Shown piece by piece: positions 1 to 64,000 of a stretch of 64,000 nucleotides of DNA; positions within the stretch are counted from its first letter, which is position 1; the number at the start of each line of letters is the position of its first letter. This DNA comes from Antrihabitans auranticaus (GTDB lineage Bacteria > Actinomycetota > Actinomycetes > Mycobacteriales > Mycobacteriaceae). The notes under the pieces were generated by a model that saw nothing but the letters and a program-made list of their open reading frames with translations, had not been told where the DNA came from and made no database searches. The position numbers were made by a program, and so were the translations under genes. The DNA lies in contig NZ_JAEMNW010000001.1 in the NCBI RefSeq assembly GCF_016481275.1, positions 310,001-374,000 on the forward strand, given 5' to 3'.

Positions 1-919
1 TCGCGTCGATCGGCAGCCGCAAAGGACCGGCCTCATCGATGACTTCGCTCGCCGTCGTGACCAGCCTGGCTTCGCCCTCCCGGATCATGTGATGACACCC
101 GGTCGACGTCGTCGCGTGGACCGATCCGGGCACCGCCAGCGCGGGCCGTCCGAGCCTGCGCGCCCATTTCGCGGTATTTCGCGCGCCGCTTCGCCGACCC
201 GCTTCAACGACGAGCACCGCATCGGACAGCACAGCCACCAACCGGTTCCTGGTGAGGAACTGGTATCGCGTGACCGCTGTGCCCGGCGCGTACTCGCTGA
301 CGACAAGCCCGGTGCGCGCCACTTCCTCCAGCAACTTTGCGTGCGATTTCGGGTAGGGCGTATCGATTCCACATGCCAGAACGGCGACAGTCGCGCCTTC
401 TACCGACAGCGCTGCCCGGTGCGCCGTACCGTCGATGCCGAACGCGGCGCCGGACACGACAGTCCAGCCGCGCGATGCCAGATCGGCGGCAATGTCTGCC
501 GCCACGTACTCGCCGTAGTTGCTCGGCGCCCGCGTACCGACCACGGCCACCGACCGGTCCGTGAGCTCGGACAGCACCCCCGCCCCACGAACCCACAGCG
601 CAAGCGGCGCGACGCACTCCCGATCTTTTGCCTCCGCACCGCCGAACGCAAGCATTCGCCACGTGGGCCATTCTTCGTCGTCGGGCGTCACGAGCCTGCC
701 GCCGATCCGGTCCATCAGTTCGAGGTCGTGTGCTGCGGTGTCGAGGTGCCGCCTCGCTTCGGTTCGTCTCTGCAGCGCGGCGGGCAGGTCCCACTCCCGG
801 ACCGCTCGCGCTGCTTCCTCCACACCGACGGCGGCCACCAGCTCGTTGACCGGCGCGCTCGGCCCCTGCAACACCCTGGACAGATACGCGTACGCCAACC
901 TCCGCGCATCGCCGCTCAT
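1..919 (-). CDS. dprA: DNA-processing protein DprA, 3' end outside the window
   Basis: DprA/Smf loads RecA onto incoming single-stranded DNA during natural transformation. About 306 codons are visible from the ATG at 919; the C-terminus lies beyond base 1. An N-terminal helical region is followed by the Rossmann-like DprA core: VVGTRAPSNYG near residue 124, SGAAFGIDGTAH near 151, and the ssDNA-binding stretch TRNRLVAVLSDAVLVVEA near 223. The start overlaps the comM stop in an ATGA junction, so the two are probably co-translated. Downstream of comM is the usual actinobacterial position. The identity is secure; whether the organism is naturally competent cannot be told from this. Confidence 0.95.
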   Translation of the reverse strand, partial: MSGDARRLAYAYLSRVLQGPSAPVNELVAAVGVEEAARAVREWDLPAALQRRTEARRHLDTAAHDLELMDRIGGRLVTPDDEEWPTWRMLAFGGAEAKDRECVAPLALWVRGAGVLSELTDRSVAVVGTRAPSNYGEYVAADIAADLASRGWTVVSGAAFGIDGTAHRAALSVEGATVAVLACGIDTPYPKSHAKLLEEVARTGLVVSEYAPGTAVTRYQFLTRNRLVAVLSDAVLVVEAGRRSGARNTAKWARRLGRPALAVPGSVHATTSTGCHHMIREGEARLVTTASEVIDEAGPLRLPIDA

Positions 920-2421
920 CGCCGCACTCCGTCGCGAAATCCGAGGGCGGTCATCACGTCGAGCGAGTTCGGCCGTTCGCCACCGCGCAGGTCGCAGAGG
1001 GTCCACGCCAACCTCATCGCCCGGTCCGCGCCTCGCGAAGTGATGTCGCCGTGGCGCAGACAGTTGTCGATCGGCGCGATGATCTTGTACGGCAACCGGA
1101 AGCTCTTGCGGACGATGGGTCCCGGTACCTCCCCGTTCGTGGTGTAGCCGAACTTCGCCCAGCGTTGCCGCGCGGCCGTCCGAGCCGCGACTACACGTTG
1201 CCGCACGATCGCGCTGCCTTCCCCGCCGTCGTCGGTGAGGGCCGACGTCGCGCCACGCATCCGAACGCGGAGATCCACTCGGTCGATCAACGGACCCGAC
1301 AACTTGCCCAGATAGCGCCGCCGTGCGGTCGGCGCGCACACGCAGTCGGCCTCGCGCGCGGGCGCACACGGGCAGGGGTTCGCCGCAAGCACCAAGTGAA
1401 ACCGTGCTGGGTAGCGGGCGACTCCATCTCGTCGAGCAATGCGAACTTCGCCCTCTTCGAGCGGAGTACGCAGCGCCTCCAAGGTCTTCGAGCCCAGTTC
1501 GGCGCATTCGTCGAGGAACAGCACCCCGCGGTGCGCCTGGCTGATCGCGCCCGGCCGTGCCATTCCGGACCCACCGCCGACCAGCGCGGTGACCGTCGTC
1601 GTGTGGTGCGGGGCGATGAACGGCGGGAACGTGATGAGCGGATTCCGGTCGGTCAGCAATCCGGCTACGGAATGGATTGCCGTCACCTCCAGTGCCTCGG
1701 ATTCCGTCAGCGGTGGGAGCAGCCCTGGAAGGCGTTGGGCCAGCATCGTTTTCCCGATCCCCGGCGGACCGGTCAAGAGCAGGTTGTGTGCGCCCGCCGC
1801 CGCGATCTCGACCGCATGGCGAGCTTCCTCCTGGCCGACCACGTCGCTGAGGTCACCGAAGCACGGTTGCGCCTCGACCGCCTGACCGCTCGGTTCGGCC
1901 AATGCGGCGGTACCGCGCAGCCACGCGACGACCTGCCTGAGACTGCGCCCGCCGAGCACCTCGACCCCGTCGACGAGACCGGCTTCGGCGAGCGTCGCCT
2001 CCGGCACGACGACGCGGTGCCAGCCGGCGTTCTTCGCTGCGAGGACCGCCGGCAGCACGCCACGGACCGGCCTGAGCCTGCCGTCGAGGGCCAGCTCGCC
2101 CAGCAGAACCGTCTTCTCCAACTCGCCGTGCGGCAACTCCCCTGCAGCGTCGAGCACACTCAACGCAAGCGCCAGGTCGTACACGGACCCGACTTTGGGC
2201 AGAGTCGCGGGAGACAACGCGAGAATGATGCGCGAGTTGGGCCACTTCTCTTTCGAATTCGTCACCGCGGCACGCACCCGATCACGCGATTCCTGCAGTG
2301 CCGTATCGGGCAGGCCGACCAGGTGCACACCCGGCAAACCACCACTGATGTCGGCCTCGATCTCGACCAGCTGACCGTCGACTCCGCACACCGCAACCGA
2401 ATACGCGCGACCGAGCGGCAT
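916..2421 (-). CDS. comM: YifB/ComM-family Mg-chelatase-like AAA+ ATPase
   Basis: ComM is a hexameric AAA+ helicase that helps branch migration during integration of transforming DNA. The 501-residue protein has the N-terminal ChlI-like domain (VHLVGLPDTALQESRDRVRAA), Walker A GPPGIGKT near residue 217, Walker B VLFLDECAEL near 299, and the C-terminal Mg-chelatase domain with a cysteine cluster NPCPCAPAREADCVC. The ATG at 2421 shares one base with the yraN stop; a TTG one codon upstream is possible but less likely. Together with dprA and yraN this is the standard comM-dprA operon. Full length for the family. Confidence 0.95.
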   Translation of the reverse strand: MPLGRAYSVAVCGVDGQLVEIEADISGGLPGVHLVGLPDTALQESRDRVRAAVTNSKEKWPNSRIILALSPATLPKVGSVYDLALALSVLDAAGELPHGELEKTVLLGELALDGRLRPVRGVLPAVLAAKNAGWHRVVVPEATLAEAGLVDGVEVLGGRSLRQVVAWLRGTAALAEPSGQAVEAQPCFGDLSDVVGQEEARHAVEIAAAGAHNLLLTGPPGIGKTMLAQRLPGLLPPLTESEALEVTAIHSVAGLLTDRNPLITFPPFIAPHHTTTVTALVGGGSGMARPGAISQAHRGVLFLDECAELGSKTLEALRTPLEEGEVRIARRDGVARYPARFHLVLAANPCPCAPAREADCVCAPTARRRYLGKLSGPLIDRVDLRVRMRGATSALTDDGGEGSAIVRQRVVAARTAARQRWAKFGYTTNGEVPGPIVRKSFRLPYKIIAPIDNCLRHGDITSRGADRAMRLAWTLCDLRGGERPNSLDVMTALGFRDGVRR

Positions 2422-2777
2422 CAAAACACCCCCGGCAGGTGCTCGATCACAGGCTCACGACCGAACTCGATGAGCACCGAAACCACGTCGAAGCGAATTG
2501 GAGCGTACGTTCCCGCACGCTCCGCGAGCCACAACAACGCCAGCCGCCTGATTCGGCCCTGTTTGTCCAGCGTCACTGCCTCGGCCGGAATTCCGAAGCC
2601 GCGACCGGTCCTCGTCTTCACCTCGACGAAGACGATCTCGTCCCCGATCTGCCCGACGATGTCGAGTTCGCCGTACCGGCACCGCCAGTTCCGATGTGTG
2701 ATCGTCATTCCCGCCGCGGTCAAGAACTCTGCGGCAAGGCCTTCCCCATAGGCGCCGAGCGCCAGCTTGTTTCCCAC
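2421..2777 (-). CDS. yraN: UPF0102 (YraN) family putative nuclease
   Basis: The 118-residue protein has the YraN fold signature: LGAYGEGLAAEFL near the N-terminus, then the restriction-endonuclease-like motif GELDIVG (residues about 36-42) and FVEVKTR (about 50-56), whose acidic residues and lysine match the PD-(D/E)xK arrangement. The biochemical role of the family is poorly defined; it is generally inferred to act on DNA or Holliday junctions. It is the first gene of the yraN-comM-dprA unit and ends one base into the comM start. Confidence 0.9.
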   Translation of the reverse strand: MGNKLALGAYGEGLAAEFLTAAGMTITHRNWRCRYGELDIVGQIGDEIVFVEVKTRTGRGFGIPAEAVTLDKQGRIRRLALLWLAERAGTYAPIRFDVVSVLIEFGREPVIEHLPGVF

Positions 2778-2841
2778 ACCCGCAACATTGCCCGGCGGTA
2801 CGGACTACCCGATTTCCTCGACCTGGGAAAACAGATTGCCC

Positions 2842-2868
2842 TGTGGATAACGCAGGCCCTGTGGATAA
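2842..2868 (-). promoter_or_regulatory. Pair of perfect TTATCCACA (DnaA-box-like) motifs
   Basis: Two copies of TTATCCACA on the minus strand, at 2842-2850 and 2860-2868, same orientation, starts 18 bp apart. They sit in the 97-base gap upstream of yraN and just beyond the DUF2469 stop. The sequence equals the strong Escherichia coli DnaA box; the usual actinobacterial consensus is TTGTCCACA. No function is shown: they could be a DnaA titration site, a DnaA-regulated promoter for yraN, or chance. Confidence 0.45.
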
Positions 2869-2874
2869 GCAGAC

Positions 2875-3180
2875 TTACTCCGGCAGGCGCAGATCCGGCT
2901 TTTCGAGCTCTTCGATGTTCACGTCCTTGAACGTGATCACGCGGACGTGCTTGACGAAACGCGCCGGGCGGTACATGTCCCACACCCAGGCGTCGGCCAT
3001 CCGGACCTCGAAATAGACCTCACCATCGGCGTTCTGCGGCAGCAGTTCGACCGAATTCGCCAGGTAGAAGCGTCGCTCGGTCTCCACGACGTACGAGAAC
3101 TGCCCGACGATGTCCTTGTACTCGCGATAGAGCGAGAGTTCCATCTCGGTTTCGTACTTCTCGAGATCTTCGGCGCTCAT
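2875..3180 (-). CDS. DUF2469 family conserved actinobacterial protein
   Basis: Small acidic protein of 101 residues, beginning MSAEDLEKYETEMEL, that matches the DUF2469 family found between rnhB and yraN in actinobacteria. The pattern EYKDIVGQFSYVVETERRF is the most conserved stretch. The ATG at 3180 was chosen because it fits the family start and is preceded by an AGGAGG-like site in CAGGAGGATC; the frame is open further upstream to 3246 but that extension is not family-like. No enzymatic motif or membrane segment is visible. Its function is unknown; linkage to rnhB and lepB is strongly conserved. Confidence 0.9.
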   Translation of the reverse strand: MSAEDLEKYETEMELSLYREYKDIVGQFSYVVETERRFYLANSVELLPQNADGEVYFEVRMADAWVWDMYRPARFVKHVRVITFKDVNIEELEKPDLRLPE

Positions 3181-3246
3181 CTGGTCGGAGATCCTCCTGA
3201 TCGGGTGTGGTCGCAGCGCGGGTTCGTCACCTGCGGTGAACAGCAA

Positions 3247-4011
3247 TCATGTCGCACTCTCCACCGCCGCCGTCACAGGGTCCAATTCTGCAGCCGCCAT
3301 GTCCAATTCTGCAGCCGCCGCGTCCAATTCTGTGCCATTCAGGCACACACTGTCCGCCACCACGGCACCGGCGCGGACGTTCTTCCAAGACATCCTGTGT
3401 TCGCTCGAAGGGCCAAGTGCCGCAAGCGCTTCCAGATGAGCGGGGGTGTTGTAGCCCTTGTGCGTTGCGAACTCGTAGCCAGGCATCTTCGCGTCGAGTT
3501 CGACCATGAAGCGGTCGCGCGTCACCTTCGCCAAAATGCTCGCGGCAGCGATGCACGCGGCCGTCGCGTCGCCGCCTATCACGGGCAACGACGGCACCGC
3601 AAGACCGGGAACGCGGAACCCGTCCGACAGCACGTAGCCGGGCTGCGTTTTCAGACCCGCGATCGCACGCCGCATGCCCTCGATATTGGCGACGTGAATG
3701 CCGATCGAGTCGATCTCCCAGGCAGGAATGGACACGACCTGCCAGGCCAGCGCCAGCCGCTTGATCACTGGGAACAGCTCTTCGCGGGCACGCTCGGTCA
3801 GCTTCTTCGAATCGTCCAAACCTGCAAGCGCCGCATACGGTTTCGGCGGCAGCAGGCAGGCTGCGACGACGAGCGGACCGGCGCACGAGCCCCGCCCCGC
3901 CTCGTCGACGCCGGCAACCGGACCGAGCCCGCTCCTGATGAGCGCAGACTCCAGAGTCCGCAATCCCGTGGATTTGCGGATGACGGTTCGCGGCGGCCAC
4001 ACCATAGGCAT
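3247..4011 (-). CDS. rnhB: Ribonuclease HII
   Basis: RNase HII cleaves RNA in RNA-DNA hybrids and starts removal of misincorporated ribonucleotides. Of 254 residues, the catalytic motif VDEAGRG places Asp36 and Glu37; further motifs are GLDDSKKLT, the Asp in VLSDGF and [14 protein letters not shown] with the last catalytic Asp. The C-terminus carries an alanine-rich extension, roughly the last 30 residues, made of [14 protein letters not shown] repeats that come from a 21-bp tandem DNA repeat and are unlikely to be catalytic. It ends three bases upstream of the lepB stop side and follows lepB in the operon. Confidence 0.95.
3280..3332. repeat. 21-bp tandem repeat inside the 3' end of rnhB
   Basis: Units at 3280-3300 and 3301-3321 differ only in their last two bases; a third partial unit GTCCAATTCTG runs 3322-3332. 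The unit is a multiple of three, so the array adds heptapeptide repeats (AELD plus alanines) to the RNase HII tail without shifting the frame. Copy number may vary between strains by slippage. Confidence 0.85.
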
Positions 4012-4013
4012 GT

Positions 4014-4859
4014 CTAGTTCTGGTCGATGTCCGGTGAGCTGATCGTGCCCATCCGGCCCGGCGGCAAAATGATGAACACGGCCTTACCGCGCACGTTGTC
4101 GACGGGAACCGTGCCTTGCAGTTCGTCGGACACGTGATAGCGCGAATCCTTGGAATCGAGGCGGTTGTCGCCCATCACCCACAGATTCCCGTCCGGCACC
4201 GTGATCGGCCCGAATTCCCGGCCGAGGCAGGGATTCACCTGCTTGACCGGGTTCAGGAGGCTGTTGTCGAGATACGGCTCGTCGAGCAACTTGCCGTTGA
4301 CCGTCACGCCGCCCTCTGAGTTACGGCACTGGACCGTCTGCCCGCCCGTTGCAATGACGCGCTTGACGAGGTTGTTCTCGTCCGGCGGGACCACACCCAG
4401 GACCGAGCCGATGTTCTGCAAACCGCGCACAACAACATTGTCCGACCGAATCGACTGATACCCATCGTTCCAGGACGGCGGACCGAGGAAGACGACCACC
4501 TCGCCCGGCTTCGGATCCCGGAAGCGGTAGCTGATCTTCTGCACGATGATCCGGTCGCCCGTGCAGCCAGGGCAGCCGTGGAGCGTCGGTTCCATCGATT
4601 GCGATGGAATCAGATACACGCGAGCGACGAAAGTCTGGAGCAGGAAGCTCAGCAGCAGTGCGACTGCGATGAGAATCGGCAGCTCGCGAAGGAACGAGCG
4701 CGGTTTGCCCGACTTGTCTTTCTTCTTCGATGCCGCTACCGCGTCCGCGTTGCCGTCGTCGGTCGTCATCGAAGAGTCGGGTGATTCGCCTTCTGCGCCA
4801 GCCCTATCGGCTGCCGACGCGGACGTCGAATCATCCGGACCTGCTTGGTTGTCTGCCAC
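4014..4859 (-). CDS. lepB: Signal peptidase I
   Basis: Type I signal peptidase that cleaves secretory signal peptides at the outer face of the membrane. With the GTG at 4859 the protein has 281 residues: a cytoplasmic acidic/Lys-rich N-terminus, one membrane anchor (about 60-82), the catalytic serine in PSQSMEPTL (Ser88), and the catalytic lysine in [10 protein letters not shown] (Lys166), then the box-E-like [12 protein letters not shown]. The frame stays open to 4907, but that part would read through the hairpin that ends rplS, so the GTG is preferred; a TAACCT hexamer lies seven bases upstream, suggesting a leaderless transcript. Lies between rplS and rnhB as in mycobacteria. Confidence 0.95.
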
Positions 4860-4866
4860 GAGAGAC

Positions 4867-4872
4867 AGGTTA
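4867..4872 (-). promoter_or_regulatory. Putative -10 element of a leaderless lepB promoter
   Basis: TAACCT (TANNNT pattern) is followed by seven bases and then the lepB GTG; there is no Shine-Dalgarno sequence. This spacing is typical of leaderless actinobacterial transcripts. It directly abuts the terminator-like hairpin at 4872-4895, so lepB may start anew after rplS. Confidence 0.4.
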
Positions 4873-4895
4873 GCCCGGCTCGAACGAGCCGGGCT
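4872..4895 (-). terminator. Hairpin between rplS and lepB
   Basis: Perfect 11-bp inverted repeat AGCCCGGCTCG / CGAGCCGGGCT with only two bases between the arms. It lacks a T-tract, as many actinobacterial terminators do. It separates the highly expressed rplS from lepB. Confidence 0.6.
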
Positions 4896-4954
4896 TCCTG
4901 GGAACACTTACGGCGCGGTGCGCCAGAAGATCGCTGAATCGCTTACGCGACGGA

Positions 4955-5296
4955 TCAGCGCTTTTCCTTGATCTTGGCGGCCTTGCCACGCAGTTCGCGC
5001 AGGTAGTACAGCTTGGCGCGACGGACGTCACCGCGGGTCACAACGTCGATGTGGTCGATGTTGGGGCTGTGGACCGGGAACGTGCGCTCGACGCCGACGC
5101 CGAACGACACCTTGCGAACGGTGAAGGTCTCGCGGATGCCACCGCCCTGGCGGCGAATCACAACGCCCTTGAAGATCTGGATGCGCTCTTTTGCGCCTTC
5201 GATAACCTTGACGTGCACGTTGAGCGTGTCGCCGGGGCGGAACTCCGGAATGTCGTCGCGCAGCGACTTTTTGTCCAGGAAGTCCAGGGTGTTCAT
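4955..5296 (-). CDS. rplS: 50S ribosomal protein L19
   Basis: L19 lies at the 30S-50S interface. The 113-residue protein starts [19 protein letters not shown] and carries the family motifs [40 protein letters not shown], and ends in a basic tail ([11 protein letters not shown]). Length is normal for L19. The ATG at 5296 is preceded by AAGGATGACGAT, giving a usable ribosome-binding site; the open frame further upstream to 5425 is not L19-like. A terminator-like hairpin follows the gene before lepB. Confidence 0.97.
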
Positions 5297-5458
5297 ATCG
5301 TCATCCTTGCGTTCGCGAGAACAGAGGAACCTGGTGAGCGAATTCGCTGCTGACCGGTTCGTGCTCAGGTCGGGGTCATGCTGCCGGCACATCGAAACGA
5401 AGAGTGCGTCCAGGCAACCCGTCAATTGTGCCAGACGCCGCCAGCCAGGCGAAATCGG

Positions 5459-6313
5459 CTAACGGTCCGGTGCGTGGGTTACCACGTGCGTCGGTGCAGG
5501 TGGCGCCGCGTGCACCTTCCGCTGCAGTTCCTCTTCGGCGCCCGAGAGAGCATGCTCGATGCTCGGCTTGCCCGCGATCAGGTCCTGAACGTAGATCTTT
5601 GCCCTGATCAACGGACGCCGGATCTTGCGCTCCCGTTCCAGCGCGCGTTCCATCCGTTTCGGCCGATCGGTATACCGCCAACGTGCCCATGGCGCACCCG
5701 GTCGGCTCAACCGAATTGCACCCACGACCAGGAGCGGAAGTACATAGAGCCCGAGCAGGCCGGTCCAGATCTTGCCCTTCGCAATGACGATCGCCGCGAG
5801 ACCGAGGTTCACCAGAGCAGACGCGATTATCGACGCCCTGATCCACGGGCTCGGGTCGTCCCTGAACGTCGTGGGGTTGATCAGTTCCAGCGGGCGCAAT
5901 CCGAGGAGCAGCAGCGCCGTGACCGCAATCGCGACGAATACGGCATCGACCGACGCACGGCCCTCTTCCTCCCAATAGACGTCTTTCAGATAGAAGATCA
6001 GCGCGAACTCGTCGAGCACCAGCGCCGCACCGGCGCCGAAGATGGCAGCCAGCCAGGCGCCGCTGGTCTGGGTGCCGTCTTCGTAGATCGCGATGATCGC
6101 GACACCCGAGATCAGCATCGCAATCAGTCCGAATACCGCGTGATGGATGTGGTGCCCATCGGCTACGACGTTGCTCGGCCACCATTTGACCTCTGCCCGG
6201 ATCAGCCTGACGCTGAGCCGGATGAACAGAAATCCGACGATGAAACCGATCAGGAAGCACAGCAGCGGCAGTCGGCCGTGAGCGATGATCTCGTCTTCGA
6301 GCCACCTGCGCAT
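5459..6313 (-). CDS. Conserved multi-pass membrane protein with HHxHH motif
   Basis: A 284-residue protein starting MRRWLEDEIIAHGR, ten bases after the tex stop, so probably in the tex operon. About six membrane helices are seen (near 15-35, 59-79, 85-107, 122-140 and two more to about residue 225), followed by a basic cytoplasmic tail. Conserved-looking features are the histidine cluster ADGHHIHHAVFG (His54, 55, 57, 58) at the edge of helix 2 and the acidic stretch LDEFALIFYLKDVYWEEEG. This could be metal binding, but no family function is known to me. The long open frame upstream to 6511 overlaps tex and was rejected as start. Confidence 0.75.
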   Translation of the reverse strand: MRRWLEDEIIAHGRLPLLCFLIGFIVGFLFIRLSVRLIRAEVKWWPSNVVADGHHIHHAVFGLIAMLISGVAIIAIYEDGTQTSGAWLAAIFGAGAALVLDEFALIFYLKDVYWEEEGRASVDAVFVAIAVTALLLLGLRPLELINPTTFRDDPSPWIRASIIASALVNLGLAAIVIAKGKIWTGLLGLYVLPLLVVGAIRLSRPGAPWARWRYTDRPKRMERALERERKIRRPLIRAKIYVQDLIAGKPSIEHALSGAEEELQRKVHAAPPAPTHVVTHAPDR

Positions 6314-6323
6314 GAAATATGCC

Positions 6324-8657
6324 CTACCGGCCGAATCCGGCCTTGCGCAGCGCATCGGCCATCGATCCCGAAGGCGCTGCCTGCGCCGGACCGGATCCAC
6401 CGCGATTTCCGCCGCGACCCCCACCGGCCTGCTTTGCGGGCGGCTGCCCGGTCGGCTTTCCGCGACGCGCAGCCGCCGGTCGCCCACGGTCGGGTTGTGG
6501 CGCGGCGGCACCGACCTCGTCGTCCAGTCGCAAAGTGAGCCCGATGCGCTGCCGGGGAATGTCGACGTCGACGACCTTCACGCGGACGACGTCTCCCGAC
6601 TTCACGACCTCGCGCGGATCCTTGACGAAGTTGTGCGACATCGCCGACACGTGGACCAGGCCGTCCTGATGCACGCCGATGTCGACGAACGCGCCGAAGG
6701 CCGCGACGTTCGTGACCACACCTTCCAGGGTCATGCCCGGTTTGAGGTCGGCGACCTTCTCGATTCCAGCGGCGAACGTCGCAGTCTTGAATTCGGGACG
6801 TGGGTCACGACCCGGCTTCTCGAGTTCCGCGATGATGTCGCTGACCGTAGGGAGGCCGAAACGCTCGTCTGCGAAGTCGACGGGCCGCAGCTCGCGCAGA
6901 ACGCGGGTGTTGCCGATCAGCTCCTTCACGCCCTGTCCGGTGCGATCGACGATTCGACGGACCACAGGGTAGGACTCGGGGTGCACCGCCGACATGTCGA
7001 GCGGATCGTCGCCGCCCCGGATGCGGAGGAACCCAGCACACTGCTCGAAGGCCTTCGGACCGAGGCGGGGAACCTGCTTGAGCGCGCTCCGGCTGGCGAA
7101 CCGGCCGCTCTGATCCCTATGCGCGACAATGCTTTCGGCGAGGGACGTCGTGATTCCGGAAACCCGGGACAGCAACGGCACCGACGCCGTGTTCACATCG
7201 ACACCGACAGCGTTCACCGCGTCCTCGACAACGGCACCGAGCGACCGCGCAAGCATCGTCTCCGACACGTCGTGCTGATACTGGCCGACACCGATCGACT
7301 TCGGATCGATCTTCACCAATTCGGCGAGCGGATCCTGCAGGCGGCGCGCGATGGAAACCGCACCGCGCAGCGATACGTCCATGCCCGGTAGTTCCTGGGA
7401 CGCGAAGGCCGACGCGGAATACACCGACGCCCCGGCCTCGGACACGACGATCTTGGTCGGCTTCTTGTCCGGAATCCGCGAAATCAACTCCGCCGCGAGT
7501 GCATCGGTTTCCCGCGACGCTGTTCCGTTGCCGATGGCGATCAGCTCGACGCCGAATCGAGCCACCAGCGCTCCGAGCACGGCGAGTGCGCGGTCCTCCT
7601 GGTGTAGATAGATCACTTCGGTCGCGACCGGCTTGCCCGTTGCGTCGACGACCGCGACCTTGACGCCCGTGCGGTAACCCGGGTCCAGCCCCATCGTTGT
7701 GCGAGTGCCGGCCGGCGCGGCCAGCAGCAGATCCTTCAGGTTCATCGCGAACACGTCGACCGCGTCTTTCTCGGCCGCCTGGCGCAGGCGCATACGAGTG
7801 TCGATGCCGAGGGTGACCTGCAACTTCGTCTTCCACGCCCAGCGCACCGTGTCGAGCAGCCACGGGTCTGCGGGCCGGCCGCGGTCGGCAATACCGAACT
7901 TGGTCGCGATCCGGCCCTCGTAGACCGTTCGCTCCCCCGGACCGGCTTCCACGGCGTCGGGCTCGAGTTGCAGAGAAAGCACCTCTTCCTTCTCCCCGCG
8001 CAGCAGCGCGAGAATCCGGTGCGAGGGGAGCTTCGAAAACGGCTCGGAAAACTCGAAGTAGTCCTTGAACTTCGCGCCGGCTTCTTCCTTGCCCTTGCGA
8101 ACTGACGAACTCACCTGGCCTCGGTTCCACATCGTCTCGCGCAACTCGCCGACGAGGTCTGCGTCCTCGGCAAATCGTTCGACGAGAATCGAGCGGGCGC
8201 CGTCGAGTTGCTCTTCGCTGAACTTCGCGGGGTCGGCGGTCGGGTCGGTGAGCAGCTCGTCGGCGACCGGCTCGTGTCCGGCTTCGCGTGCGATCTGCGC
8301 TTTGGTGCGCCGCTTGGGCTTGAACGGTAGGTAGATGTCCTCGAGGCGAGCCTTGGTGTCCGCAAGCATGATTCGCTGCTCGAGCGCGTCGTCCAGCTTG
8401 CCCTGCGAACTGATCGATTCGAGGATCGCGGTGCGCCGCTCGTCGAGCTCGCGCAGGTAGCGCAACCGCTCGTCGAGCAAGCGAAGCTGGGCGTCATCGA
8501 GTCCGCCTGTCGCTTCCTTGCGGTACCTCGCGATGAACGGGACCGTCGAACCAGCGTCGAGGAGGTCGACAGCGGCGCGAACCTGACCTTCGTCGACTCC
8601 GAGTTCTTCGGCGATGCGGCTGTTGACCGACTTAAGCATTGTCACGGCGGGCAACAT
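6324..8657 (-). CDS. tex: Tex-family S1 RNA-binding transcription accessory protein
   Basis: Tex/YhgF proteins bind nucleic acid and affect transcription and RNA turnover. The 777-residue frame shows the N-terminal helical region (VPFIARYRKEATGGLDD), the YqgF/RuvC-like fold near the middle (TTMGLDPGYRTGVKVAVVD; YLHQEDRALAVLGALV), the helix-hairpin-helix region (VGQYQHDVSETMLARSL; VDVNTASVPLLSRVSGI), and the C-terminal S1 domain (GMTLEGVVTNVAAFGAFVDI). A basic Gly/Arg/Pro-rich tail follows. The true start may be 8657 (ATG), 8645 (GTG, eight bases after a TAATGT -10-like hexamer) or 8639 (ATG, family-like MLKSVNSRIAEEL); none has a clear Shine-Dalgarno site. Confidence 0.93.
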   Translation of the reverse strand: MLPAVTMLKSVNSRIAEELGVDEGQVRAAVDLLDAGSTVPFIARYRKEATGGLDDAQLRLLDERLRYLRELDERRTAILESISSQGKLDDALEQRIMLADTKARLEDIYLPFKPKRRTKAQIAREAGHEPVADELLTDPTADPAKFSEEQLDGARSILVERFAEDADLVGELRETMWNRGQVSSSVRKGKEEAGAKFKDYFEFSEPFSKLPSHRILALLRGEKEEVLSLQLEPDAVEAGPGERTVYEGRIATKFGIADRGRPADPWLLDTVRWAWKTKLQVTLGIDTRMRLRQAAEKDAVDVFAMNLKDLLLAAPAGTRTTMGLDPGYRTGVKVAVVDATGKPVATEVIYLHQEDRALAVLGALVARFGVELIAIGNGTASRETDALAAELISRIPDKKPTKIVVSEAGASVYSASAFASQELPGMDVSLRGAVSIARRLQDPLAELVKIDPKSIGVGQYQHDVSETMLARSLGAVVEDAVNAVGVDVNTASVPLLSRVSGITTSLAESIVAHRDQSGRFASRSALKQVPRLGPKAFEQCAGFLRIRGGDDPLDMSAVHPESYPVVRRIVDRTGQGVKELIGNTRVLRELRPVDFADERFGLPTVSDIIAELEKPGRDPRPEFKTATFAAGIEKVADLKPGMTLEGVVTNVAAFGAFVDIGVHQDGLVHVSAMSHNFVKDPREVVKSGDVVRVKVVDVDIPRQRIGLTLRLDDEVGAAAPQPDRGRPAAARRGKPTGQPPAKQAGGGRGGNRGGSGPAQAAPSGSMADALRKAGFGR

Positions 8658-8676
8658 TACCGGCGGCGTGTGACAT

Positions 8677-9435
8677 TCACGATGGGCGCAGTTGGCAACC
8701 CGACGAGGCCACGGCCATGGCCTGATCGGCGAAGCTGGAAATCTTGCCGATTATCTGGGTCCGGCCAGCGGGTTCGACCTCGACGTGCGAACGCGTGCGG
8801 ACCTCTGTGTAACGGCCGTCACCGACCACGTCGAACCACCGCACCACTCCGGTTCGCGCACGCTGCTCCTCCGTCCGCACGCCCGCGAAGATGGAGACCG
8901 TCCCCTGTGCAGACCGAGGTGAACGCGCAATCTTTCGGAACTGCTCACGGTGGGAGACGGCGTCGGCGCGTCGGACGTAAGCGCCGGGCGCAGCGGCCGC
9001 GAGCGAATCGACTGGGAATCGTTGCGGCTTCGCGGATCCCATCGTTGCCTCAGGCAGTCGGTCGAGCACACGTTCCGCCAGTGCGCCCGCCGCACAGGTC
9101 CGCAGCGCTACCGTGCCACCGTCTAGACCCGGTGTCTGAGTAGCGACCACGCCTGCGCCGGACCGGGCGCAACCGATCACTCGCAACTCAGTGGCCAAAT
9201 CCGGTCCGTGGAGGCCGAAAACCTCCACCCTGATCTCTGGGTCGGCGAGAACGCGCAACGCCTCCCGTAGCGGTTGATCGTCGGTGAGGTCGGCGCGCAC
9301 TCGGCTCGCGAAGGCGTCGTATTCGTCGGCATACCTGAATCGACTGAGCAGACGAAACGGGAACGGCAGTCGGTCATGGGCACGCCCGTACCAGACTGCC
9401 GCGAAGTGATCGGCCGAGAGCTCCCATGCGGGCAC
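8677..9435 (-). CDS. ESX secretion-associated protein, EspG family
   Basis: EspG proteins are cytosolic chaperones that bind PE-PPE pairs and feed them to type VII secretion machines. The 252-residue protein starts with the family signature WELSADHFAAVWYGRAHDRL, followed by PFPFRLLSRF, and contains alternating strand/helix segments ending SFADQAMAVASSG. The GTG start is two bases after the stop of the PPE-like gene, so translation is coupled. With the two upstream genes this makes the PE-PPE-EspG order known from ESX loci, but no ESX core gene (eccB, eccC, eccD, mycP) is in the window. Confidence 0.8.
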   Translation of the reverse strand: MPAWELSADHFAAVWYGRAHDRLPFPFRLLSRFRYADEYDAFASRVRADLTDDQPLREALRVLADPEIRVEVFGLHGPDLATELRVIGCARSGAGVVATQTPGLDGGTVALRTCAAGALAERVLDRLPEATMGSAKPQRFPVDSLAAAAPGAYVRRADAVSHREQFRKIARSPRSAQGTVSIFAGVRTEEQRARTGVVRWFDVVGDGRYTEVRTRSHVEVEPAGRTQIIGKISSFADQAMAVASSGCQLRPS

Positions 9436-9437
9436 GC

Positions 9438-10544
9438 CTACGCCCCCAGCACCGGCGGAATGTACGGCGGCAGCGTGCCGATCAGCTCGACGCAGTTGTC
9501 TTCGGTCACGAGATAGGACGGAATCTTGTGCTCCTCGTCCTCGTCGCGCTTACTGCGCGCTGCGGGCGGCACCATCCCACCCGGTGCGAGTGCACCGGGG
9601 CGACCCGAGACTCCGGACGCACCGCCTCGTCCAGCCGCGTTCTGCGCACCTGGCTGTACACCCGCGACCGGCGAAGCCGCGACGGGCGATCCCGCTATCG
9701 GCGTGACTGTCGAGCCGCCGCTGCCGGGCTGACTCCCCGCGCGCGGACCCGAGCTCTCGTTACCGTTCGTACCGGCCACCGGCCCTGCGTCGCTGTTCGA
9801 TGCGAGCACCGTGCTCGGCAACCGGCCTGGGCTCTGTGCACCACCGTCGTCCGTGAGACCGGGTAGCGACGGTACGGCCGGCGGCACCGGAGCTGCCGGC
9901 TGTGTATCGGCGCCAGCCTGCGTGGGGATTTCTGAATCAACCTGCTCGTCCACGGTCCCGGCGGCGATGCTGTGGTTCTGCCCGGCACCGGAACCGCTGC
10001 TGTCGTTGCTGTCCGGTGCACCCGTTTCCCCGACGGAACCCGCCACCGGGTTGAAGGGCCGCGGCAGAACCGGCAGCTCGCGGTCCGCGGCACCATATCG
10101 ATCGATGTAGAACGTCTGCATGACCTCGCGCGCGCGTTCTTCCTCGCGATTGCGCAGCTCGGCGGTGCGCTCGTTGGACTGCGCGCCCACCGTCACGACC
10201 TCGGGCAGGTTCGACTGAAAGTCATGGGCTGCGTTCGACGCCTTCTGGAACACATCGCCGACTGCGGCGCACGCGATGGCAAGTTCGACGACGCTGCGAC
10301 CGAACTCGTCGAATCCGGTCACGGCGGCGTCCGCGGCGGTGCCGATCCACTCGCCCTCGATCGCGGACTGCACCGCCACGCTCAGATTCTTCGAGAGCTG
10401 GCCGAGTCGCGTGCCTGCATCGGCCCACGCCGCGTACACGTCGTCGTTCGGACTCAGACGGTGCGCTGCGTCGTAAATCTCTTGGTGGGTAAAGCCTGCC
10501 GGATTTTCGACAACCTTGATCCGCCCCTTGTCGATGAACCCCAT
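9438..10544 (-). CDS. PPE-like type VII secretion substrate
   Basis: The 368-residue protein has an N-terminal helical domain of about 160 residues with a WXG turn in EGEWIGTAADAAVTGF (near residue 65) and a YxxxD signal-like motif in DRYGAADRE (near 150). A long Pro/Ser/Gly/Ala-rich linker (about 165-325) follows, then a short charged C-terminal block, SKRDEDEEHKIPSYLVTEDN and GTLPPYIPPVLGA, of the kind seen at the end of nocardial ESX substrates. It lies 18 bases after the PE-like gene and two bases before the EspG gene. Classification as PPE rests on this layout and on helical pattern; it is not a canonical PPE tripeptide protein. Confidence 0.65.
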   Translation of the reverse strand: MGFIDKGRIKVVENPAGFTHQEIYDAAHRLSPNDDVYAAWADAGTRLGQLSKNLSVAVQSAIEGEWIGTAADAAVTGFDEFGRSVVELAIACAAVGDVFQKASNAAHDFQSNLPEVVTVGAQSNERTAELRNREEERAREVMQTFYIDRYGAADRELPVLPRPFNPVAGSVGETGAPDSNDSSGSGAGQNHSIAAGTVDEQVDSEIPTQAGADTQPAAPVPPAVPSLPGLTDDGGAQSPGRLPSTVLASNSDAGPVAGTNGNESSGPRAGSQPGSGGSTVTPIAGSPVAASPVAGVQPGAQNAAGRGGASGVSGRPGALAPGGMVPPAARSKRDEDEEHKIPSYLVTEDNCVELIGTLPPYIPPVLGA

Positions 10545-10562
10545 CCCCCGAATCCCTTCCGC

Positions 10563-10967
10563 TCAGTTCCCGCCGGGCCGGCCCGGATACATGTCCTGCA
10601 AGCGGGCGCTGAACTCGTCTTCGGTCGCGGCGTACCGGTCGAAGATCGCAGCGACGATCGCCTGGACCTGGCCCGCGACGTGATGAAACTCCGAAAAGAC
10701 CGCTATCGCACCGGTATCCGGCTCCGCGAGCGTGTCCCGGAAGTGGCTTGCGAGCCCGACCGCTGACGTCCATTTCGCGTCATGCTCGCCCAACCCGTAC
10801 TCGGCGCCCAGCTTCGAAAGCGCGTCCCGGGCAGTGACCACGCCGGCCATGAACTCGCTGCACGCCTTGTTCAGCGCAACGAAGACATCCGGATTCATGT
10901 CGACACGCAGCGCACCGGTGGCCGCTGCGTCCGCAAGATTCCCCCACGAGACAACATCGTTGGACAT
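10563..10967 (-). CDS. PE-like / WXG100-like small ESX substrate
   Basis: A 134-residue, mainly alpha-helical protein, with no signal peptide or membrane segment. The C-terminal region holds IFDRYAATEDEFSARL, in which YAATE fits the YxxxD/E type VII export motif. The ATG at 10967 has GGGGAGGGGCG upstream as ribosome-binding site. It is first in a three-gene unit with the PPE-like and EspG genes, which is the main reason to call it the PE-like partner; it has no canonical PE dipeptide at the N-terminus (starts MSNDVVSWGN). The 218 bases upstream form a divergent promoter region with the lipoprotein gene. Confidence 0.55.
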   Translation of the reverse strand: MSNDVVSWGNLADAAATGALRVDMNPDVFVALNKACSEFMAGVVTARDALSKLGAEYGLGEHDAKWTSAVGLASHFRDTLAEPDTGAIAVFSEFHHVAGQVQAIVAAIFDRYAATEDEFSARLQDMYPGRPGGN

Positions 10968-11185
10968 GATTGTTCGCCCCTCCCCCAGAACAAATCAGCC
11001 GCAAGCATAGCCGAACAGCCCGCACCGGCGACTGTGCGACCGAGCGGCTCGAGCAGCTAAACGGCGTCCAGCGGAATTCAAGAAGAGGACTACCCATACG
11101 TCTGTCGGCGTTGTGCAATACGCTCTAGCAGTCTTGAAGTCGGCTGCTGTCCCCGCCGACCGATTCGTGAACTGGAGGCGCGCGA

Positions 11186-12277
11186 ATGTCGCTGAGTCAT
11201 CACACCGCAAAGCGGGGTCCCTTCACGGCAATCGCGCTTCTGGCGTTGCTGGCCCTCGTTGTCGTGACCGCATGCACGGCGACCACCGAGGGAACCGCTA
11301 TCGGGCCGCCCCCGATCGCGTCGTATGTCACCGGCTTCAAAGCCGACGGCAAGACGGTCGAGTCGGAAATCGTCAACAAGGAACTCGGCGAAGGCGATTC
11401 GGGTGGCCCGAAGGCCGAGGTCAACGACGAAACCACAGTCGTCAACGGCGGCAGCGTCAGCCAGACGATCAAGGCCGACGTCGCCTTCGACAAGATCCGC
11501 CTCGGTGTTGCCCCCGGCAACGGCAAGGTGACGACGTCCACTCGGGAAAGGCCGACCGAGTCGTCCACCGAGACGAAGGCCGGCGGCGCGGACTCCCCTG
11601 CGACGGGTTACCAGGAGATCACGCTCGACCAGGCCGTCAAGGAAATCGACCTCGTCATCACGTTCCCGCAGTCGCTGCCCGATTCCGAGTTCGCCTTCTT
11701 CTACGCGGTCGTCGATGAGGAGGGCACGCAGGGCGCGCTCGCCAAGCAGGCCGTCGAGGCGATCGAGGTCGGCACCGGCGAGGTTCAGGTGTCGACGTCG
11801 TGGGACGCCGACAGCGACGTCGATCTGCACGTCATCGATCCGAACGGCAACGAGATCTACTTCGCCAACACCACTTCGGCCGAGGGCGGCTCGCTCGACC
11901 TCGATTCCAACGCGGCCTGCACGATCGACGGCGTCCGCAACGAGAACGTGACGTGGGATCAGGACGCGCCGCCCGGTGAATACTCGGTCCGGGTCGCCTA
12001 CTTCGCGAGCTGCGACGTGCCGAAGACAAACTACGTCGTCACGATCAACGTCAACGGCCAGGAGCCGCAGGTGATCGACGGTTCGTTCGACGGCGAAGGC
12101 GACGGCGCCGGAGCCGGTGGCGGTACCGAGGTCGGAACGTTCACCGTGTACGCGAACGGCCAGTCCGGGAGCAGTTCCCCGTCGCGAACTTCGACGTCGA
12201 CCACGCGCACCTCGACCACCCGAACCACATCGCGGTCCTCGGCGCCGAGCACTCCGGAAACGACCACCACACGCTGA
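11186..12277 (+). CDS. Lipoprotein with YfaP/DUF2135-like domain and Ser/Thr-rich tail
   Basis: A 363-residue exported lipoprotein: signal peptide about 1-29 with lipobox VVTAC (Cys30 lipidated), a middle beta-rich part, then a segment of about residues 195-295 resembling the YfaP/DUF2135 fold (SWDADSDVDLHVIDPNGNEI; DAPPGEYSVRVAYFASC). The last 40 residues are almost only Ser, Thr, Arg and Pro, like an O-glycosylated or wall-spanning tail, which is unusual at the C-terminus of an N-terminally anchored protein. The start has GGAGG seven bases upstream. It is one of the few plus-strand genes of the backbone and sits between rplS and trmD, where mycobacteria carry another lipoprotein gene. Function unknown. 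Confidence 0.75.
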   Translation: MSLSHHTAKRGPFTAIALLALLALVVVTACTATTEGTAIGPPPIASYVTGFKADGKTVESEIVNKELGEGDSGGPKAEVNDETTVVNGGSVSQTIKADVAFDKIRLGVAPGNGKVTTSTRERPTESSTETKAGGADSPATGYQEITLDQAVKEIDLVITFPQSLPDSEFAFFYAVVDEEGTQGALAKQAVEAIEVGTGEVQVSTSWDADSDVDLHVIDPNGNEIYFANTTSAEGGSLDLDSNAACTIDGVRNENVTWDQDAPPGEYSVRVAYFASCDVPKTNYVVTINVNGQEPQVIDGSFDGEGDGAGAGGGTEVGTFTVYANGQSGSSSPSRTSTSTTRTSTTRTTSRSSAPSTPETTTTR

Positions 12278-12331
12278 TTTCGGCATCGCAGACCACGCCG
12301 ATAAACGCACGGCGCAAGGTAACGTAACCCC

Positions 12332-13009
12332 GTGGTCGTCGGACGGATGCTCAGAGTTTGCGGGGACGCAATAACGTGGGCTGCGGGGGCAACCCCGCTA
12401 CTCGGAATCGCCCGGCGACTCCCGCTGGGCGGTCCACCGATGGCGCTGAGCGCTCTCGACCGCATGGCTACCGCACCGGTGCTCGCGCTGGAATCTGCGC
12501 CGTCCTTGCGTATGGGTATGGCGTCGTTGCTGCAGCAGGCCGTGCACAGCACGGCCGCGACCGGCGACGATCTTCTGTTCAAGAAGATCCTTTCCGATCT
12601 GTTGCCCGACGAAGCCCGGATCGTCGCGGCACTGTCGTCGGGCGAGGTCTATGCCTGTGCCGATGTGCTCGTCCGCACCGGTCGACGGGAACCGGACCGA
12701 ACCGTCGCGCGAAATATTTCGACGGTGGGGCGGATGGCCGGGGTTGCCGCGCCGGCGCATACGCACCGCTATCTGACGCGTCTGGACGAGCTGGGACTGG
12801 TCGACATCGGCCCGATGGGCGGTTCGAGTCTGACCGCGCAGTACGAGCTGCTGGAGCTGGACCCGGCCGTGACCAAAGCAGGCGGTAAGGCAAAGATCGT
12901 TCGCACGACTGTCCGCATTTCGGCATTCGGCAGCGACTTCTGGGCCGCGGTCGATCCGTTCCAGCGCGACAATGCGCGCGAGTACGGCTCCTGGCCGGAG
13001 CTCGGCTGA
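12332..13009 (+). CDS. Abi-alpha (DUF4393-like) family protein
   Basis: The 225-residue protein has the pattern of Abi-alpha proteins: a helical N-terminal half, then FKKILSDLLPDEARIVAALS near residue 85, a wing-like segment THRYLTRLDELGLVDIGP near 148, and a C-terminal stretch ISAFGSDFWAAVDP. The family name comes from a lactococcal abortive infection protein, but a phage-defence role here is not shown. The GTG at 12332 and the ATG at 12347 are both possible starts. It converges with trmD, six bases away. Confidence is moderate because the match is by pattern memory only. Confidence 0.55.
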   Translation: MVVGRMLRVCGDAITWAAGATPLLGIARRLPLGGPPMALSALDRMATAPVLALESAPSLRMGMASLLQQAVHSTAATGDDLLFKKILSDLLPDEARIVAALSSGEVYACADVLVRTGRREPDRTVARNISTVGRMAGVAAPAHTHRYLTRLDELGLVDIGPMGGSSLTAQYELLELDPAVTKAGGKAKIVRTTVRISAFGSDFWAAVDPFQRDNAREYGSWPELG

Positions 13010-13015
13010 ATCAGG

Positions 13016-13699
13016 TCAACCCGGCGGAAGCAGGTCGGGTCGCCGTTGCGCGGTCCGCTCGAGGGCTTGCTCGCGACGCCACGCCGCCACTTTCGCATGG
13101 TCACCGGACAGCAGAACCGGCGGAACGGCCAATCCGCGCCACTCGACCGGCCGTGTGTAGCTCGGGCCCTCCAACAGACCATCGGAAAACGAATCCTCTT
13201 GGTGCGACTGCTGATTGCCGAGCACACCGGGCAGTAGCCGCACAACCGCTTCCGCCATCACAAGCACTGCTGCTTCGCCCCCGATCAGGACGTAGTCACC
13301 GATGCTGACTTCTTCCACCCGTACGCGACGAGCGGCATCGTCGAAGACCCGCTGATCGATACCCTCATAGCGGCCGCACGCAAAGACCAGGTGCTTCTCG
13401 GCGGTCCACCGCCGCGCGGTCGCCTGCGTGAAAGGCACACCGGCGGGCGTCGGTACGACCAGGAGTGCATCAACCGGGCATACCTCGTCGAGTGCATCAC
13501 CCCAGACGGTCGGCTTCATGACCATCCCGGGTCCACCGCCGTACGGCGCATCGTCGACGGACTTGTGGACGTCGTGAGTCCAACGTCGCAGATCGTGCAC
13601 CTCGAGCGAGATCAGTCCCTTGTCGATTGCCTTGCCCAGCAATGCTGTTCGAAGCGGCTCGAGATACTCGGGAAAGATCGTGACGACATCCAGTCTCAC
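13016..13699 (-). CDS. trmD: tRNA (guanine37-N1)-methyltransferase
   Basis: TrmD uses S-adenosylmethionine to methylate G37 next to the anticodon, preventing +1 frameshifts. The 227-residue protein starts [16 protein letters not shown] and contains [15 protein letters not shown] (about 49-63), the trefoil-knot cofactor site [11 protein letters not shown], and [17 protein letters not shown]. Normal length. The start overlaps the rimM stop by four bases (ATGA), placing it last in rpsP-khpA-rimM-trmD. Confidence 0.97.
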
Positions 13700-14223
13700 A
13701 ACGCATCCAGGTTCAGCAGACCCTCGGGCGGATCGATCTGCACCAGTCCATCCGCTACCGACACCGACGTCACGATCGCGGCGACGAACGGCACCAGAAT
13801 TTCGCGACCTTCGGGCGATGTCACGGCCAGCAATTCGCCGGCCGTCGAGTGCAGGACCTCGCGGACCGTACCGACGGGCGTGCCGTCGATCAATGCCACT
13901 GCTAGGCCTTCGAGTTCGTGGTCGTAGAACTCGTCGGGATCGTCGGATGGCTCGACCTCTGTGGCGTCGATGACGAATAGCGTGCCGCGTAGTGCATCGG
14001 CAGCTTCACGACTGTCAATACCTTGTAGACGCAGCAAGAGCCGCCCGGAATGGTCCCGGGCGGCTTCGACCGTGTATTCGGTCAGCTGCTTCTCGCGCGG
14101 CTTGTGACCACGCAATGTCGAGCCAGGCGCGAACCGCAGATCGGGGTCGTCTGTGCGAACTTCGACGACGACCTCGCCGCGAATGCCGTGCGACTTCGCG
14201 ACGCGGCCGACCAGCAGTTCCAT
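13696..14223 (-). CDS. rimM: 16S rRNA processing protein RimM
   Basis: RimM assists maturation of the 30S head domain and binds S19. The 175-residue protein begins [18 protein letters not shown], typical for RimM, and shows the linker region and PRC-barrel domain with [14 protein letters not shown] and [22 protein letters not shown]. The ATG at 14223 was chosen as the family start; the open frame to 14322 would run into khpA. It lies seven bases after khpA and overlaps trmD by four. Confidence 0.96.
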
Positions 14224-14230
14224 CGGTTGT

Positions 14231-14473
14231 TTACTGATCGGTGTCGACGACGTCGACGCGGATACCGCGTCCGCCGATTCCCGAGACCAGTGTGCGGAGT
14301 GCGGTGGCCGTACGGCCACCACGACCGATCACTTTGCCCAGGTCGTCGGGGTGAACGTGCACCTCGACGGTGCGACCACGACGACCGGTGATCAGTTCGA
14401 CGCGAACCGCGTCAGGATTGGAGACGATGCCGCGGACGAGATGCTCGACGGCATCGGCGACAACAGCACTCAC
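14231..14473 (-). CDS. khpA: KH-domain RNA-binding protein KhpA
   Basis: An 80-residue single KH domain with the GxxG loop in [15 protein letters not shown] (about residues 45-59) and an upstream strand region [20 protein letters not shown]. KhpA homologues bind RNA, often with KhpB, and occur between rpsP and rimM in most Gram-positive bacteria. The start overlaps the rpsP stop by four bases, so it is translationally coupled to S16. Confidence 0.93.
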
Positions 14474-14916
14474 TCAGCGGCCTCGGCGGAGTCAGCGGCT
14501 GCGGTCTCGTCGGACGCGTCGGCCTTCTTGGCGGCCTTCTTCTTCGGGGTGGTCGCAGCAGTGGTGGGCTCGTTGTCGGCAGCTGCGAGGGCCGCGTTGA
14601 AGAGGTCCAGCTTGCTGGGCTTGGGCGCCTTGACCTTCAGGGTGCCTTCGGTGCCCGGCAGACCCTTGAACTTCTGCCAGTCACCGGTGATCTTGAGCAG
14701 GTTCTCGACCGGCTCGGTCGGCTGCGCGCCAACACCCAGCCAGTACTGCGCGCGCTCGGAATCGATCTCGATGAGCGAGGGCTCTTCCTTGGGGTGGTAC
14801 TTGCCGATGGTCTCGATCGCACGGCCGTCACGGCGAGTGCGAGAGTCCGCAACGACGATGCGGTACTGCGGGTTGCGGATCTTTCCGAGCCGCGTGAGCT
14901 TGATCTTGACAGCCAT
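14470..14916 (-). CDS. rpsP: 30S ribosomal protein S16
   Basis: The protein starts [20 protein letters not shown] and has the S16 core through about residue 80 ([17 protein letters not shown]). At 148 residues it is longer than the usual 80-100: an Ala/Lys/Glu-rich, low-complexity tail ([16 protein letters not shown] and on to AEAAE) follows, a common feature of actinobacterial S16. The ATG at 14916 is chosen by family; AAAGGCTCCACC upstream holds the ribosome-binding site. First gene of rpsP-khpA-rimM-trmD. Confidence 0.96.
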
Positions 14917-14955
14917 GGTGGAGCCTTTCGAGTGTTGGTCACGCCGCAATTCAGC

Positions 14956-14976
14956 GGCCCGCGTGGAGTGCGGGCC
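14956..14976 (-). other. Hairpin in the rpsP leader
   Basis: GGCCCGC (14956-14962) pairs perfectly with GCGGGCC (14970-14976) across a seven-base loop, 40 bases upstream of the S16 start. It may act in the 5' leader of the rpsP operon or be a terminator of an upstream transcript. The rest of the 243-base gap 14917-15159 shows nothing else clear. Confidence 0.35.
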
Positions 14977-15159
14977 CGGTTTTGCGGATGGGCTATACAC
15001 GTTCGAGGAAAGATCGGCGCGCCAGCGCCGAGGTTTCCCGCCGTGCATATGGGGTTGTTGTGACCGCCGCGCGGTGCGTAACCGGAGACGGGCTAACAGT
15101 GTCCTGACGGACGGTTGTCCATTGTGCCAGATGCGGCGTGACCTGAGGAAATCGAGTGC

Positions 15160-15549
15160 CTACTCGGCCGGCTTCACCGCCAGCACCGGCTTGGAGCAGC
15201 GCAGGATCAACTGCTGGGCGACGCTACCGAGCAGCAGCTTCCCCACCGGCGTGCGGTGCCGGATTCCGATGACGAGCAGTTCGGCGTCGGCTCGTTCTGT
15301 CACCTCGAGCAGTTCTTCGACGACGTCGACTCCCACCGGCTGGGCGATTTCGTATTTCACCCCGCTCTCAGCGAGGCGTTGTTCCAGGTCCTGGACCTGA
15401 TCACCCTGTGCGAACCGTTTGTCGGTGAGTGCGTCGCCTCGCGTCGCGTTGACGACGAGCAGGCCGGAACCGCGTAGCCCTGCTTCGGCAATTCCCTGTT
15501 CGAGTGCGGCGTCGCCGTACCGGTCCGCCGAGTATCCGATGACGATCAT
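15160..15549 (-). CDS. Universal stress protein (UspA family)
   Basis: A 129-residue single UspA domain. It begins [16 protein letters not shown] and ends with the nucleotide-binding-type loop [18 protein letters not shown] (near residues 95-112) followed by [13 protein letters not shown]. The G-x2-G-x9-G pattern of ATP-binding Usp proteins is only partly kept (Thr-Pro-Val-Gly-Lys). The ATG overlaps the tctA stop by four bases, so it is the last gene of tctC-tctB-tctA-usp. This coupling suggests a regulatory role tied to the transporter, which is inference. Confidence 0.88.
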
Positions 15550-17078
15550 GCGGGTTCCTTCTCCTTGTGGTCGATCGGTGTGTGGACGGGGTCCGGCTCG
15601 GAACGGTGCAGCAATTTCATGACGAGCGGGAAGGCCAGAAGTAAGACGATCAGGACATAGACCACGATGGCGACCGGTTCGTTGAACAGGCTGCTCCAGT
15701 CGCCGCCGCCGAGCTGGAGGCTTTGGCGCAGCTGACGCTCGACGCGCGGCCCGAGGATCACGCCGATGATCAGCGGCAGAACCGGCAGCCCGAATCGGCG
15801 CATCATCAGACCGAGCAGGCCGAAGATCAGCAGAAGCGCAAGGTCTATCCACTGCAGGTTCACCGCGAAGGCCCCGAGGGTGGCGAAGAACAGAATGCCC
15901 GCGTAGAGGTAGGGCCGGGGTGTGCGCAGCAGCTTCGCCCACAGCGGCGCCAGCGGCAGGTTCAGCACCAGCAGAAGGAAGTTGGCGATGAACAGGCTCG
16001 CGATCAAGGTCCAGATCAGCAGCGGTTCCTTTTCGAACAGCGTCGGTCCCGGCTGGATGCCGTAGGAGACGAACGCAGTCAACATGACCGCTGCGGTCGC
16101 ATTGGTCGGCAGACCCAAGGAGAGCATCGGCACGAGAGTGCCTGCGGCGGAAGCATTGTTGGCCGCTTCCGGACCGGCGACGCCCTCGATAGCGCCCTTG
16201 CCGAATTCGTCCTTGTGCTTCGAGAGCTTCTTCTCGGTGATGTAGGACAGGAAGGTCGGCAACTCGGCGCCGCCGGCCGGCAACGCACCGAACGGGAAGC
16301 CGTACGCCGTACCGCGCAACCACGGCTTCCACGATCGCTTCCAGTCCTCCTTGCCCATCCACGGCCTGCCGACCGGAATGACTTCGGCAGGACGTCGGCG
16401 CAAGTGTGCGGCGACCCATAGCGCTTCACCGAGCGCGAAGACGGCAACCGCGACCACGACGATGTCGATACCGTCCGAGAGCTGCGGGATTCCGAACGTC
16501 GCACGCGGCTGACCGGTCAGGAAGTCGATGCCGACGAGTCCGATCGCAAGCCCGAGCAGCAGTGAGATCGCACCACGCAGTTTCGAGCTACCGAGCACAG
16601 CCGTGACGGCGACGAGTGCGAGCAGCATGATCGCGAGATACGAAGGCGCACCGAGGGTTACCGCGAACTTGGAGACAGCGGGGGCGAAGAGAACGATCAA
16701 CATCGTGCCGATTGCGCCGGCGACGAAAGATCCGATGGCCGCGGTCGCGAGAGCTTGTGCGGCTCGGCCCGCTTTCGCCATCTTGTTGCCTTCGATAGCC
16801 GTGATCACCGACGATGATTCCCCCGGTGTATTCAGCAGAATCGACGTGGTCGAGCCGCCGTACATGCCGCCGTAGTAGATGCCGGCGAACATGATGAAGG
16901 CTCCGCTTGGGCTGACGTTGTAGGTGATCGGCAGCAGCAAGGCCACCGTCATTGCCGGACCGATTCCCGGCAGGACGCCGACCGCGGTGCCGAGCAGCAC
17001 ACCGATGCAGGCGTAGAGGAGGTTCATCGGCGTCGCGGCTTGCTCGAAGCCTTGGATCAGCCAATCCAGATTGTTCAT
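15546..17078 (-). CDS. tctA: Tripartite tricarboxylate transporter large permease TctA
   Basis: Large membrane subunit of a TTT-type secondary importer for citrate or related carboxylates. The 510-residue protein has about eleven to twelve membrane helices and the family motifs [17 protein letters not shown] (about residues 33-49), [20 protein letters not shown] (about 64-83) and, in the second half, [20 protein letters not shown]. The start [15 protein letters not shown] at 17078 is family-like and two bases from tctB; the open extension to 17219 overlaps tctB. Ends in an ATGA overlap with usp. Substrate cannot be assigned from sequence. Confidence 0.94.
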
Positions 17079-17079
17079 G

Positions 17080-17595
17080 TCAGAGAATCCCGTCCAAAAT
17101 ACCTGCGGGCAGCGGGATTCCGAGCCCGGAGTAGAAGCCGTAGAAGCTGGCGACCGACAGGACCGCGCCGATCGCGATATTGCGGACGTAGTGCTTGCTA
17201 CCCAGAATCGTTGCGGCACCGGCGAACAGAAGGGCTCCCGTGATTGTCCAGCCGAGCGGGTTGACGAGGACGATCGTTGCGACGAACAGCACTACGAGCA
17301 GACCCACGGTCCGCCAATCGCCCGGGGACGTGAGGTCGATGTCTTCACCCTCGTCGGCCTCGCCACGCGAACCCCGCGTGATCGCCACCGCGAGAATCAC
17401 CGCGCACACGAGGAGCCCTATTCCGACAATCATCGGAAACAGCTTGGGGCCAACCGGATCCACTTTCGCAAATCCACCCTCGAGTGTCATCGCGTCGAAG
17501 ATGAGGAATGCCCCGACCACCACCATGACCGCGCATACGATGAACTGCGCCCAGTCCTTCTGCGGTTCCGCAGAGACGTCGGTCTTCTCGCTCAT
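17080..17595 (-). CDS. tctB: Tripartite tricarboxylate transporter small permease TctB
   Basis: A 171-residue small membrane subunit with four predicted helices: [59 protein letters not shown] and the C-terminal pair around [13 protein letters not shown]. The motif [15 protein letters not shown] is typical of TctB. Start ATG at 17595 overlaps the tctC stop by four bases. Sits between tctC and tctA as in other TTT operons. Confidence 0.9.
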
Positions 17596-18560
17596 GCCAG
17601 CCCCAATTCCGAGAGAGTGGACGAGACCCGCTGATCCTGGTCTCGCAGAAACTGTTCGAACTCCGCTCCGGTCAGGAAGGCGTCCGACCAACCGTTTTTG
17701 ACGAGCGCTTCCTTCCATTCGGGTGTGTCGTGCAGCTCCTCGAGCACCTTCACCATCGAGTCACGCGTCTCGTCCGAAATACCGGGCGGCGCAAGCACTC
17801 CGCGCCAGTTCGTGAAGGTGAGATCGACGCCGGCCTCGGTCAGCGTCGGCGCGTCGATTCCGGCGACACGCTCCGAACCCGATACCGCGAGGACGCGGAC
17901 TGTGCCCGACTCGATCTGATCGACATATTCGCCTAGCCCGGACGTGCCCGCGGCGATCTTCTTGCCGAGCAGAGCGGTGAGCAGATCGCCACCACCGTCA
18001 TAGGCGACGTAGTTCACCTGGCGTGCATCGATGCCTACCGCTCGCGCTGTCTCCATCGGGAACAGATGATCGGGGCCGCCCGGTGACGAGCCGCCGCCGA
18101 TGGTGACCGACGCGGGATTCGCCTTCCATGCTTCGACGAAATCGTTGACGGTCCGGAACGGCGAATCCGCGGGTACGAGAATGCCTTCCTGCTCCTCGAC
18201 GACCTTGGCCAGCGCAGTCGCGTCGGACACCCGTGCCGACGATCCATTGGTGTAGACCGCGCCGACAACGCCGAGGCCCATCATCATCATCAGGTCGTCG
18301 TTGCCCTCTTCGTTCATCAAGCGGGCCATCGCAACCGTGCCGCCGGCGCCGAGGACATTGAAGACCTGGACCCGACCGGTGATGTCGTTGTCTTCCATGA
18401 TCTTCACCGCGGTGCGTGCTGTGAGGTCGTAGCCACCGCCCGGGCTGTTAGGAACCATCATGCGCAGCCGGTGCAGCCCGTTGTCCTCACCGCGCGTCAC
18501 GCCGCAGCCGGCTACCACGAGCGCCGCCAGCACGACGAGCACGAGACCTCGTTTCGACAT
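17592..18560 (-). CDS. tctC: Tripartite tricarboxylate transporter substrate-binding lipoprotein TctC
   Basis: Extracytoplasmic receptor of the TTT system, 322 residues from the ATG at 18560. A signal peptide with lipobox LVVAGC anchors it to the outer face of the membrane. Family motifs: VPNSPGGGYDLTARTAVKIM (carboxylate loop), NVLGAGGTVAMARLMN, GGGSSPGGPDHLFPMETA and VAYDGGGDLLTALLGKKI. First gene of the operon; the 93-base divergent gap to the sensor kinase contains a perfect palindrome. Confidence 0.92.
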   Translation of the reverse strand: MSKRGLVLVVLAALVVAGCGVTRGEDNGLHRLRMMVPNSPGGGYDLTARTAVKIMEDNDITGRVQVFNVLGAGGTVAMARLMNEEGNDDLMMMMGLGVVGAVYTNGSSARVSDATALAKVVEEQEGILVPADSPFRTVNDFVEAWKANPASVTIGGGSSPGGPDHLFPMETARAVGIDARQVNYVAYDGGGDLLTALLGKKIAAGTSGLGEYVDQIESGTVRVLAVSGSERVAGIDAPTLTEAGVDLTFTNWRGVLAPPGISDETRDSMVKVLEELHDTPEWKEALVKNGWSDAFLTGAEFEQFLRDQDQRVSSTLSELGLA

Positions 18561-18608
18561 CGTTCCCCATTTCGCTTGGAAAGTGATCCTCAGCAATACT
18601 GGGCCGAT

Positions 18609-18626
18609 ACGTGACGGACGTCACGT
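18609..18626. promoter_or_regulatory. Perfect palindrome between tctC and the sensor kinase
   Basis: ACGTGAC-GGAC-GTCACGT, seven-base arms and a four-base spacer, in the middle of the 93-base divergent intergenic region. Its symmetry and place suggest an operator for the neighbouring CitB-type response regulator controlling tctCBA, which is inference. Confidence 0.5.
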
Positions 18627-18653
18627 TTTCGGAAGCAACGGAAGTAAAGTTCA

Positions 18654-20249
18654 TTGTGGTCATCGGTCCTCCGTAGCGGGCGCAGCCTCGCAGGCCAGTT
18701 TCTGCTGTTTCAGCTGGTCGTCATCGCTGTCGTTCTCGTCGCGGTCGGTGCTGTCTCGGTCGCGCAGTCGACGAAGGAGTTCCGTGACGTGCGCGGGCAA
18801 CGGATGATCGCAGTTGCGGAGAACGTCGCATCGACACCGATCGTCCGTGAGCGCTACGCCGACCCTTTCGCCTCGAGCGTCCTTGCCCCCGACGTCGACC
18901 GGGCCGTGAACCTGTCGGGTGCCACAGTCGCCGAGATCGTCGATCCGGCGCGCATAGTTCGCGCCTCCTCGGACCCGTTACGGATCGGAAGCGAAGCTCA
19001 GTTCGGCGACAGCGACGTGCTGACCGGGCGGGCGTGGTTCGGCGACGTCGATATCGACGGAAAACGTTCGCTCGTCGGTCATGTGCCGATCCTCGACTCG
19101 AGCGGCACCGTGCTCGCTGTCGTGTCGGTCGGCGAGGACTACCCGTCGCTGTGGGAACTGCTCAGCGGCGCGGGCGAACGGCTGCTGCTCTATCTCGGGC
19201 TGGGTGCCGCGCTCGGCCTGATCGGGTCGTCGCTGCTTGCCCGGCGGATCAAGAGCAAAACACGTGGGCTGGAGATCGCCGAGATCGCCAGCCTCGCCGA
19301 TCATCGGGAAGCGTTGCTGCACAGCATCCGTGAAGGCGTCGTCGCGGTGAACAACGAAGGCGAGATCACCCTTCTCAACGACAGCGCGCAGGACCTACTC
19401 GGGCTCGACGACCACGCCGTGGGCAAGCCCGTCGCAAGCGTCGGCATCGATCCGACGATCCGCGACTTCCTGCTCTCGGGCGAAGACGGTCGGGACGTCG
19501 TAATCGCAACGCCCAGTCGCGTTCTCGCGCTGAATCGGCGCGCTGCGACGAGCCAGGGGCACAAGATCGGTACCGTCACGACGATGCGCGACAGTACCGA
19601 ACTCGCTTCGATGCAGAGCCAACTTTCGTCGCACAAAAGCGTCACCGACACGCTGCGCGCGCAAACCCATGAGTTCGCGAACCAGTTGCACACCATCTCG
19701 GGTCTGACTCAACTCGGTGAATACGACGCGGTGACGGAATTCGTCGGGACACTGACGAGGCGCCGTGCCGCAATCAGCGATGCTGTTGCACAACATATTT
19801 CCGATCCCGCGGTTGCGGCGCTGCTGATCGCGAAGACGTCGCTCGCCGCGGAGTCCGGAGTGGCCCTCGAGCTGGCTGGCGATTCGCATCTCGCGGCCCT
19901 CGATCCCGCACTCGCCACGGACGTGATCACCTTGCTGGGCAATCTGATAGACAACGCCGTCGACGTATCCGTGGGAACGCGGGAAGCCACCACATCGGTA
20001 CACATCAGCGACGCGGACGATCTTGTCATCGCGGTCGCCGACACCGGGGGTGGCGTGCCGGAAGACTTACGCGAGAGCATCTTTTCGCGTGGCGTGACGT
20101 CGAAGACCGACGTGCCGGGAGGTCGCGGAATCGGCCTTGCACTCGTCCGTCTCGTCAGCGCCCAGCACGGCGGAACGGTCGCGGTTTCGGACGCCGAGGG
20201 CGGTGGGGCGCTGTTCACCGTGCGCCTCCCCCGTACGGTACGCACATGA
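18654..20249 (+). CDS. CitA/DcuS-type sensor histidine kinase
   Basis: Membrane sensor of 531 residues: helix 1 about 16-37, an extracytoplasmic PAS-like sensor of about 140 residues, helix 2 about 178-200, a cytoplasmic PAS domain (HSIREGVVAVNNEGEITLLN), then the short CitA-type dimerisation box with the phospho-acceptor His339 in RAQTHEFANQLHTISGL and a HATPase domain (NLIDNAVDVS; DTGGGVPEDL; GGRGIGLALVRLV). This family senses carboxylates such as citrate or fumarate. The TTG at 18654 is chosen because no later in-frame start precedes helix 1; GGAAG lies upstream. Overlaps the response regulator by four bases. Confidence 0.92.
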   Translation: MWSSVLRSGRSLAGQFLLFQLVVIAVVLVAVGAVSVAQSTKEFRDVRGQRMIAVAENVASTPIVRERYADPFASSVLAPDVDRAVNLSGATVAEIVDPARIVRASSDPLRIGSEAQFGDSDVLTGRAWFGDVDIDGKRSLVGHVPILDSSGTVLAVVSVGEDYPSLWELLSGAGERLLLYLGLGAALGLIGSSLLARRIKSKTRGLEIAEIASLADHREALLHSIREGVVAVNNEGEITLLNDSAQDLLGLDDHAVGKPVASVGIDPTIRDFLLSGEDGRDVVIATPSRVLALNRRAATSQGHKIGTVTTMRDSTELASMQSQLSSHKSVTDTLRAQTHEFANQLHTISGLTQLGEYDAVTEFVGTLTRRRAAISDAVAQHISDPAVAALLIAKTSLAAESGVALELAGDSHLAALDPALATDVITLLGNLIDNAVDVSVGTREATTSVHISDADDLVIAVADTGGGVPEDLRESIFSRGVTSKTDVPGGRGIGLALVRLVSAQHGGTVAVSDAEGGGALFTVRLPRTVRT

Positions 20250-20932
20250 CCGAGCACGCGACGTTCGATGTGCTGGTCGTCGACGACGACTTCATGGTCG
20301 CCGAGATCCATCGACGCTTCGTGGACCGTGCCGACGGATTTCGCGCGGTCGGCGTCGCCCGCACGGGCGCCGATGCGCTGGCGTCGGTGGCGTCCCTGCA
20401 GCCTCACCTCGTGTTGCTCGATGTGTATCTACCCGACATGTCGGGTCTCGACGTGCTGCGACAGTTGCGGGCCGACGGCAACCCCGTGGGCGTCATCATG
20501 ATCACCGCTGCGCGCGAGCTGGACACCGTGAGTGGGGCATTGCACGGCGGCGCTTCGGACTACCTGATCAAACCGTTCGAGTATCCCCAGCTGCTCGCGA
20601 AGCTCGATACGTTCAAGACACGTGCACGGGCGCTCGAATCCGGCACGGGCGCAGACCAATCCCTCATCGACTCCCTGTTCGGCAGTTCGGGACAGCGCCG
20701 GGCCGAGGACGAACTGCCGAAGGGCCTCGGCCCGGAAACCGGCAAGCTCGTGCTCGATGCCCTTCGCTCCAACGACGAGATTTCCGCTGCGGAATGCGCT
20801 GACCTAGTAGGGATTTCCCGGGTCAGCGCCCGGCGATATCTCGAGCACTATCTGACGACGGGTGCCGTCGAGATCAGACTGCAGTACGGAAAAGCAGGAC
20901 GACCCGAGCGGCGTTACCGCGCGAGCAGCTAA
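20246..20932 (+). CDS. CitB/DcuR-type response regulator
   Basis: Partner of the preceding kinase: 228 residues with an N-terminal receiver (VVDDDFMVAEIHRRF, Asp13-15 acidic pocket; phospho-acceptor Asp59 in VLLDVYLPDMSG; Lys in LIKPFEYPQL) and a C-terminal CitT-type helix-turn-helix (SAAECADLVGISRVSARRYL, then YGKAGRPERRYR). Pairing with tctCBA resembles the classic TctDE control of tricarboxylate uptake, but the family is CitA/CitB, not TctE/TctD. The stop overlaps the convergent stop of the acyl-CoA synthetase gene (CTAA). Confidence 0.92.
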   Translation: MTEHATFDVLVVDDDFMVAEIHRRFVDRADGFRAVGVARTGADALASVASLQPHLVLLDVYLPDMSGLDVLRQLRADGNPVGVIMITAARELDTVSGALHGGASDYLIKPFEYPQLLAKLDTFKTRARALESGTGADQSLIDSLFGSSGQRRAEDELPKGLGPETGKLVLDALRSNDEISAAECADLVGISRVSARRYLEHYLTTGAVEIRLQYGKAGRPERRYRASS

Positions 20933-22548
20933 CGGAGCTCGCGTTTGAGGACCTTGCCCGTCGCGTTACGCGGCAGTTCGTCGAGGAAGACCACCTCACG
21001 CGGGGTTTTGAACCGCGCAAGATGCGCGCGGACATGTTCCTTGACGTCGTCTTCACTCAGTTCCGCGCCGGCGCGCACGACGACGAAGGCCTTCAGCCGC
21101 TGCCCGTACTTCTCGTCGTCGACGCCGACAACACTGCATTCCTCGACCGCAACGTGGTCGCTGAGCAGTTCTTCGACTTCACCGGGGAAGACGTTCTCGC
21201 CACCCGACACGATCATGTCGTCGTCACGTCCGTCGATGAACAATCGGCCCGCCGGGTCGAAGTGGCCGACATCGCCGGACGACATGAGCCCGTCGATGAT
21301 CTCCTTGCCGCCGCCGCCCGTGTAGCCCTCGAACTGAATCGTGTTGCCCACGAAGATGCGCCCGACCTCACCCTGCGGCACCTCCTCGCCGCTCTCGTCG
21401 AGAATCTTCACCACTGCACCGGAGACCACCCCGCCGACGCAACCAGGCTCTGCGGCGAGGTCGGCAGGCGTTGCGATGGTTGCGTACGCAACTTCGGTCG
21501 ACCCGTAGAGGTTGTAGAGAACCGGCCCGAACGCGGCAAGCGTGCGATCTGCCAGCGGTGCGCCGAGTTGCGAACCGGCCACGAAAATGATTCGCAGCGA
21601 GGACAGGTCGAGGCCGTCGCGGGCCTCGTCACCGAGATCCAGCATGCGTTGCAACATGACCGGAACGACGATCATCGCGGTCGCCCGGTTGCGGGCAAGG
21701 CTCTGCAGCGTGAGTTTGGGATCGAACTTGCGCCGGACGACGAGCGTCGACCCGAAGCCGGCCGCGAGCATCGCGTGCGCGAAACCCAGTGTGTGGAAAA
21801 GCGGTGCGGGACATTCGGTGACCTCTTGCGCCTTGAACGGCACCTTGCTGAGGATTGCGCCCAGTGCCGCAAGCGATTTCGGCTCCGCACGCGGGGCACC
21901 CTTCGGCGTTCCCGTCGTTCCGCTCGTCAGCAGAATGATCTTCGGCGCAACGCTCGGTTTCGGTGGGTGCGAGGGGGATTGCAGTGCAACGCAGGCTTCG
22001 AGGGTATCCAGGCCCGGAGTGTCTGCCCAGGCCCGCCACCGACCGTGCTGGGGTTCGATGTCGGCGAGGAGTTCGGCGTACTCGTCGTCGAAGACGAGCA
22101 GATCTGTCCCCTCGCGCTGCGCTACCTCCCTGATCTGCGGACCCGCGAACTCGGTGTTCAGCAAGACAATTCGCGCACCGCACTTCGCAGCGGCAAAAAC
22201 CGCATAGTGAAAACCACGATGGTTCCGGGCGAGGATCGCGACGCCTTGACCTGGCTGCAGACCACGTTCGCGCCACGCGTTCGCGACCGAATTGCTGTGC
22301 TTGTTGAGTTGCTCGAACGTAATGGAGCCGAGCTCGTCGAGAATCGCGGTCCGATCGCCGTAGCGCAGTGCCGCGATCGGCGCGAGCGCACCCAGCGGGC
22401 CGTAGCGCTGGAGGTGGGCCGCCATCAGCGCGACTTTGTGGGGCGGCATCGGCGAGACGAGGCCGGCGCCGACGGCCATCAGGCCGTACTGGGCTTCATC
22501 GAGCGCACGGCGGACGACGGTCTGCAACAGAGACAACGGTGTCTTCAT
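20929..22548 (-). CDS. Fatty acyl-CoA synthetase (FadD family)
   Basis: Activates a fatty or related carboxylic acid to its CoA thioester through an acyl-adenylate. The 539-residue ANL enzyme shows the P-loop LLTSGTTGTPKGAPR (about 205-219), NLYGSTEVAYATIA (A5 motif near 343), FIDGRDDDMIVSGGENVFP (A7-A8 hinge near 433), and the C-terminal catalytic lysine in LPRNATGKVLKREL. An N-terminal extension of about 60 residues precedes the ANL core. Start ATG at 22548. It lies 23 bases after the LLM-oxidoreductase gene, likely one operon, and tail-to-tail with the response regulator. Closest by layout to FadD12-like proteins; chain length is not assignable. Confidence 0.9.
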   Translation of the reverse strand: MKTPLSLLQTVVRRALDEAQYGLMAVGAGLVSPMPPHKVALMAAHLQRYGPLGALAPIAALRYGDRTAILDELGSITFEQLNKHSNSVANAWRERGLQPGQGVAILARNHRGFHYAVFAAAKCGARIVLLNTEFAGPQIREVAQREGTDLLVFDDEYAELLADIEPQHGRWRAWADTPGLDTLEACVALQSPSHPPKPSVAPKIILLTSGTTGTPKGAPRAEPKSLAALGAILSKVPFKAQEVTECPAPLFHTLGFAHAMLAAGFGSTLVVRRKFDPKLTLQSLARNRATAMIVVPVMLQRMLDLGDEARDGLDLSSLRIIFVAGSQLGAPLADRTLAAFGPVLYNLYGSTEVAYATIATPADLAAEPGCVGGVVSGAVVKILDESGEEVPQGEVGRIFVGNTIQFEGYTGGGGKEIIDGLMSSGDVGHFDPAGRLFIDGRDDDMIVSGGENVFPGEVEELLSDHVAVEECSVVGVDDEKYGQRLKAFVVVRAGAELSEDDVKEHVRAHLARFKTPREVVFLDELPRNATGKVLKRELR

Positions 22549-22571
22549 GGGTTCAACCTAGCGGCCGGACC

Positions 22572-23555
22572 TTACTTGCCGACCAACGGTCCCAACGTCC
22601 TGCCGGCCAGATCGACGATGCCCGGCTCGTGCCCATTGGTGACCAGATTGATCACGATGCCGTCGATGCCCTGGTCCAGAACCTTTCGCTGGATCTGGTC
22701 CGCGACGTCGTCCGGGTCGCCGACGAACTGCCGGTCGGTCGCCGCGGCGCGTTTCTCCGGCGATAGGGACGACAGGTCGACTCCCTGCGCACGGAGGTAG
22801 TCGGTCTGCAGTTTGCGCGCGCGGTCGCCGTCCTCGTCGATCATCACGAACGCAAGGAAGCTGGTCTCGAGCGTCGCGGGGTCGCGATCCACCTCGGCGC
22901 AGCGCTGTTCGAGCGCCTCGACCTTTCGTGGCAACTCCGACGCGTTGGCGATGATGTTCAAGTGATCGCCGTAGCGCGCGGCGAATCCGAAAGTCTTCTT
23001 CTCTCCGCCGCCGCCGAGCAGGATCGGCAGAGTGTCGCGGATGCGCGGCTCGTTGATCGCGTCCTTCACCTGGTACCACTTGCCGTCGACGGTCGGGCGC
23101 GTGCCGCGCAGCATCGGCGTGATGATCTCGAGTGCCTCACCCAGCCGCTCGAACCGGTCTGTGAACGTGCCGAATTCGTAGCCGAACGAGTTGTGCTCGA
23201 ACTCGAACCACCCGGCGCCGATTCCGAGTACCGCCCTGCCACCGCTGACGACGTCCAACGTCGTCACAGCTTTCGCAAGCATCGGCGGATTGCGATAGGT
23301 GTTGCCCGTAACCAGCGCGGACAACTGAATTCGCTCGGTCGCCGTAGCGAGCGCGCCCAGGGCCGTGTAAGCCTCGAGCATCGGTTCCTCGGGCTCGCCG
23401 ATTCCAGGCAGTTGATAGAAGTGGTCCATCACGAAGGCAGTGTCGAACCCGGCCGCTTCGGCTTCGCGCGCCTGCGCGATGACGGTGGGGAACAGCTCTG
23501 CAACGGGGGTCGAATAGCTGAAGTTCGGCATCTGATAGCCAAGGCGAATGCTCAC
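22572..23555 (-). CDS. LLM-class F420-dependent oxidoreductase
   Basis: A luciferase-like TIM-barrel enzyme of 328 residues, from the GTG at 23555 (or MPNFSYSTP at 23525). Motifs: AREAEAAGFDTAFVMDHFYQ, LSALVTGNTYRNPPMLAK, TLDVVSGGRAVLGIGAGWFE and LPILLGGGGEKKTFGFAARY, as in actinobacterial F420-type members rather than flavin monooxygenases. The substrate is unknown. Followed by the acyl-CoA synthetase and divergent from a TetR regulator across 83 bases, which suggests control by it. Confidence 0.85.
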   Translation of the reverse strand: MSIRLGYQMPNFSYSTPVAELFPTVIAQAREAEAAGFDTAFVMDHFYQLPGIGEPEEPMLEAYTALGALATATERIQLSALVTGNTYRNPPMLAKAVTTLDVVSGGRAVLGIGAGWFEFEHNSFGYEFGTFTDRFERLGEALEIITPMLRGTRPTVDGKWYQVKDAINEPRIRDTLPILLGGGGEKKTFGFAARYGDHLNIIANASELPRKVEALEQRCAEVDRDPATLETSFLAFVMIDEDGDRARKLQTDYLRAQGVDLSSLSPEKRAAATDRQFVGDPDDVADQIQRKVLDQGIDGIVINLVTNGHEPGIVDLAGRTLGPLVGK

Positions 23556-23638
23556 GTAGTTCGACGGTACCCCTGGATTCCGAACCCGTCGATGCGGCTG
23601 TTCTTCTGCGCCCATACGGCGTAGGCCACACTGTTCGC

Positions 23639-24880
23639 ATGGCAATCGACAGGGAGACTGCGACCGCGGAACCACCGCGTCGCACCCGGCCACGCGACCG
23701 CAAGGTCACGATTCTGGCCGCTGCATCTCGGTTGTTCGCCGCCAGTGGCTACCACGGCACGTCCATGGCCGATATCGCCTCGGCCGTCGGCATCAGTTCC
23801 ACCGCCCTGTACCGGCACTTCGCGAACAAGCAGGAACTCCTGGGCCGCGCCTTGATGGACGGCCTCGACACCACGCTCACGCGACTCGACGACGCGCGCG
23901 GCGAGCCGGATTTGCCGATCCTCCCCGCGCTGATCGAGCTTGCCCTCGACAACCGCGACTTGACGCGACTGTGGCAACGCGAGGTCCGCAGCCTGTCCGA
24001 CACGGACCGTCGTGCAGTGCTGCACCGCATCGCACGGGTCCACGCGTCGATCATGACGGCGGTCTTGCAGGCACGTCCGGACCTCGCCGAACCCGAACGT
24101 GCGCTGCTGGCCTGGGCGGCGCTCTCGGTCGCGGTGAGCCCCTCGAATCACCACGTCGAGCTACCACGCGCGGCTTTCGTCGACCAACTGTTGACGATGA
24201 CGACGCATGTCCTCGAAACCACTGTCGCACCAGCAGAATTCACGGCTCCGGTGCAGCAGATAAGTCCCGAGACCGACCGCGTGCTGGAACGCGGCTTCCG
24301 GACCGAACAGCTGATCGTCGTCGCCGCACGTTTGTTCAACGAGCGTGGTTACGCGGCCGTCAGCATGGAAGACATCGGCTCCGCGGCCGGTATCGCGGGT
24401 CCGAGCGTCTACCACCACTTCGCCGGCAAGTCCGAATTACTGACGGCGATCGTCGAACGTGCCGAACAGTGGATCTCGCTCTACACGGCGCAGGCCCTCT
24501 CCAGCGGTTCGTCGCCCACCCACGCGCTGGATCTGCTGTTGCGTTCCTACATCCGGATGGCGGTCGAGCAGCCCGACCTGTTCGGTGCCGCGATGACCGA
24601 AGTCGTCCACATTCCCGGCGAGCAAGGCGCGCACCTGCGGAAGGCGAGCCGCGAAGGCGTCTCGAAATGGGCCCGGTTGATGCAGAACGCGGAGCCCGAC
24701 CTCACCGTCGACGCCGCGCGCGTGCGGATTCAGGCGCTGACGACCGTCGTCGCCGACCTGATCCGGCACGAACGGATCCGGCGCCGTTCCGACGCACTCG
24801 ACGTGCTGGTCGCCGTGTGCAGCTCGGTCATGCGACCGACGGCCGAATTGGTCGACAGCCCGAGCGGATCTAGCGAGTAA
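23639..24880 (+). CDS. Double TetR-type transcriptional regulator
   Basis: The 413-residue protein contains two complete TetR units in tandem. The first helix-turn-helix is at about residues 22-68 (ILAAASRLFAASGYHGTSM; ISSTALYRHFANKQELL), the second at about 222-270 (VVAARLFNERGYAAVSMED; IAGPSVYHHFAGKSELL), each followed by its own ligand domain. A single chain would act like a pseudo-dimer with non-identical halves. It is divergent from the LLM oxidoreductase/acyl-CoA synthetase pair and upstream of the fadE5-like gene, so it may control fatty-acid genes on both sides; this is inferred from position. Confidence 0.88.
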   Translation: MAIDRETATAEPPRRTRPRDRKVTILAAASRLFAASGYHGTSMADIASAVGISSTALYRHFANKQELLGRALMDGLDTTLTRLDDARGEPDLPILPALIELALDNRDLTRLWQREVRSLSDTDRRAVLHRIARVHASIMTAVLQARPDLAEPERALLAWAALSVAVSPSNHHVELPRAAFVDQLLTMTTHVLETTVAPAEFTAPVQQISPETDRVLERGFRTEQLIVVAARLFNERGYAAVSMEDIGSAAGIAGPSVYHHFAGKSELLTAIVERAEQWISLYTAQALSSGSSPTHALDLLLRSYIRMAVEQPDLFGAAMTEVVHIPGEQGAHLRKASREGVSKWARLMQNAEPDLTVDAARVRIQALTTVVADLIRHERIRRRSDALDVLVAVCSSVMRPTAELVDSPSGSSE

Positions 24881-25048
24881 TAACATCTGCCCTGCTACGT
24901 GGGGTTTTAGCGGCAAACCCGCTCCAACCGCCCTAATGCTTATTAACTTACGGTTGCGTAGCCCGGATTCGATAGGAGAATCTGTTCGCGTTGGTGCCGG
25001 GACAACCCCGTGCACTGTCGACGCCGACAAACACGGAGGGCTTCCCAA

Positions 25049-26881
25049 GTGGGTCACTACAAGAGCAACGTCCGCGACCTCGAGTTCAACCTGTTCGAGG
25101 TCTTCGGTCTCGACAAGGTCCTCGATTCGGGCGCGTTCGGTGACCTGGATGCCGACACTGCGCGATCCATGCTCACCGAGGCCGCGCGGTTGGCAGAAGG
25201 CCCGCTCGCAGAGTCGTTCGCCGAGACCGACCGCACTCCCCCGACGTTCGATCCCGCGACGCACGCCGTGACCCTGCCCGAAGGATTCAAGCGTGCGGTC
25301 GCGTCCTGGCAGGACGCCGGGTGGCACAAGATCGGCCTGCTCGAGGAACTCGGCGGCATGCGCGCGCCCTCGATGCTGAAGTGGTCGATCTGGGAATTCG
25401 TCCTCGGTGCGCAGCCGGCCGCCTTCATGTACACGAACGGCCCCCAGGGCTCCGACATCCTGCACAACATCGGCAACGAGGAGCAGAAACGCTGGGCGAC
25501 AATTGCGGCCGAGCGTGAGTGGGGCGGCACGATGGTGCTCACCGAGCCCGACGCCGGATCCGACGTCGGCGCCGGTCGCACCAAGGCGATCCAGCAGGCC
25601 GACGGCACCTGGCACATCGAAGGTGTCAAGCGGTTCATCACGTCGGCAGATTCCGACTTCACCGACAACATCATGCATTTGGTACTGGCCCGTCCCGAAG
25701 GTGCCGGACCCGGCACGAAGGGTCTCTCCCTCTTCTTCGTCCCGAAATTTCACTTCGACGGTGAGACAGGCGAACTCGGCGAGCGCAACGGCGTATTCGT
25801 CACGGGCCTCGAGCACAAGATGGGGCTGAAGGCTTCCGCGACGTGCGAACTCACCTTCGGCGGGCACGGCGTGCCTGCGGTCGGTTGGTTGGTCGGCGAC
25901 GTGCACGACGGCATCGCCCAGATGTTCAAGGTCATCGAGAATGCTCGAATGATGGTCGGCACCAAGGCAATTTCGACTCTCTCGACTGGCTACCTCAACG
26001 CACTCGAGTACGCGAAGACTCGCGTCCAGGGCGCGGATCTGACGCAGATGACGGACAAGCACGCGCCTCGCGTCACCATCACCCACCACCCGGATGTTCG
26101 ACGCAGCCTGATCATGCAGAAGGCGTACGCCGAAGGTCTGCGTGCCGTGTACCTCTACGCAGCGGCACACCAGGACGATGTCGTGGCGGCGGCAGTGTCC
26201 GGCGCCGACCGCGACGTCGCCTTCCGCGTCAACGACCTGCTGCTCCCGATCGTCAAAGGCGTGGGTTCGGAGCGTGCCTACGAAATGCTCACCGAATCGC
26301 TGCAGACCCTCGGCGGGTCCGGGTTCCTGCAGGACTACCCGATCGAGCAGTACATTCGCGACGCCAAGATCGACAGCTTGTACGAGGGCACGACGGCGAT
26401 TCAGGCGCAGGACTTCTTCTTCCGCAAGATCGCCCGCGACCGCGGCGTTGCGCTTGCACATCTCGCCGGGCAGATCCAGGAATTCCTCGGTGCCGATCCC
26501 GGCGACAGCCGCATCAAGGGCGAACGCGCCCTGCTCGCAACTGCCCTCGCCGACGTCCAGGCGATGGCAGCGACGCTGACCGGATTCCTGTTTGCGGCGC
26601 AACAGAATCCGGCCGAGTTGTACAAGGTCGGGTTGGGATCGGTTCGCTTCCTGATGGCGACCGGCGACCTCGTCATCGGCTGGCTCTTGTTGCGGCAGGC
26701 CGAGGTTGCCCTCGAAGCGCTCGACGGCAAGGTCGCAGCGGCCGACAAGTCGTTCTACGACGGCAAGGTGGCGGTGGCCTCGTTCTTCGCCAGGAACGTG
26801 CTCCCCCAGCTCACCGCGGTGCGGGGAATCATCGCCGACCTCGACGGCGACATCATGGACCTCGACGAGGCGGCTTTCTAG
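25049..26881 (+). CDS. fadE5: Acyl-CoA dehydrogenase, FadE5-like
   Basis: FAD-dependent acyl-CoA dehydrogenase catalysing the first beta-oxidation step. The 610-residue protein starts [19 protein letters not shown], characteristic of mycobacterial FadE5, a broad-chain-length enzyme with an extra C-terminal domain. Motifs: [73 protein letters not shown] and the catalytic Glu in [12 protein letters not shown]. The GTG at 25049 has CGGAGGG upstream. The 168-base gap before it contains TTAACTTACGGTTGCGTAG, weakly palindromic around CTTACG/GCGTAG, a possible TetR-family operator (low confidence). Confidence 0.92.
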
Positions 26882-26902
26882 ACGGGTCGGGTTAGCCGGG
26901 GC

Positions 26903-27184
26903 CGCTCAACACACGTAAGCCACTCAGCCGCACCCCTTTTCGGGCCACCTCCGGCGTGTCGCCCGGCAAGTCCCGGTGCGGATCCCGAAAGTCGGTGCGG
27001 CTCAGCGAGACCTCAGCGTGTCACCCCCACGACACGCCGGGGGACGCTCAACACACGTAAGCCGCTCAGCCGCACCCCTTTTCGGGCCACCTCCGGCGTG
27101 TCGCCCGGCAAGTCCCGGTGCGGATCCCGAAAGTCGGTGCGGCTCAGCGAGACCTCGGCGTGTCACCCCCACGACACGCCGGGG
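26903..27184. repeat. 142-bp intergenic tandem duplication with inverted repeats
   Basis: The 344-base gap 26882-27225 is filled by two near-identical units, 26903-27044 and 27045-27184, differing at only a few bases. Each unit holds an imperfect inverted repeat: GCCGCACCCCTTTTCGGG (26927-26944 and 27069-27086) facing CCCGAAAGTCGGTGCGGC (26984-27001 and 27126-27143), 15 of 18 positions paired. No gene was found in it. The left arm recurs at 53.3 kb. Confidence 0.9.
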
Positions 27185-27225
27185 CTCCTTGCCGCCCCTC
27201 CGGCAACAGCCCGGTCGGCTGAGCC

Positions 27226-28299
27226 CTACCGGTAAACCTGACCACGCAGGATGGTGAAGGTCGGGTTGGCCAGCACCTCCGGACCCGTCCGCGGGTCCTC
27301 TTCGTACACAAGCAAATCCGCGGGCGCACCGTGCTCGATGCCTGGGCGGCCGAGCCAGGTCCGCGCATCCCAGCACGCCGCGCCGAGGGCGTCGTTGGGC
27401 GACAAGCCAACTGCGGCAAGGGCGGCGACCTCGTCTGCGATTCGCCCGTGGACGATGGAACCACCTGCGTCGGTGCCTGCATAGATGGGCACGCCTGCGT
27501 CGTGCGCGCGGCCGACCGTGTCCGCGACGCGCCTGTGGAGGTCGAGCATGTGGTCGGCGTAGGCGGGGAACTTGCCGGCACCCGCCGCAATCGATGGGAA
27601 GGTCTCGATGTTGATGAGCGTGGGTACCAAGGCCGTGCCGTGCTCGACCATCAGCTCGATGGTGTCGTCGGTCAAACCGGTGCCGTGCTCGATGCAGTCG
27701 ATCCCGGCCCGCAGCAGACCCGGCAAGGCATCCTCACCGAAGACATGTGCGGTGACCCGCGCGCCGTGACTGTGCGCGGCGTCGATCGCCTCACGCAGGA
27801 TGTCATCGCTCCACAGCGGCGCGAGATCGCCGACCGACCGATCGATCCAGTCGCCGACGATCTTCACCCAGCCGTCGCCGCGTTGCGCTTGCTGCGCAAC
27901 GATTTCCGGCAAGTCGCGCTCGTCGTCGACGTCGATACCCAATTCGCGGATGTACCGCTTGGGACGCGCAATATGCCGACCCGCGCGAATGATCTTCGGC
28001 AGGTCCTCGCGGTCGTCGATGAACCGTGTGTCGATCGGCGATCCGGCGTCGCGCAACAGCAGAGCGCCGACGCCGCGTTCGGTCTCCGCTTGCGCAATCG
28101 CGCCTTCGGGGGTCTCGTGCCCACCCCCGTAGACGATTCCGACATGGCAGTGCGCATCGACGAGGCCGGGCAGAATCCACCCTGATCTGCACAGCGCCTC
28201 CGCCCCCGAAACCGGCGAAAGCGAAATCAGACCGTCGGCAATCCACAACTCGAGTGGTTGCTCGTCGGGCAGTCCCAAACCCCGAAGGTGATAGGGCAC
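27226..28299 (-). CDS. Metal-dependent amidohydrolase family protein
   Basis: A 357-residue TIM-barrel amidohydrolase with the metal ligands in place: DAHCHVG (His50, His52), carboxylated-lysine candidate in WVKIVGDW (Lys146), ARVTAHVFGED (His185), CIEHGTGL (His205) and YAGTDAGG (Asp277). A small beta-sandwich is formed by the N- and C-termini (ADLLVYEEDPRTG). Related to imidazolonepropionase/prolidase-like members; the substrate is unknown. It follows ffh by four bases in the operon, a linkage also kept in mycobacteria. Confidence 0.88.
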   Translation of the reverse strand: MPYHLRGLGLPDEQPLELWIADGLISLSPVSGAEALCRSGWILPGLVDAHCHVGIVYGGGHETPEGAIAQAETERGVGALLLRDAGSPIDTRFIDDREDLPKIIRAGRHIARPKRYIRELGIDVDDERDLPEIVAQQAQRGDGWVKIVGDWIDRSVGDLAPLWSDDILREAIDAAHSHGARVTAHVFGEDALPGLLRAGIDCIEHGTGLTDDTIELMVEHGTALVPTLINIETFPSIAAGAGKFPAYADHMLDLHRRVADTVGRAHDAGVPIYAGTDAGGSIVHGRIADEVAALAAVGLSPNDALGAACWDARTWLGRPGIEHGAPADLLVYEEDPRTGPEVLANPTFTILRGQVYR

Positions 28300-28303
28300 G
28301 GTG

Positions 28304-29875
28304 CTACTTCTTCGGCGGCAGCTTGAACTTCGAGAGGTCGAAACCTTCCAGACCCGGTGGCAACTGATCGAGGCCCTTCGGCATACCGCTCAGGTCCATG
28401 CCTGCAGGCAGACCCGGCATGGCGCCCATGCCCGGCATACCACCCGGTGTCCGCGGCGGCGTCGGTCCGCGACCGCGGGCCTTGCCCTTCTTGCCTTTTT
28501 TGTTGTTGCGCTGGTTGGCGCGGCGAGCGCCGGGCATGCCCATCTGGCGACCCATGGACGCCATCATCTTCCGGGCCTCGAAGAACCTGTCGACGAGTTG
28601 GTTCACGTCGGAAACCTTGACGCCCGAACCGTTCGCGATCCGGAGCCGGCGCGAGGCATTGATGATCTTGGGGTTGGCGCGTTCTTCGGCCGTCATGCCG
28701 CGAATGATCGCCTGTACGCGGTCGAGCTGCTTGTCGTCGACCTGCGCCAGTGCGTCCTTCATCTGGCCGGCACCCGGGAGCATGCCGAGCAGGTTGCCGA
28801 TCGGGCCCATCTTGCGGATCGCCATCATCTGCTCGAGGAAGTCCTCGAGCGTCAGCTGACCGGAGCTGATCTTCTCGGCGGTCGCCATTGCCTGCTGCTC
28901 GTCGAAGTGCTGCTCGGCGGCTTCGATGAGGCTGAGCACGTCGCCCATGCCGAGGATGCGACTGGCCATGCGGTCTGGATGGAAGACGTCGAAGTCTTCG
29001 AGCTTCTCACCCGTGGACGCGAACATGATCGGCATGCCGGTGACTTCACGGACACTCAGTGCCGCACCGCCGCGCGCATCGCCGTCGAGCTTGGTGAGCA
29101 CGACACCGGTGAACCCGACACCGTCACGGAACGCCTCAGCCGTGCTGACCGCGTCCTGACCGATCATCGCGTCGAGCACGAACAGCGTCTCGTCCGGCTG
29201 GACCGCGTCACGGATACCCGCGGCCTGGAGCATGAGTTCTTCGTCGATACCGAGGCGACCTGCGGTGTCCACGATCACGACGTCGAACTGCTTGGCTCGT
29301 GCTTCTGCCAGCCCGGCGCGGGCGACCTCGACCGGGTCCGACGCGCTGACGCCGAGCGCGTTCTCGCCACCACCGATCGACGTACCCGGATGCGGCGCGA
29401 ACACCGCCGCGCCCGCACGCTGACCGACGATTTGCAGCTGGCTGACCGCGCCCGGGCGCTGGAGGTCGCAGGCGACGAGCAGCGGCGTGTGATTCTGGTC
29501 CTTCAGCCACTTCGCAAGCTTTCCGGCGAGCGTCGTCTTACCGGAACCCTGCAGGCCGGCGAGCATGATGACGGTCGGCGGAGTCTTCGCGAACTGCACT
29601 CGACGGGTTTCCCCACCGAGGATGCCGACCAGCTCCTCGTTGACGATCTTGACGACCTGCTGGGCCGGGTTGAGTGCACCCGACACCTCGGCGCCTTTGG
29701 CGCGTTCTTTGATCTTCGCGATGAAGCTGCGGACCACGGGCAGGGCGACGTCTGCTTCGAGCAGCGCCAGCCGGATCTCGCGACAGGTCGCGTCGATGTC
29801 GGCAGGCGACAGTCGGCCCTTGCCGCGCAGGTCCTTCAGGGCACCGGTCAACCTGTCGGAAAGGGATTCGAACAC
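28304..29875 (-). CDS. ffh: Signal recognition particle protein Ffh
   Basis: SRP54 GTPase that binds 4.5S RNA and signal sequences of nascent membrane proteins. The 523-residue protein has the N domain, the G domain with LAGLQGSGKTTLAGKLAKW (G1, near 100-118), VIVDTAGRLGIDEELM (G3) and VLTKLDGDARGGAALS (G4), and the methionine-rich M domain (FFEARKMMASMGRQMGMPG). A Met/Gly/Pro-rich tail (GMPGMGAMPGLPAGMDLSGM) extends beyond the usual end, as in other actinobacteria. Starts at ATG 29875; probably transcribed with the amidohydrolase. Confidence 0.97.
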   Translation of the reverse strand: MFESLSDRLTGALKDLRGKGRLSPADIDATCREIRLALLEADVALPVVRSFIAKIKERAKGAEVSGALNPAQQVVKIVNEELVGILGGETRRVQFAKTPPTVIMLAGLQGSGKTTLAGKLAKWLKDQNHTPLLVACDLQRPGAVSQLQIVGQRAGAAVFAPHPGTSIGGGENALGVSASDPVEVARAGLAEARAKQFDVVIVDTAGRLGIDEELMLQAAGIRDAVQPDETLFVLDAMIGQDAVSTAEAFRDGVGFTGVVLTKLDGDARGGAALSVREVTGMPIMFASTGEKLEDFDVFHPDRMASRILGMGDVLSLIEAAEQHFDEQQAMATAEKISSGQLTLEDFLEQMMAIRKMGPIGNLLGMLPGAGQMKDALAQVDDKQLDRVQAIIRGMTAEERANPKIINASRRLRIANGSGVKVSDVNQLVDRFFEARKMMASMGRQMGMPGARRANQRNNKKGKKGKARGRGPTPPRTPGGMPGMGAMPGLPAGMDLSGMPKGLDQLPPGLEGFDLSKFKLPPKK

Positions 29876-29954
29876 CGATCGCGCTCCTGCTCAATGGGAA
29901 AAATAGCCGAAAGTTGTATCCAGCCTAGTGGCTGCCCGATTCGGCGGGTGCGGA

Positions 29955-29971
29955 CGGCCGGTACCCGGCCG
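29955..29971 (-). terminator. Hairpin after glnD
   Basis: CGGCCGG-TAC-CCGGCCG, a perfect seven-base stem three bases beyond the glnD stop and about 80 bases before ffh. No T-tract. Probably ends amt-glnB-glnD transcription. Confidence 0.45.
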
Positions 29972-29973
29972 AT

Positions 29974-32415
29974 TCAGCGTTCCTCCGGCACCGGTTCCCG
30001 CTTGGGTCGCGGCGCGGGTACCACCGCGAGTACCGCCTGCTCGATCTGCCTGCGCAAGGCCGGAGTGTCGGCCGGACCCAGCTCGAGGCAGAACGTGTCG
30101 ACAACCGCGGACCCCATGGTCGCGGCCTTCGCCCACCGGACGTTCGCGCCGCTTCTCGCGATGGCTTTCGCGAGCCTGCACAGCAGTCCGAGCCTGTCTT
30201 CGGCGCGCAACTCGAGGATCGGACCGTTGTCGGTGTCGAACCAGAGCACGCGCGGCGGTGCCTGCGCGAAGGCGGTCGGGACACCTTCCGCGCCGACGCG
30301 CACCGGCGCCGACGCGATCGCGTCTCGTTCCTTCTTGTCGAGCAGCGCGACGAGGTCGAGTTCCCCGGCGCTCGCTCGGATGAGTTCCTGGCGCAGCAAC
30401 CCAGCTGCGGGCGGCGTGCCGAACTTGGGCGATACGACGAACGAATTGATCGCGGACCCGCCATGGCTACCCAGAGACGCCGACAACACTCGCAGCGAAT
30501 GCAGCGCCAGCACGCCTGCGGCATCCGACAGCAACCCCGGCTTGTCCGGCGCGATCACAGTCACGACGTAGGTGTGTTGGCCGCCCTCGGGTTTGAGGTC
30601 GACGTGTACTCCCCCCGCTGCCGCTCGCGCGATGTGCTCGGGGTCGATCGGATCCGGCTGCGGGAGTGCTTCGCCTGCCATGACCAGTCGGCAGCGGCGA
30701 ACCAGGTCGCCGATCAGCGACGACTTCCAGTCGCCCCACACACCCGGACCCGTTGCGAGCGAATCCGCCTCGGCGAGTGCATGCAAGAGTTCGAGGAGCA
30801 GTGGATCTCCGCCCAGAGCATCGACGACGCCCTGTGTGGTCGACGGATCTTCGAGGTCGCGGCGCGTCGCGGTCTCGGGCAACAGCAGATGGAAGCGGAC
30901 GATTGCGCGCAGGAGCGCGACGTCCGACGGCCACAGCCCAAGCCGATTGCCGATCTGCGTTGCCAGTTCGGCGCCGACAACGCTGTGATCGCCGCCGCGT
31001 CCCTTACCGATGTCGTGCAGGAGCGCACCGAGAATCAGCAGGTCCGGACGCGAAACCCGAGTCGTGAATCCGCTTGCGAACGCCGTCGTTTCGACGAGAT
31101 GCCGGTCGACGGTCCACGTGTGCACGGCATCTCGCGGCGGCAGGTCGCGAACCGCGCCCCACTCGGGCAGAATCCGGCCCCACAGCCCGGTCCGGTCCAG
31201 CGCCTCGATCGGCGCAATGGCACTTCGGCCCGAATCGAGCAGCACCAGTAGGTCGTTGAGGGCTTCCTTCGGCCAGGGTTCGCGCAGCTCGGGTGCTTCT
31301 TCGGAGAGCCGGTTGAGAGTCGGTGCCGACATGGGCATTTCGGTCTGTGCCGACGCCGCCGCCACCCGGAGAATCAGGCCTGGGTCTTTCGTCGGCCTGG
31401 CATCGCGCGCGAGCACGACCTCGCCGCTGTGCTCGACGACGCCTTCGTCGAGTGGACGACGGACCGGGACTCGGCGCAGCCGCGAAAGTCCGCGGCGCGG
31501 AAGCGCATTGCCGGCCGTCCGGAGTCCGACGTCGACGGAGTAGCTCACCGTGCGAGCGGAGTCGCTCAGGATGCGGGCCAGGTCGAACCGGTCACCGATT
31601 CGCAGCGCGGCACCGATTTCGTCGGCATCCTGAGCGCGTAGCTGGTCGCGCGAACGGCCTGCGACGCGGTGCAATTCGGTCCGGACGTCGAGCAACCTGC
31701 GGTGGGCCTGCGCCATTCCACCGCCGGGAGCGTCGGGCCCGAGGCCAGGCATGGCGTCCGTCAGCTGAGCGAGCGAGAGCGCGTCGAGCAGCTGAATATC
31801 GCGCAACCCACCGCGTCCGTTCTTGAGGTCGGGTTCGGCCCGATGCGCGATCTCGCCGCTGCGCCCCCACCGGCTTCGGGACTGGTTCACCAATTCGTCG
31901 AAACGCGAACGGATTCCGTTTCGCCAGTCACGGCGCACGCCCCCGATCATTGCGGTCGACAGGCCATCGTCACCGACGATGTGGCGTGCCTCGAGCATCC
32001 CGAGCGCCGCCGTCAGATCGTCCCCGGCGACTTTCACAGCCTGGGAAACCGTACGCACGCTGTGGTCGAGCTTGATGTGGGCGTCCCACAGCGGATACCA
32101 GAGCTGGTCGGCGACTTCGGAGACCCGTTTCGGATCCACGTTGTCGTGCAACAGAATCAGATCGAGATCCGAGTACGGCAGCATCTCGCGACGCGCAAGG
32201 CCACCCACCGCAACCACCGCGAAGCCACTGCCCGGCGTAATCCCTAGTTCAGCTGCCTTCTTGTTCAACCAGAATTCGTGTAGATCGACGAGTGCCTCGC
32301 GTAGTGCCTCCGCATCGAGTCGTCGATTCCGCGGCCCCCCGCGGGTAAGTAGTCGTTCCCTTGCTCGGACTAGATCGGCGGCAGCGTCCGAGCCTGACTT
32401 CCCAACTCCGGCCAC
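29974..32415 (-). CDS. glnD: PII uridylyl/adenylyltransferase GlnD
   Basis: Modifies the PII signal protein GlnB according to nitrogen status; in corynebacteria the modification is adenylylation. From the GTG at 32415 the protein has 813 residues: nucleotidyltransferase motif [20 protein letters not shown], the HD phosphohydrolase [20 protein letters not shown], and two C-terminal ACT domains ([39 protein letters not shown]). The GTG is preceded by AGAAGGACG; the frame open to 32616 crosses a terminator-like hairpin and was rejected. Last gene of amt-glnB-glnD. Confidence 0.95.
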
Positions 32416-32440
32416 AACAACGTCCTTCTGAATGGAAGCA

Positions 32441-32477
32441 GCCCCGTTCCTGCCGGCACGGCCGGCAGGAACGGGGC
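32441..32477 (-). terminator. Strong hairpin between glnB and glnD
   Basis: A perfect 17-bp stem, GCCCCGTTCCTGCCGGC and its complement, with loop ACG. No T-tract on either side. Between glnB (ends 32550) and glnD (starts 32415) it probably attenuates transcription, so that glnD is made at a lower level than amt-glnB. Confidence 0.65.
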
Positions 32478-32549
32478 CACTGGATTTCGACCTCGAGAGG
32501 TCAGTGCCATTGCGACCCTTGCGGATCGAAGCTTTCAGACCCCGCAGGG

Positions 32550-32894
<345 letters not shown>

Positions 32895-34253
32895 TCATCC
32901 CTCCTTGCGGGTCGCGTGGCCAAGTGCAGAGCTTCCACCCATTGCAGCGAAATCGTATGCCGTCTCCGCATGCTCGGATTCATCGAGTCCAATCGCCTCG
33001 TTCTCTTCGCTAGCGCGTAAGCCGATCGTGAACTTGAGTGCATAAGCGATGATCGCGGTGGCTACGAGCGAGTAAAGCAGAACCGCACCCGCACCGACAG
33101 CCTGCAGCTTCAACTGCTCGATGCCGCCGCCGTAGAAGAGGCCCTTGACTCCGGCGTAGGACTCCGGCGCGGCGACGAGGCCGACCATGAGCGTGCCTGC
33201 CAAACCACCGACGAGGTGGACGCCGACGACGTCGAGCGAATCGTCGAATCCGAACTTGAACTTCAGACCGACGGCCAGGGCGCACAGCGCACCGGCGACA
33301 GCACCGATGATCACGGCACCGAGCGCGTTGACCGAAGAACAGGAGGGCGTGATTGCAACGAGGCCGGCGACGATACCCGAGGCAGCACCGAGGGAGGTCG
33401 GCTTGCCGTCACGGATCTTCTCCACGAGCAACCAGGCAAGCATCGCGGTACCGGTTGCGATGGTCGTCGTCAGGAACGTGTTACCGGCGGCAGCGGTCGA
33501 GCCGACGGCCGAACCTGCGTTGAAGCCGTACCAGCCGAACCACAGGAGACCAGCACCGAGCATCACGAACGGCAGGTTGTGCGGGCGGAACGGGGTACGC
33601 GGCCAACCGCCACGCTTGCCGAGCACGATCGCGAGGACGAGGCCTGCGGCGCCGGCGTTGATGTGGACCGCAGTACCACCGGCGAAGTCGATCGCCTTCA
33701 GGTTGTTGGCGATCCAGCCGCCTTCTTCACCCGTGTAGCCGTCGAATGCGAACACCCAGTGTGCAACCGGGAAGTACACGATCGTCGCCCAGAGCGCAGC
33801 GAACACCAGCCACGAGCCGAACTTCAGGCGGTCTGCGACGGCACCCGAGATGAGGGCGACGGTAATGATCGCGAACATCAGCTGGAAGGCTACGAACACC
33901 GACAGCGGAATCGTGCCGAAGAGCGGAACCGAGGTTTCGACGTCTGCCAGGACGTTGCCCTGATCGGCACCGCCGAAGACCGTCTTCAGGCCGAAGTACT
34001 GCGTCGGGTCTCCGATCAGGTTGCCCTTGTCGTCGCCGAAGGCGACGGAGAAGCCGAACAGCACCCACAGAACCGTAACGACACCCATTGCGCTGACGCT
34101 CATCATGATCATGTTGAGCACGTTCTTCGCGCGGACCATGCCGCCGTAGAAGAACGCAAGCCCTGGGGTCATGAGCAACACGAGCGCCGCGCTGGCCAGC
34201 ATCCAAGCTGTGTCGCCGGCGTCGGGCGCGCCTATCACCGGGAATCCATCCAC
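32895..34253 (-). CDS. amt: Ammonium transporter
   Basis: Trimeric ammonium channel of 452 residues with eleven predicted membrane helices. Motifs: DTAWMLASAALVLLMTPGLA, FFYGGMVRAKNVLNMIMM, DFAGGTAVHINAGAAGLVLA and the pore histidine region VGVHLVGGLAGTLMVG. The C-terminal cytoplasmic tail ends AMGGSSALGHATRKEG. The GTG at 34253 has AAGGAGGAG upstream. A GlnR-type site lies 69 bases upstream, fitting induction on nitrogen limitation. Confidence 0.95.
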   Translation of the reverse strand: MDGFPVIGAPDAGDTAWMLASAALVLLMTPGLAFFYGGMVRAKNVLNMIMMSVSAMGVVTVLWVLFGFSVAFGDDKGNLIGDPTQYFGLKTVFGGADQGNVLADVETSVPLFGTIPLSVFVAFQLMFAIITVALISGAVADRLKFGSWLVFAALWATIVYFPVAHWVFAFDGYTGEEGGWIANNLKAIDFAGGTAVHINAGAAGLVLAIVLGKRGGWPRTPFRPHNLPFVMLGAGLLWFGWYGFNAGSAVGSTAAAGNTFLTTTIATGTAMLAWLLVEKIRDGKPTSLGAASGIVAGLVAITPSCSSVNALGAVIIGAVAGALCALAVGLKFKFGFDDSLDVVGVHLVGGLAGTLMVGLVAAPESYAGVKGLFYGGGIEQLKLQAVGAGAVLLYSLVATAIIAYALKFTIGLRASEENEAIGLDESEHAETAYDFAAMGGSSALGHATRKEG

Positions 34254-34321
34254 CTTGAGTCTCCTCCTTATAGCCCAGCCGGTTCCGGCTGACGACCTGT
34301 TGAGAAGATTGCTCACTCGGT

Positions 34322-34359
34322 GTTTCATCGATGGCACTGCGAGGTTTCGGCCATGTGAA
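34322..34359 (-). promoter_or_regulatory. GlnR binding site upstream of amt
   Basis: On the minus strand the pattern is TTCAC-n6-GAAAC-n6-GTGCC-n6-GAAAC. The known actinobacterial GlnR consensus is gTnAC-n6-GaAAC repeated with six-base spacing; both GAAAC half sites are exact and the others are close. It lies 69 bases before the amt start. The rest of the 220-base gap shows no other clear element. Confidence 0.65.
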
Positions 34360-34473
34360 CGCATCGACGTTCCGTGTTGCTTCCACGTTTCGTGCCGCAC
34401 AAACGTGTGAAGTGCCTGGTGTGAGACCTGCACTTGACGGGCGTTCGAGGCCGTCACACCGCCCGAAAACGGC

Positions 34474-35163
34474 CTACTGACGCTTGATGATTCCCCAGAT
34501 GCCGACGCCGAGCAGGACGAGTCCGCCGACGAGGGTCAGGTAGAGCCCGGACCCGGTCGAGAGGAAGTCTTCGCCGAGTTTGTCGTTCTGGTCGGACACG
34601 TCTGCGATGTCGACGAGAGCGACGAGCGTGACCAGCGCACCGGCCGCTACGGCGGTGATGCCGGCCGCGCGGTGGATGCCCGACCGCTTCCGGTTCAGGC
34701 CTCGCAGAGTCGCGACCACACCGGCGATCAGCGCGAGCAGCAGCGTGATGATGCCGTCGCCACCGCCGTCGATTTCGTCGTCACCACCGATTCCCTTGAC
34801 GCTGATCTCCTCGCCGAAAAAGTCGGCCGAGACCCAGGGCAGAAACGCCGCGATGATCGTCACGACAGCCGCACCGACCAGAATCCAGCCGATCGTGTTG
34901 ACGATCCGGTCGACCGGCTGCTCCGGTGCGCCACCACCCTGCGACGGGTAGGCAGGTCCGCCGTACTGCGGCTGCCCGTATTGCGGCTGGGGCGCGCCGT
35001 ACTGCGGCTGCCCGTACTGCGGCTGTCCGTATTGCGGCTGGGGCGCGCCGTACTGCTGCGGGTAGGGCTGCTGCTGCCCGTAATTCGGCGGGCCCTGCTG
35101 CGGCGTGCCCTGGGGTGGCTGATCTTGCGGCCCGAGGTTACTCGGCGGACCTGGGTACGACAT
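34474..35163 (-). CDS. Membrane protein with Pro/Gln/Tyr-rich repeat N-terminus
   Basis: A 229-residue protein starting MSYPGPPSNLGPQD. Residues 1-80 are a disordered repeat region dominated by QYGQPQYG and QYGAPQP units, coded by a tandem array at about 34,975-35,060. Four membrane helices follow: IGWILVGAAVVTIIAAFLPW, IITLLLALIAGVVATL, AAGITAVAAGALVTLVALVD and the C-terminal LTLVGGLVLLGVGIWGII. Such proteins are frequent in mycolata and their function is unknown. It is transcribed toward amt, 220 bases away. The start at 35163 is chosen by the typical MSYPG sequence. Confidence 0.75.
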   Translation of the reverse strand: MSYPGPPSNLGPQDQPPQGTPQQGPPNYGQQQPYPQQYGAPQPQYGQPQYGQPQYGAPQPQYGQPQYGGPAYPSQGGGAPEQPVDRIVNTIGWILVGAAVVTIIAAFLPWVSADFFGEEISVKGIGGDDEIDGGGDGIITLLLALIAGVVATLRGLNRKRSGIHRAAGITAVAAGALVTLVALVDIADVSDQNDKLGEDFLSTGSGLYLTLVGGLVLLGVGIWGIIKRQ

Positions 35164-35295
35164 GCGTGCTCTCCTAATAGTTCCGACGACCGTCTTCGTT
35201 GATCCCCGACCGGAAGCACGGCTCACCAACCCTGCCATATACGGCTGCGAATTTCGCCGGGATTGTGCGAGTTTCAACTAACGCGGCGACAAATT

Positions 35296-36507
35296 TCAGA
35301 CGACGTTCCGGTCCGACAGTGCCTGCACCTGTTCGGCAGTCATTCCGAGGACCGCACCGAATACGGCGGCGTTGTCCTCCCCGGCTGTCGCACGCCCGAG
35401 CCATTCGATACCGCCCGGCGTCTCCGACAGTTTGGGCACCACACCGGGCACCGCGACCTCGCCGAATCGCGGATCCTCGCGACGCACAACCATTTCCCGT
35501 GCCTTGACCTGCGGATCGGCGACCACGTCGGCGATCGAATTGATCGGCCCCCACACGACCGAATGCTCGTCGAGGGCGGCCGTGAGGTCGCCGAAGTCGA
35601 GGGTTGCCGACCACGCCGCGACCAGTGCATCGAGTTCCTCGGAATTCTCGCCGCGCGCAATGTGAGTGGCGAAGCGCGGGTCGTCGGCGAGTTCCGGCTG
35701 ACCCATCGCCTGCGTCAACCGACGAAACAGCGGGTCCGCGTTGGCCGCGATGATGAGGTTGCGACCTTCACGGGTCGGGTAGACGTTCGACGGCGCAAGG
35801 CTTTTCAGGCCGGTCCCCATCGGTTCGCGGACGATGCCGAGTTTGTCGTACTCGGGCAACGTCGACTCGAGCATCGCGAAACAGCTCTCGAGAATCGACG
35901 CGTCGACGACCTGCCCGGTACCGCCTTTCGCGTCGCGCCAATACAGCGCCATCAGCAGACCTTCGAGCGCAAACAGCGCAGCGAGCGTGTCCCCCAGGGA
36001 GATTCCGCTGCGGGGCGGCACCTGACCAGGGAAACCGTTGATGTAGCGCAGTCCGCCCATTGCTTCGCCGACGCTCGCAAATCCGGGCCGATTCGCATAC
36101 GGACCGGTCTGCCCGAATCCGGAAATGCGCACGATCACGAGTTTCGGATTGATCTCGTGCAACTCTTTGGGCCCGAGTCCCCACTTCTCGAGTGTGCCCG
36201 GCCGGAAGTTCTCGACGACGGCGTCCGCCTCGCGGACCAACTCCCGGACGAGGTCCCGGCCATCGTCCTGCGCGAGATCGATGCTGACCGACTTCTTGTT
36301 GCGCGCTATGACCGACCACCACAGGCTGTTGCCGTCGAAGGCCTTGCCCCAGTTGCGCATCGGATCGCCCTTGCCCGGCGGTTCGACCTTGATCACTTCG
36401 GCGCCGAAGTCGGCCAGCCGACTGCCGACGAAGGGTCCTGCTATCAGCTGTCCCATTTCGATGATCCGGACGCCCGAAAGGGGTCCCGACCGGCGCGATT
36501 CGCTCAC
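35296..36507 (-). CDS. CaiB/BaiF (family III) CoA transferase
   Basis: A 403-residue family III CoA transferase, recognisable by LSGVRIIEMGQLIAGPFVGS, LADFGAEVIKVEPPGKGDPM, NKKSVSIDLAQDDGRDLV, VENFRPGTLEKWGLG and SGFGQTGPYANRPGF. In well-studied members the catalytic aspartate follows the PGF/PGY motif; here the sequence is PGFASVGEAMGG, with alanine at that place, so the catalytic mechanism may differ or this is a subfamily with another nucleophile. The GTG at 36507 fits the start. Divergent from the alpha/beta hydrolase gene (77-base gap). The CoA donor and acceptor are unknown. Confidence 0.85.
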   Translation of the reverse strand: MSESRRSGPLSGVRIIEMGQLIAGPFVGSRLADFGAEVIKVEPPGKGDPMRNWGKAFDGNSLWWSVIARNKKSVSIDLAQDDGRDLVRELVREADAVVENFRPGTLEKWGLGPKELHEINPKLVIVRISGFGQTGPYANRPGFASVGEAMGGLRYINGFPGQVPPRSGISLGDTLAALFALEGLLMALYWRDAKGGTGQVVDASILESCFAMLESTLPEYDKLGIVREPMGTGLKSLAPSNVYPTREGRNLIIAANADPLFRRLTQAMGQPELADDPRFATHIARGENSEELDALVAAWSATLDFGDLTAALDEHSVVWGPINSIADVVADPQVKAREMVVRREDPRFGEVAVPGVVPKLSETPGGIEWLGRATAGEDNAAVFGAVLGMTAEQVQALSDRNVV

Positions 36508-36584
36508 GACGCAAACGCTAGCGGATCGGCGGACGGGCGTAGGGTTTCCACCATTGGCAGTGTCGCTAGTGCGAGGAGAGTCCA

Positions 36585-37373
36585 ATGCCCCACGCAGAGG
36601 TCAACGGTCAGCGCCTGTACTACGAGGAATCAGGGTCGGGTGCGCCGATCGTTTTCTCGCACGGCTTCCTGATGGATCACGACATGTTCGACGCCCAGGT
36701 CGAGGCCCTGCACGACCGTTACCGCTGCATCACCTGGGACGAACGCGGCCACGGGCAGACCGTCACGACTCCTGAGCCATTCACCTACTGGGACAGCGCA
36801 GCCGATGTCCTCGGCTTGCTGGACCACTTGGGCATCGAACGCGCGGTCCTCGCCGGAATGTCTCAGGGCGGCTATCTGTCGATGCGCGCCGCACTGACGG
36901 CGCCCGAGCGGGTCCGGGGGCTCGTTTTGATCGACACTCAACCCGGCACCGAGGACCCCGCCAAGATCCCCGCCTACGACCAACTCATCGCGATGTGGGA
37001 GGCCGACGGCGTCTCGGACCAGTTGGCCGACATCGTCGCTGGGATCATCATCGGACCGGGTTACGACCGCACCTCGGATTGGCAGGACAAGTGGCGCGCA
37101 CGTGACACCGCGACTGTCCGCCAGATCTACACGACTCTCACGACGCGCGAGGACGACATCCGGTCGCGGCTCGGCGAACTCACGATGCCGACCCTGGTGA
37201 TCCACGGATCCGCTGACATGGCAATCGAACTCGACAGGGCGAACGAATACATCACCGCCCTGCCGAATGCCGAACTCGCGGTGGTCGAAGGTGGCGGGCA
37301 CGCATCGAACATGACGCACCCGGACAAGGCGAACCCACTTATCGAGCGGTTCCTGGCGGGTCTGTCGGGCTGA
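36585..37373 (+). CDS. Alpha/beta hydrolase with Ser nucleophile
   Basis: A 262-residue alpha/beta hydrolase with the oxyanion HGFLMDH region (about 26-32), the nucleophile elbow GMSQGG (Ser93), the acid in IHGSADMAIE (Asp near 203) and the base in GGGHASNM (His near 243). All parts of the triad are present. The ATG is preceded by GAGGAGAG. It may be an esterase, lactonase or C-C hydrolase; nothing fixes the substrate. Its neighbour downstream is a convergent second alpha/beta hydrolase. Confidence 0.85.
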   Translation: MPHAEVNGQRLYYEESGSGAPIVFSHGFLMDHDMFDAQVEALHDRYRCITWDERGHGQTVTTPEPFTYWDSAADVLGLLDHLGIERAVLAGMSQGGYLSMRAALTAPERVRGLVLIDTQPGTEDPAKIPAYDQLIAMWEADGVSDQLADIVAGIIIGPGYDRTSDWQDKWRARDTATVRQIYTTLTTREDDIRSRLGELTMPTLVIHGSADMAIELDRANEYITALPNAELAVVEGGGHASNMTHPDKANPLIERFLAGLSG

Positions 37374-37374
37374 A

Positions 37375-38238
37375 CTACTTCGCTCGTGCCCCGACGAACT
37401 CGAGGATCAGCGGGATCAACGCCTCCGGCTGCTCTTCGGACACGAACGTGTAGCAGTCGTCGATCGTGCGCAGGGTCGCGTCGGGCAGCGCTTTCTGGAG
37501 TCGTTCTGCGAGCGAGAGCGGAAAGAACTTGTCTTCGCTTGCCCACGCGAGCAGGACCGGCTTGTCGAAACTGCCGAACTTCTCGGCCGCCGCAAGCGTG
37601 TGGCGTTTGTTGATCCCGCGCAGGAACCGCCGCAGGTCGCGGCGGATCTCGGCGCTCTGCCGGCTCGGCAGCAGATAGCCGTCTATGACGTCACGCGGCA
37701 GCGGCCGTTTGGTCAGCCAGCCGAAGACGAACGGGAGTCGGTGCAGCGCACGGACTCGCAACGTGTCGGTCAACAGGCGGGTGGACCCAGGCACACGCGC
37801 GAGGATCGGGAGAAACGCGATCGTCGGCGGGAAGAACCGTTCGAAACTGTCGGACGGGGTCAGTACGACGCGGCCGATCCGTTCCGGGTGCCGGGTCATC
37901 AGGATCTGGGTGATGCCACCGCCGGTGTCGTTCGCGACGAGTGTGACATCGCGGAGGTCCAGCTTCTCGAGGAACTCGGCAATGAGATCTGCCGCACCGG
38001 GCGGCGTGAGGTCGGCATTCGGGACCGGTACCTCGTGGGCACCGAACGGCAGGTCGGGCGTGATGCACCGCAAGCCCGCAGCCGCGATATCGGGAACCAC
38101 CTTCCGCCACAGGTCGCCATTGACCAGCACCCCGTGGATGAAAACCACGACCGGACCCTCGCCTCGTTCGCGGTAGCGAATCGTTCCGCCGGACAGCGCA
38201 ACTTCGTGAACTCGACCCAGTTCAGCACTACGAGACAT
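37375..38238 (-). CDS. Alpha/beta hydrolase with Asp nucleophile, apparent His loss
   Basis: A 287-residue hydrolase with VVFIHGVLVNGDLW and a nucleophile elbow VANDTGGGI, in which aspartate (Asp104) replaces serine, as in haloalkane dehalogenase- and epoxide hydrolase-like members. The acid-type loop WASEDKFFPLSLAERL is present, but the expected catalytic histidine near the end is replaced: DDCYTFVSEEQPEAL has Tyr-Thr where a His normally sits. It is therefore either a divergent subfamily or not a classical hydrolase. The ATG at 38238 has AAGGGG upstream. Divergent from a TetR regulator, which probably controls it. Confidence 0.8.
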   Translation of the reverse strand: MSRSAELGRVHEVALSGGTIRYRERGEGPVVVFIHGVLVNGDLWRKVVPDIAAAGLRCITPDLPFGAHEVPVPNADLTPPGAADLIAEFLEKLDLRDVTLVANDTGGGITQILMTRHPERIGRVVLTPSDSFERFFPPTIAFLPILARVPGSTRLLTDTLRVRALHRLPFVFGWLTKRPLPRDVIDGYLLPSRQSAEIRRDLRRFLRGINKRHTLAAAEKFGSFDKPVLLAWASEDKFFPLSLAERLQKALPDATLRTIDDCYTFVSEEQPEALIPLILEFVGARAK

Positions 38239-38260
38239 CGCCAACCCCTTGCGCCGTTTC

Positions 38261-38324
38261 TTGCAACGGTTATACGAACTCCCTTTACGCTATGTTGATC
38301 GAGCAGTTTTTGCAACGATTGCAA
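38261..38324. promoter_or_regulatory. TTGCAA repeats between the hydrolase and TetR genes
   Basis: The self-complementary hexamer TTGCAA occurs at 38261-38266, 38310-38315 and 38319-38324; the last two form TTGCAACGATTGCAAC. All lie in the divergent 103-base region. A TetR dimer site that controls both directions is the simple reading, by inference. Confidence 0.45.
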
Positions 38325-38341
38325 CAAAAGAAGGCGCGACG

Positions 38342-38953
38342 TTGGATCCACGCAAGCAGAAGACGATGGATGCCCTGCTCAAAGCAGCAGAGCGGATGAT
38401 CGCCGAACAACGTTCGGCAGACGTCACGGTCGACGAGATTGCCGAGGACGCCGGCGTTGCGGTCGGCTCGATCTACAACCACTTCGGCTCGAAGTCAGGG
38501 CTGTTCGCCGCGGCGATCGATCGCGCACTCGGCACGGATGCCGAGTACATGGACCGCGCCTACACACCCGACCGGTCCCCCCTCGAGCAAGTGATCGCCG
38601 CGGGCGAGGAGTACGTCCGCTTCTATTTCGACCATCCGACGTTCTTCCGGATGCTCGCCTTTCCGCCTGACCCCGGCCAGTACGCGGCCGGTCAGGAGGT
38701 CGCCGAACGGATGGGGCAGCGTGTGGCCGAACAGAATTCGCGCCTGACCGCCGCGATACAGCGCGCGATCGACGAGGGCATTGTCCGGCCGATGGACGCT
38801 GAGAAGGTCACGACGATGCTGTGGGCAGCTCTCAACGGCATCATGAGCCTGGCCTGGCGACCGGACTCGATGCGGAAGACTGAGAGCGAGCTGCGCGAGC
38901 TGATCGCCACCGTGTACGACATCTACGCATTGGGACTGCTACCCCGGGATTAA
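38342..38953 (+). CDS. TetR-family transcriptional regulator
   Basis: A 203-residue regulator from the TTG at 38342, which is preceded by AAGAAGG; no ATG lies nearby in frame. The helix-turn-helix is at about residues 10-55 (MDALLKAAERMIAEQRSA; VTVDEIAEDAGVAVGSIYNH), and the ligand domain follows (YFDHPTFFRMLAFPPDPGQY). It is divergent from the Asp-nucleophile hydrolase and followed after 42 bases by a GntR regulator, which belongs to another unit. The ligand is unknown. Confidence 0.88.
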   Translation: MDPRKQKTMDALLKAAERMIAEQRSADVTVDEIAEDAGVAVGSIYNHFGSKSGLFAAAIDRALGTDAEYMDRAYTPDRSPLEQVIAAGEEYVRFYFDHPTFFRMLAFPPDPGQYAAGQEVAERMGQRVAEQNSRLTAAIQRAIDEGIVRPMDAEKVTTMLWAALNGIMSLAWRPDSMRKTESELRELIATVYDIYALGLLPRD

Positions 38954-38995
38954 GCTCTCTACAGGGTTGATCGACGAACGAAGAGAGGGTGGTCT

Positions 38996-39733
38996 GTGAG
39001 CGAGCCGCGCTACGAGCTGGTCGCGCGTGAACTCCGGCTGCAAATCCTCGGTCGCGAATACAGCGTGGGCGACTCGTTACCCAGCGAGAGCGCACTGTGC
39101 ACGCAGTTCGGCGTCTCCCGCGGGCCCGTCCGGCAGGCACTCGCGATGCTGAAAAACGAAGGGCTGGTGGTCCTTTCCCGCGGGAAGCCGGCGGTGGTCC
39201 GCAGTTTCGACGTCACGCAGACGTTGGACACGTTCACCCCCTTCACCCAGTGGGCCCGTCTGACCGGCCGCGATGCTGGGAGCAAGACGCTCGAGGTCGC
39301 GCGCCGCCGAGTCACAGAGCCGGCGCGGGCAGCGCTGGGAATCGGCGCCGACGACTTCGTGGTCGAGATCCTGCGCCTGCGCCTACTCGACGGCGAGCCG
39401 ACGATGCTCGAGCGCACGGCATACATCGAGAGTGTCGGCTCACTGCTGTTCGACTTCGACACCGATAGCGGGTCCATCACCGACTTCCTCACTTCTCGGG
39501 GCGTTCGTTTCGAATCGATGCGCCACGTGATGGACGCCGTGTCGGCCAACGACGTCGATGCGGACAATCTCGCGATCGACGCCGGCAGTCCGCTGCTGCG
39601 CGAGCGCCGGACCTCCTGGAACGACAAGGGCGAGCCGTTCGAGTTCGCCGACGATCGCTACCGTCCGGACCGGGTCGCGTTCAGCATTGTGAACGCCCGC
39701 ACGATCGATCCGCGCGAGAGCGTCCACAGCTGA
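38996..39733 (+). CDS. GntR/HutC-family regulator of the phosphonate cluster
   Basis: The 245-residue protein has an N-terminal GntR winged helix (ARELRLQILGREYSVGDSL; CTQFGVSRGPVRQALAMLKN) and a C-terminal UTRA ligand domain (SKTLEVARRRVTEPARAALG; VEILRLRLLDGEPTMLERTA). PhnF-like GntR/UTRA proteins often control phosphonate genes. The GTG at 38996 has GAGAGGGT upstream. It converges with the MFS-hydrolase-FAD oxidoreductase operon, whose promoter carries two inverted repeats of GntR type (ACTTGT-N4-ACAAGT), so it is the probable repressor. Confidence 0.88.
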   Translation: MSEPRYELVARELRLQILGREYSVGDSLPSESALCTQFGVSRGPVRQALAMLKNEGLVVLSRGKPAVVRSFDVTQTLDTFTPFTQWARLTGRDAGSKTLEVARRRVTEPARAALGIGADDFVVEILRLRLLDGEPTMLERTAYIESVGSLLFDFDTDSGSITDFLTSRGVRFESMRHVMDAVSANDVDADNLAIDAGSPLLRERRTSWNDKGEPFEFADDRYRPDRVAFSIVNARTIDPRESVHS

Positions 39734-39735
39734 AA

Positions 39736-39763
39736 ACGCCGGGACGCGTTCGCGTCCCGGCGT
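39736..39763. terminator. Bidirectional terminator between GntR and MFS genes
   Basis: A 13-bp perfect inverted repeat ACGCCGGGACGCG / CGCGTCCCGGCGT with two bases between the arms. On the minus strand it is followed by TTTTC, so it ends the MFS operon; on the plus strand it can end the GntR transcript. Confidence 0.75.
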
Positions 39764-39774
39764 CCAGAACTCTC

Positions 39775-41097
39775 TTACGCCGCGGCCGGCATCCGGTTCC
39801 AATGCGGGATCAGCAGCAGCATTGCGATGAAGGCAGCACCCGCGAACCCGTAGAACAACTGCTCGGTCGCGAGGTAGCCGGGGAGCAGACCACCGAGAAT
39901 CGCACCGATCGAACCACAACCGTTGATCGTTCCGGCAGCCGCACCGGCATGCTTGGAGGTACCGAAGTCGACGGCGGCCACGCAGGAGATCATGGCGTCG
40001 GCGCCGTAGATGGTCAGTCCGATCGCCGCGAGGACGGCCACCATCAACCAGACGTTCCCGGTTGCCGTCATCGGTCCGAACAGTGCGAGCGCAGCGACCA
40101 GCGCAGCGAGGCTGACGACGCATGCGGGTATCCGCCGGGCCTGGAAGACCTTGTCCGAAATGCGGCCGATCAGCAGCGGCGCGACAAGACCTGCCACACC
40201 GAATGCGACCGGAACGGCAACCGCCTTGAAGTTCCCCGAATCGTGCAGGCGTTCGGCGACCATCACCGGACCCCACAGCAGGATTGCGTACCGCGCGGGC
40301 TTGAGCAGGAAGTACGACGCGCCCAGCGTCATCACCATGCGGTCCCGCGTGACCACCATGAAGGTCTCCCGCAACGAGCTCGCCGGTTCGGCAATCGGCT
40401 TCGGTTCGTCGTCGAGCTTCGGCAGTTCCTTGGCGTGGTATTCCTCGATCGGCGGCAACCCGACATCTGCGGGCGTGTTGCGCTGGAAGACGAGGACGAG
40501 GACCAGGACGACCGAAACAACCAGCGCGCCGGTGAAGAACGCGACGCGGAAGCTGTCGAACACGCTGTAGGCAACCCAGCCGAGGAACGGCGCAGCCGCA
40601 AGTCCGCCGAATGCATAGTTTGTGCTCCACAGGCCGAGCACCCGGCCGCGCTCACCGACCGAGAAGAACTGCGCGATGTTCTTCAGCGTTCCCGACCAAC
40701 CGGTGGATTGCGCGAGACCCTGCACGATCATCAGCGGGAGGAGCAGGAAGAACGCGGGCAGCAGACCCATGAAAAGCGTTGCGACAACCGACATTGCCAG
40801 GCCGCCGATGAGGACGATTCGCGGACCGTAGCGATCCGACACCGAGCCCCACACGAACTGGCCGAGCGCGTACGCCGCCAGATACACCGCATCGAGGTTT
40901 GCGAGCGTGCTCTTGGTGAGCGTCGTCGAGAGCACGGGGTCCTCGAGGATGCCGAGCTTGGCCACAGAGAAGGTCTGCCGGGTGAAGTAGAACCCGGCAT
41001 AGGCAATCCAGGTGATTGCGAATATTTGTCGTCGCCAGCGTTCGTAGCCGGCGATCGAAGTTTGCGGAGACATGAGTGTGTTCGACATGTTAGGCAC
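39775..41097 (-). CDS. MFS organophosphate/phosphonate transporter (OPA type)
   Basis: A 440-residue major facilitator protein with twelve predicted helices. The N-terminal part WIAYAGFYFTRQTFSVAK and the first loop GSVSDRYGPRIVLIGGLAMS resemble the organophosphate:phosphate antiporter family (GlpT/UhpT/UhpC), which suits a phosphonate or phosphate ester as substrate. It is the last gene of the operon with the phosphonatase-like hydrolase and the FAD oxidoreductase. Start: a GTG at 41097 (MPNMSNTL), with ATGs at 41088 and 41073 as alternatives. Confidence 0.82.
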   Translation of the reverse strand: MPNMSNTLMSPQTSIAGYERWRRQIFAITWIAYAGFYFTRQTFSVAKLGILEDPVLSTTLTKSTLANLDAVYLAAYALGQFVWGSVSDRYGPRIVLIGGLAMSVVATLFMGLLPAFFLLLPLMIVQGLAQSTGWSGTLKNIAQFFSVGERGRVLGLWSTNYAFGGLAAAPFLGWVAYSVFDSFRVAFFTGALVVSVVLVLVLVFQRNTPADVGLPPIEEYHAKELPKLDDEPKPIAEPASSLRETFMVVTRDRMVMTLGASYFLLKPARYAILLWGPVMVAERLHDSGNFKAVAVPVAFGVAGLVAPLLIGRISDKVFQARRIPACVVSLAALVAALALFGPMTATGNVWLMVAVLAAIGLTIYGADAMISCVAAVDFGTSKHAGAAAGTINGCGSIGAILGGLLPGYLATEQLFYGFAGAAFIAMLLLIPHWNRMPAAA

Positions 41098-41243
41098 CTA
41101 GCCATGAGTGAGGAGGCCGAAAGCTCGAATGACGTGCGGCAAACGCGAATCGCGTTGCGAGGCAACACTGGCGTGCGGACGGGGCTGTCGGCCGCACGCC
41201 AGCGGCGGTGGGGTGGATCAGGTGGTGCTGGGAAGCGTTTGGA

Positions 41244-41936
41244 TCAGAGTGTCGAGAGCAGCGCAGGCAGCTCTGCGACACTGTTCAAGACGTGCGTTGC
41301 ACCTGCCGCGCGGAGCTGGTCGGCGTTGTGGGCGCCGGTCAGGACACCGATCGACGCTCGCGCACCCGCGCGTACACCGCTGGTGATGTCGGACGATGTA
41401 TCGCCGACGACCACCATGTGGTGCACCGATTCGGTGCCGGTGCGCAGCAGCGCCGTGAGTGGCATGTCCGGGTGCGGACGTCCGCGCACACCGTCACCAG
41501 GGCAGAGGACCACGTCGGCGAGGTTTTCCCAGCCGAGCGCCCGGATGATCGCCTGCTGCGTCTCGTGTGCGAAGCCCGTGGTCAGCGCGACCTTGACACC
41601 CTGCGCACGCAGACCAGAGATCGCCTCGACGGCACCCGGCACCGCGCTGCAGTTTCCTTCCTCGACGAGTTGCGCGTAGCACCGTTCGAAGGCCTTGTTC
41701 GCGGCCTGCGCCTGCTCCTCGTTGCCCCGGCTGAGGTGCCGGAAGACGACGATCTTCGACTGGCCCATCGTGTCGTGTACGTAACGCAGCATCTCGGCCC
41801 GCTCGTCGGCGTTGCCCGACAGACCGGCATGTTCGTCGGCGGCGAGAAACGACTGCTGGACCAAGCCGGTGTCCTCGACGGTGGTGCCGGCCATGTCGAA
41901 TACGACCAGGGTCGGTGCGGGGTTGGCAGAACTCAT
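41244..41936 (-). CDS. Phosphonatase-like HAD hydrolase
   Basis: A 230-residue HAD enzyme similar to phosphonoacetaldehyde hydrolase PhnX, which cleaves the C-P bond of phosphonoacetaldehyde to acetaldehyde and phosphate. The nucleophile is Asp14 in VVFDMAGTTVED (PhnX: FDWAGTT). The cap lysine that forms the Schiff base in PhnX has a counterpart in TMGQSKIVVFRHL (Lys61). Other motifs: LTTGFAHETQQAI, GRPHPDMPLTALL and VVVGDTSSDITSGVRAGA. It matches the 'phosphonatase-like' subfamily. Lies between the transporter and the FAD oxidoreductase. Confidence 0.88.
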   Translation of the reverse strand: MSSANPAPTLVVFDMAGTTVEDTGLVQQSFLAADEHAGLSGNADERAEMLRYVHDTMGQSKIVVFRHLSRGNEEQAQAANKAFERCYAQLVEEGNCSAVPGAVEAISGLRAQGVKVALTTGFAHETQQAIIRALGWENLADVVLCPGDGVRGRPHPDMPLTALLRTGTESVHHMVVVGDTSSDITSGVRAGARASIGVLTGAHNADQLRAAGATHVLNSVAELPALLSTL

Positions 41937-41976
41937 GCTTCCTTACCTTTCTCGGGGTGAATCAGGTGGTGGTCGA

Positions 41977-42012
41977 GCGTGGGTGAATTAGGCAGCGTGG
42001 GTGAATTAGGCA
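41977..42012. repeat. 18-bp tandem duplication over the FAD oxidoreductase stop
   Basis: GCGTGGGTGAATTAGGCA occurs twice in succession, 41977-41994 and 41995-42012. The second copy contains the TAA stop (42006-42008) and last codon of the FAD oxidoreductase; the first is noncoding. It looks like a recent duplication that left the protein unchanged. Confidence 0.9.
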
Positions 42013-43148
42013 GAGACGCGAATGTCGTTGCGCGCGAATGCCCGCTCGACGCTTTCTTCCGCGAGGCCCATCGATGTGGTCATGCCGATGCCGGTCGTCA
42101 CTGTCACGACGTGGACGCCGGCGATCGGTTCTTCGACGAGGAACTCCTTGGCGGGCGCGGACGAGTAGACGCCCTGCCAGCGCTCGGTGACGGTGAGCGG
42201 AGCACCGAACAATTTCTCGGCCTCCTCGATCAGTACGGCGAAGCCCTTCTCCGACTGGAACGGAGAGGTCGACACGTCTTTCGCGTGGGTATCGCCGACG
42301 AGGATCGAGCCATCGGGTTGCGGCGTATACATCTGATGGAGATCGATATCGGCGTAGTCGGGATACTCGGTGCGCAGCCGTTGCAGAACAACATCTTTCG
42401 ATGGCAAGTGCGCGAAACCGGAGTATCGAACCAATGACCACCCGGTGAAGAGTGGCGCCGGAAGAGCGAAGCCGAGCGGCGCCTGCGCCCGCAGCATGTG
42501 CAGTCGGCAGCGCTGCAACTCGTCACGATCGGCGTACTCGGGGAACAACCGGTCGATGTCGTAGTTGACCGTCACGAAGATTGTGGGCGCGCGCAGGTCG
42601 CCGCGCGTCGTGTGTACGACACCCGCGTCGAAATGTGTTGCAGCAGTGCGCCAGTGAAAGCTCACGCCGGACGATTCGAGCCAGCGCGCGATGCTCGGAG
42701 CCGCGGTCCGTGGGTCGACCTGAAGATCGTTGGGCAGGTACATCCCACCGGTGACGCCGTCCGGACGGATCGGCAGCCGGTCGAGGATCTCCGTCCGGTT
42801 CAGCACGCGGACTTCGCGGTCTCCCCGTTCGGCCGCGAACTCGGCGATCATCGCCTGTTCGTCATCGTGGCGAGCGACGCACAGCGTGCCTGCCGGCCGC
42901 GACCAGAAGCCGGCCTTGTGCGCCAGATCTAGCCAGTGCCTGCGACCTTTCCTGCCGTAGCGCAGCGCGGTTCCCGCTTGTGCAGTGATGCACGCGTGGC
43001 CGAAGTTCTGCACGGACGCCCCGGTCACCGAATCGGCGTGGTCGACGACCGCGACGCGCAGGCCCCGGTTGAGTGCGTGATACGCGTGGGCCAGGCCGAC
43101 GATGCCCGCGCCGACGACGACGACGTCGTAGTTTTCGTTGTTTGCCAT
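42006..43148 (-). CDS. FAD-dependent oxidoreductase of phosphonate clusters (TIGR03364 type)
   Basis: A 380-residue D-amino-acid-oxidase-like flavoprotein with the dinucleotide fold VVVVGAGIVGLAHAYHALNRG at residues about 7-26, SVQNFGHACITAQAGTALR, and the C-terminal FAD-contact segment VTVTTGIGMTTSMGLAEESV. Members of this family occur beside phosphonatase genes and probably oxidise aminophosphonates to the aldehyde that PhnX then cleaves. With no phnW aminotransferase here, it is the likely entry step. The ATG at 43148 lies seven bases after a CACAAT -10 element, without Shine-Dalgarno site. Confidence 0.82.
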   Translation of the reverse strand: MANNENYDVVVVGAGIVGLAHAYHALNRGLRVAVVDHADSVTGASVQNFGHACITAQAGTALRYGRKGRRHWLDLAHKAGFWSRPAGTLCVARHDDEQAMIAEFAAERGDREVRVLNRTEILDRLPIRPDGVTGGMYLPNDLQVDPRTAAPSIARWLESSGVSFHWRTAATHFDAGVVHTTRGDLRAPTIFVTVNYDIDRLFPEYADRDELQRCRLHMLRAQAPLGFALPAPLFTGWSLVRYSGFAHLPSKDVVLQRLRTEYPDYADIDLHQMYTPQPDGSILVGDTHAKDVSTSPFQSEKGFAVLIEEAEKLFGAPLTVTERWQGVYSSAPAKEFLVEEPIAGVHVVTVTTGIGMTTSMGLAEESVERAFARNDIRVSA

Positions 43149-43155
43149 GGTGAAG

Positions 43156-43224
43156 ATTGTGAGCGCCGTCACGGCAACTTGTCAATACAAGTCTGCGATA
43201 TTCACGAACTAGTAAATATAAGTT
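43156..43224 (-). promoter_or_regulatory. Promoter and two GntR-type operators of the phosphonate operon
   Basis: Minus-strand -35 TTGACA (43185-43180), an 18-base spacer, -10 CACAAT (43161-43156), then seven bases to the ATG: a leaderless layout. Operator 1, ACTTGT-CAAT-ACAAGT (43177-43192), is a perfect inverted repeat overlying the -35. Operator 2, ACTAGT-AAAT-ATAAGT (43209-43224), is a close variant 32 bp upstream, about three helical turns. Both resemble HutC/PhnF-type sites. Confidence 0.7.
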
Positions 43225-43246
43225 CATCTGGCGGTGGGCACGAAAA

Positions 43247-43276
43247 AGCCGGCCCCGCCTCGCAGCGTGGCCGGCT
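43247..43276 (-). terminator. Rho-independent terminator of the secreted-protein gene
   Basis: AGCCGGCC pairs with GGCCGGCT over a 14-base loop and is followed on the minus strand by TTTTTCG, ten bases beyond the stop of the secreted-protein gene at 43286. A classic GC stem with U-tract. Confidence 0.8.
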
Positions 43277-43285
43277 CGATTTCGT

Positions 43286-43933
43286 TCAGCCGAGCACAGA
43301 TCCGAGCGAAGGCCAGAAGATCGTGCTCTTCACATACTTGAATCCGTCCGGATTCTGCTCGCTCACCGGGACTGGGAAGCGGTGCCACATCGAGCCGTAG
43401 ATCGCAGCGACGACCGGTCCCCCACCTACGTTGATGACCCGCGAGCGCATCGTCGTGTCGATCGGCAGGTCCATGTGCTGATTGAGAATGTCGGTGCCGC
43501 TCTGACCGGTCAGGAGGTTGAGCCACACGACCTCGAGCTTCGCGTCGCCCTGGTTCGGCGAGATCGTCCCCGGACCGCCGAAGAAGCCGAATCGGAAGCC
43601 ATCGGCGCCCAGCGCGATGCCCGACCCGTACAGCTGGCCGGTCGCGGGGTCCATACGACCGGTGTCGGAGTATGCCGGAATTTGGAACGGCTGCGCTGGC
43701 AGCGCGACCTCCATGCGGCGCATTTCCAGCGGCGACGCGAGCAGCCGATCCATGGCTGCCGCAGCGGCCGGGTTGCCCTCGGCGACCTCACGTAGAGCCG
43801 AAGCGGCCTCGTTCCAGTCGATCTCGGGGCCGGCGGCCGGCGCTGCCGCCGTCGAGCCGGCAAAGACGACTGCTGCCGCAGCGGCCGCGGTGAAAATGGC
43901 GGTGAACCGCCGTCCGAGTCGGAGTTTCCCCAT
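43286..43933 (-). CDS. Secreted protein of unknown function
   Basis: A 215-residue protein with a Sec signal peptide: basic start MGKLRLGRRF, hydrophobic Ala-rich core, and a likely cleavage after AAAPA near residue 33. The mature part starts PEIDWNEAASALREVAEGNP, then has Gly-rich segments (GRMDPATGQLYGSGIALGAD; FFGGPGTISPNQGD) and a beta-rich C-terminus. No lipobox, no cysteine and no catalytic motif were seen. I do not recognise the family. It is a single-gene transcript between ftsY and the phosphonate operon, with its own terminator. Confidence 0.7.
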   Translation of the reverse strand: MGKLRLGRRFTAIFTAAAAAAVVFAGSTAAAPAAGPEIDWNEAASALREVAEGNPAAAAAMDRLLASPLEMRRMEVALPAQPFQIPAYSDTGRMDPATGQLYGSGIALGADGFRFGFFGGPGTISPNQGDAKLEVVWLNLLTGQSGTDILNQHMDLPIDTTMRSRVINVGGGPVVAAIYGSMWHRFPVPVSEQNPDGFKYVKSTIFWPSLGSVLG

Positions 43934-44024
43934 ACTTGTCCCTCGCTTCCGATAGCTGCGCTTGTGCGCGGTTGGAAAGTCTATGGACTCTCTTACCGCG
44001 CACGGGGCCGCAGGGCCCGTTCGC

Positions 44025-45374
44025 CTATCCGACGAGCGCCGAGACGAACGCCACCGGCTCGAAGGGTGCGAGGTCGTCGGCACCCTCGCCGAGACCGACC
44101 AGCTTCACCGGGACCCCCAGCTCGTGCTGGACCTGGAAGACGATGCCGCCCTTGGCAGTTCCGTCGAGCTTGGTCAGGACCACCCCGGTGATATCGACGA
44201 CGTCGGCAAACACCCGTGCCTGCATCAGCCCGTTCTGGCCGATCGTCGCGTCCAGGACCAGCAGTACCTCGTCGACCGATGCGCGCTTCTCGATCACGCG
44301 TTTGACCTTGCCGAGTTCGTCCATCAGGCCGGTCTTGGTGTGCAGTCGGCCCGCGGTGTCGATCAAGACCACGTCGACGCCGGCGTCGATTCCCTTGCTG
44401 ACCGCGTCGAAGGCGACCGACGCGGGATCGGCATGCTCCTTGCCGCGGACGGTGTCCGCGCCGACCCGTTCACCCCAGGTCTGCAACTGATCGGCGGCAG
44501 CGGCGCGAAAGGTGTCGGCCGCACCGAGCAGCACTCGCCGGCCATCGGCGACGAGCACGCGGGCGAGCTTGCCGGTCGTTGTCGTCTTGCCGGTGCCGTT
44601 CACGCCGACCACAAGCAGGATCGACGGATGGTCGTCGTGCGGGAGCGCCCGGATCGAACGATCCAATTCCGGGTGCAACTGCTCGACCAGGACTTCCTTC
44701 AGCAGTGCGCGTGCCTGCGCTTCTGTCCGGACACTGCGAGCCGCCATCTGTTCGCGCAGCCGCTCGACGACCTTCGTGGTGACGGCGGTGCCGAGGTCCG
44801 CGATGAGGAGCGTGTCCTCGACTTCTTCCCACGAATCTTCGTCGAGGTCGCCACCGCCGAGCAGGCCGAGCATGCTTTTCCCGACCGCGTTCTGCGACCG
44901 GGCAAGCCGGCCGCGCAGCCGATCGAGTCGGCCTTCGGTGGGAGCGATCTCCTCGATCGCAGGAGCCGTTTCCAGACCCGCCGGGCTCTCCGGGACCTCG
45001 ACAGGTTTCTCGGGCGGCGCCTGTTTCGGAGCCTCGACCGGCTTCTCCTCTACCGGCTGCTCCGGCAGTCGGACCTCGGTGATGCCACGCTTCGGCGCGT
45101 CCCGCGGAATCGCGGCATCGTCACCGACGTGCGGTTGCCCCTCGGTGTCGGTGCGCTCGCCGGCCGGCGGTTTCGGCGCTGTGTCGAGACCACCGCGGCT
45201 GAACGTGAACCCGCCACCGGCTTCGTATCCGCCCGACCGATCCTTCAACGCAGGCTTGTCCGGCGGCGGCGCGAGGGAGATCCGTCGGCGTCGCTGCAGC
45301 ACAAAGCCGACGACGAGGACGATCAGCAGAATTGCCGCGATCGCTGCTATCAGAATCCAGGCTTCGGCACTCAC
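44025..45374 (-). CDS. ftsY: Signal recognition particle receptor FtsY
   Basis: SRP receptor GTPase of 449 residues. An N-terminal membrane helix (AWILIAAIAAILLIVLVVGF) and an acidic Pro/Glu-rich linker of about 120 residues precede the NG domain: VVGVNGTGKTTTTGKLAR (G1, where most homologues have NGVGK), DVVLIDTAGRLHTKTG (G3) and VLTKLDGTAKGGIVFQ (G4). The last conserved stretch, GVPVKLVGLGEGADDL, closes the G domain. Linked with smc as in mycobacteria, although an ABC-transporter island now lies between them. Confidence 0.97.
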   Translation of the reverse strand: MSAEAWILIAAIAAILLIVLVVGFVLQRRRRISLAPPPDKPALKDRSGGYEAGGGFTFSRGGLDTAPKPPAGERTDTEGQPHVGDDAAIPRDAPKRGITEVRLPEQPVEEKPVEAPKQAPPEKPVEVPESPAGLETAPAIEEIAPTEGRLDRLRGRLARSQNAVGKSMLGLLGGGDLDEDSWEEVEDTLLIADLGTAVTTKVVERLREQMAARSVRTEAQARALLKEVLVEQLHPELDRSIRALPHDDHPSILLVVGVNGTGKTTTTGKLARVLVADGRRVLLGAADTFRAAAADQLQTWGERVGADTVRGKEHADPASVAFDAVSKGIDAGVDVVLIDTAGRLHTKTGLMDELGKVKRVIEKRASVDEVLLVLDATIGQNGLMQARVFADVVDITGVVLTKLDGTAKGGIVFQVQHELGVPVKLVGLGEGADDLAPFEPVAFVSALVG

Positions 45375-45463
45375 CCGGCCATCCTGTCAGAGATCGCGGC
45401 GCGCCGTTTCACGCACCTGCGCGCCCGCGTGAAAGACGGGGCTGCGAGTGCCACGATTACGGG

Positions 45464-45853
45464 ATGACCGAACAGAACGTCCTCGGCGGGCCGCTGGAAG
45501 AGTGCGGAACCGACCCCGTCACTGGATTTCTTCGCGACGGGTGCTGCAACAGCGGGCCAGAAGATGTTGGCAGCCATACAGTCTGCGCAGTCGTGACCGC
45601 GGAGTTTCTCGAGCACCAGGCATCGATCGGCAACGATCTCTCGACGCCACGGCCCGAGTACCGCTTCCCCGGCCTCGTCCCGGGCGACCGCTGGTGCGTC
45701 GTCGCCGCCCGCTGGCTCCAATCCCACGCCGACGGCAAGGCCGCGCCCGTCGTTCTTGCGGCGACAAACGTTCGGGCGCTGGATCTGATTCCGCTCGAGA
45801 CACTGCGCGCGTATGCGGTCGACGTCCCCGACGACCTCGCAGGACTCTCCTAA
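45464..45853 (+). CDS. DUF2237 family protein
   Basis: A 129-residue cytosolic protein with the DUF2237 pattern: GFLRDGCCNSGPEDVGSHTV, TAEFLEHQASIGNDLSTPRP, FPGLVPGDRWCVVAARWLQS and the end VVLAATNVRALDLIPLETLR. The conserved cysteines in GCCNSGPED and HTVCAV suggest metal or thiol chemistry, but the role of the family is unknown. ATG at 45464. Its stop overlaps the convergent stop of the betaine-binding lipoprotein (CTAA). Confidence 0.9.
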   Translation: MTEQNVLGGPLEECGTDPVTGFLRDGCCNSGPEDVGSHTVCAVVTAEFLEHQASIGNDLSTPRPEYRFPGLVPGDRWCVVAARWLQSHADGKAAPVVLAATNVRALDLIPLETLRAYAVDVPDDLAGLS

Positions 45854-46821
45854 CCTTCGGTCACGAATCCTTCGGCCACGAGCCAATCTCGCGCGACGTC
45901 GGCGGGTTCGCGGCCCTCGACGTCGACCTGCCGGTTCAACTCCGTCATGACCTCGTCGGTGAGCTTCGCCGAAATGGGGGCCATCACGTCGACGACCTGT
46001 GGATGCGCGTCGTAGAAGGACTTCTTCATGACGAGCGCGGGGTTGTACTTCGGGAAGAAGGCCCGGTCGTCGGTCAGCAGAACGAGGTCCAGCGCGATGA
46101 TGCGGCCATCGGTCGTGAAGACCTCGCCGAACTTGCACTGGTTCGCGTCGGCTGTGGCCTGGTAGATGATGCCGGTCTGCAGGATCTGGCGTTGCGCCCG
46201 GCCGGGATCGAACTCGTACTTGGCCGCCATGCCGGGAAAGCCGTCCTGGCGGACGTTGAACTCGGTCTCGACACAGGTCGTCGCAGCACCGGGATCGGTC
46301 CGTACCAGTTCCGCATAGTCCGACAACGTCTTTATGCCGGTCTGCTCCGCCGTGGCCTTGCTCATCGCCAGCGCATAGGTGTTGTTCATCGGCGCCGGTT
46401 CTGTCCAGACCATGTCGTTGGCCGCCAGATCGGCATCGCGAACCGCCTCGAACTGCGCACGCGGATCGGGCACCGGCTCCTCGTTTCCGAGGTAGTTGAT
46501 CCAGCCCGTGCCGGTGTACTCGTAGGTGAGATCGATCTGGCCGTTCAGTTGCGCATCACGAGTGCTGTTCGACCCCTGGATGTTTGTGAGGTCGCGGACC
46601 TCCGCACCGGCCGCGGCGAGCGCGAACTCGATCATGTACCCGAGCGTGACCTGCTCGGTGAAATCCTTCGAGCCCACCGTGATCTTGACGCCCTCCAGCT
46701 CGGGTACCGGCTGGATGCTGCCCGGCCCGACGGAGAGCGGCAGCGCACCGCCCGACTCCAGTCCGCAACCCGCGGCGAGCGACACCGCGAGCAGAGCCGC
46801 TGCGAACCGTGGAAGCGTCAT
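45850..46821 (-). CDS. Compatible-solute ABC transporter substrate-binding lipoprotein
   Basis: A 323-residue periplasmic-type binding protein of the OpuAC/OpuCC family (glycine betaine, choline, carnitine or proline). Signal peptide with lipobox SLAAGC, then VKITVGSKDFTEQVTLGYM, GSNSTRDAQLNGQIDLTYEY (the family's ligand-loop region), NNTYALAMSKATAEQTG and FTTDGRIIALDLVLLTDD. Last of the four-gene minus-strand operon permease-ATPase-permease-binding protein. The exact ligand cannot be told. Confidence 0.92.
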   Translation of the reverse strand: MTLPRFAAALLAVSLAAGCGLESGGALPLSVGPGSIQPVPELEGVKITVGSKDFTEQVTLGYMIEFALAAAGAEVRDLTNIQGSNSTRDAQLNGQIDLTYEYTGTGWINYLGNEEPVPDPRAQFEAVRDADLAANDMVWTEPAPMNNTYALAMSKATAEQTGIKTLSDYAELVRTDPGAATTCVETEFNVRQDGFPGMAAKYEFDPGRAQRQILQTGIIYQATADANQCKFGEVFTTDGRIIALDLVLLTDDRAFFPKYNPALVMKKSFYDAHPQVVDVMAPISAKLTDEVMTELNRQVDVEGREPADVARDWLVAEGFVTEG

Positions 46822-46822
46822 G

Positions 46823-47632
46823 TCAGCGCAGTCCCTTCGGCCCGAGGAAACGTTCTGCCAGTGCGCCCAACCAGTCGATCAGCAGCGCGAGCGCGACGGC
46901 AAGGACAGCCCCGACGACCAACGTCACGTTGTCGCGCAACTTGTATCCGGTGTCGATCAAGATTCCGAGCCCACCCGCACTCACCAGGAAACACAGGGTG
47001 GCGGTGCCGACGGCAAGAACGAGCGACGTTCGCAGGCCCGCGAGGATGTACGGTACCGCCAGCGGGAACTCCACGCGGCGAAGCACTCTCATGTTCGACA
47101 TGCCCTGACCCTTACCGGCGTCGATGAGCGTCCGGTCCACCTGCTGATAGCCGAGGATCGTGTTGCGGAGCACCGGCAGCAGCGAATAGAACGCGATCGG
47201 GAGCACGCCGATCCAGAAGCCCGTCATTCGTGTGGCGAGGTAGAAGAGCACCAGCAGCCCGATCGCGGGCGCGGCGGCCCCGATGTTGGCTATTCCCACG
47301 AAGATCGGTGCGAGGCGGCGATACCGGTGGCGGCTCAGCACTGTCCCGAGCGGAACCGCGATGACGACGACGATCACCACGACGGCAAACGTGATCAGGA
47401 TGTGCTGCCAGGTGAGCGTCGCAATATTGCTGATGCTGATGCTGCCTTTCTGCGTCGCCGTCAGCTCGCGGTTGAACGCCCAGAGCAGCACGCCCGCAAC
47501 AAGGATGAGCACAAGCACCGGTTGCACCAGCAGCCGGATTCGGTCGGCACGCTTCGCCGCATTCAGCTCCGACCGGCCGACATCCTTCGGTTCGACCTCC
47601 ATTTCGGGCGGTTCGACAGTCGGCGCGCTCAT
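46823..47632 (-). CDS. Compatible-solute ABC transporter permease (distal)
   Basis: A 269-residue ProW/OpuC-type permease. After a charged N-terminus of about 35 residues, helices include LLVQPVLVLILVAGVLLWAF and LITFAVVVIVVVIAVPLGTV; the EAA-like loop is LIDAGKGQGMSNMRVLRRVE (coupling helix to the ATPase), then LAVPYILAGLRTSLVLAVGT. The start overlaps the ATPase stop by four bases (ATGA). It probably pairs with the second permease as a heterodimer. Confidence 0.9.
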   Translation of the reverse strand: MSAPTVEPPEMEVEPKDVGRSELNAAKRADRIRLLVQPVLVLILVAGVLLWAFNRELTATQKGSISISNIATLTWQHILITFAVVVIVVVIAVPLGTVLSRHRYRRLAPIFVGIANIGAAAPAIGLLVLFYLATRMTGFWIGVLPIAFYSLLPVLRNTILGYQQVDRTLIDAGKGQGMSNMRVLRRVEFPLAVPYILAGLRTSLVLAVGTATLCFLVSAGGLGILIDTGYKLRDNVTLVVGAVLAVALALLIDWLGALAERFLGPKGLR

Positions 47633-48804
47633 ACCTGCGCTCCGCTTTCGTCGTCGGCATGCTCACGGCGCATATCCGAGAGATGGCCGACGAGAGTGTC
47701 GATCGTGATCAGACCTTCGAACTCGCCGCGCCGACCCGTCACGACGGTCGATGCTGTGCTGTCGGCGAGCAACGCTTCGAGCGCGTCCTGCAGCGTCGAC
47801 TGCACCGACACCATCTCTCCGATCGCGACGCCGCAGCCTTCCAGCGTCTCGGCATTGGCCAGGTGTGCGGGAGAAACCCAGCGCAACGGGCGATTTCGGT
47901 CGTCGAGCACGATCGCCCACTGCCACTTGCGGCCATCGAGTTCGCGCTGGAGATCCGTGATCGAGTCACCGACCTTCGCGGTCGGGCATTTCGCGAGTTC
48001 CACGTCCCGGACGCGAGTGAGCGTGAGCTGCTTCAGCGACGCATCTGCGCCGACGAAGCCGGCGACGGTGTCGTCCGCCGGGTGGGCCAGGATCGCCTCG
48101 GGGGTGTCGTACTGCAATATGCGGGACTGGTTGCCCAGCACGGCAATTCGGTCGCCGAGCTTGACAGCCTCGTTGAAGTCGTGCGTCACGAAGACGATCG
48201 TCTTGCCGAGTTCTGTTTGCAGGCGCAGCAATTCGTCCTGCAACAGGCCGCGTGTGATGGGGTCGACAGCACCGAAGGGCTCGTCCATGAGCAGGATCGG
48301 CGGGTCGGCGGCCAGCGCACGAGCGACTCCGACACGCTGTTGCTGACCGCCGGAAAGCTGGCGTGGGTAGCGGTTCCGGTAGGTGTCCGGGTCGAGTCCG
48401 ACGAGGTCGAGCATCTCGTCGGTCCGCGCTGCGATCTTCTTCTTGTCCCAGCCGAGCAGACCCGGTACGGTTGCAACGTTTTTCGCGATCGTCAGATGCG
48501 GAAACAGGCCGGCTTGCTGAATGGAGTACCCGATGCCGCGGCGCAGTTCGTCGGCGTCGATCGACAACGCATCCTTACCATCGATCGTGATCCGGCCGGA
48601 GCTCGGCTCGATCAGTCGGTTGATCATGCGCATCGTCGTCGTTTTGCCGCAACCCGACGGACCCACGAAGATCACGGTTTCGCCGGCAGGCACCGTCAGC
48701 GACACGTCGTCGACCGCGGCGTCCCGCTGACCGGGGTAGCGCTTGCAGACCGACTCGAGCACGATCTCGACGCCGGAAACGGTGGCGTCAGCTGTATCAG
48801 TCAC
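47629..48804 (-). CDS. Compatible-solute ABC transporter ATPase with CBS domains
   Basis: A 391-residue OpuCA/ProV-type ATPase: Walker A VGPSGCGKTTTMRMINRLI near residues 42-60, Q-loop GYSIQQAGLFPHLTI, signature QLSGGQQQRVGVARAL, Walker B ILLMDEPFGAVDPITR and the H-loop FVTHDFNEA. The C-terminal 120 residues hold two CBS-type modules (LTLTRVRDVELAKCPTAKVG; VVTGRRGEFEGLITIDTLVG), which in OpuA sense ionic strength. GTG at 48804 with GAGGGG upstream; it overlaps the upstream permease by eight bases. Confidence 0.92.
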   Translation of the reverse strand: MTDTADATVSGVEIVLESVCKRYPGQRDAAVDDVSLTVPAGETVIFVGPSGCGKTTTMRMINRLIEPSSGRITIDGKDALSIDADELRRGIGYSIQQAGLFPHLTIAKNVATVPGLLGWDKKKIAARTDEMLDLVGLDPDTYRNRYPRQLSGGQQQRVGVARALAADPPILLMDEPFGAVDPITRGLLQDELLRLQTELGKTIVFVTHDFNEAVKLGDRIAVLGNQSRILQYDTPEAILAHPADDTVAGFVGADASLKQLTLTRVRDVELAKCPTAKVGDSITDLQRELDGRKWQWAIVLDDRNRPLRWVSPAHLANAETLEGCGVAIGEMVSVQSTLQDALEALLADSTASTVVTGRRGEFEGLITIDTLVGHLSDMRREHADDESGAQV

Positions 48805-49447
48805 GGATACCCCTCGATGTTGTGAGCCGGCCGATGATGACGTAGATGCCGTCCAGAACCAACGCAAGAATGACGATCAAGCCCGTTCCGACGAGCGCTT
48901 GCGGCACCGCGTTGGGACTCCCGACGCGCGAGAGTCCGCTGAAGATCAGGTTGCCGAGCCCCGGTCCTTTCGCATACGCGGCGATCGCCAGGATCCCCAT
49001 CAGCATCTGCGTGCTGATGCGCATTCCGGTGAGGATCGACGGCCAGGCCAACGGCAGTTCGATCCGCGCGAGAACCTTGGTGCGATTCATTCCGACGCCT
49101 CGCGCAGCATCGGTGATGGCTGGATCGACCGAGGCCAGACCGATGATCGTGTTGCGGATGATAGGAAGCAGCGCATAAAGAACGAGCGCAGTGATCGTCG
49201 GGGCGACGCCGAGCCCAAGGATCGGAATGAGCAAGCCCAGCAACGCAAACGACGGGATGGTCAGAATGGTGCTCGCGGCTGCGGTGGCCAGCGAGGAGCC
49301 GATCGGGCTGCGATACACCGCGATACCGATCGCCACGGCCACAATCGTGGCGAGGACCACGGACTGGACGACAGCGGAAACGTGCAGGTAGGAGTCGGTC
49401 AGCAACTGCTGACGTCTATTGACGATGAACGTCCAGAGCGCATCCAT
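48797..49447 (-). CDS. Compatible-solute ABC transporter permease (proximal)
   Basis: A 216-residue permease, first in the operon. Helices include VVQSVVLATIVAVAIGIAVY, AAASTILTIPSFALLGLLIP and VAPTITALVLYALLPIIRNT; the coupling loop is DAARGVGMNRTKVLARIELP followed by AWPSILTGMRIS. The ATG at 49447 is chosen because AGGAGG lies 13 bases upstream; a GTG at 49459 would abut that site too closely. Together with the distal permease it forms the membrane part of an OpuC-like importer. Confidence 0.88.
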   Translation of the reverse strand: MDALWTFIVNRRQQLLTDSYLHVSAVVQSVVLATIVAVAIGIAVYRSPIGSSLATAAASTILTIPSFALLGLLIPILGLGVAPTITALVLYALLPIIRNTIIGLASVDPAITDAARGVGMNRTKVLARIELPLAWPSILTGMRISTQMLMGILAIAAYAKGPGLGNLIFSGLSRVGSPNAVPQALVGTGLIVILALVLDGIYVIIGRLTTSRGIRD

Positions 49448-49538
49448 GACGAGCGGCACACCTCCTCGTGCATCGTCGCCAGCGCGACGCGAGAAGGGGG
49501 TGCCCAGTAAGGGGCGCGCGTAAACCTGCAGCTAACTC

Positions 49539-52500
49539 TCAGGTCACTATCGGCGCACCCAGCTCCTGACCGCGCAAACGCTGGGAGATGACGGTCGTGA
49601 TGCCGTCCCCACGCATGCTGACACCGTAGAGGGCATCGGCGACTTCCATCGTCGGCTTCTGGTGGGTGATCACAATCAGCTGCGACCGCTCCCGTAGCTG
49701 CTCGAACAGCGCGATCAGGCGGCGCAGGTTCGTATCGTCGAGCGCCGCCTCGACCTCGTCCATGACGTAGAACGGTGACGGCCGCGCACGGAAGATCGCC
49801 ACGAGCAAAGCGACAGCGGTCAGCGACTTCTCACCACCGGAGAGCAGCGACAGCCGCTTCACCTTCTTACCCGGTGGCCGCGCTTCCACCTCGATTCCGG
49901 TGGTCAACATGTCCGACGGATCGGTCAGCAGCAAACGGCCTTCGCCACCGGGGAAAAGCGTTTGGAACACTTGCACGAACTCACGCTCGACGTCGGCGTA
50001 CGCCTCGGCGAATACCTGCAGAATCCGGTCGTCGACTTCCGCGACCACGTCGAGCAGATCCTTGCGCGCGTTCTTGACGTCCTCGAGTTGCGTGGACAGG
50101 AAGGTGTACCGCTCCTCCAGCGCGGCAAACTCTTCCAGCGCAAGCGGATTCACCTTGCCCAGTGTTGTGAGGTCTTTCTGCGCGGCCTTTGCGCGGCGTT
50201 CCTGGGTGGGGCGGTCGTACGGCATGGGAGCCGGCGCGATCACCTGTTCGCCGCGCTCCTTCGCCTGCTCGTACTCGGCCAGCTCCAACGCCGACGGCGG
50301 GAGGGGCACGTGTGGTCCGTATTCAGCGACGAGGTCGTCGAGACCGATGCCGAACTGCTCGGCTATCGCCTCCTCCAACTGCTCGATCCGCAGTGCTGCC
50401 TGTGTACGCGCCACTTCGTCGCGATGCACCGCATCGGTCAGTGCCGCCAACTGGGTGGTCAGCTCCCTGACACGGACAGTTACCCGCTCGCGCAGGGCAT
50501 TTCGTTCTCCACGCTGCTTGACGAGGTCGTCTCGGTGCGCGACAGCGGCAGCGACGATCCCCTCGAGGTGGCGTGCAACGCGCAGCCCCGATTCGACGAC
50601 GGCTGCGGCAACCTCCGCCGCGTGCTGACGCGCGCGCTGCGAGCGTTCGGCCCGCGCGCGAGCTTCACGTTCCGCACGCGCCGCGCGACGTAGCGAGTCA
50701 GCTTTTCCGCGCACCGACTGCGCCCGCTCTTCGGCGGTTCGCAGCGCGAGGCGGGCCTCGACCTCGACAGCTCGAACCTGCGCGAGCGCAGCGGCCGCGT
50801 CTTCACGCTCGCGGCTCGCCGCAGCGCTGTGCCCCTCATCGCCGCCGGAGTCGATCTCGGACTGCTCTTCCTCGGCATGGCGCAGCCGGTCTTCGAGGTC
50901 GGCCAATGCGGTCATCGTCTCGTCGCGACCGTGCTCGGCTTCTTCGCGCTGGACCGCCAGCCGGGCCGACTCGGCGTGCGCGAGCCGCGCTGCCTGACCG
51001 AGGCGCCCCAACTGCTCATATACGGCTGCCATCGCGCGATCGGACTCGTGAAGAGCGCTGAGTGCGACCTCGGCTGCTTCCCGCCGGTCGCGTTGCTCGT
51101 CGAGCGCACCGGACAGGGCCGCGGCCAGCCCCTCGGCGTCGCGTTCGGCCGCTTGCAGTGCATTTTTTGCCGCGTCGATTGCGGCCGCGACCTCGATCTG
51201 ACTTGGCGGACGGTCCGAACCACCGGTTATCCAGCCCGGACCGACCAGGTCGCCGTCGACCGTCACCGCTCGCAGCGCCGGATTGTCGACGACGAGGTCG
51301 ACCGCGTCCTCGATACGCTCGACGACTGCGATGCCCGCGAGCAGCGCCGCGAGACCACCGCGAATGTCAGCAGGACACTGCACAACGTCTATCGCCCAGC
51401 GAACCTTCGCGGGCAGCACAGCAGTCGGCCCGGCCGATTCACCGACACCGAAGACGAGCGCCGCCCGACCGCCGTCCGCCTTTTTCAGCGCGGTGACAGC
51501 GTCTGTGGCGGACCGGTCGGAATCGACGGCGATCGCGTCCGCGGCCGGTCCCATTGCGGCGGCGACTGCGACCTCGAACCCCGGCTCGACTCGAATCATC
51601 TTCGCGAGGGGACCGAGCAGGCCGGCGTCACGATGGTTCTCGACGAGCCAGGCCGCGCCGTCCTTGCGGCCGAACCCCATGGACAACGCCTCGATTCGGG
51701 CCCCGAGCGACGCCACCTGCTTGCCCGCCGCGCGCTCCCGATCGTGCAGCTCGCTGACCCGGGTGTCGGCGAGTGCGAGCGCCTCGACAGCATGCTCGTG
51801 CTGGGTATCGAGGCCGAGTTCGCCCGCGTCGAGATCGCCCATCTGCTCCTGGACCTGATCGAACTCGGCCTGCGCAGCGTCACCGCGCTTGCGGGCCTCT
51901 TCGATCCCGATGGTCAGGCGCGCTACTTCGGCGTCGACGGACTGGGCACGCATCCGCAGGGTGTCGACCTGACCCGATAGCCTCGCGAGGCCCTCGCGCC
52001 GGTCGGCGATTGCGCGAACCGCCGCGAGATGTGCACGCTCGGCGGCTGCGGCCGCGTACTCCCGATCGGCCAGTTCTTCCTTTGCCGCGTCGAGAGTCGC
52101 GCGCGCTTCCTCGACGGCTGCAACCAGCTCTGCTTCCTCCGCGGCGACCCGCTCGGCGTCGGCCTCGAGTTGTTCGGGTTCTCGACCGCGGTCGGTCGCG
52201 GGTTTGGCTTCGAGGTGACGTGCGCGTTCCTTCGCGATGCGGACGGTGGCGTCGACCCGCTCCGACAACGCCGACAACTGGAACCAGGTCTGCCCTGCCG
52301 CCTCCGCGCTAGGCGTCAGGGCGGCCACTGCCCGCTCTTGCTCGGCCAGTTCGGCGGTGGCAGCTTCGAGGTCGGCTGCCACGGTCTCCTGCTGTTCACG
52401 GACGATTTCCTCATGGCTCTGCTTGCTCGCGAGCTCGGAGCGACGGGTCACGAGGTCGTCTGCCGCAAGGCGCAGGCGGGCGTCACGCAGATCGGCTTGG

Positions 52501-53153
52501 ACAGTCTGGGCGCGCCGGGCGACCTCGGCCTGCCTACCGAGCGGTTTCAGCTGGCGACGCAGTTCTGCGGTGAGGTCGGTCAGCCGGGCGAGGTTGGCCT
52601 GCATCGCCTCGAGTTTGCGCACGGCCTTTTCCTTGCGCTTGCGGTGCTTCAGGACGCCCGCCGCCTCCTCGATGAAGGCGCGGCGGTCTTCGGGGCGCGA
52701 TTCGAGGATTGCGGCCAGTTGGCCCTGCCCGACGATGACGTGCATCTCGCGGCCGATACCCGAGTCGCTGAGCAGTTCCTGGACGTCCATCAAGCGGCAG
52801 GCGTTGCCGTTGATCTCGTACTCACCGGCGCCGTCGCGAAACATTCGCCGGGTGATCGATACCTCGGAGTAGTCGATGGGCAGGGCGCCGTCGGAGTTGT
52901 CGATCGTCAAAGTGACTTCGGCGCGACCGAGCGGTGCGCGGCCCGATGTGCCGGCGAAGATGACGTCCTCCATCTTGCCGCCACGCAGCGCTTTCGCGCC
53001 CTGCTCCCCCATGACCCACGTCAGCGCATCGACGACGTTCGACTTGCCCGAACCGTTCGGTCCCACGACGCACGTGATGCCGGGTTCGAACCGAAGAGTC
53101 GTCGCTGAAGCAAAGGACTTGAAGCCCTTCAGCGTGAGACTCTTCAGATGCAT
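49539..53153 (-). CDS. smc: Chromosome partition protein SMC
   Basis: A 1204-residue condensin-type ATPase that, with ScpA/ScpB, organises and segregates the chromosome. Walker A is [20 protein letters not shown] at about residues 31-50; long coiled coils run about 170-500 and 670-1020 around the hinge (near [18 protein letters not shown] and [20 protein letters not shown]). The C-terminal head has the signature [20 protein letters not shown] and Walker [14 protein letters not shown]. Normal length and complete. ATG at 53153. The 445 bases upstream carry its promoter and an inverted-repeat element. Confidence 0.97.
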
Positions 53154-53302
53154 CGGGCGGGCTCGCCTTTACCTGGATCAGCAGGGGGTGGGAACGTCAT
53201 AGTCAGGGAAGATTACCGGGTTCGCTGTGCGGCCGACCATTGCGGCGCAGCTCAGGGCCCTGAATCATCGGCAGCCCATTACGCGGGCCTATCGAAACCC
53301 CT

Positions 53303-53380
53303 CCGTCGCACCCCTTTTCGGGATCCACACCGAAAATACGGCACGATTTCCGGTGCGCATCCGGAGAAGGGGTGCGTCGG
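53303..53380. repeat. Large imperfect inverted repeat upstream of smc
   Basis: Arms 53303-53337 and 53346-53380, 35 bases each, match in 29 of 35 positions, with eight bases between them. The arm contains GCACCCCTTTTCGGG, also found in both units of the repeat at 27 kb, and the facing arm shares CGGTGCG-ATCC with it. It looks like a dispersed intergenic palindrome. In the 445-base gap 53154-53598 nothing else clear was found; no convincing gene is present. Confidence 0.75.
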
Positions 53381-53598
53381 AAAGGGGATCTGCTTGCGAG
53401 ATCGAATGCCCGCCGACTCAAGATCGAATAATGTGTCATTCGTCTTGACTGCACCCGCGGTCGCTGACATTCTTACTCGTCATATCCGATCGCAGGGGTC
53501 GACAAGGTGCTGGGCAAATCAGGTCGAGTCTGCCGAGGGGGGCACGGTATGCGCTACACGAGCCGACATGCCTCGCCATTCCGCCGCCGGGAGTCGGC

Positions 53599-54579
53599 GT
53601 GAGCACTTCCGACGGCGTCGATCTCGACGATTACCACGAATTCCAGGCCGCATTGTCTGCGGCGCTGAAGCTCGAATACAGCCAATTGCTCGATCGTTTC
53701 GGGTTGGCCCAGTATTCGCCAAGTCTCTACTCGGGCCGGTACTTTCGCTCGCGCTTGGCACATCACGCCGCCGGAGTGTCGAGTCCGACTCTGATCGACC
53801 ATTGCAAAGCCCTCGAAATGATGCACACCGCGACGCTCGTGCATGACGACATCATCGACAAAGCTGTGCTGCGCCGCAGTTTGCCGACCCTGACCAATTC
53901 GCTCGGGCCCGACGAGGCCCTGCTCGTGGGCAATATGATTGCGACGCGCGCCATTTCGATCGCGGCTCTCGAATCGCAGCCGTTGACGCGGAGTTTCCTC
54001 GATGCCTACGACCGTGTGAATACCGCGCAGGAGCAGGAACTGCGGTACCGCGGCTACCTCGACAAAACTGCCGAGCAGTATTACGAGATCTGCCGCGGCA
54101 AGACGTCGGCGATGCTGGAACTAGCGCTACTCATCGGCGCGGCCGAGGTCGGCGCGGACCCGGGGACGGAACCACTCGTCCTGGCGGTCCGGGAGATCGG
54201 TATCGCCTTCCAGGTCGTCGACGACTGCGAAGACCTGGTCGCCTGGCTCGAGGGTGCCGAACTGGATCGCAGCAAGAGCGCCCAGTTCGACATCGACCTC
54301 GGTAACTACACGCTCCCGGTGGTCGTCGCGCTCGAGGCTGCCGCGGCCGGCCAGTCGGCGCGTAGCTTGGCGAACGTCGACCGTAAGACGTGGTCCGACT
54401 CCGTGACGCGATCGATGGCAATCGCGTTCCACCACCTGGACCTCGCGGACAGCGAAATCGCCATTGCCCGAAAAGAATCCGACTCGGGCCTGGTTCATCG
54501 AGTCGAGGTCTGGTTCAAGCGTGTTGCCGACGCTCTGCACACCAAGAAGCTGGATCTGGTCGTGCAGACCGACCTCTGA
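53599..54579 (+). CDS. Polyprenyl (isoprenyl) diphosphate synthase
   Basis: A 326-residue trans-prenyltransferase that elongates allylic diphosphates with isopentenyl diphosphate. First aspartate-rich motif in TLVHDDIIDKAVLRR (near residues 77-91), GKTSAMLELALLIGAAE (Lys-Thr motif), and second aspartate-rich motif in FQVVDDCEDLVAWLEG. Unusual: the usual GKRxRP near the N-terminus is YSGRYFRSR, and the G-D after FARM is GNMIATRAI. It is therefore a divergent member; product chain length is not predictable. GTG at 53599 with GGGAG upstream. Its only isoprenoid neighbour is idi, 4 kb away. Confidence 0.85.
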   Translation: MSTSDGVDLDDYHEFQAALSAALKLEYSQLLDRFGLAQYSPSLYSGRYFRSRLAHHAAGVSSPTLIDHCKALEMMHTATLVHDDIIDKAVLRRSLPTLTNSLGPDEALLVGNMIATRAISIAALESQPLTRSFLDAYDRVNTAQEQELRYRGYLDKTAEQYYEICRGKTSAMLELALLIGAAEVGADPGTEPLVLAVREIGIAFQVVDDCEDLVAWLEGAELDRSKSAQFDIDLGNYTLPVVVALEAAAAGQSARSLANVDRKTWSDSVTRSMAIAFHHLDLADSEIAIARKESDSGLVHRVEVWFKRVADALHTKKLDLVVQTDL

Positions 54580-54582
54580 CGA

Positions 54583-55038
54583 CTACAAAATCGCGAAAGC
54601 GACCACGAGGCCGAGTCCGAAGTGCGCCGCCGCGACTATCAGGACCTCCGGAGTGAACGTCGGTGAATTGATGACGCGACCGATGTCGACGCCGGAAACC
54701 AATTCGACTGCACGCACGGCGATGACCTGGGCGATGATGCCGACAAGGCCGAACACGAGTGATGCGATCAGGCCTTCGCTCAATTTGCCCGACGATGCAT
54801 AGATCGCCAGCACCACGATGAAGGACATGCTCAGCATGCCCGAAGCGAGAGCGACTATCGCGTTCGGCTTGCCCTCACGAACGATGTCACGGAGCTTGCC
54901 CGGCGTCGTCAGGTCGATCGCGTAGAACCCGACGATCATCAGAACCAGGCCGATGATCGCGTAGCACACGATCGCACCGACATTCCTGCCGAGCATTTCC
55001 CAGTACCCCGACTCCAACGCGAGTGTGGTCACCGTCAT
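54583..55038 (-). CDS. DUF350 (YjfL-like) membrane protein
   Basis: A 151-residue protein made of two DUF350 repeats, each with two membrane helices: NVGAIVCYAIIGLVLMIVGF and SFIVVLAIYASSG in the first half, ASLVFGLVGIIAQVIAVRAV and VLIVAAAHFGLGLVVAFAIL in the second. The loop FYAIDLTTPGKLRDIVREGK is typical. DUF350 proteins commonly occur beside GspS-like ATP-grasp genes, as here: it is the last gene of proline-rich protein, ATP-grasp, DUF350. The role is unknown; a membrane partner or export channel of the ligase product is a proposal. Confidence 0.85.
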   Translation of the reverse strand: MTVTTLALESGYWEMLGRNVGAIVCYAIIGLVLMIVGFYAIDLTTPGKLRDIVREGKPNAIVALASGMLSMSFIVVLAIYASSGKLSEGLIASLVFGLVGIIAQVIAVRAVELVSGVDIGRVINSPTFTPEVLIVAAAHFGLGLVVAFAIL

Positions 55039-55084
55039 TGCTGTCTCCGTTCGCTTTCTTCTCGGATGTATTCGGTCGGGCGGG

Positions 55085-56251
55085 TCAGGTTTGCGGAATG
55101 CGGTGCGGCACGAACGCCGCGCCGTCGTCTGTCACAAGACCTGACGTCTCGCGGATGCCCAGTCCTGCGGATTCGTCGCCGACGATCCAGGCGCCCAATG
55201 CCGGGCGCATGTCGTCGAACTCCGGCAACGGATCGAGAAGCTGATAAACGAAGCCCTCTTCGCCGTAGATACCACCGGTCGCAGTTTCCATTCCTGCGCC
55301 GACAATCGTGATGTTCGCACCCTCGCGACCCAGTTTCGGCTTACGCACGAATTCGGTGAGTTCGTTCGGCTGATCGAGATATGCGGGCAGCAAGTTCGGG
55401 TGTCCCGGATACATCTCCCACAGAATCGCCAGAATCGCTTTGTTGCTCAGCAGCGTCTTCCAGAGCGGCTCGATCCACATCGTTCCGGGAAGGCTTGCGA
55501 CAACGCGCTTTCCGAAGTCGTCGTCGAGCACCCACTCCCACGGGTACAGCTTGAAGATCGAGTGGATCGACGCTTCTTCGAGGTCGACGAATCGTTCGAG
55601 TTCGGTATCGAAGCCGATCTCTTCGATCGCCAGCGCAATGGTGTCGAATCCGGCTTCGGCCGCGGTCTCCTGCAGGTATGCCGTCGTGACGTTGTCCTCA
55701 CCGGACGCGTCCGCCGACGACCACGTGAAGTGCAGTTCCGGACTCGGTAACGTGTCGCGCAGTTCGCCCCAGCGGGCAACGAGCTTCTCGTGCAACGAGT
55801 TCCACTGGTCGTCTTCCGGGAACAGCGCGGTCAACCAGTGCCACTGCAGGATTCCCGCCTCCAACAACGTGGTCGGCGTGTCTGCGTTGTACTCCAACAG
55901 CTTTGCCGGTCGCCGACCGTCGTAGCGAAGATCGAACCGGCCGTACACGTGGGGGTCGGACCGGCGCCAGGACTCGGCGATGGACTGCCAACTCCATTCC
56001 GGTAGCCCGAAATCTCGGTAGCGCTCGGTGAGGACGACATGCTCGACCGCATTCAGGCACATCGAATGGAGCAATTCGACGTCGGCCTCGACCGCAAGGA
56101 TTTCGTCCATGTCGAATTCGTAGTACACCGATTCGTCCCAGTACGGCCGGGCGTAACCCTGTGCATCGCGAGCGGGCGCGCCGTACACGAGACCCTGTGA
56201 CTCCACGATCTGCTGCCACCCCTGCCGGGGTGTACTCCGTACGCGGCGCAT
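55085..56251 (-). CDS. Glutathionylspermidine synthase-like ATP-grasp ligase (YgiC/YjfC type)
   Basis: A 388-residue protein equal to the ATP-grasp synthetase half of GspS; the amidase domain is absent. Motifs: YGRFDLRYDG and KLLEYNADTPTTLLEAG, MWIEPLWKTLLSNKAIL, FVRKPKLGREGANITIV (nucleotide-binding lysines), ATGGIYGEEGFVYQ and LGAWIVGDESAGLGIRE. The group uses mycothiol, not glutathione, and trypanothione-type metabolism is not expected in it, so a glutathione-spermidine product is unlikely. By operon and family (YgiC with YgiB) it more likely ligates an amine or peptide to another acceptor. ATG at 56251. Confidence 0.88.
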   Translation of the reverse strand: MRRVRSTPRQGWQQIVESQGLVYGAPARDAQGYARPYWDESVYYEFDMDEILAVEADVELLHSMCLNAVEHVVLTERYRDFGLPEWSWQSIAESWRRSDPHVYGRFDLRYDGRRPAKLLEYNADTPTTLLEAGILQWHWLTALFPEDDQWNSLHEKLVARWGELRDTLPSPELHFTWSSADASGEDNVTTAYLQETAAEAGFDTIALAIEEIGFDTELERFVDLEEASIHSIFKLYPWEWVLDDDFGKRVVASLPGTMWIEPLWKTLLSNKAILAILWEMYPGHPNLLPAYLDQPNELTEFVRKPKLGREGANITIVGAGMETATGGIYGEEGFVYQLLDPLPEFDDMRPALGAWIVGDESAGLGIRETSGLVTDDGAAFVPHRIPQT

Positions 56252-56284
56252 CAGATCTGGTCGGTCGATGCAATAGAGGCGGTG

Positions 56285-57112
56285 TCAGGAGCCACTGCTG
56301 CCACCGATCTTGCTGCCCAGGCCGCCACGTTGAATCGTGCTGCCAGACGTGGTCTTGATCGTCGCGCCCTTCGGCTTCACGGTCGTCCCGCCCGAGATCT
56401 TCTGCCCGACGCTGCCGGAGCCACCGTAGTAGTACCGATACTGCGAGCCGGCGATGATGAAGATTCCGTTCGGGCCCGGTGTGCCGCCGCAGTAGCTCTC
56501 GGCGACGATGTCGCCGTCGTCGTCGACGCAGCGCGCCGTCACTTCGTCCGCACTCAATGCCCAATAGCCAAGCGCCACAACACCGACCAGGCCGACGACC
56601 GCTCCGGCGCCGATCAGCCTGCGCTTGGTCTTGCGCTTCTTGAGTCGATCCTCTTCGGCTTGCCTGGCCAACTCGGCTTTGCGCTCCCGAGCCTTGTCGC
56701 GCGCTCGCGCATCCGCGACGGTCTGCGGCTTCCGGCGTGCCGTCTGCGGATCTTGCCTGCGGATGCTGCCACCCTGCGGTTCGGATTCGAGTTGCGGCGG
56801 CTCCCAGCCCGGCGGCGCGGGCTGCCATTGCGGCGGTTCTTCTGCCTGCGGTGCGACGACTGGCGGCTCAGGCGTGGGTGCGGGCTCAGGCGTGGGTGCG
56901 GGCTCGGGCAACTCGGGCTCCGGCCGGACCGCACCGGCGTTCGGCCGCAGCGGTGGCGGCGTCGGAGCCGCGTTGGGCTTCAGGGGCGGGGGCGTCGCTC
57001 CGGCGTTCGGCCGTAGGGGCGGCGGAGTCGTCGGTCCCGCATTCGGTCGCAATGGCGGCGGTACCGGTGGGCGCGAGCCTTCGTCGCGCCGATCGTCGTC
57101 CTTGTCTGCCAC
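56285..57112 (-). CDS. Proline-rich membrane-anchored protein with Gly-rich RGGLG tail
   Basis: A 275-residue protein from the GTG at 57112, immediately after the acyP stop. Residues 15-60 carry four PPL[RK]PNA repeats, then a Pro/Glu-rich region, a basic charged stretch (ARDKARERKAELARQAEED), one membrane helix (GAGAVVGLVGVVALGYWAL, about 170-188), and an outside domain with CVDDDGDIVAESYCGG and YRYYYGGSGSVGQKISGG. The last 40 residues are Gly/Thr/Ser/Lys-rich and include TIQRGGLG, like the RGGFG end of YgiB-type proteins paired with the same ATP-grasp family. It is a plausible acceptor of the ligase; this is inference. Confidence 0.75.
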   Translation of the reverse strand: MADKDDDRRDEGSRPPVPPPLRPNAGPTTPPPLRPNAGATPPPLKPNAAPTPPPLRPNAGAVRPEPELPEPAPTPEPAPTPEPPVVAPQAEEPPQWQPAPPGWEPPQLESEPQGGSIRRQDPQTARRKPQTVADARARDKARERKAELARQAEEDRLKKRKTKRRLIGAGAVVGLVGVVALGYWALSADEVTARCVDDDGDIVAESYCGGTPGPNGIFIIAGSQYRYYYGGSGSVGQKISGGTTVKPKGATIKTTSGSTIQRGGLGSKIGGSSGS

Positions 57113-57391
57113 CTAACGCTCCTCGAATCCTGTGACATCACCCTTCGCGGCGTCCCAGCTTTCCACAACGAGGTCCACTCGTCCGGGAGTGCTGCCCGAC
57201 CGCAACAGTGCGAGTAGCTTGTCACACCGACTGCGAGATCCCTCGGCTATCACGTGAACGCGCCCATCGGACGTATTCGTCGCGTGGCCGGTCAGGCCTA
57301 GTTCGAGGGCACGCGAACGCGTCCACCACCGAAATCCGACGCCCTGCACGCTGCCGTGCACCCATGCGCTGAGCCTGACGATGTCAGCCAT
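57113..57391 (-). CDS. acyP: Acylphosphatase
   Basis: A 92-residue acylphosphatase that hydrolyses carboxyl-phosphate bonds. The active-site loop is GSVQGVGFRWW with the catalytic Arg (near residue 22), and the catalytic Asn lies in GHATNTSDGRVHVIAEG (near 39). Ends in the usual family region, slightly changed. ATG at 57391. It sits between osmC and the proline-rich gene, keeping the acyP-smc neighbourhood of mycobacteria. Confidence 0.92.
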   Translation of the reverse strand: MADIVRLSAWVHGSVQGVGFRWWTRSRALELGLTGHATNTSDGRVHVIAEGSRSRCDKLLALLRSGSTPGRVDLVVESWDAAKGDVTGFEER

Positions 57392-57412
57392 CCCGCAGCC
57401 CTGCCTTCGGAG

Positions 57413-57877
57413 TCAGGAATCGATCTGGAACGAGAGCGTAACCGAGGTACCCGCTTTCAGGGTCCGCCCGACGGTGCACACCCGGTCGATCGCACGCTCC
57501 ACGGTGGTCAGCAGCCGTGCGCGGGCAGCCTCGTCGAGTTCACTGAGGTCGAGTTCCATCACCTCGTCGAGTTGCGGGTAGACCTCGTTCTCCCGGTCGG
57601 GCGGACCGGACACGCGAATCGTCGCGTCGTAGCTCTCGCCCAGGCGTCGCGACAGCGGAAAATCGGAGCTCATTCCGCTGCACGCCGCGAGCGCAATCTT
57701 CAGCAGCTCACCCGGTGTGAAGACGCCTTCGACGCTCTCGGATCCCACGAGGACCTCGGCACCGCGCGAGCTACGCCCGGTATACCGGCGCGTGCCGGTC
57801 CGCTCGACCCACAGGGTCGTAGCCGGCGATGAAGTCGCCGCGTCCGCAGTGGTTGATGTTTCGGTGTTGTCCGCCAT
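57413..57877 (-). CDS. OsmC/Ohr family peroxiredoxin-like protein
   Basis: A 154-residue OsmC-family protein. The first catalytic cysteine lies in LKIALAACSGMSSDF (near residue 68 of this form); a second family cysteine is in IDRVCTVGRTLKAG (near 130). GRSSRGAEVLVGSESVEGVF matches the N-terminal strand region. These enzymes reduce organic hydroperoxides. Linked to acyP and smc as in mycobacteria. The ATG at 57877 is preferred over a GTG two codons upstream. First gene of the minus-strand osmC-acyP-proline-rich-GspS-DUF350 series. Confidence 0.9.
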   Translation of the reverse strand: MADNTETSTTADAATSSPATTLWVERTGTRRYTGRSSRGAEVLVGSESVEGVFTPGELLKIALAACSGMSSDFPLSRRLGESYDATIRVSGPPDRENEVYPQLDEVMELDLSELDEAARARLLTTVERAIDRVCTVGRTLKAGTSVTLSFQIDS

Positions 57878-57929
57878 GTGCACGATCCTGCCAAAGCCGT
57901 CGCGGGGTCAAGCGGGCAAGATACGTCTC

Positions 57930-58646
57930 ATGCCGAATATCACGTTCGACGCAGCGGGCACAGAGTTACGCGCCTACCTGGCGGTACCCGACGGGGACGG
58001 ACCTTTTCCCGGTGTCGTCGTCCTGCACGAGGGCGTCGTCGGGCTCAACGACGACATGCGCAAGCAATCCGACCGGTTCGCCGAGCAGGGTTACGTTGCG
58101 CTGGCGCCGGACTTTTATTCGACCGGCCCGCGGATGATGTGCATGCAGTCGACGATGCGCGACATGCTCTCGGCCCGTGGCAAGTCCTTCGAATACATCG
58201 AGGCCGCCCGGCGGTGGCTTGCGGACCGCGAGGATGCGACGGGACGCGTTGCGGTAGCAGGCTTTTGCCAGGGTGGCGGATTCGCCGTAGTCGCGGCCGC
58301 GCGTTTCGATTTCGCCGCAGCCGCGGTGAACTACGGATCGCTACCGTCCAACGTCGTCAAAGAACTGGAAGGCGCGTGTCCGATCGTCGCCAGTTACGGC
58401 AAGCGGGACCTCAGCCTGCTGGGTTGCGCGAACAAGCTGGAGTCGACCCTCGCCGAGCTCGGCGTCCCCCACGACGTCAAGGAGTACTCGGACGCGGGGC
58501 ACGGTTTCCTCAGCGAGTGGTCCGCGCCTGGACCCCTGAGCATCGCGATGAAGGTGTCGCCGATGGCCTACGGCGTCGGGCGCCAGCACCTCGACGACGG
58601 TTGGGCGCGCATCTTCGCGTTCTTCGACGAGCACGTGAAAGGCTGA
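57930..58646 (+). CDS. Dienelactone hydrolase family protein
   Basis: A 238-residue alpha/beta hydrolase with a cysteine nucleophile: AGFCQGGGFAV (Cys113), YGKRDLSLLG (Asp160) and SDAGHGFLSEW (His191), the complete DLH triad. The N-terminal glutamate of the family is in VVLHEGVVGLN (Glu34). ATG at 57930, a few bases after TACGTC; no clear Shine-Dalgarno site. It is divergent from osmC and convergent with idi. Acts on a lactone or ester; substrate unknown. Confidence 0.9.
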   Translation: MPNITFDAAGTELRAYLAVPDGDGPFPGVVVLHEGVVGLNDDMRKQSDRFAEQGYVALAPDFYSTGPRMMCMQSTMRDMLSARGKSFEYIEAARRWLADREDATGRVAVAGFCQGGGFAVVAAARFDFAAAAVNYGSLPSNVVKELEGACPIVASYGKRDLSLLGCANKLESTLAELGVPHDVKEYSDAGHGFLSEWSAPGPLSIAMKVSPMAYGVGRQHLDDGWARIFAFFDEHVKG

Positions 58647-58649
58647 CGC

Positions 58650-59201
58650 TCACCACTTTCCGGTGAGTTCGGCGATGGCCGGTCTTGCCGCGTCGAAAAC
58701 GGTGCCGAACCAGCTCGAGAAGTCCATGTCGGCGCGCAGCCTGGCGAGTTCGGCCTCATCGACGAACGCCGTTTCACACACTTCGTCGTCGTCGGGAGAA
58801 AGTTCGGTCGCCACCCGCCCGACGAAAAGGTGATTGAACTCGTGCTCGATGAGTTCGGAGACCGGGTCGACGTGTCGATAGGTCACGGTGCCCGCTGCGC
58901 TCAGGCTCGTCGGCGCGACGCCCAGTTCTTCGAAGGTCCGGCGAGTCGCTGCGAGGAATGGCGGTTCGCCCGGGAACGGGTGACCGCAGCACGTGTTCGA
59001 CCACACGCCCGGCGAGTGATACTTCGCTAACGCCCTGCGCTGCAACAGCATTCGACCGTCCGGCGCAAACAGGAACACGGAGAACGCCCGGTGCAGCCTA
59101 CCGGGCGGCTCATGTGCGGCCAACTTCTCGGAAAGCCCGGTCGTGACGCCGTCGGCGTCGACTAGCTCGAGCAGTATCTCGTCCTGCGGTGCAGTCACCA
59201 T
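58650..59201 (-). CDS. idi: Isopentenyl-diphosphate delta-isomerase, type 1
   Basis: Interconverts IPP and DMAPP, supplying the starter for polyprenyl synthesis. The 183-residue Nudix-fold enzyme has HRAFSVFLFAPDGRMLLQRR, the catalytic cysteine in SNTCCGHPFPGEP (Cys72) with His74, Glu119/121 in SELIEHEFNHLF, and the family ending YTFDKS-like Trp region near FSSWFGTVFD. ATG at 59201 chosen by family length. Just upstream, nine bases away, is the truncated second polyprenyl synthase (59210), so an idi-crtE type pair probably existed here. Confidence 0.93.
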   Translation of the reverse strand: MVTAPQDEILLELVDADGVTTGLSEKLAAHEPPGRLHRAFSVFLFAPDGRMLLQRRALAKYHSPGVWSNTCCGHPFPGEPPFLAATRRTFEELGVAPTSLSAAGTVTYRHVDPVSELIEHEFNHLFVGRVATELSPDDDEVCETAFVDEAELARLRADMDFSSWFGTVFDAARPAIAELTGKW

Positions 59202-59209
59202 CGATCCGT

Positions 59210-59645
59210 TCAGCCGAGCCGGAATTGCGGAAACCAGCCTACGGTCTGATCGATCAGCGCATGCAGTTCGGCGTTGCAAGACGACTCGCCGCCGAACGAG
59301 TCGAGCAGCGTGTGCGTCCGAGCGATCAACGGCCGCAACGATTCCGCATAGCTGTCGATGACACCGGGCGCCAGGAGCGCCTCGCGAAGCATGCGTCGCG
59401 CGTCGGCGGACCGACCTGCCTGACTCGACAGGCGCAGCAGTTCGGCTCGGCGTTCCGGCGTCGCTGCTCGCAGGGCGTGGACGAGGAGGTAGGTCGCGGT
59501 GCCGTTACGCAGGTCTTCGTCGCGTTCGGTGACGATGTCGCGCTGATCGTTGACGATCTGCCGAAGCACGCCGAGCGTCCGCCCGAAGTCACGCCAGCCG
59601 TCGACTCGTTCGGCGTCGCATTGCTCCCGTCCGGCAATCTCTACT
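59210..59645 (-). pseudogene. 3' remnant of a polyprenyl diphosphate synthase gene
   Basis: Only the C-terminal part of an isoprenyl diphosphate synthase remains: DGWRDFGRTLGVLRQIVNDQRD, where NDQRD corresponds to the second aspartate-rich motif, then NGTATYLLVHALRAATPERR and about 90 further residues. The upstream part with the DDxxD FARM site is absent; homology stops near 59645, just before the promoter and start (59706) of the divergent MmpL gene. No convincing start codon is present. I read it as a gene truncated by rearrangement; a short functional protein is unlikely. Confidence 0.75.
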
Positions 59646-59705
59646 CTCGAGTAGGCTGCCTTTTCGAACAGGCGCCCGTGCGCCGTCGAACGGAAGGCAG
59701 CATTG

Positions 59706-61802
59706 ATGGCACGCAGACTTCTTGCCTGGCCCGCAGGCCGGAAATCCAAATGGATCGTCCTCGTCCTGTGGATCATCCTGCTTGCCGTATCGGCGCCACT
59801 CGCCGGAAAGCTGAGTGAGGTACAGAAGAACGACCTGTCCGCCTGGCTCCCAGGCGACGCCGAGTCCGCGAAAGCATTCGACGCCGCCAAAGAATTCGGC
59901 ACCTCCGACGCGTTGCCCGCGATCGTCGTGTATGACCGCGAGGGCGGCGCCCTCGACACGGACTTCGTGAAAGCGACCGCCGACGCAGCCGCGTTCACAA
60001 ACGTCGAAGGTGTCGTGGGTGACGTCGTCGGACCGCAACGATCGAAGGACGGCAAGTCCATCCAGACGATCGTGAACATCTCGCTCGGCGACGCAGGATG
60101 GCAGTCGGTCGCCGAGACCTACGACGGGATGAAGGTGATCACCGAGGAGAACTCGAACGGCCTGAACGCGTACGTGACAGGCCCGGGTGGTTATGCGGCG
60201 GACTCGGGCGCGATGTTCAGCAGCACCTCGGGTATCCTCGGAATCCTCACTGCACTGGTCGTTCTCGTCATATTGCTACTGACCTATCGCAGTCCCGTGT
60301 TGTGGTTCCTGCCCCTGGTCACCGTGATCGGCGCTGTCTCGGTTGCCGAGGCGATCATCTATGCACTTGCCAAGTACGCCGATCTGACGGTCAACATCCA
60401 GAGTGCGTTCATCCTCATCGTGCTGGTGTTCGGTGCGTCGACGGACTACGCGTTGCTGCTCGTCGCCCGCTATCGCGAGGAACTTCGCCGTCACGAAGAC
60501 CACCACGAAGCAATGGCGGAAGCGCTGCACCGCTCGGGTCCGGCAATTATCGCCAGTGCGTCAACGGTGGGTATCAGCCTGCTCCTGCTCGCGCTCGCGA
60601 ATTTGAACTCCACCAGCGGATTGGGACCGGTGTGCGCGGTCGGCATCTTCGTCGGCCTGCTTGCGATGATTACGTTGATGCCTGCGCTGCTGGTCATCTG
60701 CGGGCGCCGGGTGTTCTGGCCCCGCCGTCCCGAGTTCGGTTCCGAACAGCCCGCCGACGGCATCTGGGATCGGGTCGGGCGCGCAATCGCGATCCGCCCG
60801 CGGACCATCTGGATCGCCACCGTCGCCATCCTCGCGCTACTGAGCGTCGGTATCCTCGGTCTGAAGGCCGAAGGCGTGCCGAACCAGCAGCAGTTCACGA
60901 CGGTCACGCAGTCCGTCGAGGGTGAGCGGATCCATACCGAGCATTTCGATCCGGGCGTCGGCGACCCCGCGTACGTCATTTCATCAGCGGAGAACGCGAC
61001 GATCGTGCGCTCTGTAGTGGACCGTGTTCCCGGCGTCGTGCACACCGACGCTGCGCAGATCAAGGACGGCACAGCGTTCACGCTGGTGCAACTGTCCGGC
61101 GCACCGAACAGCGACGAAGCGATGGCCGCGATCGGTGCGATTCGCGACGCCGTGCATCTGGCGGCCGGTGACGAGACCCTCGTCGGCGGCGGCAGCGCAT
61201 TGACCCTGGACATGCAAGACGCTGCGGCACGCGACACCCGGACGATCATCCCGATCGTTCTACTGGTCGTGCTGGTGATTCTCGGCCTGCTGCTGCGGGC
61301 GATCGTGGCGCCGATACTGCTCGTCGCGACCGTGATCGTGTCCTTCGGCGCCGCACTCGGCATCAGTTCACTTGTGTTCAACCACATCTTCCATTTCGGC
61401 GGCGCAGATCCGGCACTGCCGCTGTGGACCTTCGTATTCCTGGTGGCGCTCGGAGTGGACTACAACATCTTCCTGGTCACGCGAGTGCGGGAAGAAACAC
61501 CGAAGTACGGAACGCGGGTTGCGGCGTTGCGCGGACTGTCCTCGACGGGCGGCGTCATCACGTCGGCGGGCTTGGTGCTGGCGGGAACGTTCGCGGTGCT
61601 CGGCTCGATTCAGATCGTCTTCGTTGCCGAGATGGGTTTTGCGGTCGCGCTCGGCGTGCTGATCGATACGTTCATCGTGCGGTCCGTGGTCGTAACGGCT
61701 TTGACCCTCGACGTCGGCAAGAAGATGTGGTGGCCGAGCAAGCTCGAATCGCCGGCAGCCGAACATCCCATCGAGCCAGACCTCGCCGTTGCCGAAAAGT
61801 GA
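59706..61802 (+). CDS. MMPL/RND-family membrane transporter
   Basis: A 698-residue RND-type permease with a 5+5(+2) helix pattern: helix 1 near 18-36 (WIVLVLWIILLAVSAPLAG), a first periplasmic loop of about 130 residues, helices 2-6 (LGILTALVVLVILLLTYRSP; FILIVLVFGASTDYALLLVA), then the same in the second half (TIIPIVLLVVLVILGLLLRA; VALGVDYNIFLVTRVREETP). GASTDYALLLV and GVDYNIFLV carry the helix-4/10 Asp-Tyr pair used for proton coupling. ATG at 59706 with GGAAGG upstream. Substrate unknown; often lipids or drugs. The next gene begins four bases after the stop. Confidence 0.93.
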   Translation: MARRLLAWPAGRKSKWIVLVLWIILLAVSAPLAGKLSEVQKNDLSAWLPGDAESAKAFDAAKEFGTSDALPAIVVYDREGGALDTDFVKATADAAAFTNVEGVVGDVVGPQRSKDGKSIQTIVNISLGDAGWQSVAETYDGMKVITEENSNGLNAYVTGPGGYAADSGAMFSSTSGILGILTALVVLVILLLTYRSPVLWFLPLVTVIGAVSVAEAIIYALAKYADLTVNIQSAFILIVLVFGASTDYALLLVARYREELRRHEDHHEAMAEALHRSGPAIIASASTVGISLLLLALANLNSTSGLGPVCAVGIFVGLLAMITLMPALLVICGRRVFWPRRPEFGSEQPADGIWDRVGRAIAIRPRTIWIATVAILALLSVGILGLKAEGVPNQQQFTTVTQSVEGERIHTEHFDPGVGDPAYVISSAENATIVRSVVDRVPGVVHTDAAQIKDGTAFTLVQLSGAPNSDEAMAAIGAIRDAVHLAAGDETLVGGGSALTLDMQDAAARDTRTIIPIVLLVVLVILGLLLRAIVAPILLVATVIVSFGAALGISSLVFNHIFHFGGADPALPLWTFVFLVALGVDYNIFLVTRVREETPKYGTRVAALRGLSSTGGVITSAGLVLAGTFAVLGSIQIVFVAEMGFAVALGVLIDTFIVRSVVVTALTLDVGKKMWWPSKLESPAAEHPIEPDLAVAEK

Positions 61803-61806
61803 CGCC

Positions 61807-62311
61807 GTGACAGACCGGCTGATAGTCGCATACCTACGAGCACTGCTGCCGTTCACGACTGTCCTGCTGATCGCCGCCGCCGCGTTCGAGGCGTATCGCG
61901 GTGCCTATGTCGCAACGTCTTTCATCGTCGCGTACCTGCTGTGGATTCTCGGTGAATCACGGATCACGGTGAACCAGCCGCGCGAATCGTCGGCCGAACA
62001 TCGCACTCTGCCGCTGTACGCGACCGCGCGCGTGGCGACGGCGCTCACCGGTGCGTTGTGGCCGGTTGCGACCACCACCTTCCGGTGGTGGCAACTTGCC
62101 CCGATCGTCGCGTTCGTGGCAGGAGTCGCGTTGCGCACGTGGTCTATTCGAACGCTCGGCACGTTCTACTCGCACCACGTGGTGACGTCTGGTGATGTTC
62201 CGGATCGTGACCCCGACGGCAGGTTGTTGCGCAGGGCATCTCGACCGATTCGGCGGCGCGTTGTGTCTCCTCAGTACTCTCATCGCATTCGGTGTGGTGG
62301 GTTTCGCCTGA
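61807..62311 (+). pseudogene. Frameshifted isoprenylcysteine methyltransferase-like (ICMT) gene
   Basis: From the GTG at 61807 the frame gives a multi-helix membrane protein resembling actinobacterial ICMT-family methyltransferases up to RTLGTFYSHHVVTSGD (near 62193). After that the expected family sequence continues only in alternating frames: FRIVT in one frame (near 62204), GRLLRRAS in the original, then FGGALCLLSTLIAFGVVGFA ending at TGA 62309-62311. The C-terminal third with the catalytic RxxxEE-type region is missing. Several indels and a truncation point to a pseudogene. Confidence 0.7.
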
Positions 62312-62335
62312 CTGCGCCGCCGAACGGGCCATTAC

Positions 62336-62351
62336 GGCGGCGAAAGCCGCC
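62336..62351 (+). terminator. GAAA-loop hairpin after the ICMT pseudogene
   Basis: GGCGGC-GAAA-GCCGCC, a six-base perfect stem with a stable GAAA tetraloop, 25 bases after the pseudogene stop. Extended pairing ACGGCGG/CCGCCGT surrounds it. No T-tract. Probably ends the MmpL transcript. Confidence 0.5.
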
Positions 62352-62381
62352 CGAGACCGCCGTACGAGCCCACTCGTCGAC

Positions 62382-62409
62382 TGTGGATAGCTTTCGCCCC
62401 TGTGGATGA
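62382..62409 (-). promoter_or_regulatory. Two degenerate DnaA-box-like motifs upstream of the DUF559 gene
   Basis: TGTGGATAG (62382-62390) and TGTGGATGA (62401-62409), 19 bp apart. Arrangement and flanks (CTGTGGATAG then CCCCTGTGGATG) resemble the exact pair at 2842-2868. One mismatch each to TGTGGATAA. May be an upstream element of the DUF559 gene. Confidence 0.35.
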
Positions 62410-62450
62410 CGAGTTTTGGAAACCGCGGCTCAACCGGCACCGTCTGTCAC

Positions 62451-63317
62451 ATGGGGGTAAGGGGTCCGATCTCGGGTATCGACGCGGTCAGCGCTGGATT
62501 GGTCACGCGTTGGCAGCTACGCACGAACTTCGTCCGCATACACCCGGATGTTTTCGTCCACAAGGATGTCGAGCTCAATGCGCAAACCCGGGCGTTCGCC
62601 GCGGCCTGCTGGGCAAAAGGCGAAGCGACTCTGGTCGGCCACTCAGCGGCCGCGCTACACGGAACCAAATGGCTTGATCCGCAATTGCCTGCCGAAGTCG
62701 TGCTCGCCGGTCACACACGCCCACCGAAAGGGATCGTCGTATATCGCGACGTTTTATCAACGAACGAGCAGCGCATCGTTGCTGGAATCCGAGCGACGAC
62801 GCCGGCTCGAACAGCATTCGATCTCGGGCGTCGACTCCCCCGCGACGAAGCGGTCATCGTCATCGATGCACTCTGCAACGCAACTGATCTGAAGCCGGAG
62901 CAAGTGCTCGACCTGGCGCTCCGTTATCCCGGTTCTCGTGGGATCGTCGGTCTCAGACGTGTCCTCGATCTCGTCGACGGAGGCGCGGAGTCACCGCCAG
63001 AGACCCGCACACGGCTCTTGCTCATCGACGACGGGCTACCGCGGCCAGATACGCAGGTCAAGGTCCGGGCACCCGATGGGACCCTCGTCGCACGGAGCGA
63101 TCTAGGTTGGCCGAAATGGAAGATTCTTGTCGAATACGACGGTGAGCATCACTGGAATGATCGGATGCAGCGATCGAACGATATTGACAGGCTTGCCCGG
63201 CTGGAGGCACTGGGCTGGAGGGTAGTTCGTGTGAGCGCTGAATTGCTGCAGGACCGGCCGTATGTGGTGATCGAGCGTGTGCGGGCTGCATTACGCGCCG
63301 CGGGCGCTCCGATCTAG
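62451..63317 (+). CDS. DUF559/Vsr-like endonuclease-domain protein
   Basis: A 288-residue protein from the ATG at 62451 (an in-frame ATG at 62406 is possible). The N-terminal half resembles AbiEi-type antitoxin-like regions (ATLVGHSAAALHGTKWL; RATTPARTAFDLGRRL). The C-terminal part has the Vsr/DUF559 nuclease-fold pattern: ARSDLGWPKWKILVEYDGEH, then DRLARLEALGWRVVRVSAE, with the acidic residues of a PD-(D/E)xK-like site. Such proteins are common in many copies in actinobacteria, and their function is unknown. No toxin gene is next to it. Confidence 0.72.
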   Translation: MGVRGPISGIDAVSAGLVTRWQLRTNFVRIHPDVFVHKDVELNAQTRAFAAACWAKGEATLVGHSAAALHGTKWLDPQLPAEVVLAGHTRPPKGIVVYRDVLSTNEQRIVAGIRATTPARTAFDLGRRLPRDEAVIVIDALCNATDLKPEQVLDLALRYPGSRGIVGLRRVLDLVDGGAESPPETRTRLLLIDDGLPRPDTQVKVRAPDGTLVARSDLGWPKWKILVEYDGEHHWNDRMQRSNDIDRLARLEALGWRVVRVSAELLQDRPYVVIERVRAALRAAGAPI

Positions 63318-63389
63318 CACGAGCGGGCCACCACGGCGGGCGACGCCGACAATTCCCGCCACCACAGCCCACTCGGACACCCGACCCAC

Positions 63390-63881
63390 CTACTCCACGT
63401 CATAAACCTGGTCTGCGGGGTGGGCGAGCACCTTGTCCGCCATCTGCTGTTTGAGTTGTTCGAAGCGAGCGTGTTGGTCCGGCGTGCGGTCGTGGACCAG
63501 GCCTATGAGTTCGGTCGGTACGAAGGCCTCGCGCACGATCAGGGTGACGATCTTGCCGCGGTATCGGAATTCGAACGCGAACCACTCGAGCGTCCGGCCG
63601 CGTTCGGTGCGCGCATAGCTCTTGTCGAATGTGTATCGCCCTTCGGTCACGGCGCGAGTCACCATTTCGATGCCGTCTCGCACTCCAGGGCCGGGATGTG
63701 GTGTGCGAACCTCGATTTCGCGGCGCTCGGCGGGTTCCCCGGGCGAGAGCAGTGGCAGTGCACGCTCGAGCGCTTTGTACGCGTGCGCGACTCCCCCGAC
63801 CGCGCCGAAACCCGCGTAGCGCGTCAGGTCGTCGAAGGTGAAACTCAGCTCCCGGTCACCGTCGCGAACTGTGAGAGTCAT
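63390..63881 (-). CDS. Conserved hypothetical protein
   Basis: A 163-residue protein, MTLTVRDGDRELSFTFDDLT at the start and KVLAHPADQVYDVE at the end. The centre is alternating polar/hydrophobic (EWFAFEFRYRGKIVTLIVRE), suggesting a beta-sheet core; no membrane helix, signal peptide or catalytic motif was seen. I do not recognise the family; codon use is like its neighbours, which supports a real gene. It ends 72 bases from the DUF559 gene (convergent) and lies 19 bases downstream of the response-regulator stop. Confidence 0.6.
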   Translation of the reverse strand: MTLTVRDGDRELSFTFDDLTRYAGFGAVGGVAHAYKALERALPLLSPGEPAERREIEVRTPHPGPGVRDGIEMVTRAVTEGRYTFDKSYARTERGRTLEWFAFEFRYRGKIVTLIVREAFVPTELIGLVHDRTPDQHARFEQLKQQMADKVLAHPADQVYDVE

Positions 63882-63900
63882 GGTCCGAATTGTCCCGTGC

Positions 63901-64000
63901 TAGACCTCGAACCGGTACCCCATTCCGGACTCGGTCAACAGGTGCTTCGGATGTGCCGGATCGTCCTCGAGTTTGCGCCGCAACTGTGCCAGATACACAC
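63901..64000 (-). CDS. OmpR-family response regulator, C-terminal end only (KdpE-like)
   Basis: Only the last 32 codons are inside the window: VYLAQLRRKLEDDPAHPKHL and LTESGMGYRFEV, then TAG at 63901. This is the recognition helix and wing of an OmpR/PhoB winged helix; the AQLRRKLE...GMGYRF pattern is closest to KdpE, the regulator of the Kdp potassium pump. The start and the receiver domain lie beyond base 64000, so the KdpE assignment is provisional. Confidence 0.75.

Follow-up and report, generated by a model that had tools for sequence, protein, structure and literature searches.

What does a ligase of the glutathionylspermidine synthetase (GspS) family do in an actinomycete of a group that uses mycothiol, and what has it to do with the membrane-anchored protein encoded beside it? 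The question is raised by three genes in the window, the 64,000-nucleotide stretch of the Antrihabitans auranticaus genome analysed here, for which an earlier note had proposed that the ligase adds an amino acid, an amine or a peptide to the extracytoplasmic protein or to a small molecule.

Organization of the Locus

The three genes that the earlier note placed side by side on the minus strand are real, as judged from the list of open reading frames and a Pfam scan: 56285–57112 encodes a tail-tagged, membrane-anchored protein, referred to here as the partner (275 amino acids if its GTG start is right), 55085–56251 an ATP-grasp ligase of the YgiC type (388 amino acids), and 54583–55038 a DUF350 membrane protein of the YjfL family (151 amino acids), with intergenic gaps of 33 and 46 nucleotides. 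The assignment of DUF350 holds over nearly the whole of the last protein (PF03994, E 4.2e-19, 69.4 bits against a cut-off of 26, residues 16–150 of 151), in which there are several hydrophobic segments. Directly upstream of the partner gene, also on the minus strand, Pfam identifies an acylphosphatase gene (57113–57391); this neighbour is found at loci of the Nocardia, Tsukamurella and Rhodococcus types but is absent from mycobacterial and Pseudonocardia loci, and for this reason it was left out of the system. A scan for promoters and terminators gave nothing above shuffled sequences. The locus does not belong to an operon of the yjfIJKLMC type: of the ten window neighbours scanned, none is a PspA, DUF2170 or DUF2491 gene by Pfam, and among the loci compared, homologues of the corresponding E. 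coli proteins are confined to L085, L118–L120, L130 and L166, with none at any actinobacterial locus.

The Ligase and Its Active Site

The 388-residue ligase (55085–56251) matches GSP_synth (PF03738) at E 4.9e-150 over residues 12–385 and no other Pfam family, so that the earlier description of a GspS-like synthetase lacking the amidase domain is borne out; its score against NF007801, the glutathionylspermidine synthetase/amidase model, is 126.6 bits for a cut-off of 882. The best solved relatives are YgiC (7uk8, E 5.5e-89, 302 bits, 42% identity) and YjfC (274 bits, 40% identity), with GspS at 97 bits. All eight of the GspS residues that were checked, at ATP/Mg-binding and catalytic positions, are identical in the window ligase (R105, D107, E120, N122, K271, K304, R309 and R367, compared with what we take to be R316, D318, E330, N332, K498, K533, R538 and R598 of GspS), and YgiC and YjfC keep the same eight. 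At what are presumably further GspS positions, S335, S337 and E392 are replaced by T, T and D, and T446 by W240. P237 is present in 26 of the 26 YgiC-like rows, where GspS has A and trypanothione synthetase has M. The ligase looks cytoplasmic, with no visible export signal.

The only annotated locus at which a ligase stands without a partner is that of Azospirillum, where five of the eight checked residues differ; two Roseomonas ligases keep a tagged partner though one or three of these residues differ.

The Partner Protein

The start of the partner (56285–57112, minus strand) bears on what it contains. The GTG at 57112, which gives 275 residues, is preceded by AGGAG; the database copy of the protein on the same contig has 159 residues and begins at an ATC codon, residue 117, so that the proline-rich repeats would fall outside it, and the tail is the same with either start. 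At E 0.01 the 275-residue protein matches no Pfam family, the DUF1190 domain (PF06693) included. Its proline-rich N-terminal stretch (56936–57058, residues 19–59), predicted to be cytoplasmic and without regular structure, carries the four PPL[RK]PNA repeats described earlier (at residues 19, 31, 42 and 53), and a transmembrane segment is predicted at residues 166–184 (56561–56617). Nine K or R residues lie in the 20 positions before this segment and one in the 20 after it, which by the positive-inside rule predicts a C-terminus outside the membrane. There follow a small conserved beta domain (56351–56545, residues 190–254) with two conserved cysteines, C195 and C208, the likewise described RGGLG motif at residues 262–266 (56315–56329), and a nine-residue tail, SKIGGSSGS (56288–56314, residues 267–275), which is predicted to be disordered and is the proposed substrate end. 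In the AlphaFold2 model only the beta domain is well predicted (pLDDT 84–94), and pLDDT falls below 50 from residue 263 onward; the fold has no match in PDB or BFVD at E 0.001.

The two features on which the earlier note had dwelt fared differently among relatives. An LRPNA-type repeat is found in 0 of 76 relatives, the nearest variant being LRPNQ at L004; the repeats are, on this count, lineage-specific, and were ruled out as a functional element. The C-terminal tag, by contrast, is conserved. Lipoprotein-type signals occur in many relatives, several tagged partners have no Pfam family, and partner bodies mostly differ across phyla: set against DUF1190 proteins, the C-terminal 105 residues of the actinobacterial family align over only about 45 columns, at the C-terminal end. 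A role like that of YgiB is suggested for the window protein by its RGGFG-type tag, its Gly/Ser end, its predicted membrane anchor and the position of its gene beside the ligase.

Pairing of Ligase and Tag across Genomes

A search for co-occurrence had been suggested as a check on the proposed system, and the association of the genes proved to be beyond chance in actinobacterial, family-wide, E. coli/plasmid and viral-labelled comparisons alike. The protein encoded next to the ligase ends in [RK]GGxG and a Ser/Gly-rich stretch at 80 of 80 named actinobacterial loci, 76 of these partners having been recognized by homology and four (L077 and L081–L083) by the tail. A fixed criterion for the tag picks out 97 of 105 actinobacterial loci, compared with 17 of 7268 opposite-strand open reading frames; of the eight misses, five have a tag outside the criterion (L014, L075, L080, L103 and L106), one has a tag and a ligase cut by the contig end (L065), and two were not judged (L109 and L110). 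Among the 251 genomes of the family, 55 have the ligase and all 55 have a tagged gene adjacent to it. The tag profile identifies 51 of these, in every case beside the ligase, and the remaining four have diverged tags next door that were recognized by eye; the profile matches in 0 of the 196 ligase-free genomes, with the qualification that counts across related genomes are not independent.

Pairing extends to Proteobacteria, Deinococcus, cyanobacteria, Geobacillus and phages, with variation in the motif core. The annotated loci from E. coli and plasmids number 19, and in 18 of them a partner is encoded no more than two genes away from the ligase. In 15 of these 18 partners the last pair is made up of G, S or A only and the last 12 residues include at least six G or S, a combination seen in 0 of the 123 other genes at these loci; outside the 18 stand L114, which has no partner, and five loci without annotation (L117, L121, L123, L129 and L130), in all of which a tail was seen by eye. 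The cyanobacterial partner family comprises only nine proteins found, seven with the tail and all ending in S, which is too few for statistics. On viral-labelled contigs, where 80 loci (79 with a ligase open reading frame) were reduced to 60 non-redundant ones, the pairing is present at 47 of 60 loci against 3 of 1613 opposite-strand open reading frames. When the 13 misses were read after the fact, a tag could be seen by eye in seven (L166, L173, L179, L192, L207, L208 and L215), L199 and L235 were doubtful, and at L172 the tag lies at the other end of the record; L160, L163 and L216 lie near contig ends. In phage DSS3_VP1, the ligase is at the end of the record without an upstream tail gene, and the first gene of the record carries the tail. 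Ion channel genes adjoin several ligase/tag pairs.

DUF350 is a looser companion. As a membrane partner, the role given to it earlier, it is frequent, being found by homology at 72 of 80 actinobacterial loci (some of them cut by contig ends), and also optional: it is present at 15 of 60 viral-labelled loci, which rules it out as an obligatory part. As a phyletic link it is uninformative, since it occurs in 142 of the 251 genomes, many of them without the ligase.

Conservation of the C-Terminal Tag

The window partner ends in RGGLGSKIGGSSGS. Among its 76 homologous actinobacterial partners, all 76 have [RK]GG[FLIYWAM]G and all 76 end in S, G or T, with a stretch of 7 to 31 residues after the motif, and G stands at position -2 in 88 of 89 distinct actinobacterial tails. 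In DUF1190 proteins, -GG closes 70 of 71 distinct tails (from 120 listed proteins, mostly of Enterobacterales and Rhizobium), and the odd one, RRTVLV, looks chimeric. Conservation of the tail, the other check that had been suggested, is thus clear in both families. The RGGFG-like stretch that the earlier note ascribed to YgiB, the partner of YgiC, is indeed found near its end in E. coli, and YjfM has RGGYG. The motif core is not universal: among the 18 E. coli and plasmid partners, [RK]GG[FLYWI]G is present in only 9 and G[FLYWI]G in 15, and neither the Deinococcus partners nor the distant partners in Vibrio and Pseudomonas have it. Ends other than G or S occur, namely -T (L014), -HA (L112), -A, and, in four viral-labelled tails, -GE or -GGE. 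A final G or S is also seen in 27 of 123 control genes and is therefore a poor indicator by itself.

Which Amine Is Used

That the glutathionylspermidine reaction itself is unlikely in this group, as had been argued earlier, still holds, yet spermidine is what the E. coli relatives are reported to use. In the genome that holds the window, AdoMet decarboxylase (PF02675) has no match, nspC, of the second spermidine route, was not found, and the one Spermine_synth match belongs to a membrane-domain fusion encoded in a different cluster. The genome does have a match to Orn/Lys/Arg decarboxylase, and a search for potA matched 84 places, none over the cut-off. Because the spermidine synthesis genes searched for were not found, this host may take up spermidine from outside or use a diamine instead. 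Elsewhere, a neighbour of the pair in phage Motura is annotated as homospermidine synthase, and a homologue occurs at one other of the 60 viral-labelled loci. RefSeq names YgiC and YjfC peptide-spermidine ligases, as does the title of Pederick et al. 2023. Among the literature matches listed, leaving aside that paper beyond its title, none names a natural target of YgiC or YjfC or a function of YgiB or YjfM.

Proposed Reaction and Alternatives

On balance we favour the view that the ligase joins the C-terminal carboxylate of the tail to a polyamine such as spermidine, which the comparisons make probable by a modest measure. The enzyme would use ATP to activate the terminal carboxylate and then join the polyamine to it; recognition would rest on the tag, and the group acylated would be the free C-terminus, which is -GS in the window protein and -GG in DUF1190 proteins, on the model of glutathione's C-terminal glycine in glutathionylspermidine synthesis. 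The choice of a polyamine follows the activity reported for E. coli and the polyamine genes near a few loci. Modification is proposed to take place in the cytoplasm, before or during export, because the ligase shows no export signal, and DUF350, where present, may help with membrane passage or anchoring. What results would be an envelope protein bearing positive charge at its tip, where it could make contact with membrane lipids, wall polymers or a channel. The earlier proposal that the ligase acts on the adjacent tail protein is consistent with both the co-occurrence and the conserved tail; the acceptor would likely be the terminal carboxylate and not a side chain. Co-loss also speaks for this reaction, the partnerless Azospirillum ligase having an altered active site. 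Against it, the position of the tail outside the membrane, predicted from the positive-inside rule, the two conserved cysteines and the lipoprotein-type signals of many relatives, has to be reconciled with a cytoplasmic-looking ligase, so that the timing with export must fit, and the gene pairing would be equally expected if the tail merely bound the ligase. The variable motif core, the ends other than G or S, the spermidine synthesis genes not found in the host and the Roseomonas ligases that keep a tagged partner despite altered residues count against it as well.

Several other roles can be envisioned for these genes. The ligase might make small cytoplasmic peptide-polyamine conjugates that the tagged protein and DUF350 export, bind or sense, with the tail as part of a receptor or transporter; the E. 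coli enzymes are reported, in the title cited above, to act on peptides, the ligase looks cytoplasmic where the tail is predicted to be exported, and DUF350 is often present. This we regard as unlikely, since it leaves unexplained both the fixed terminal residues (-GG in all but one of the distinct DUF1190 tails) and the sharing of one tail by bodies without a common Pfam domain, and DUF350 was found at only 15 of the 60 viral-labelled loci. It seems similarly improbable, by a hair more so, that the tail is modified with something other than a polyamine, whether an amino acid or a lipid or cell-wall amine that would tether the protein by both ends. Many amines are compatible with ATP-grasp chemistry, enzymes of this kind that extend protein C-termini with amino acids exist (RimK), partners already look membrane-anchored on the N-terminal side, and the spermidine synthesis genes searched for were not found in the host; spermidine, however, is the amine reported for the relatives, two viral-type pairs have a homospermidine synthase-like gene next to them, and a cytoplasmic enzyme would somehow have to encounter amines of lipids or of the wall.

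Co-occurrence alone cannot separate a substrate from a non-covalent docking or regulatory peptide whose ligase acts on an unrelated molecule, and the RGGxG core of actinobacterial tails is internal and as conserved as their end. Docking would nevertheless have no need of a fixed end, whereas actinobacterial tails close with S, G or T across spacings of 7 to 31 residues and DUF1190 tails keep -GG, and we give this reading little weight. That the ligase is an ordinary glutathionylspermidine synthetase whose neighbours are there by chance is scarcely credible: the Pfam family and the eight checked residues are shared, but the closest solved relatives are YgiC and YjfC and not GspS, the amidase domain is absent, YgiC is without Gsp activity according to PMC12506659, citing Sui et al. 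2012, and the tag pairing across the 251 genomes is far from accidental.

If C-terminal polyamine attachment is correct, bacteria, and phages with the same pair, would gain a further kind of protein modification. The shared tag names a target and a position for YgiC-type ligases, and the polyamine theme of PspA and DUF350 operons would gain a concrete reaction. A broader proposal, to which we would give slightly less than an even chance, is that bacteria and phages share a portable system of two genes by which envelope proteins are capped with a polyamine at the C-terminus, the RGGxG...-GG/GS tag being a dedicated handle that the YgiC-type ligase reads before export. The chemistry at its end would resemble that of the -GG of ubiquitin-like proteins, and the charged tip, as a tethered polyamine, could act on membranes, wall polymers or the ion channels encoded beside several pairs.

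Comparison with Known Systems

Among the nearest known systems is that of E. coli, where YgiC and YjfC (PDB 7uk8/7uka and 7uk6/7uk7), of the same ligase family as the window enzyme, are accompanied by the DUF1190 proteins YgiB and YjfM and by YjfL (DUF350). Like the window partner, YgiB and YjfM are encoded next to the ligase and carry RGGFG or RGGYG, with an end in -GG; the window partner differs in having no detectable DUF1190 domain, a predicted single membrane pass, a proline-rich N-terminal part and an end in -GS, and no PspA gene lies among the ten neighbours scanned. GspS, which joins the C-terminal Gly of a peptide to a polyamine, and trypanothione synthetase belong to the same Pfam family as the window ligase, and the eight checked residues are the same in GspS; the window ligase differs in its missing amidase domain and in P237 (A in GspS, M in trypanothione synthetase), and glutathione is not its expected peptide. 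ATP-grasp enzymes of the RimK type also form an ATP-driven amide bond at a ribosomally made C-terminus, with the difference that they add amino acids where the proposed ligase would add a polyamine.

The association of ATP-grasp ligases with DUF350 and DUF1190, and a polyamine theme in PspA/YjfL operons, were described by Ravi et al. 2024 (PMC11237479), in passages that treat DUF1190 as a metal-chelating lipoprotein and do not mention a C-terminal tag or a protein substrate. In eukaryotes, the -GG end of SUMO and ubiquitin is conjugated to spermidine by E1 and E2 enzymes and not by a dedicated ATP-grasp ligase (PMC12270671); the product proposed here would be of the same kind, a spermidine amide at the -GG end of a protein.

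The Three-Gene Row and Its Ligase

The three adjacent minus-strand genes described in the earlier note are indeed present, in a row with intergenic gaps of 33 and 46 nt: an ORF for a partner protein of up to 275 aa (56285-57112), a ligase of 388 aa assigned to PF03738 (55085-56251) and a DUF350 protein of 151 aa (54583-55038). Polyprenyl synthetase-like proteins are encoded on both sides of the region, at 53599-54579 on the plus strand and at 59210-60079 on the minus strand, the latter match being weak (27.7 bits for a cut-off of 27). In a Pfam scan the ligase is a single GSP_synth domain (PF03738, E 4.9e-150, residues 12-385) with no further Pfam domain beside it, and the solved structures rank by sequence as E. 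coli YgiC (7uk8, 302 bits), E. coli YjfC (7uk6, 274), trypanothione synthetase (145) and GspS (97). Eight GspS positions, which we take to be catalytic or nucleotide-binding, were checked by alignment, and all eight are identical in the window ligase (R105, D107, E120, N122, K271, K304, R309 and R367). The closest named genomes by ligase identity, among the best 80 of 593 loci, are Antrihabitans stalactiti (90%) and A. cavernicola (88%).

The Partner Protein and Its Tail

The partner has no Pfam family in a Pfam scan. Its GTG start is preceded by AGGAG. The sequence read from that GTG has four PPL[RK]PNA repeats, but the database entry for this protein on the contig (P0001) begins only at an ATC codon, residue 117, and omits them; whether the repeats are translated depends on the true start. 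Of the features emphasized in the earlier note, the RGGLG motif (residues 262-266, followed by the final SKIGGSSGS) is kept in relatives, but the repeats, on sequence comparison, are not. There are cysteines at 195 and 208 and a single hydrophobic stretch (166-184) with nine K/R in the preceding 20 residues and one in the following 20, such that the positive-inside rule predicts the tail to be outside the cell. An AlphaFold2 model built from 46 sequences (mean pLDDT 68) has a long helix (132-186) and, at 190-254, a small beta domain with blocks at pLDDT 84-94; from residue 263 onward pLDDT stays below 50, which predicts a free tail.

Conservation and Co-occurrence of the Tag

The earlier note had linked the ligase to this tail, and a conserved element is found there. 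In 80 named actinobacterial ligase loci (the best 80 of 593), a homologous partner adjoins the ligase in 76, and all 76 partners carry [RK]GG[FLIYWAM]G; at L077 and L081-L083 the partner is more diverged, with a tail of the same kind. Of the 76, 65 finish in S, 10 in G and one in T, and the stretch after the motif, 7 to 31 residues long, is rich in S or G (639 of 786 residues in total). As controls from the same loci, the neighbouring acylphosphatase ends in R in 29/29 cases and DUF350 ends in S or G in 5/72. By one fixed criterion, a tagged ORF lies near the ligase on the same strand in 97 of 105 actinobacterial loci, compared with 17 of 7268 opposite-strand ORFs.

The expected co-occurrence is likewise borne out within the family, where 55 of 251 genomes have the ligase and all 55 have an adjoining tag gene. 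A profile of the C-terminal 105 residues of the partner (threshold E 0.001) matches 51 of these, always upstream of the ligase match at a distance of 36 to 288 nt, and none of the 196 ligase-free genomes. The other four have a diverged tag gene, upstream in three (tails RGGINPGSRGSSSS, RGGINPGGGGSSSS and SGGFG...SSSNGG) and downstream in one (TGGFGGGKATGGSHGG). The test value for co-occurrence, 5e-49, is inflated by genome relatedness. Both genes are patchy within genera and have therefore been gained and lost together. Genome G631 has a further tag protein gene away from the ligase contig (L142, 1433-2017; tail RGGLGRGGGSGS), whose product might serve as another substrate in trans.

Pairing beyond Actinobacteria

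An annotated set of 19 loci comprises two from E. coli and 17 from plasmids (22 of 60 listed plasmid places, from 159 matching records, were examined), and in 18 of them a partner adjoins the ligase or lies no more than two genes away. These partners end in G or S in 17/18 cases (control genes, 27/123). In 16/18 the final 12 residues include six or more G/S, and 15/18 combine this with a closing pair drawn from G, S or A; no control (0/123) shows either feature. Nine of these partners carry the strict core [RK]GG[FLYWI]G, and 15 carry G[FLYWI]G. E. coli YgiB carries RGGFG close to its end, YjfM ends in RGGYGRSSSARGHWGG, a lipoprotein-like Geobacillus partner in SGLGSGKSSAGS, a Deinococcus partner has the tail RGGLTSTARGALSSGG and two cyanobacterial partners have SGFGSFR[AS]GG[AS]SS; next to distant Vibrio and Pseudomonas ligases, the partners retain a Ser/Gly end without the core (AYGKGS, AGGYSSGG). 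Several partners have no family at all in a Pfam scan, and by sequence the tails appear similar while the bodies are mostly different: alignment of the actinobacterial C-terminal profile with a DUF1190 profile is limited to about 45 C-terminal columns.

A profile of ten DUF1190 proteins retrieved 1205 relatives, and the 120 listed, mostly from Enterobacterales and Rhizobium, gave 71 distinct 30-residue tails, 70 of which end in -GG, with more variation at positions -3 to -20 than at the end. One 550-aa database protein (P0137) combines DUF1190 with PF02321, a TolC-type outer membrane domain, and is either a fusion of tolC-ygiB region neighbours or an assembly error.

The ligase also matches 132 records in a phage collection, a few of them bacterial by name. 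In four of five phages examined (Sinorhizobium phage Phosso, Achromobacter phage Motura, Ochrobactrum phage OC and Aeromonas phage 44RR2.8t), the tag is carried by a DUF1190-like protein whose start is lipobox-like and whose gene lies close upstream of the ligase; at 20.9 bits, the Motura match is slightly below the cut-off of 22 set by Pfam. In DSS3_VP1 an ion channel gene lies upstream of the ligase, which is at the end of a linear record whose first gene product ends STGGFGRSATASRGGSFGG; were the record a permuted circle, the tag gene would adjoin the ligase. By the fixed criterion, 47 of 60 non-redundant viral-labelled loci, on contigs that may be mislabelled bacterial DNA, have the tag (opposite-strand ORFs, 3/1613); among the 13 misses, seven have a tag by eye and two are uncertain; DSS3_VP1 is another, and the remaining three lie close to contig ends. 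Four viral-labelled tails (L192, L173, L207, L208) end in -GE or -GGE rather than -GG, which could mean that the last residue is trimmed or that the Glu carboxylate is used. By annotation or homology, ion channel genes or homologues lie near the ligase at ten bacterial and viral-labelled loci (L105, L111, L113, L119, L121, L156, L199, L218, L234, L237). Polyamines block some channels.

Altered Ligases

All eight checked residues are kept in 23 of 26 aligned ligases. The most altered is that of Azospirillum (L114, 4016-5167), with R T A N H R L R in place of R D E N K K R R, five changes; no tag gene adjoins it, and it is probably a dead or repurposed copy. Two tandem Roseomonas ligase genes (L124, 3968-6318) have one change (R D E N K K L R) and three (R D D E K K W R), and their tagged partner is still present.

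A Candidate Reaction and Its Amine

In the GspS reaction, the C-terminal glycine of glutathione is activated at its carboxylate and coupled to spermidine. By analogy, we infer that the ligase would likely amidate the C-terminus of the tail with a polyamine, because the tag is most fixed at its very end, is tied to the ligase across phyla and is absent where the ligase is most altered. Such a pattern is what would be expected of a protein substrate for an enzyme of the peptide-spermidine ligase type.

The main difficulty for this proposed polyamine capping is location, in that the ligase looks cytoplasmic and the tail is predicted to face out. A sequence scan of the ligase finds no visible export signal or membrane helix (top 19-residue hydropathy 1.27), and the partners resemble outward-facing lipoproteins or single-pass proteins, so modification would have to precede or accompany export. 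The same arrangement speaks for a different role of the tail, as receptor for a product made inside the cell rather than as ligase substrate. Gene pairing alone does not separate the two, and we consider the receptor role unlikely.

If the tail is indeed amidated, a polyamine is suggested as the amine by the report on the E. coli relatives, by homospermidine synthase-like neighbours and by the polyamine theme of related operons (Ravi et al. 2024, PMC11237479). RefSeq names YgiC and YjfC peptide-spermidine ligases, a term that Pederick et al. 2023 (Biochemistry 62:899) also use in their title. Homospermidine synthase-like genes, with saccharopine dehydrogenase domains, lie near the phage-type ligase and tag gene in phage Motura (L154, 1803-3113) and at L177 (2/60 viral-labelled loci). 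The gene content of the window genome counts against a simple spermidine route: a genome search gave no match to AdoMet decarboxylase (PF02675) or nspC, and an Orn/Lys/Arg decarboxylase match is present. The amine in this host may thus be a diamine, or may be imported. A second DUF350 cluster in this genome (L134, C1:1444500-1456500, about 3582-6569), which has no ligase, encodes DUF2617, a lipoprotein-like protein, DUF350 and a spermidine synthase domain fused to a hydrophobic membrane part, the sole Spermine_synth match of the genome.

Relation to Known Systems

By position alone, the lipoprotein-like protein of the second DUF350 cluster corresponds to DUF4247 in the operons outlined by Ravi et al. 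The association of an ATP-grasp ligase with DUF350 and DUF1190 has already been published (PMC11237479), in passages that do not mention the C-terminal tag; further related literature includes PMC12568646, PMC12506659, PMC10948618 and PMC12270671. Titles and abstracts of the matches listed do not name YgiB, YjfM or their tails as ligase substrate, and Pederick et al. may already present the idea. Relative to the published gene association, what appears new here is the tag itself and the proposal that the tail may be the substrate of the ligase.
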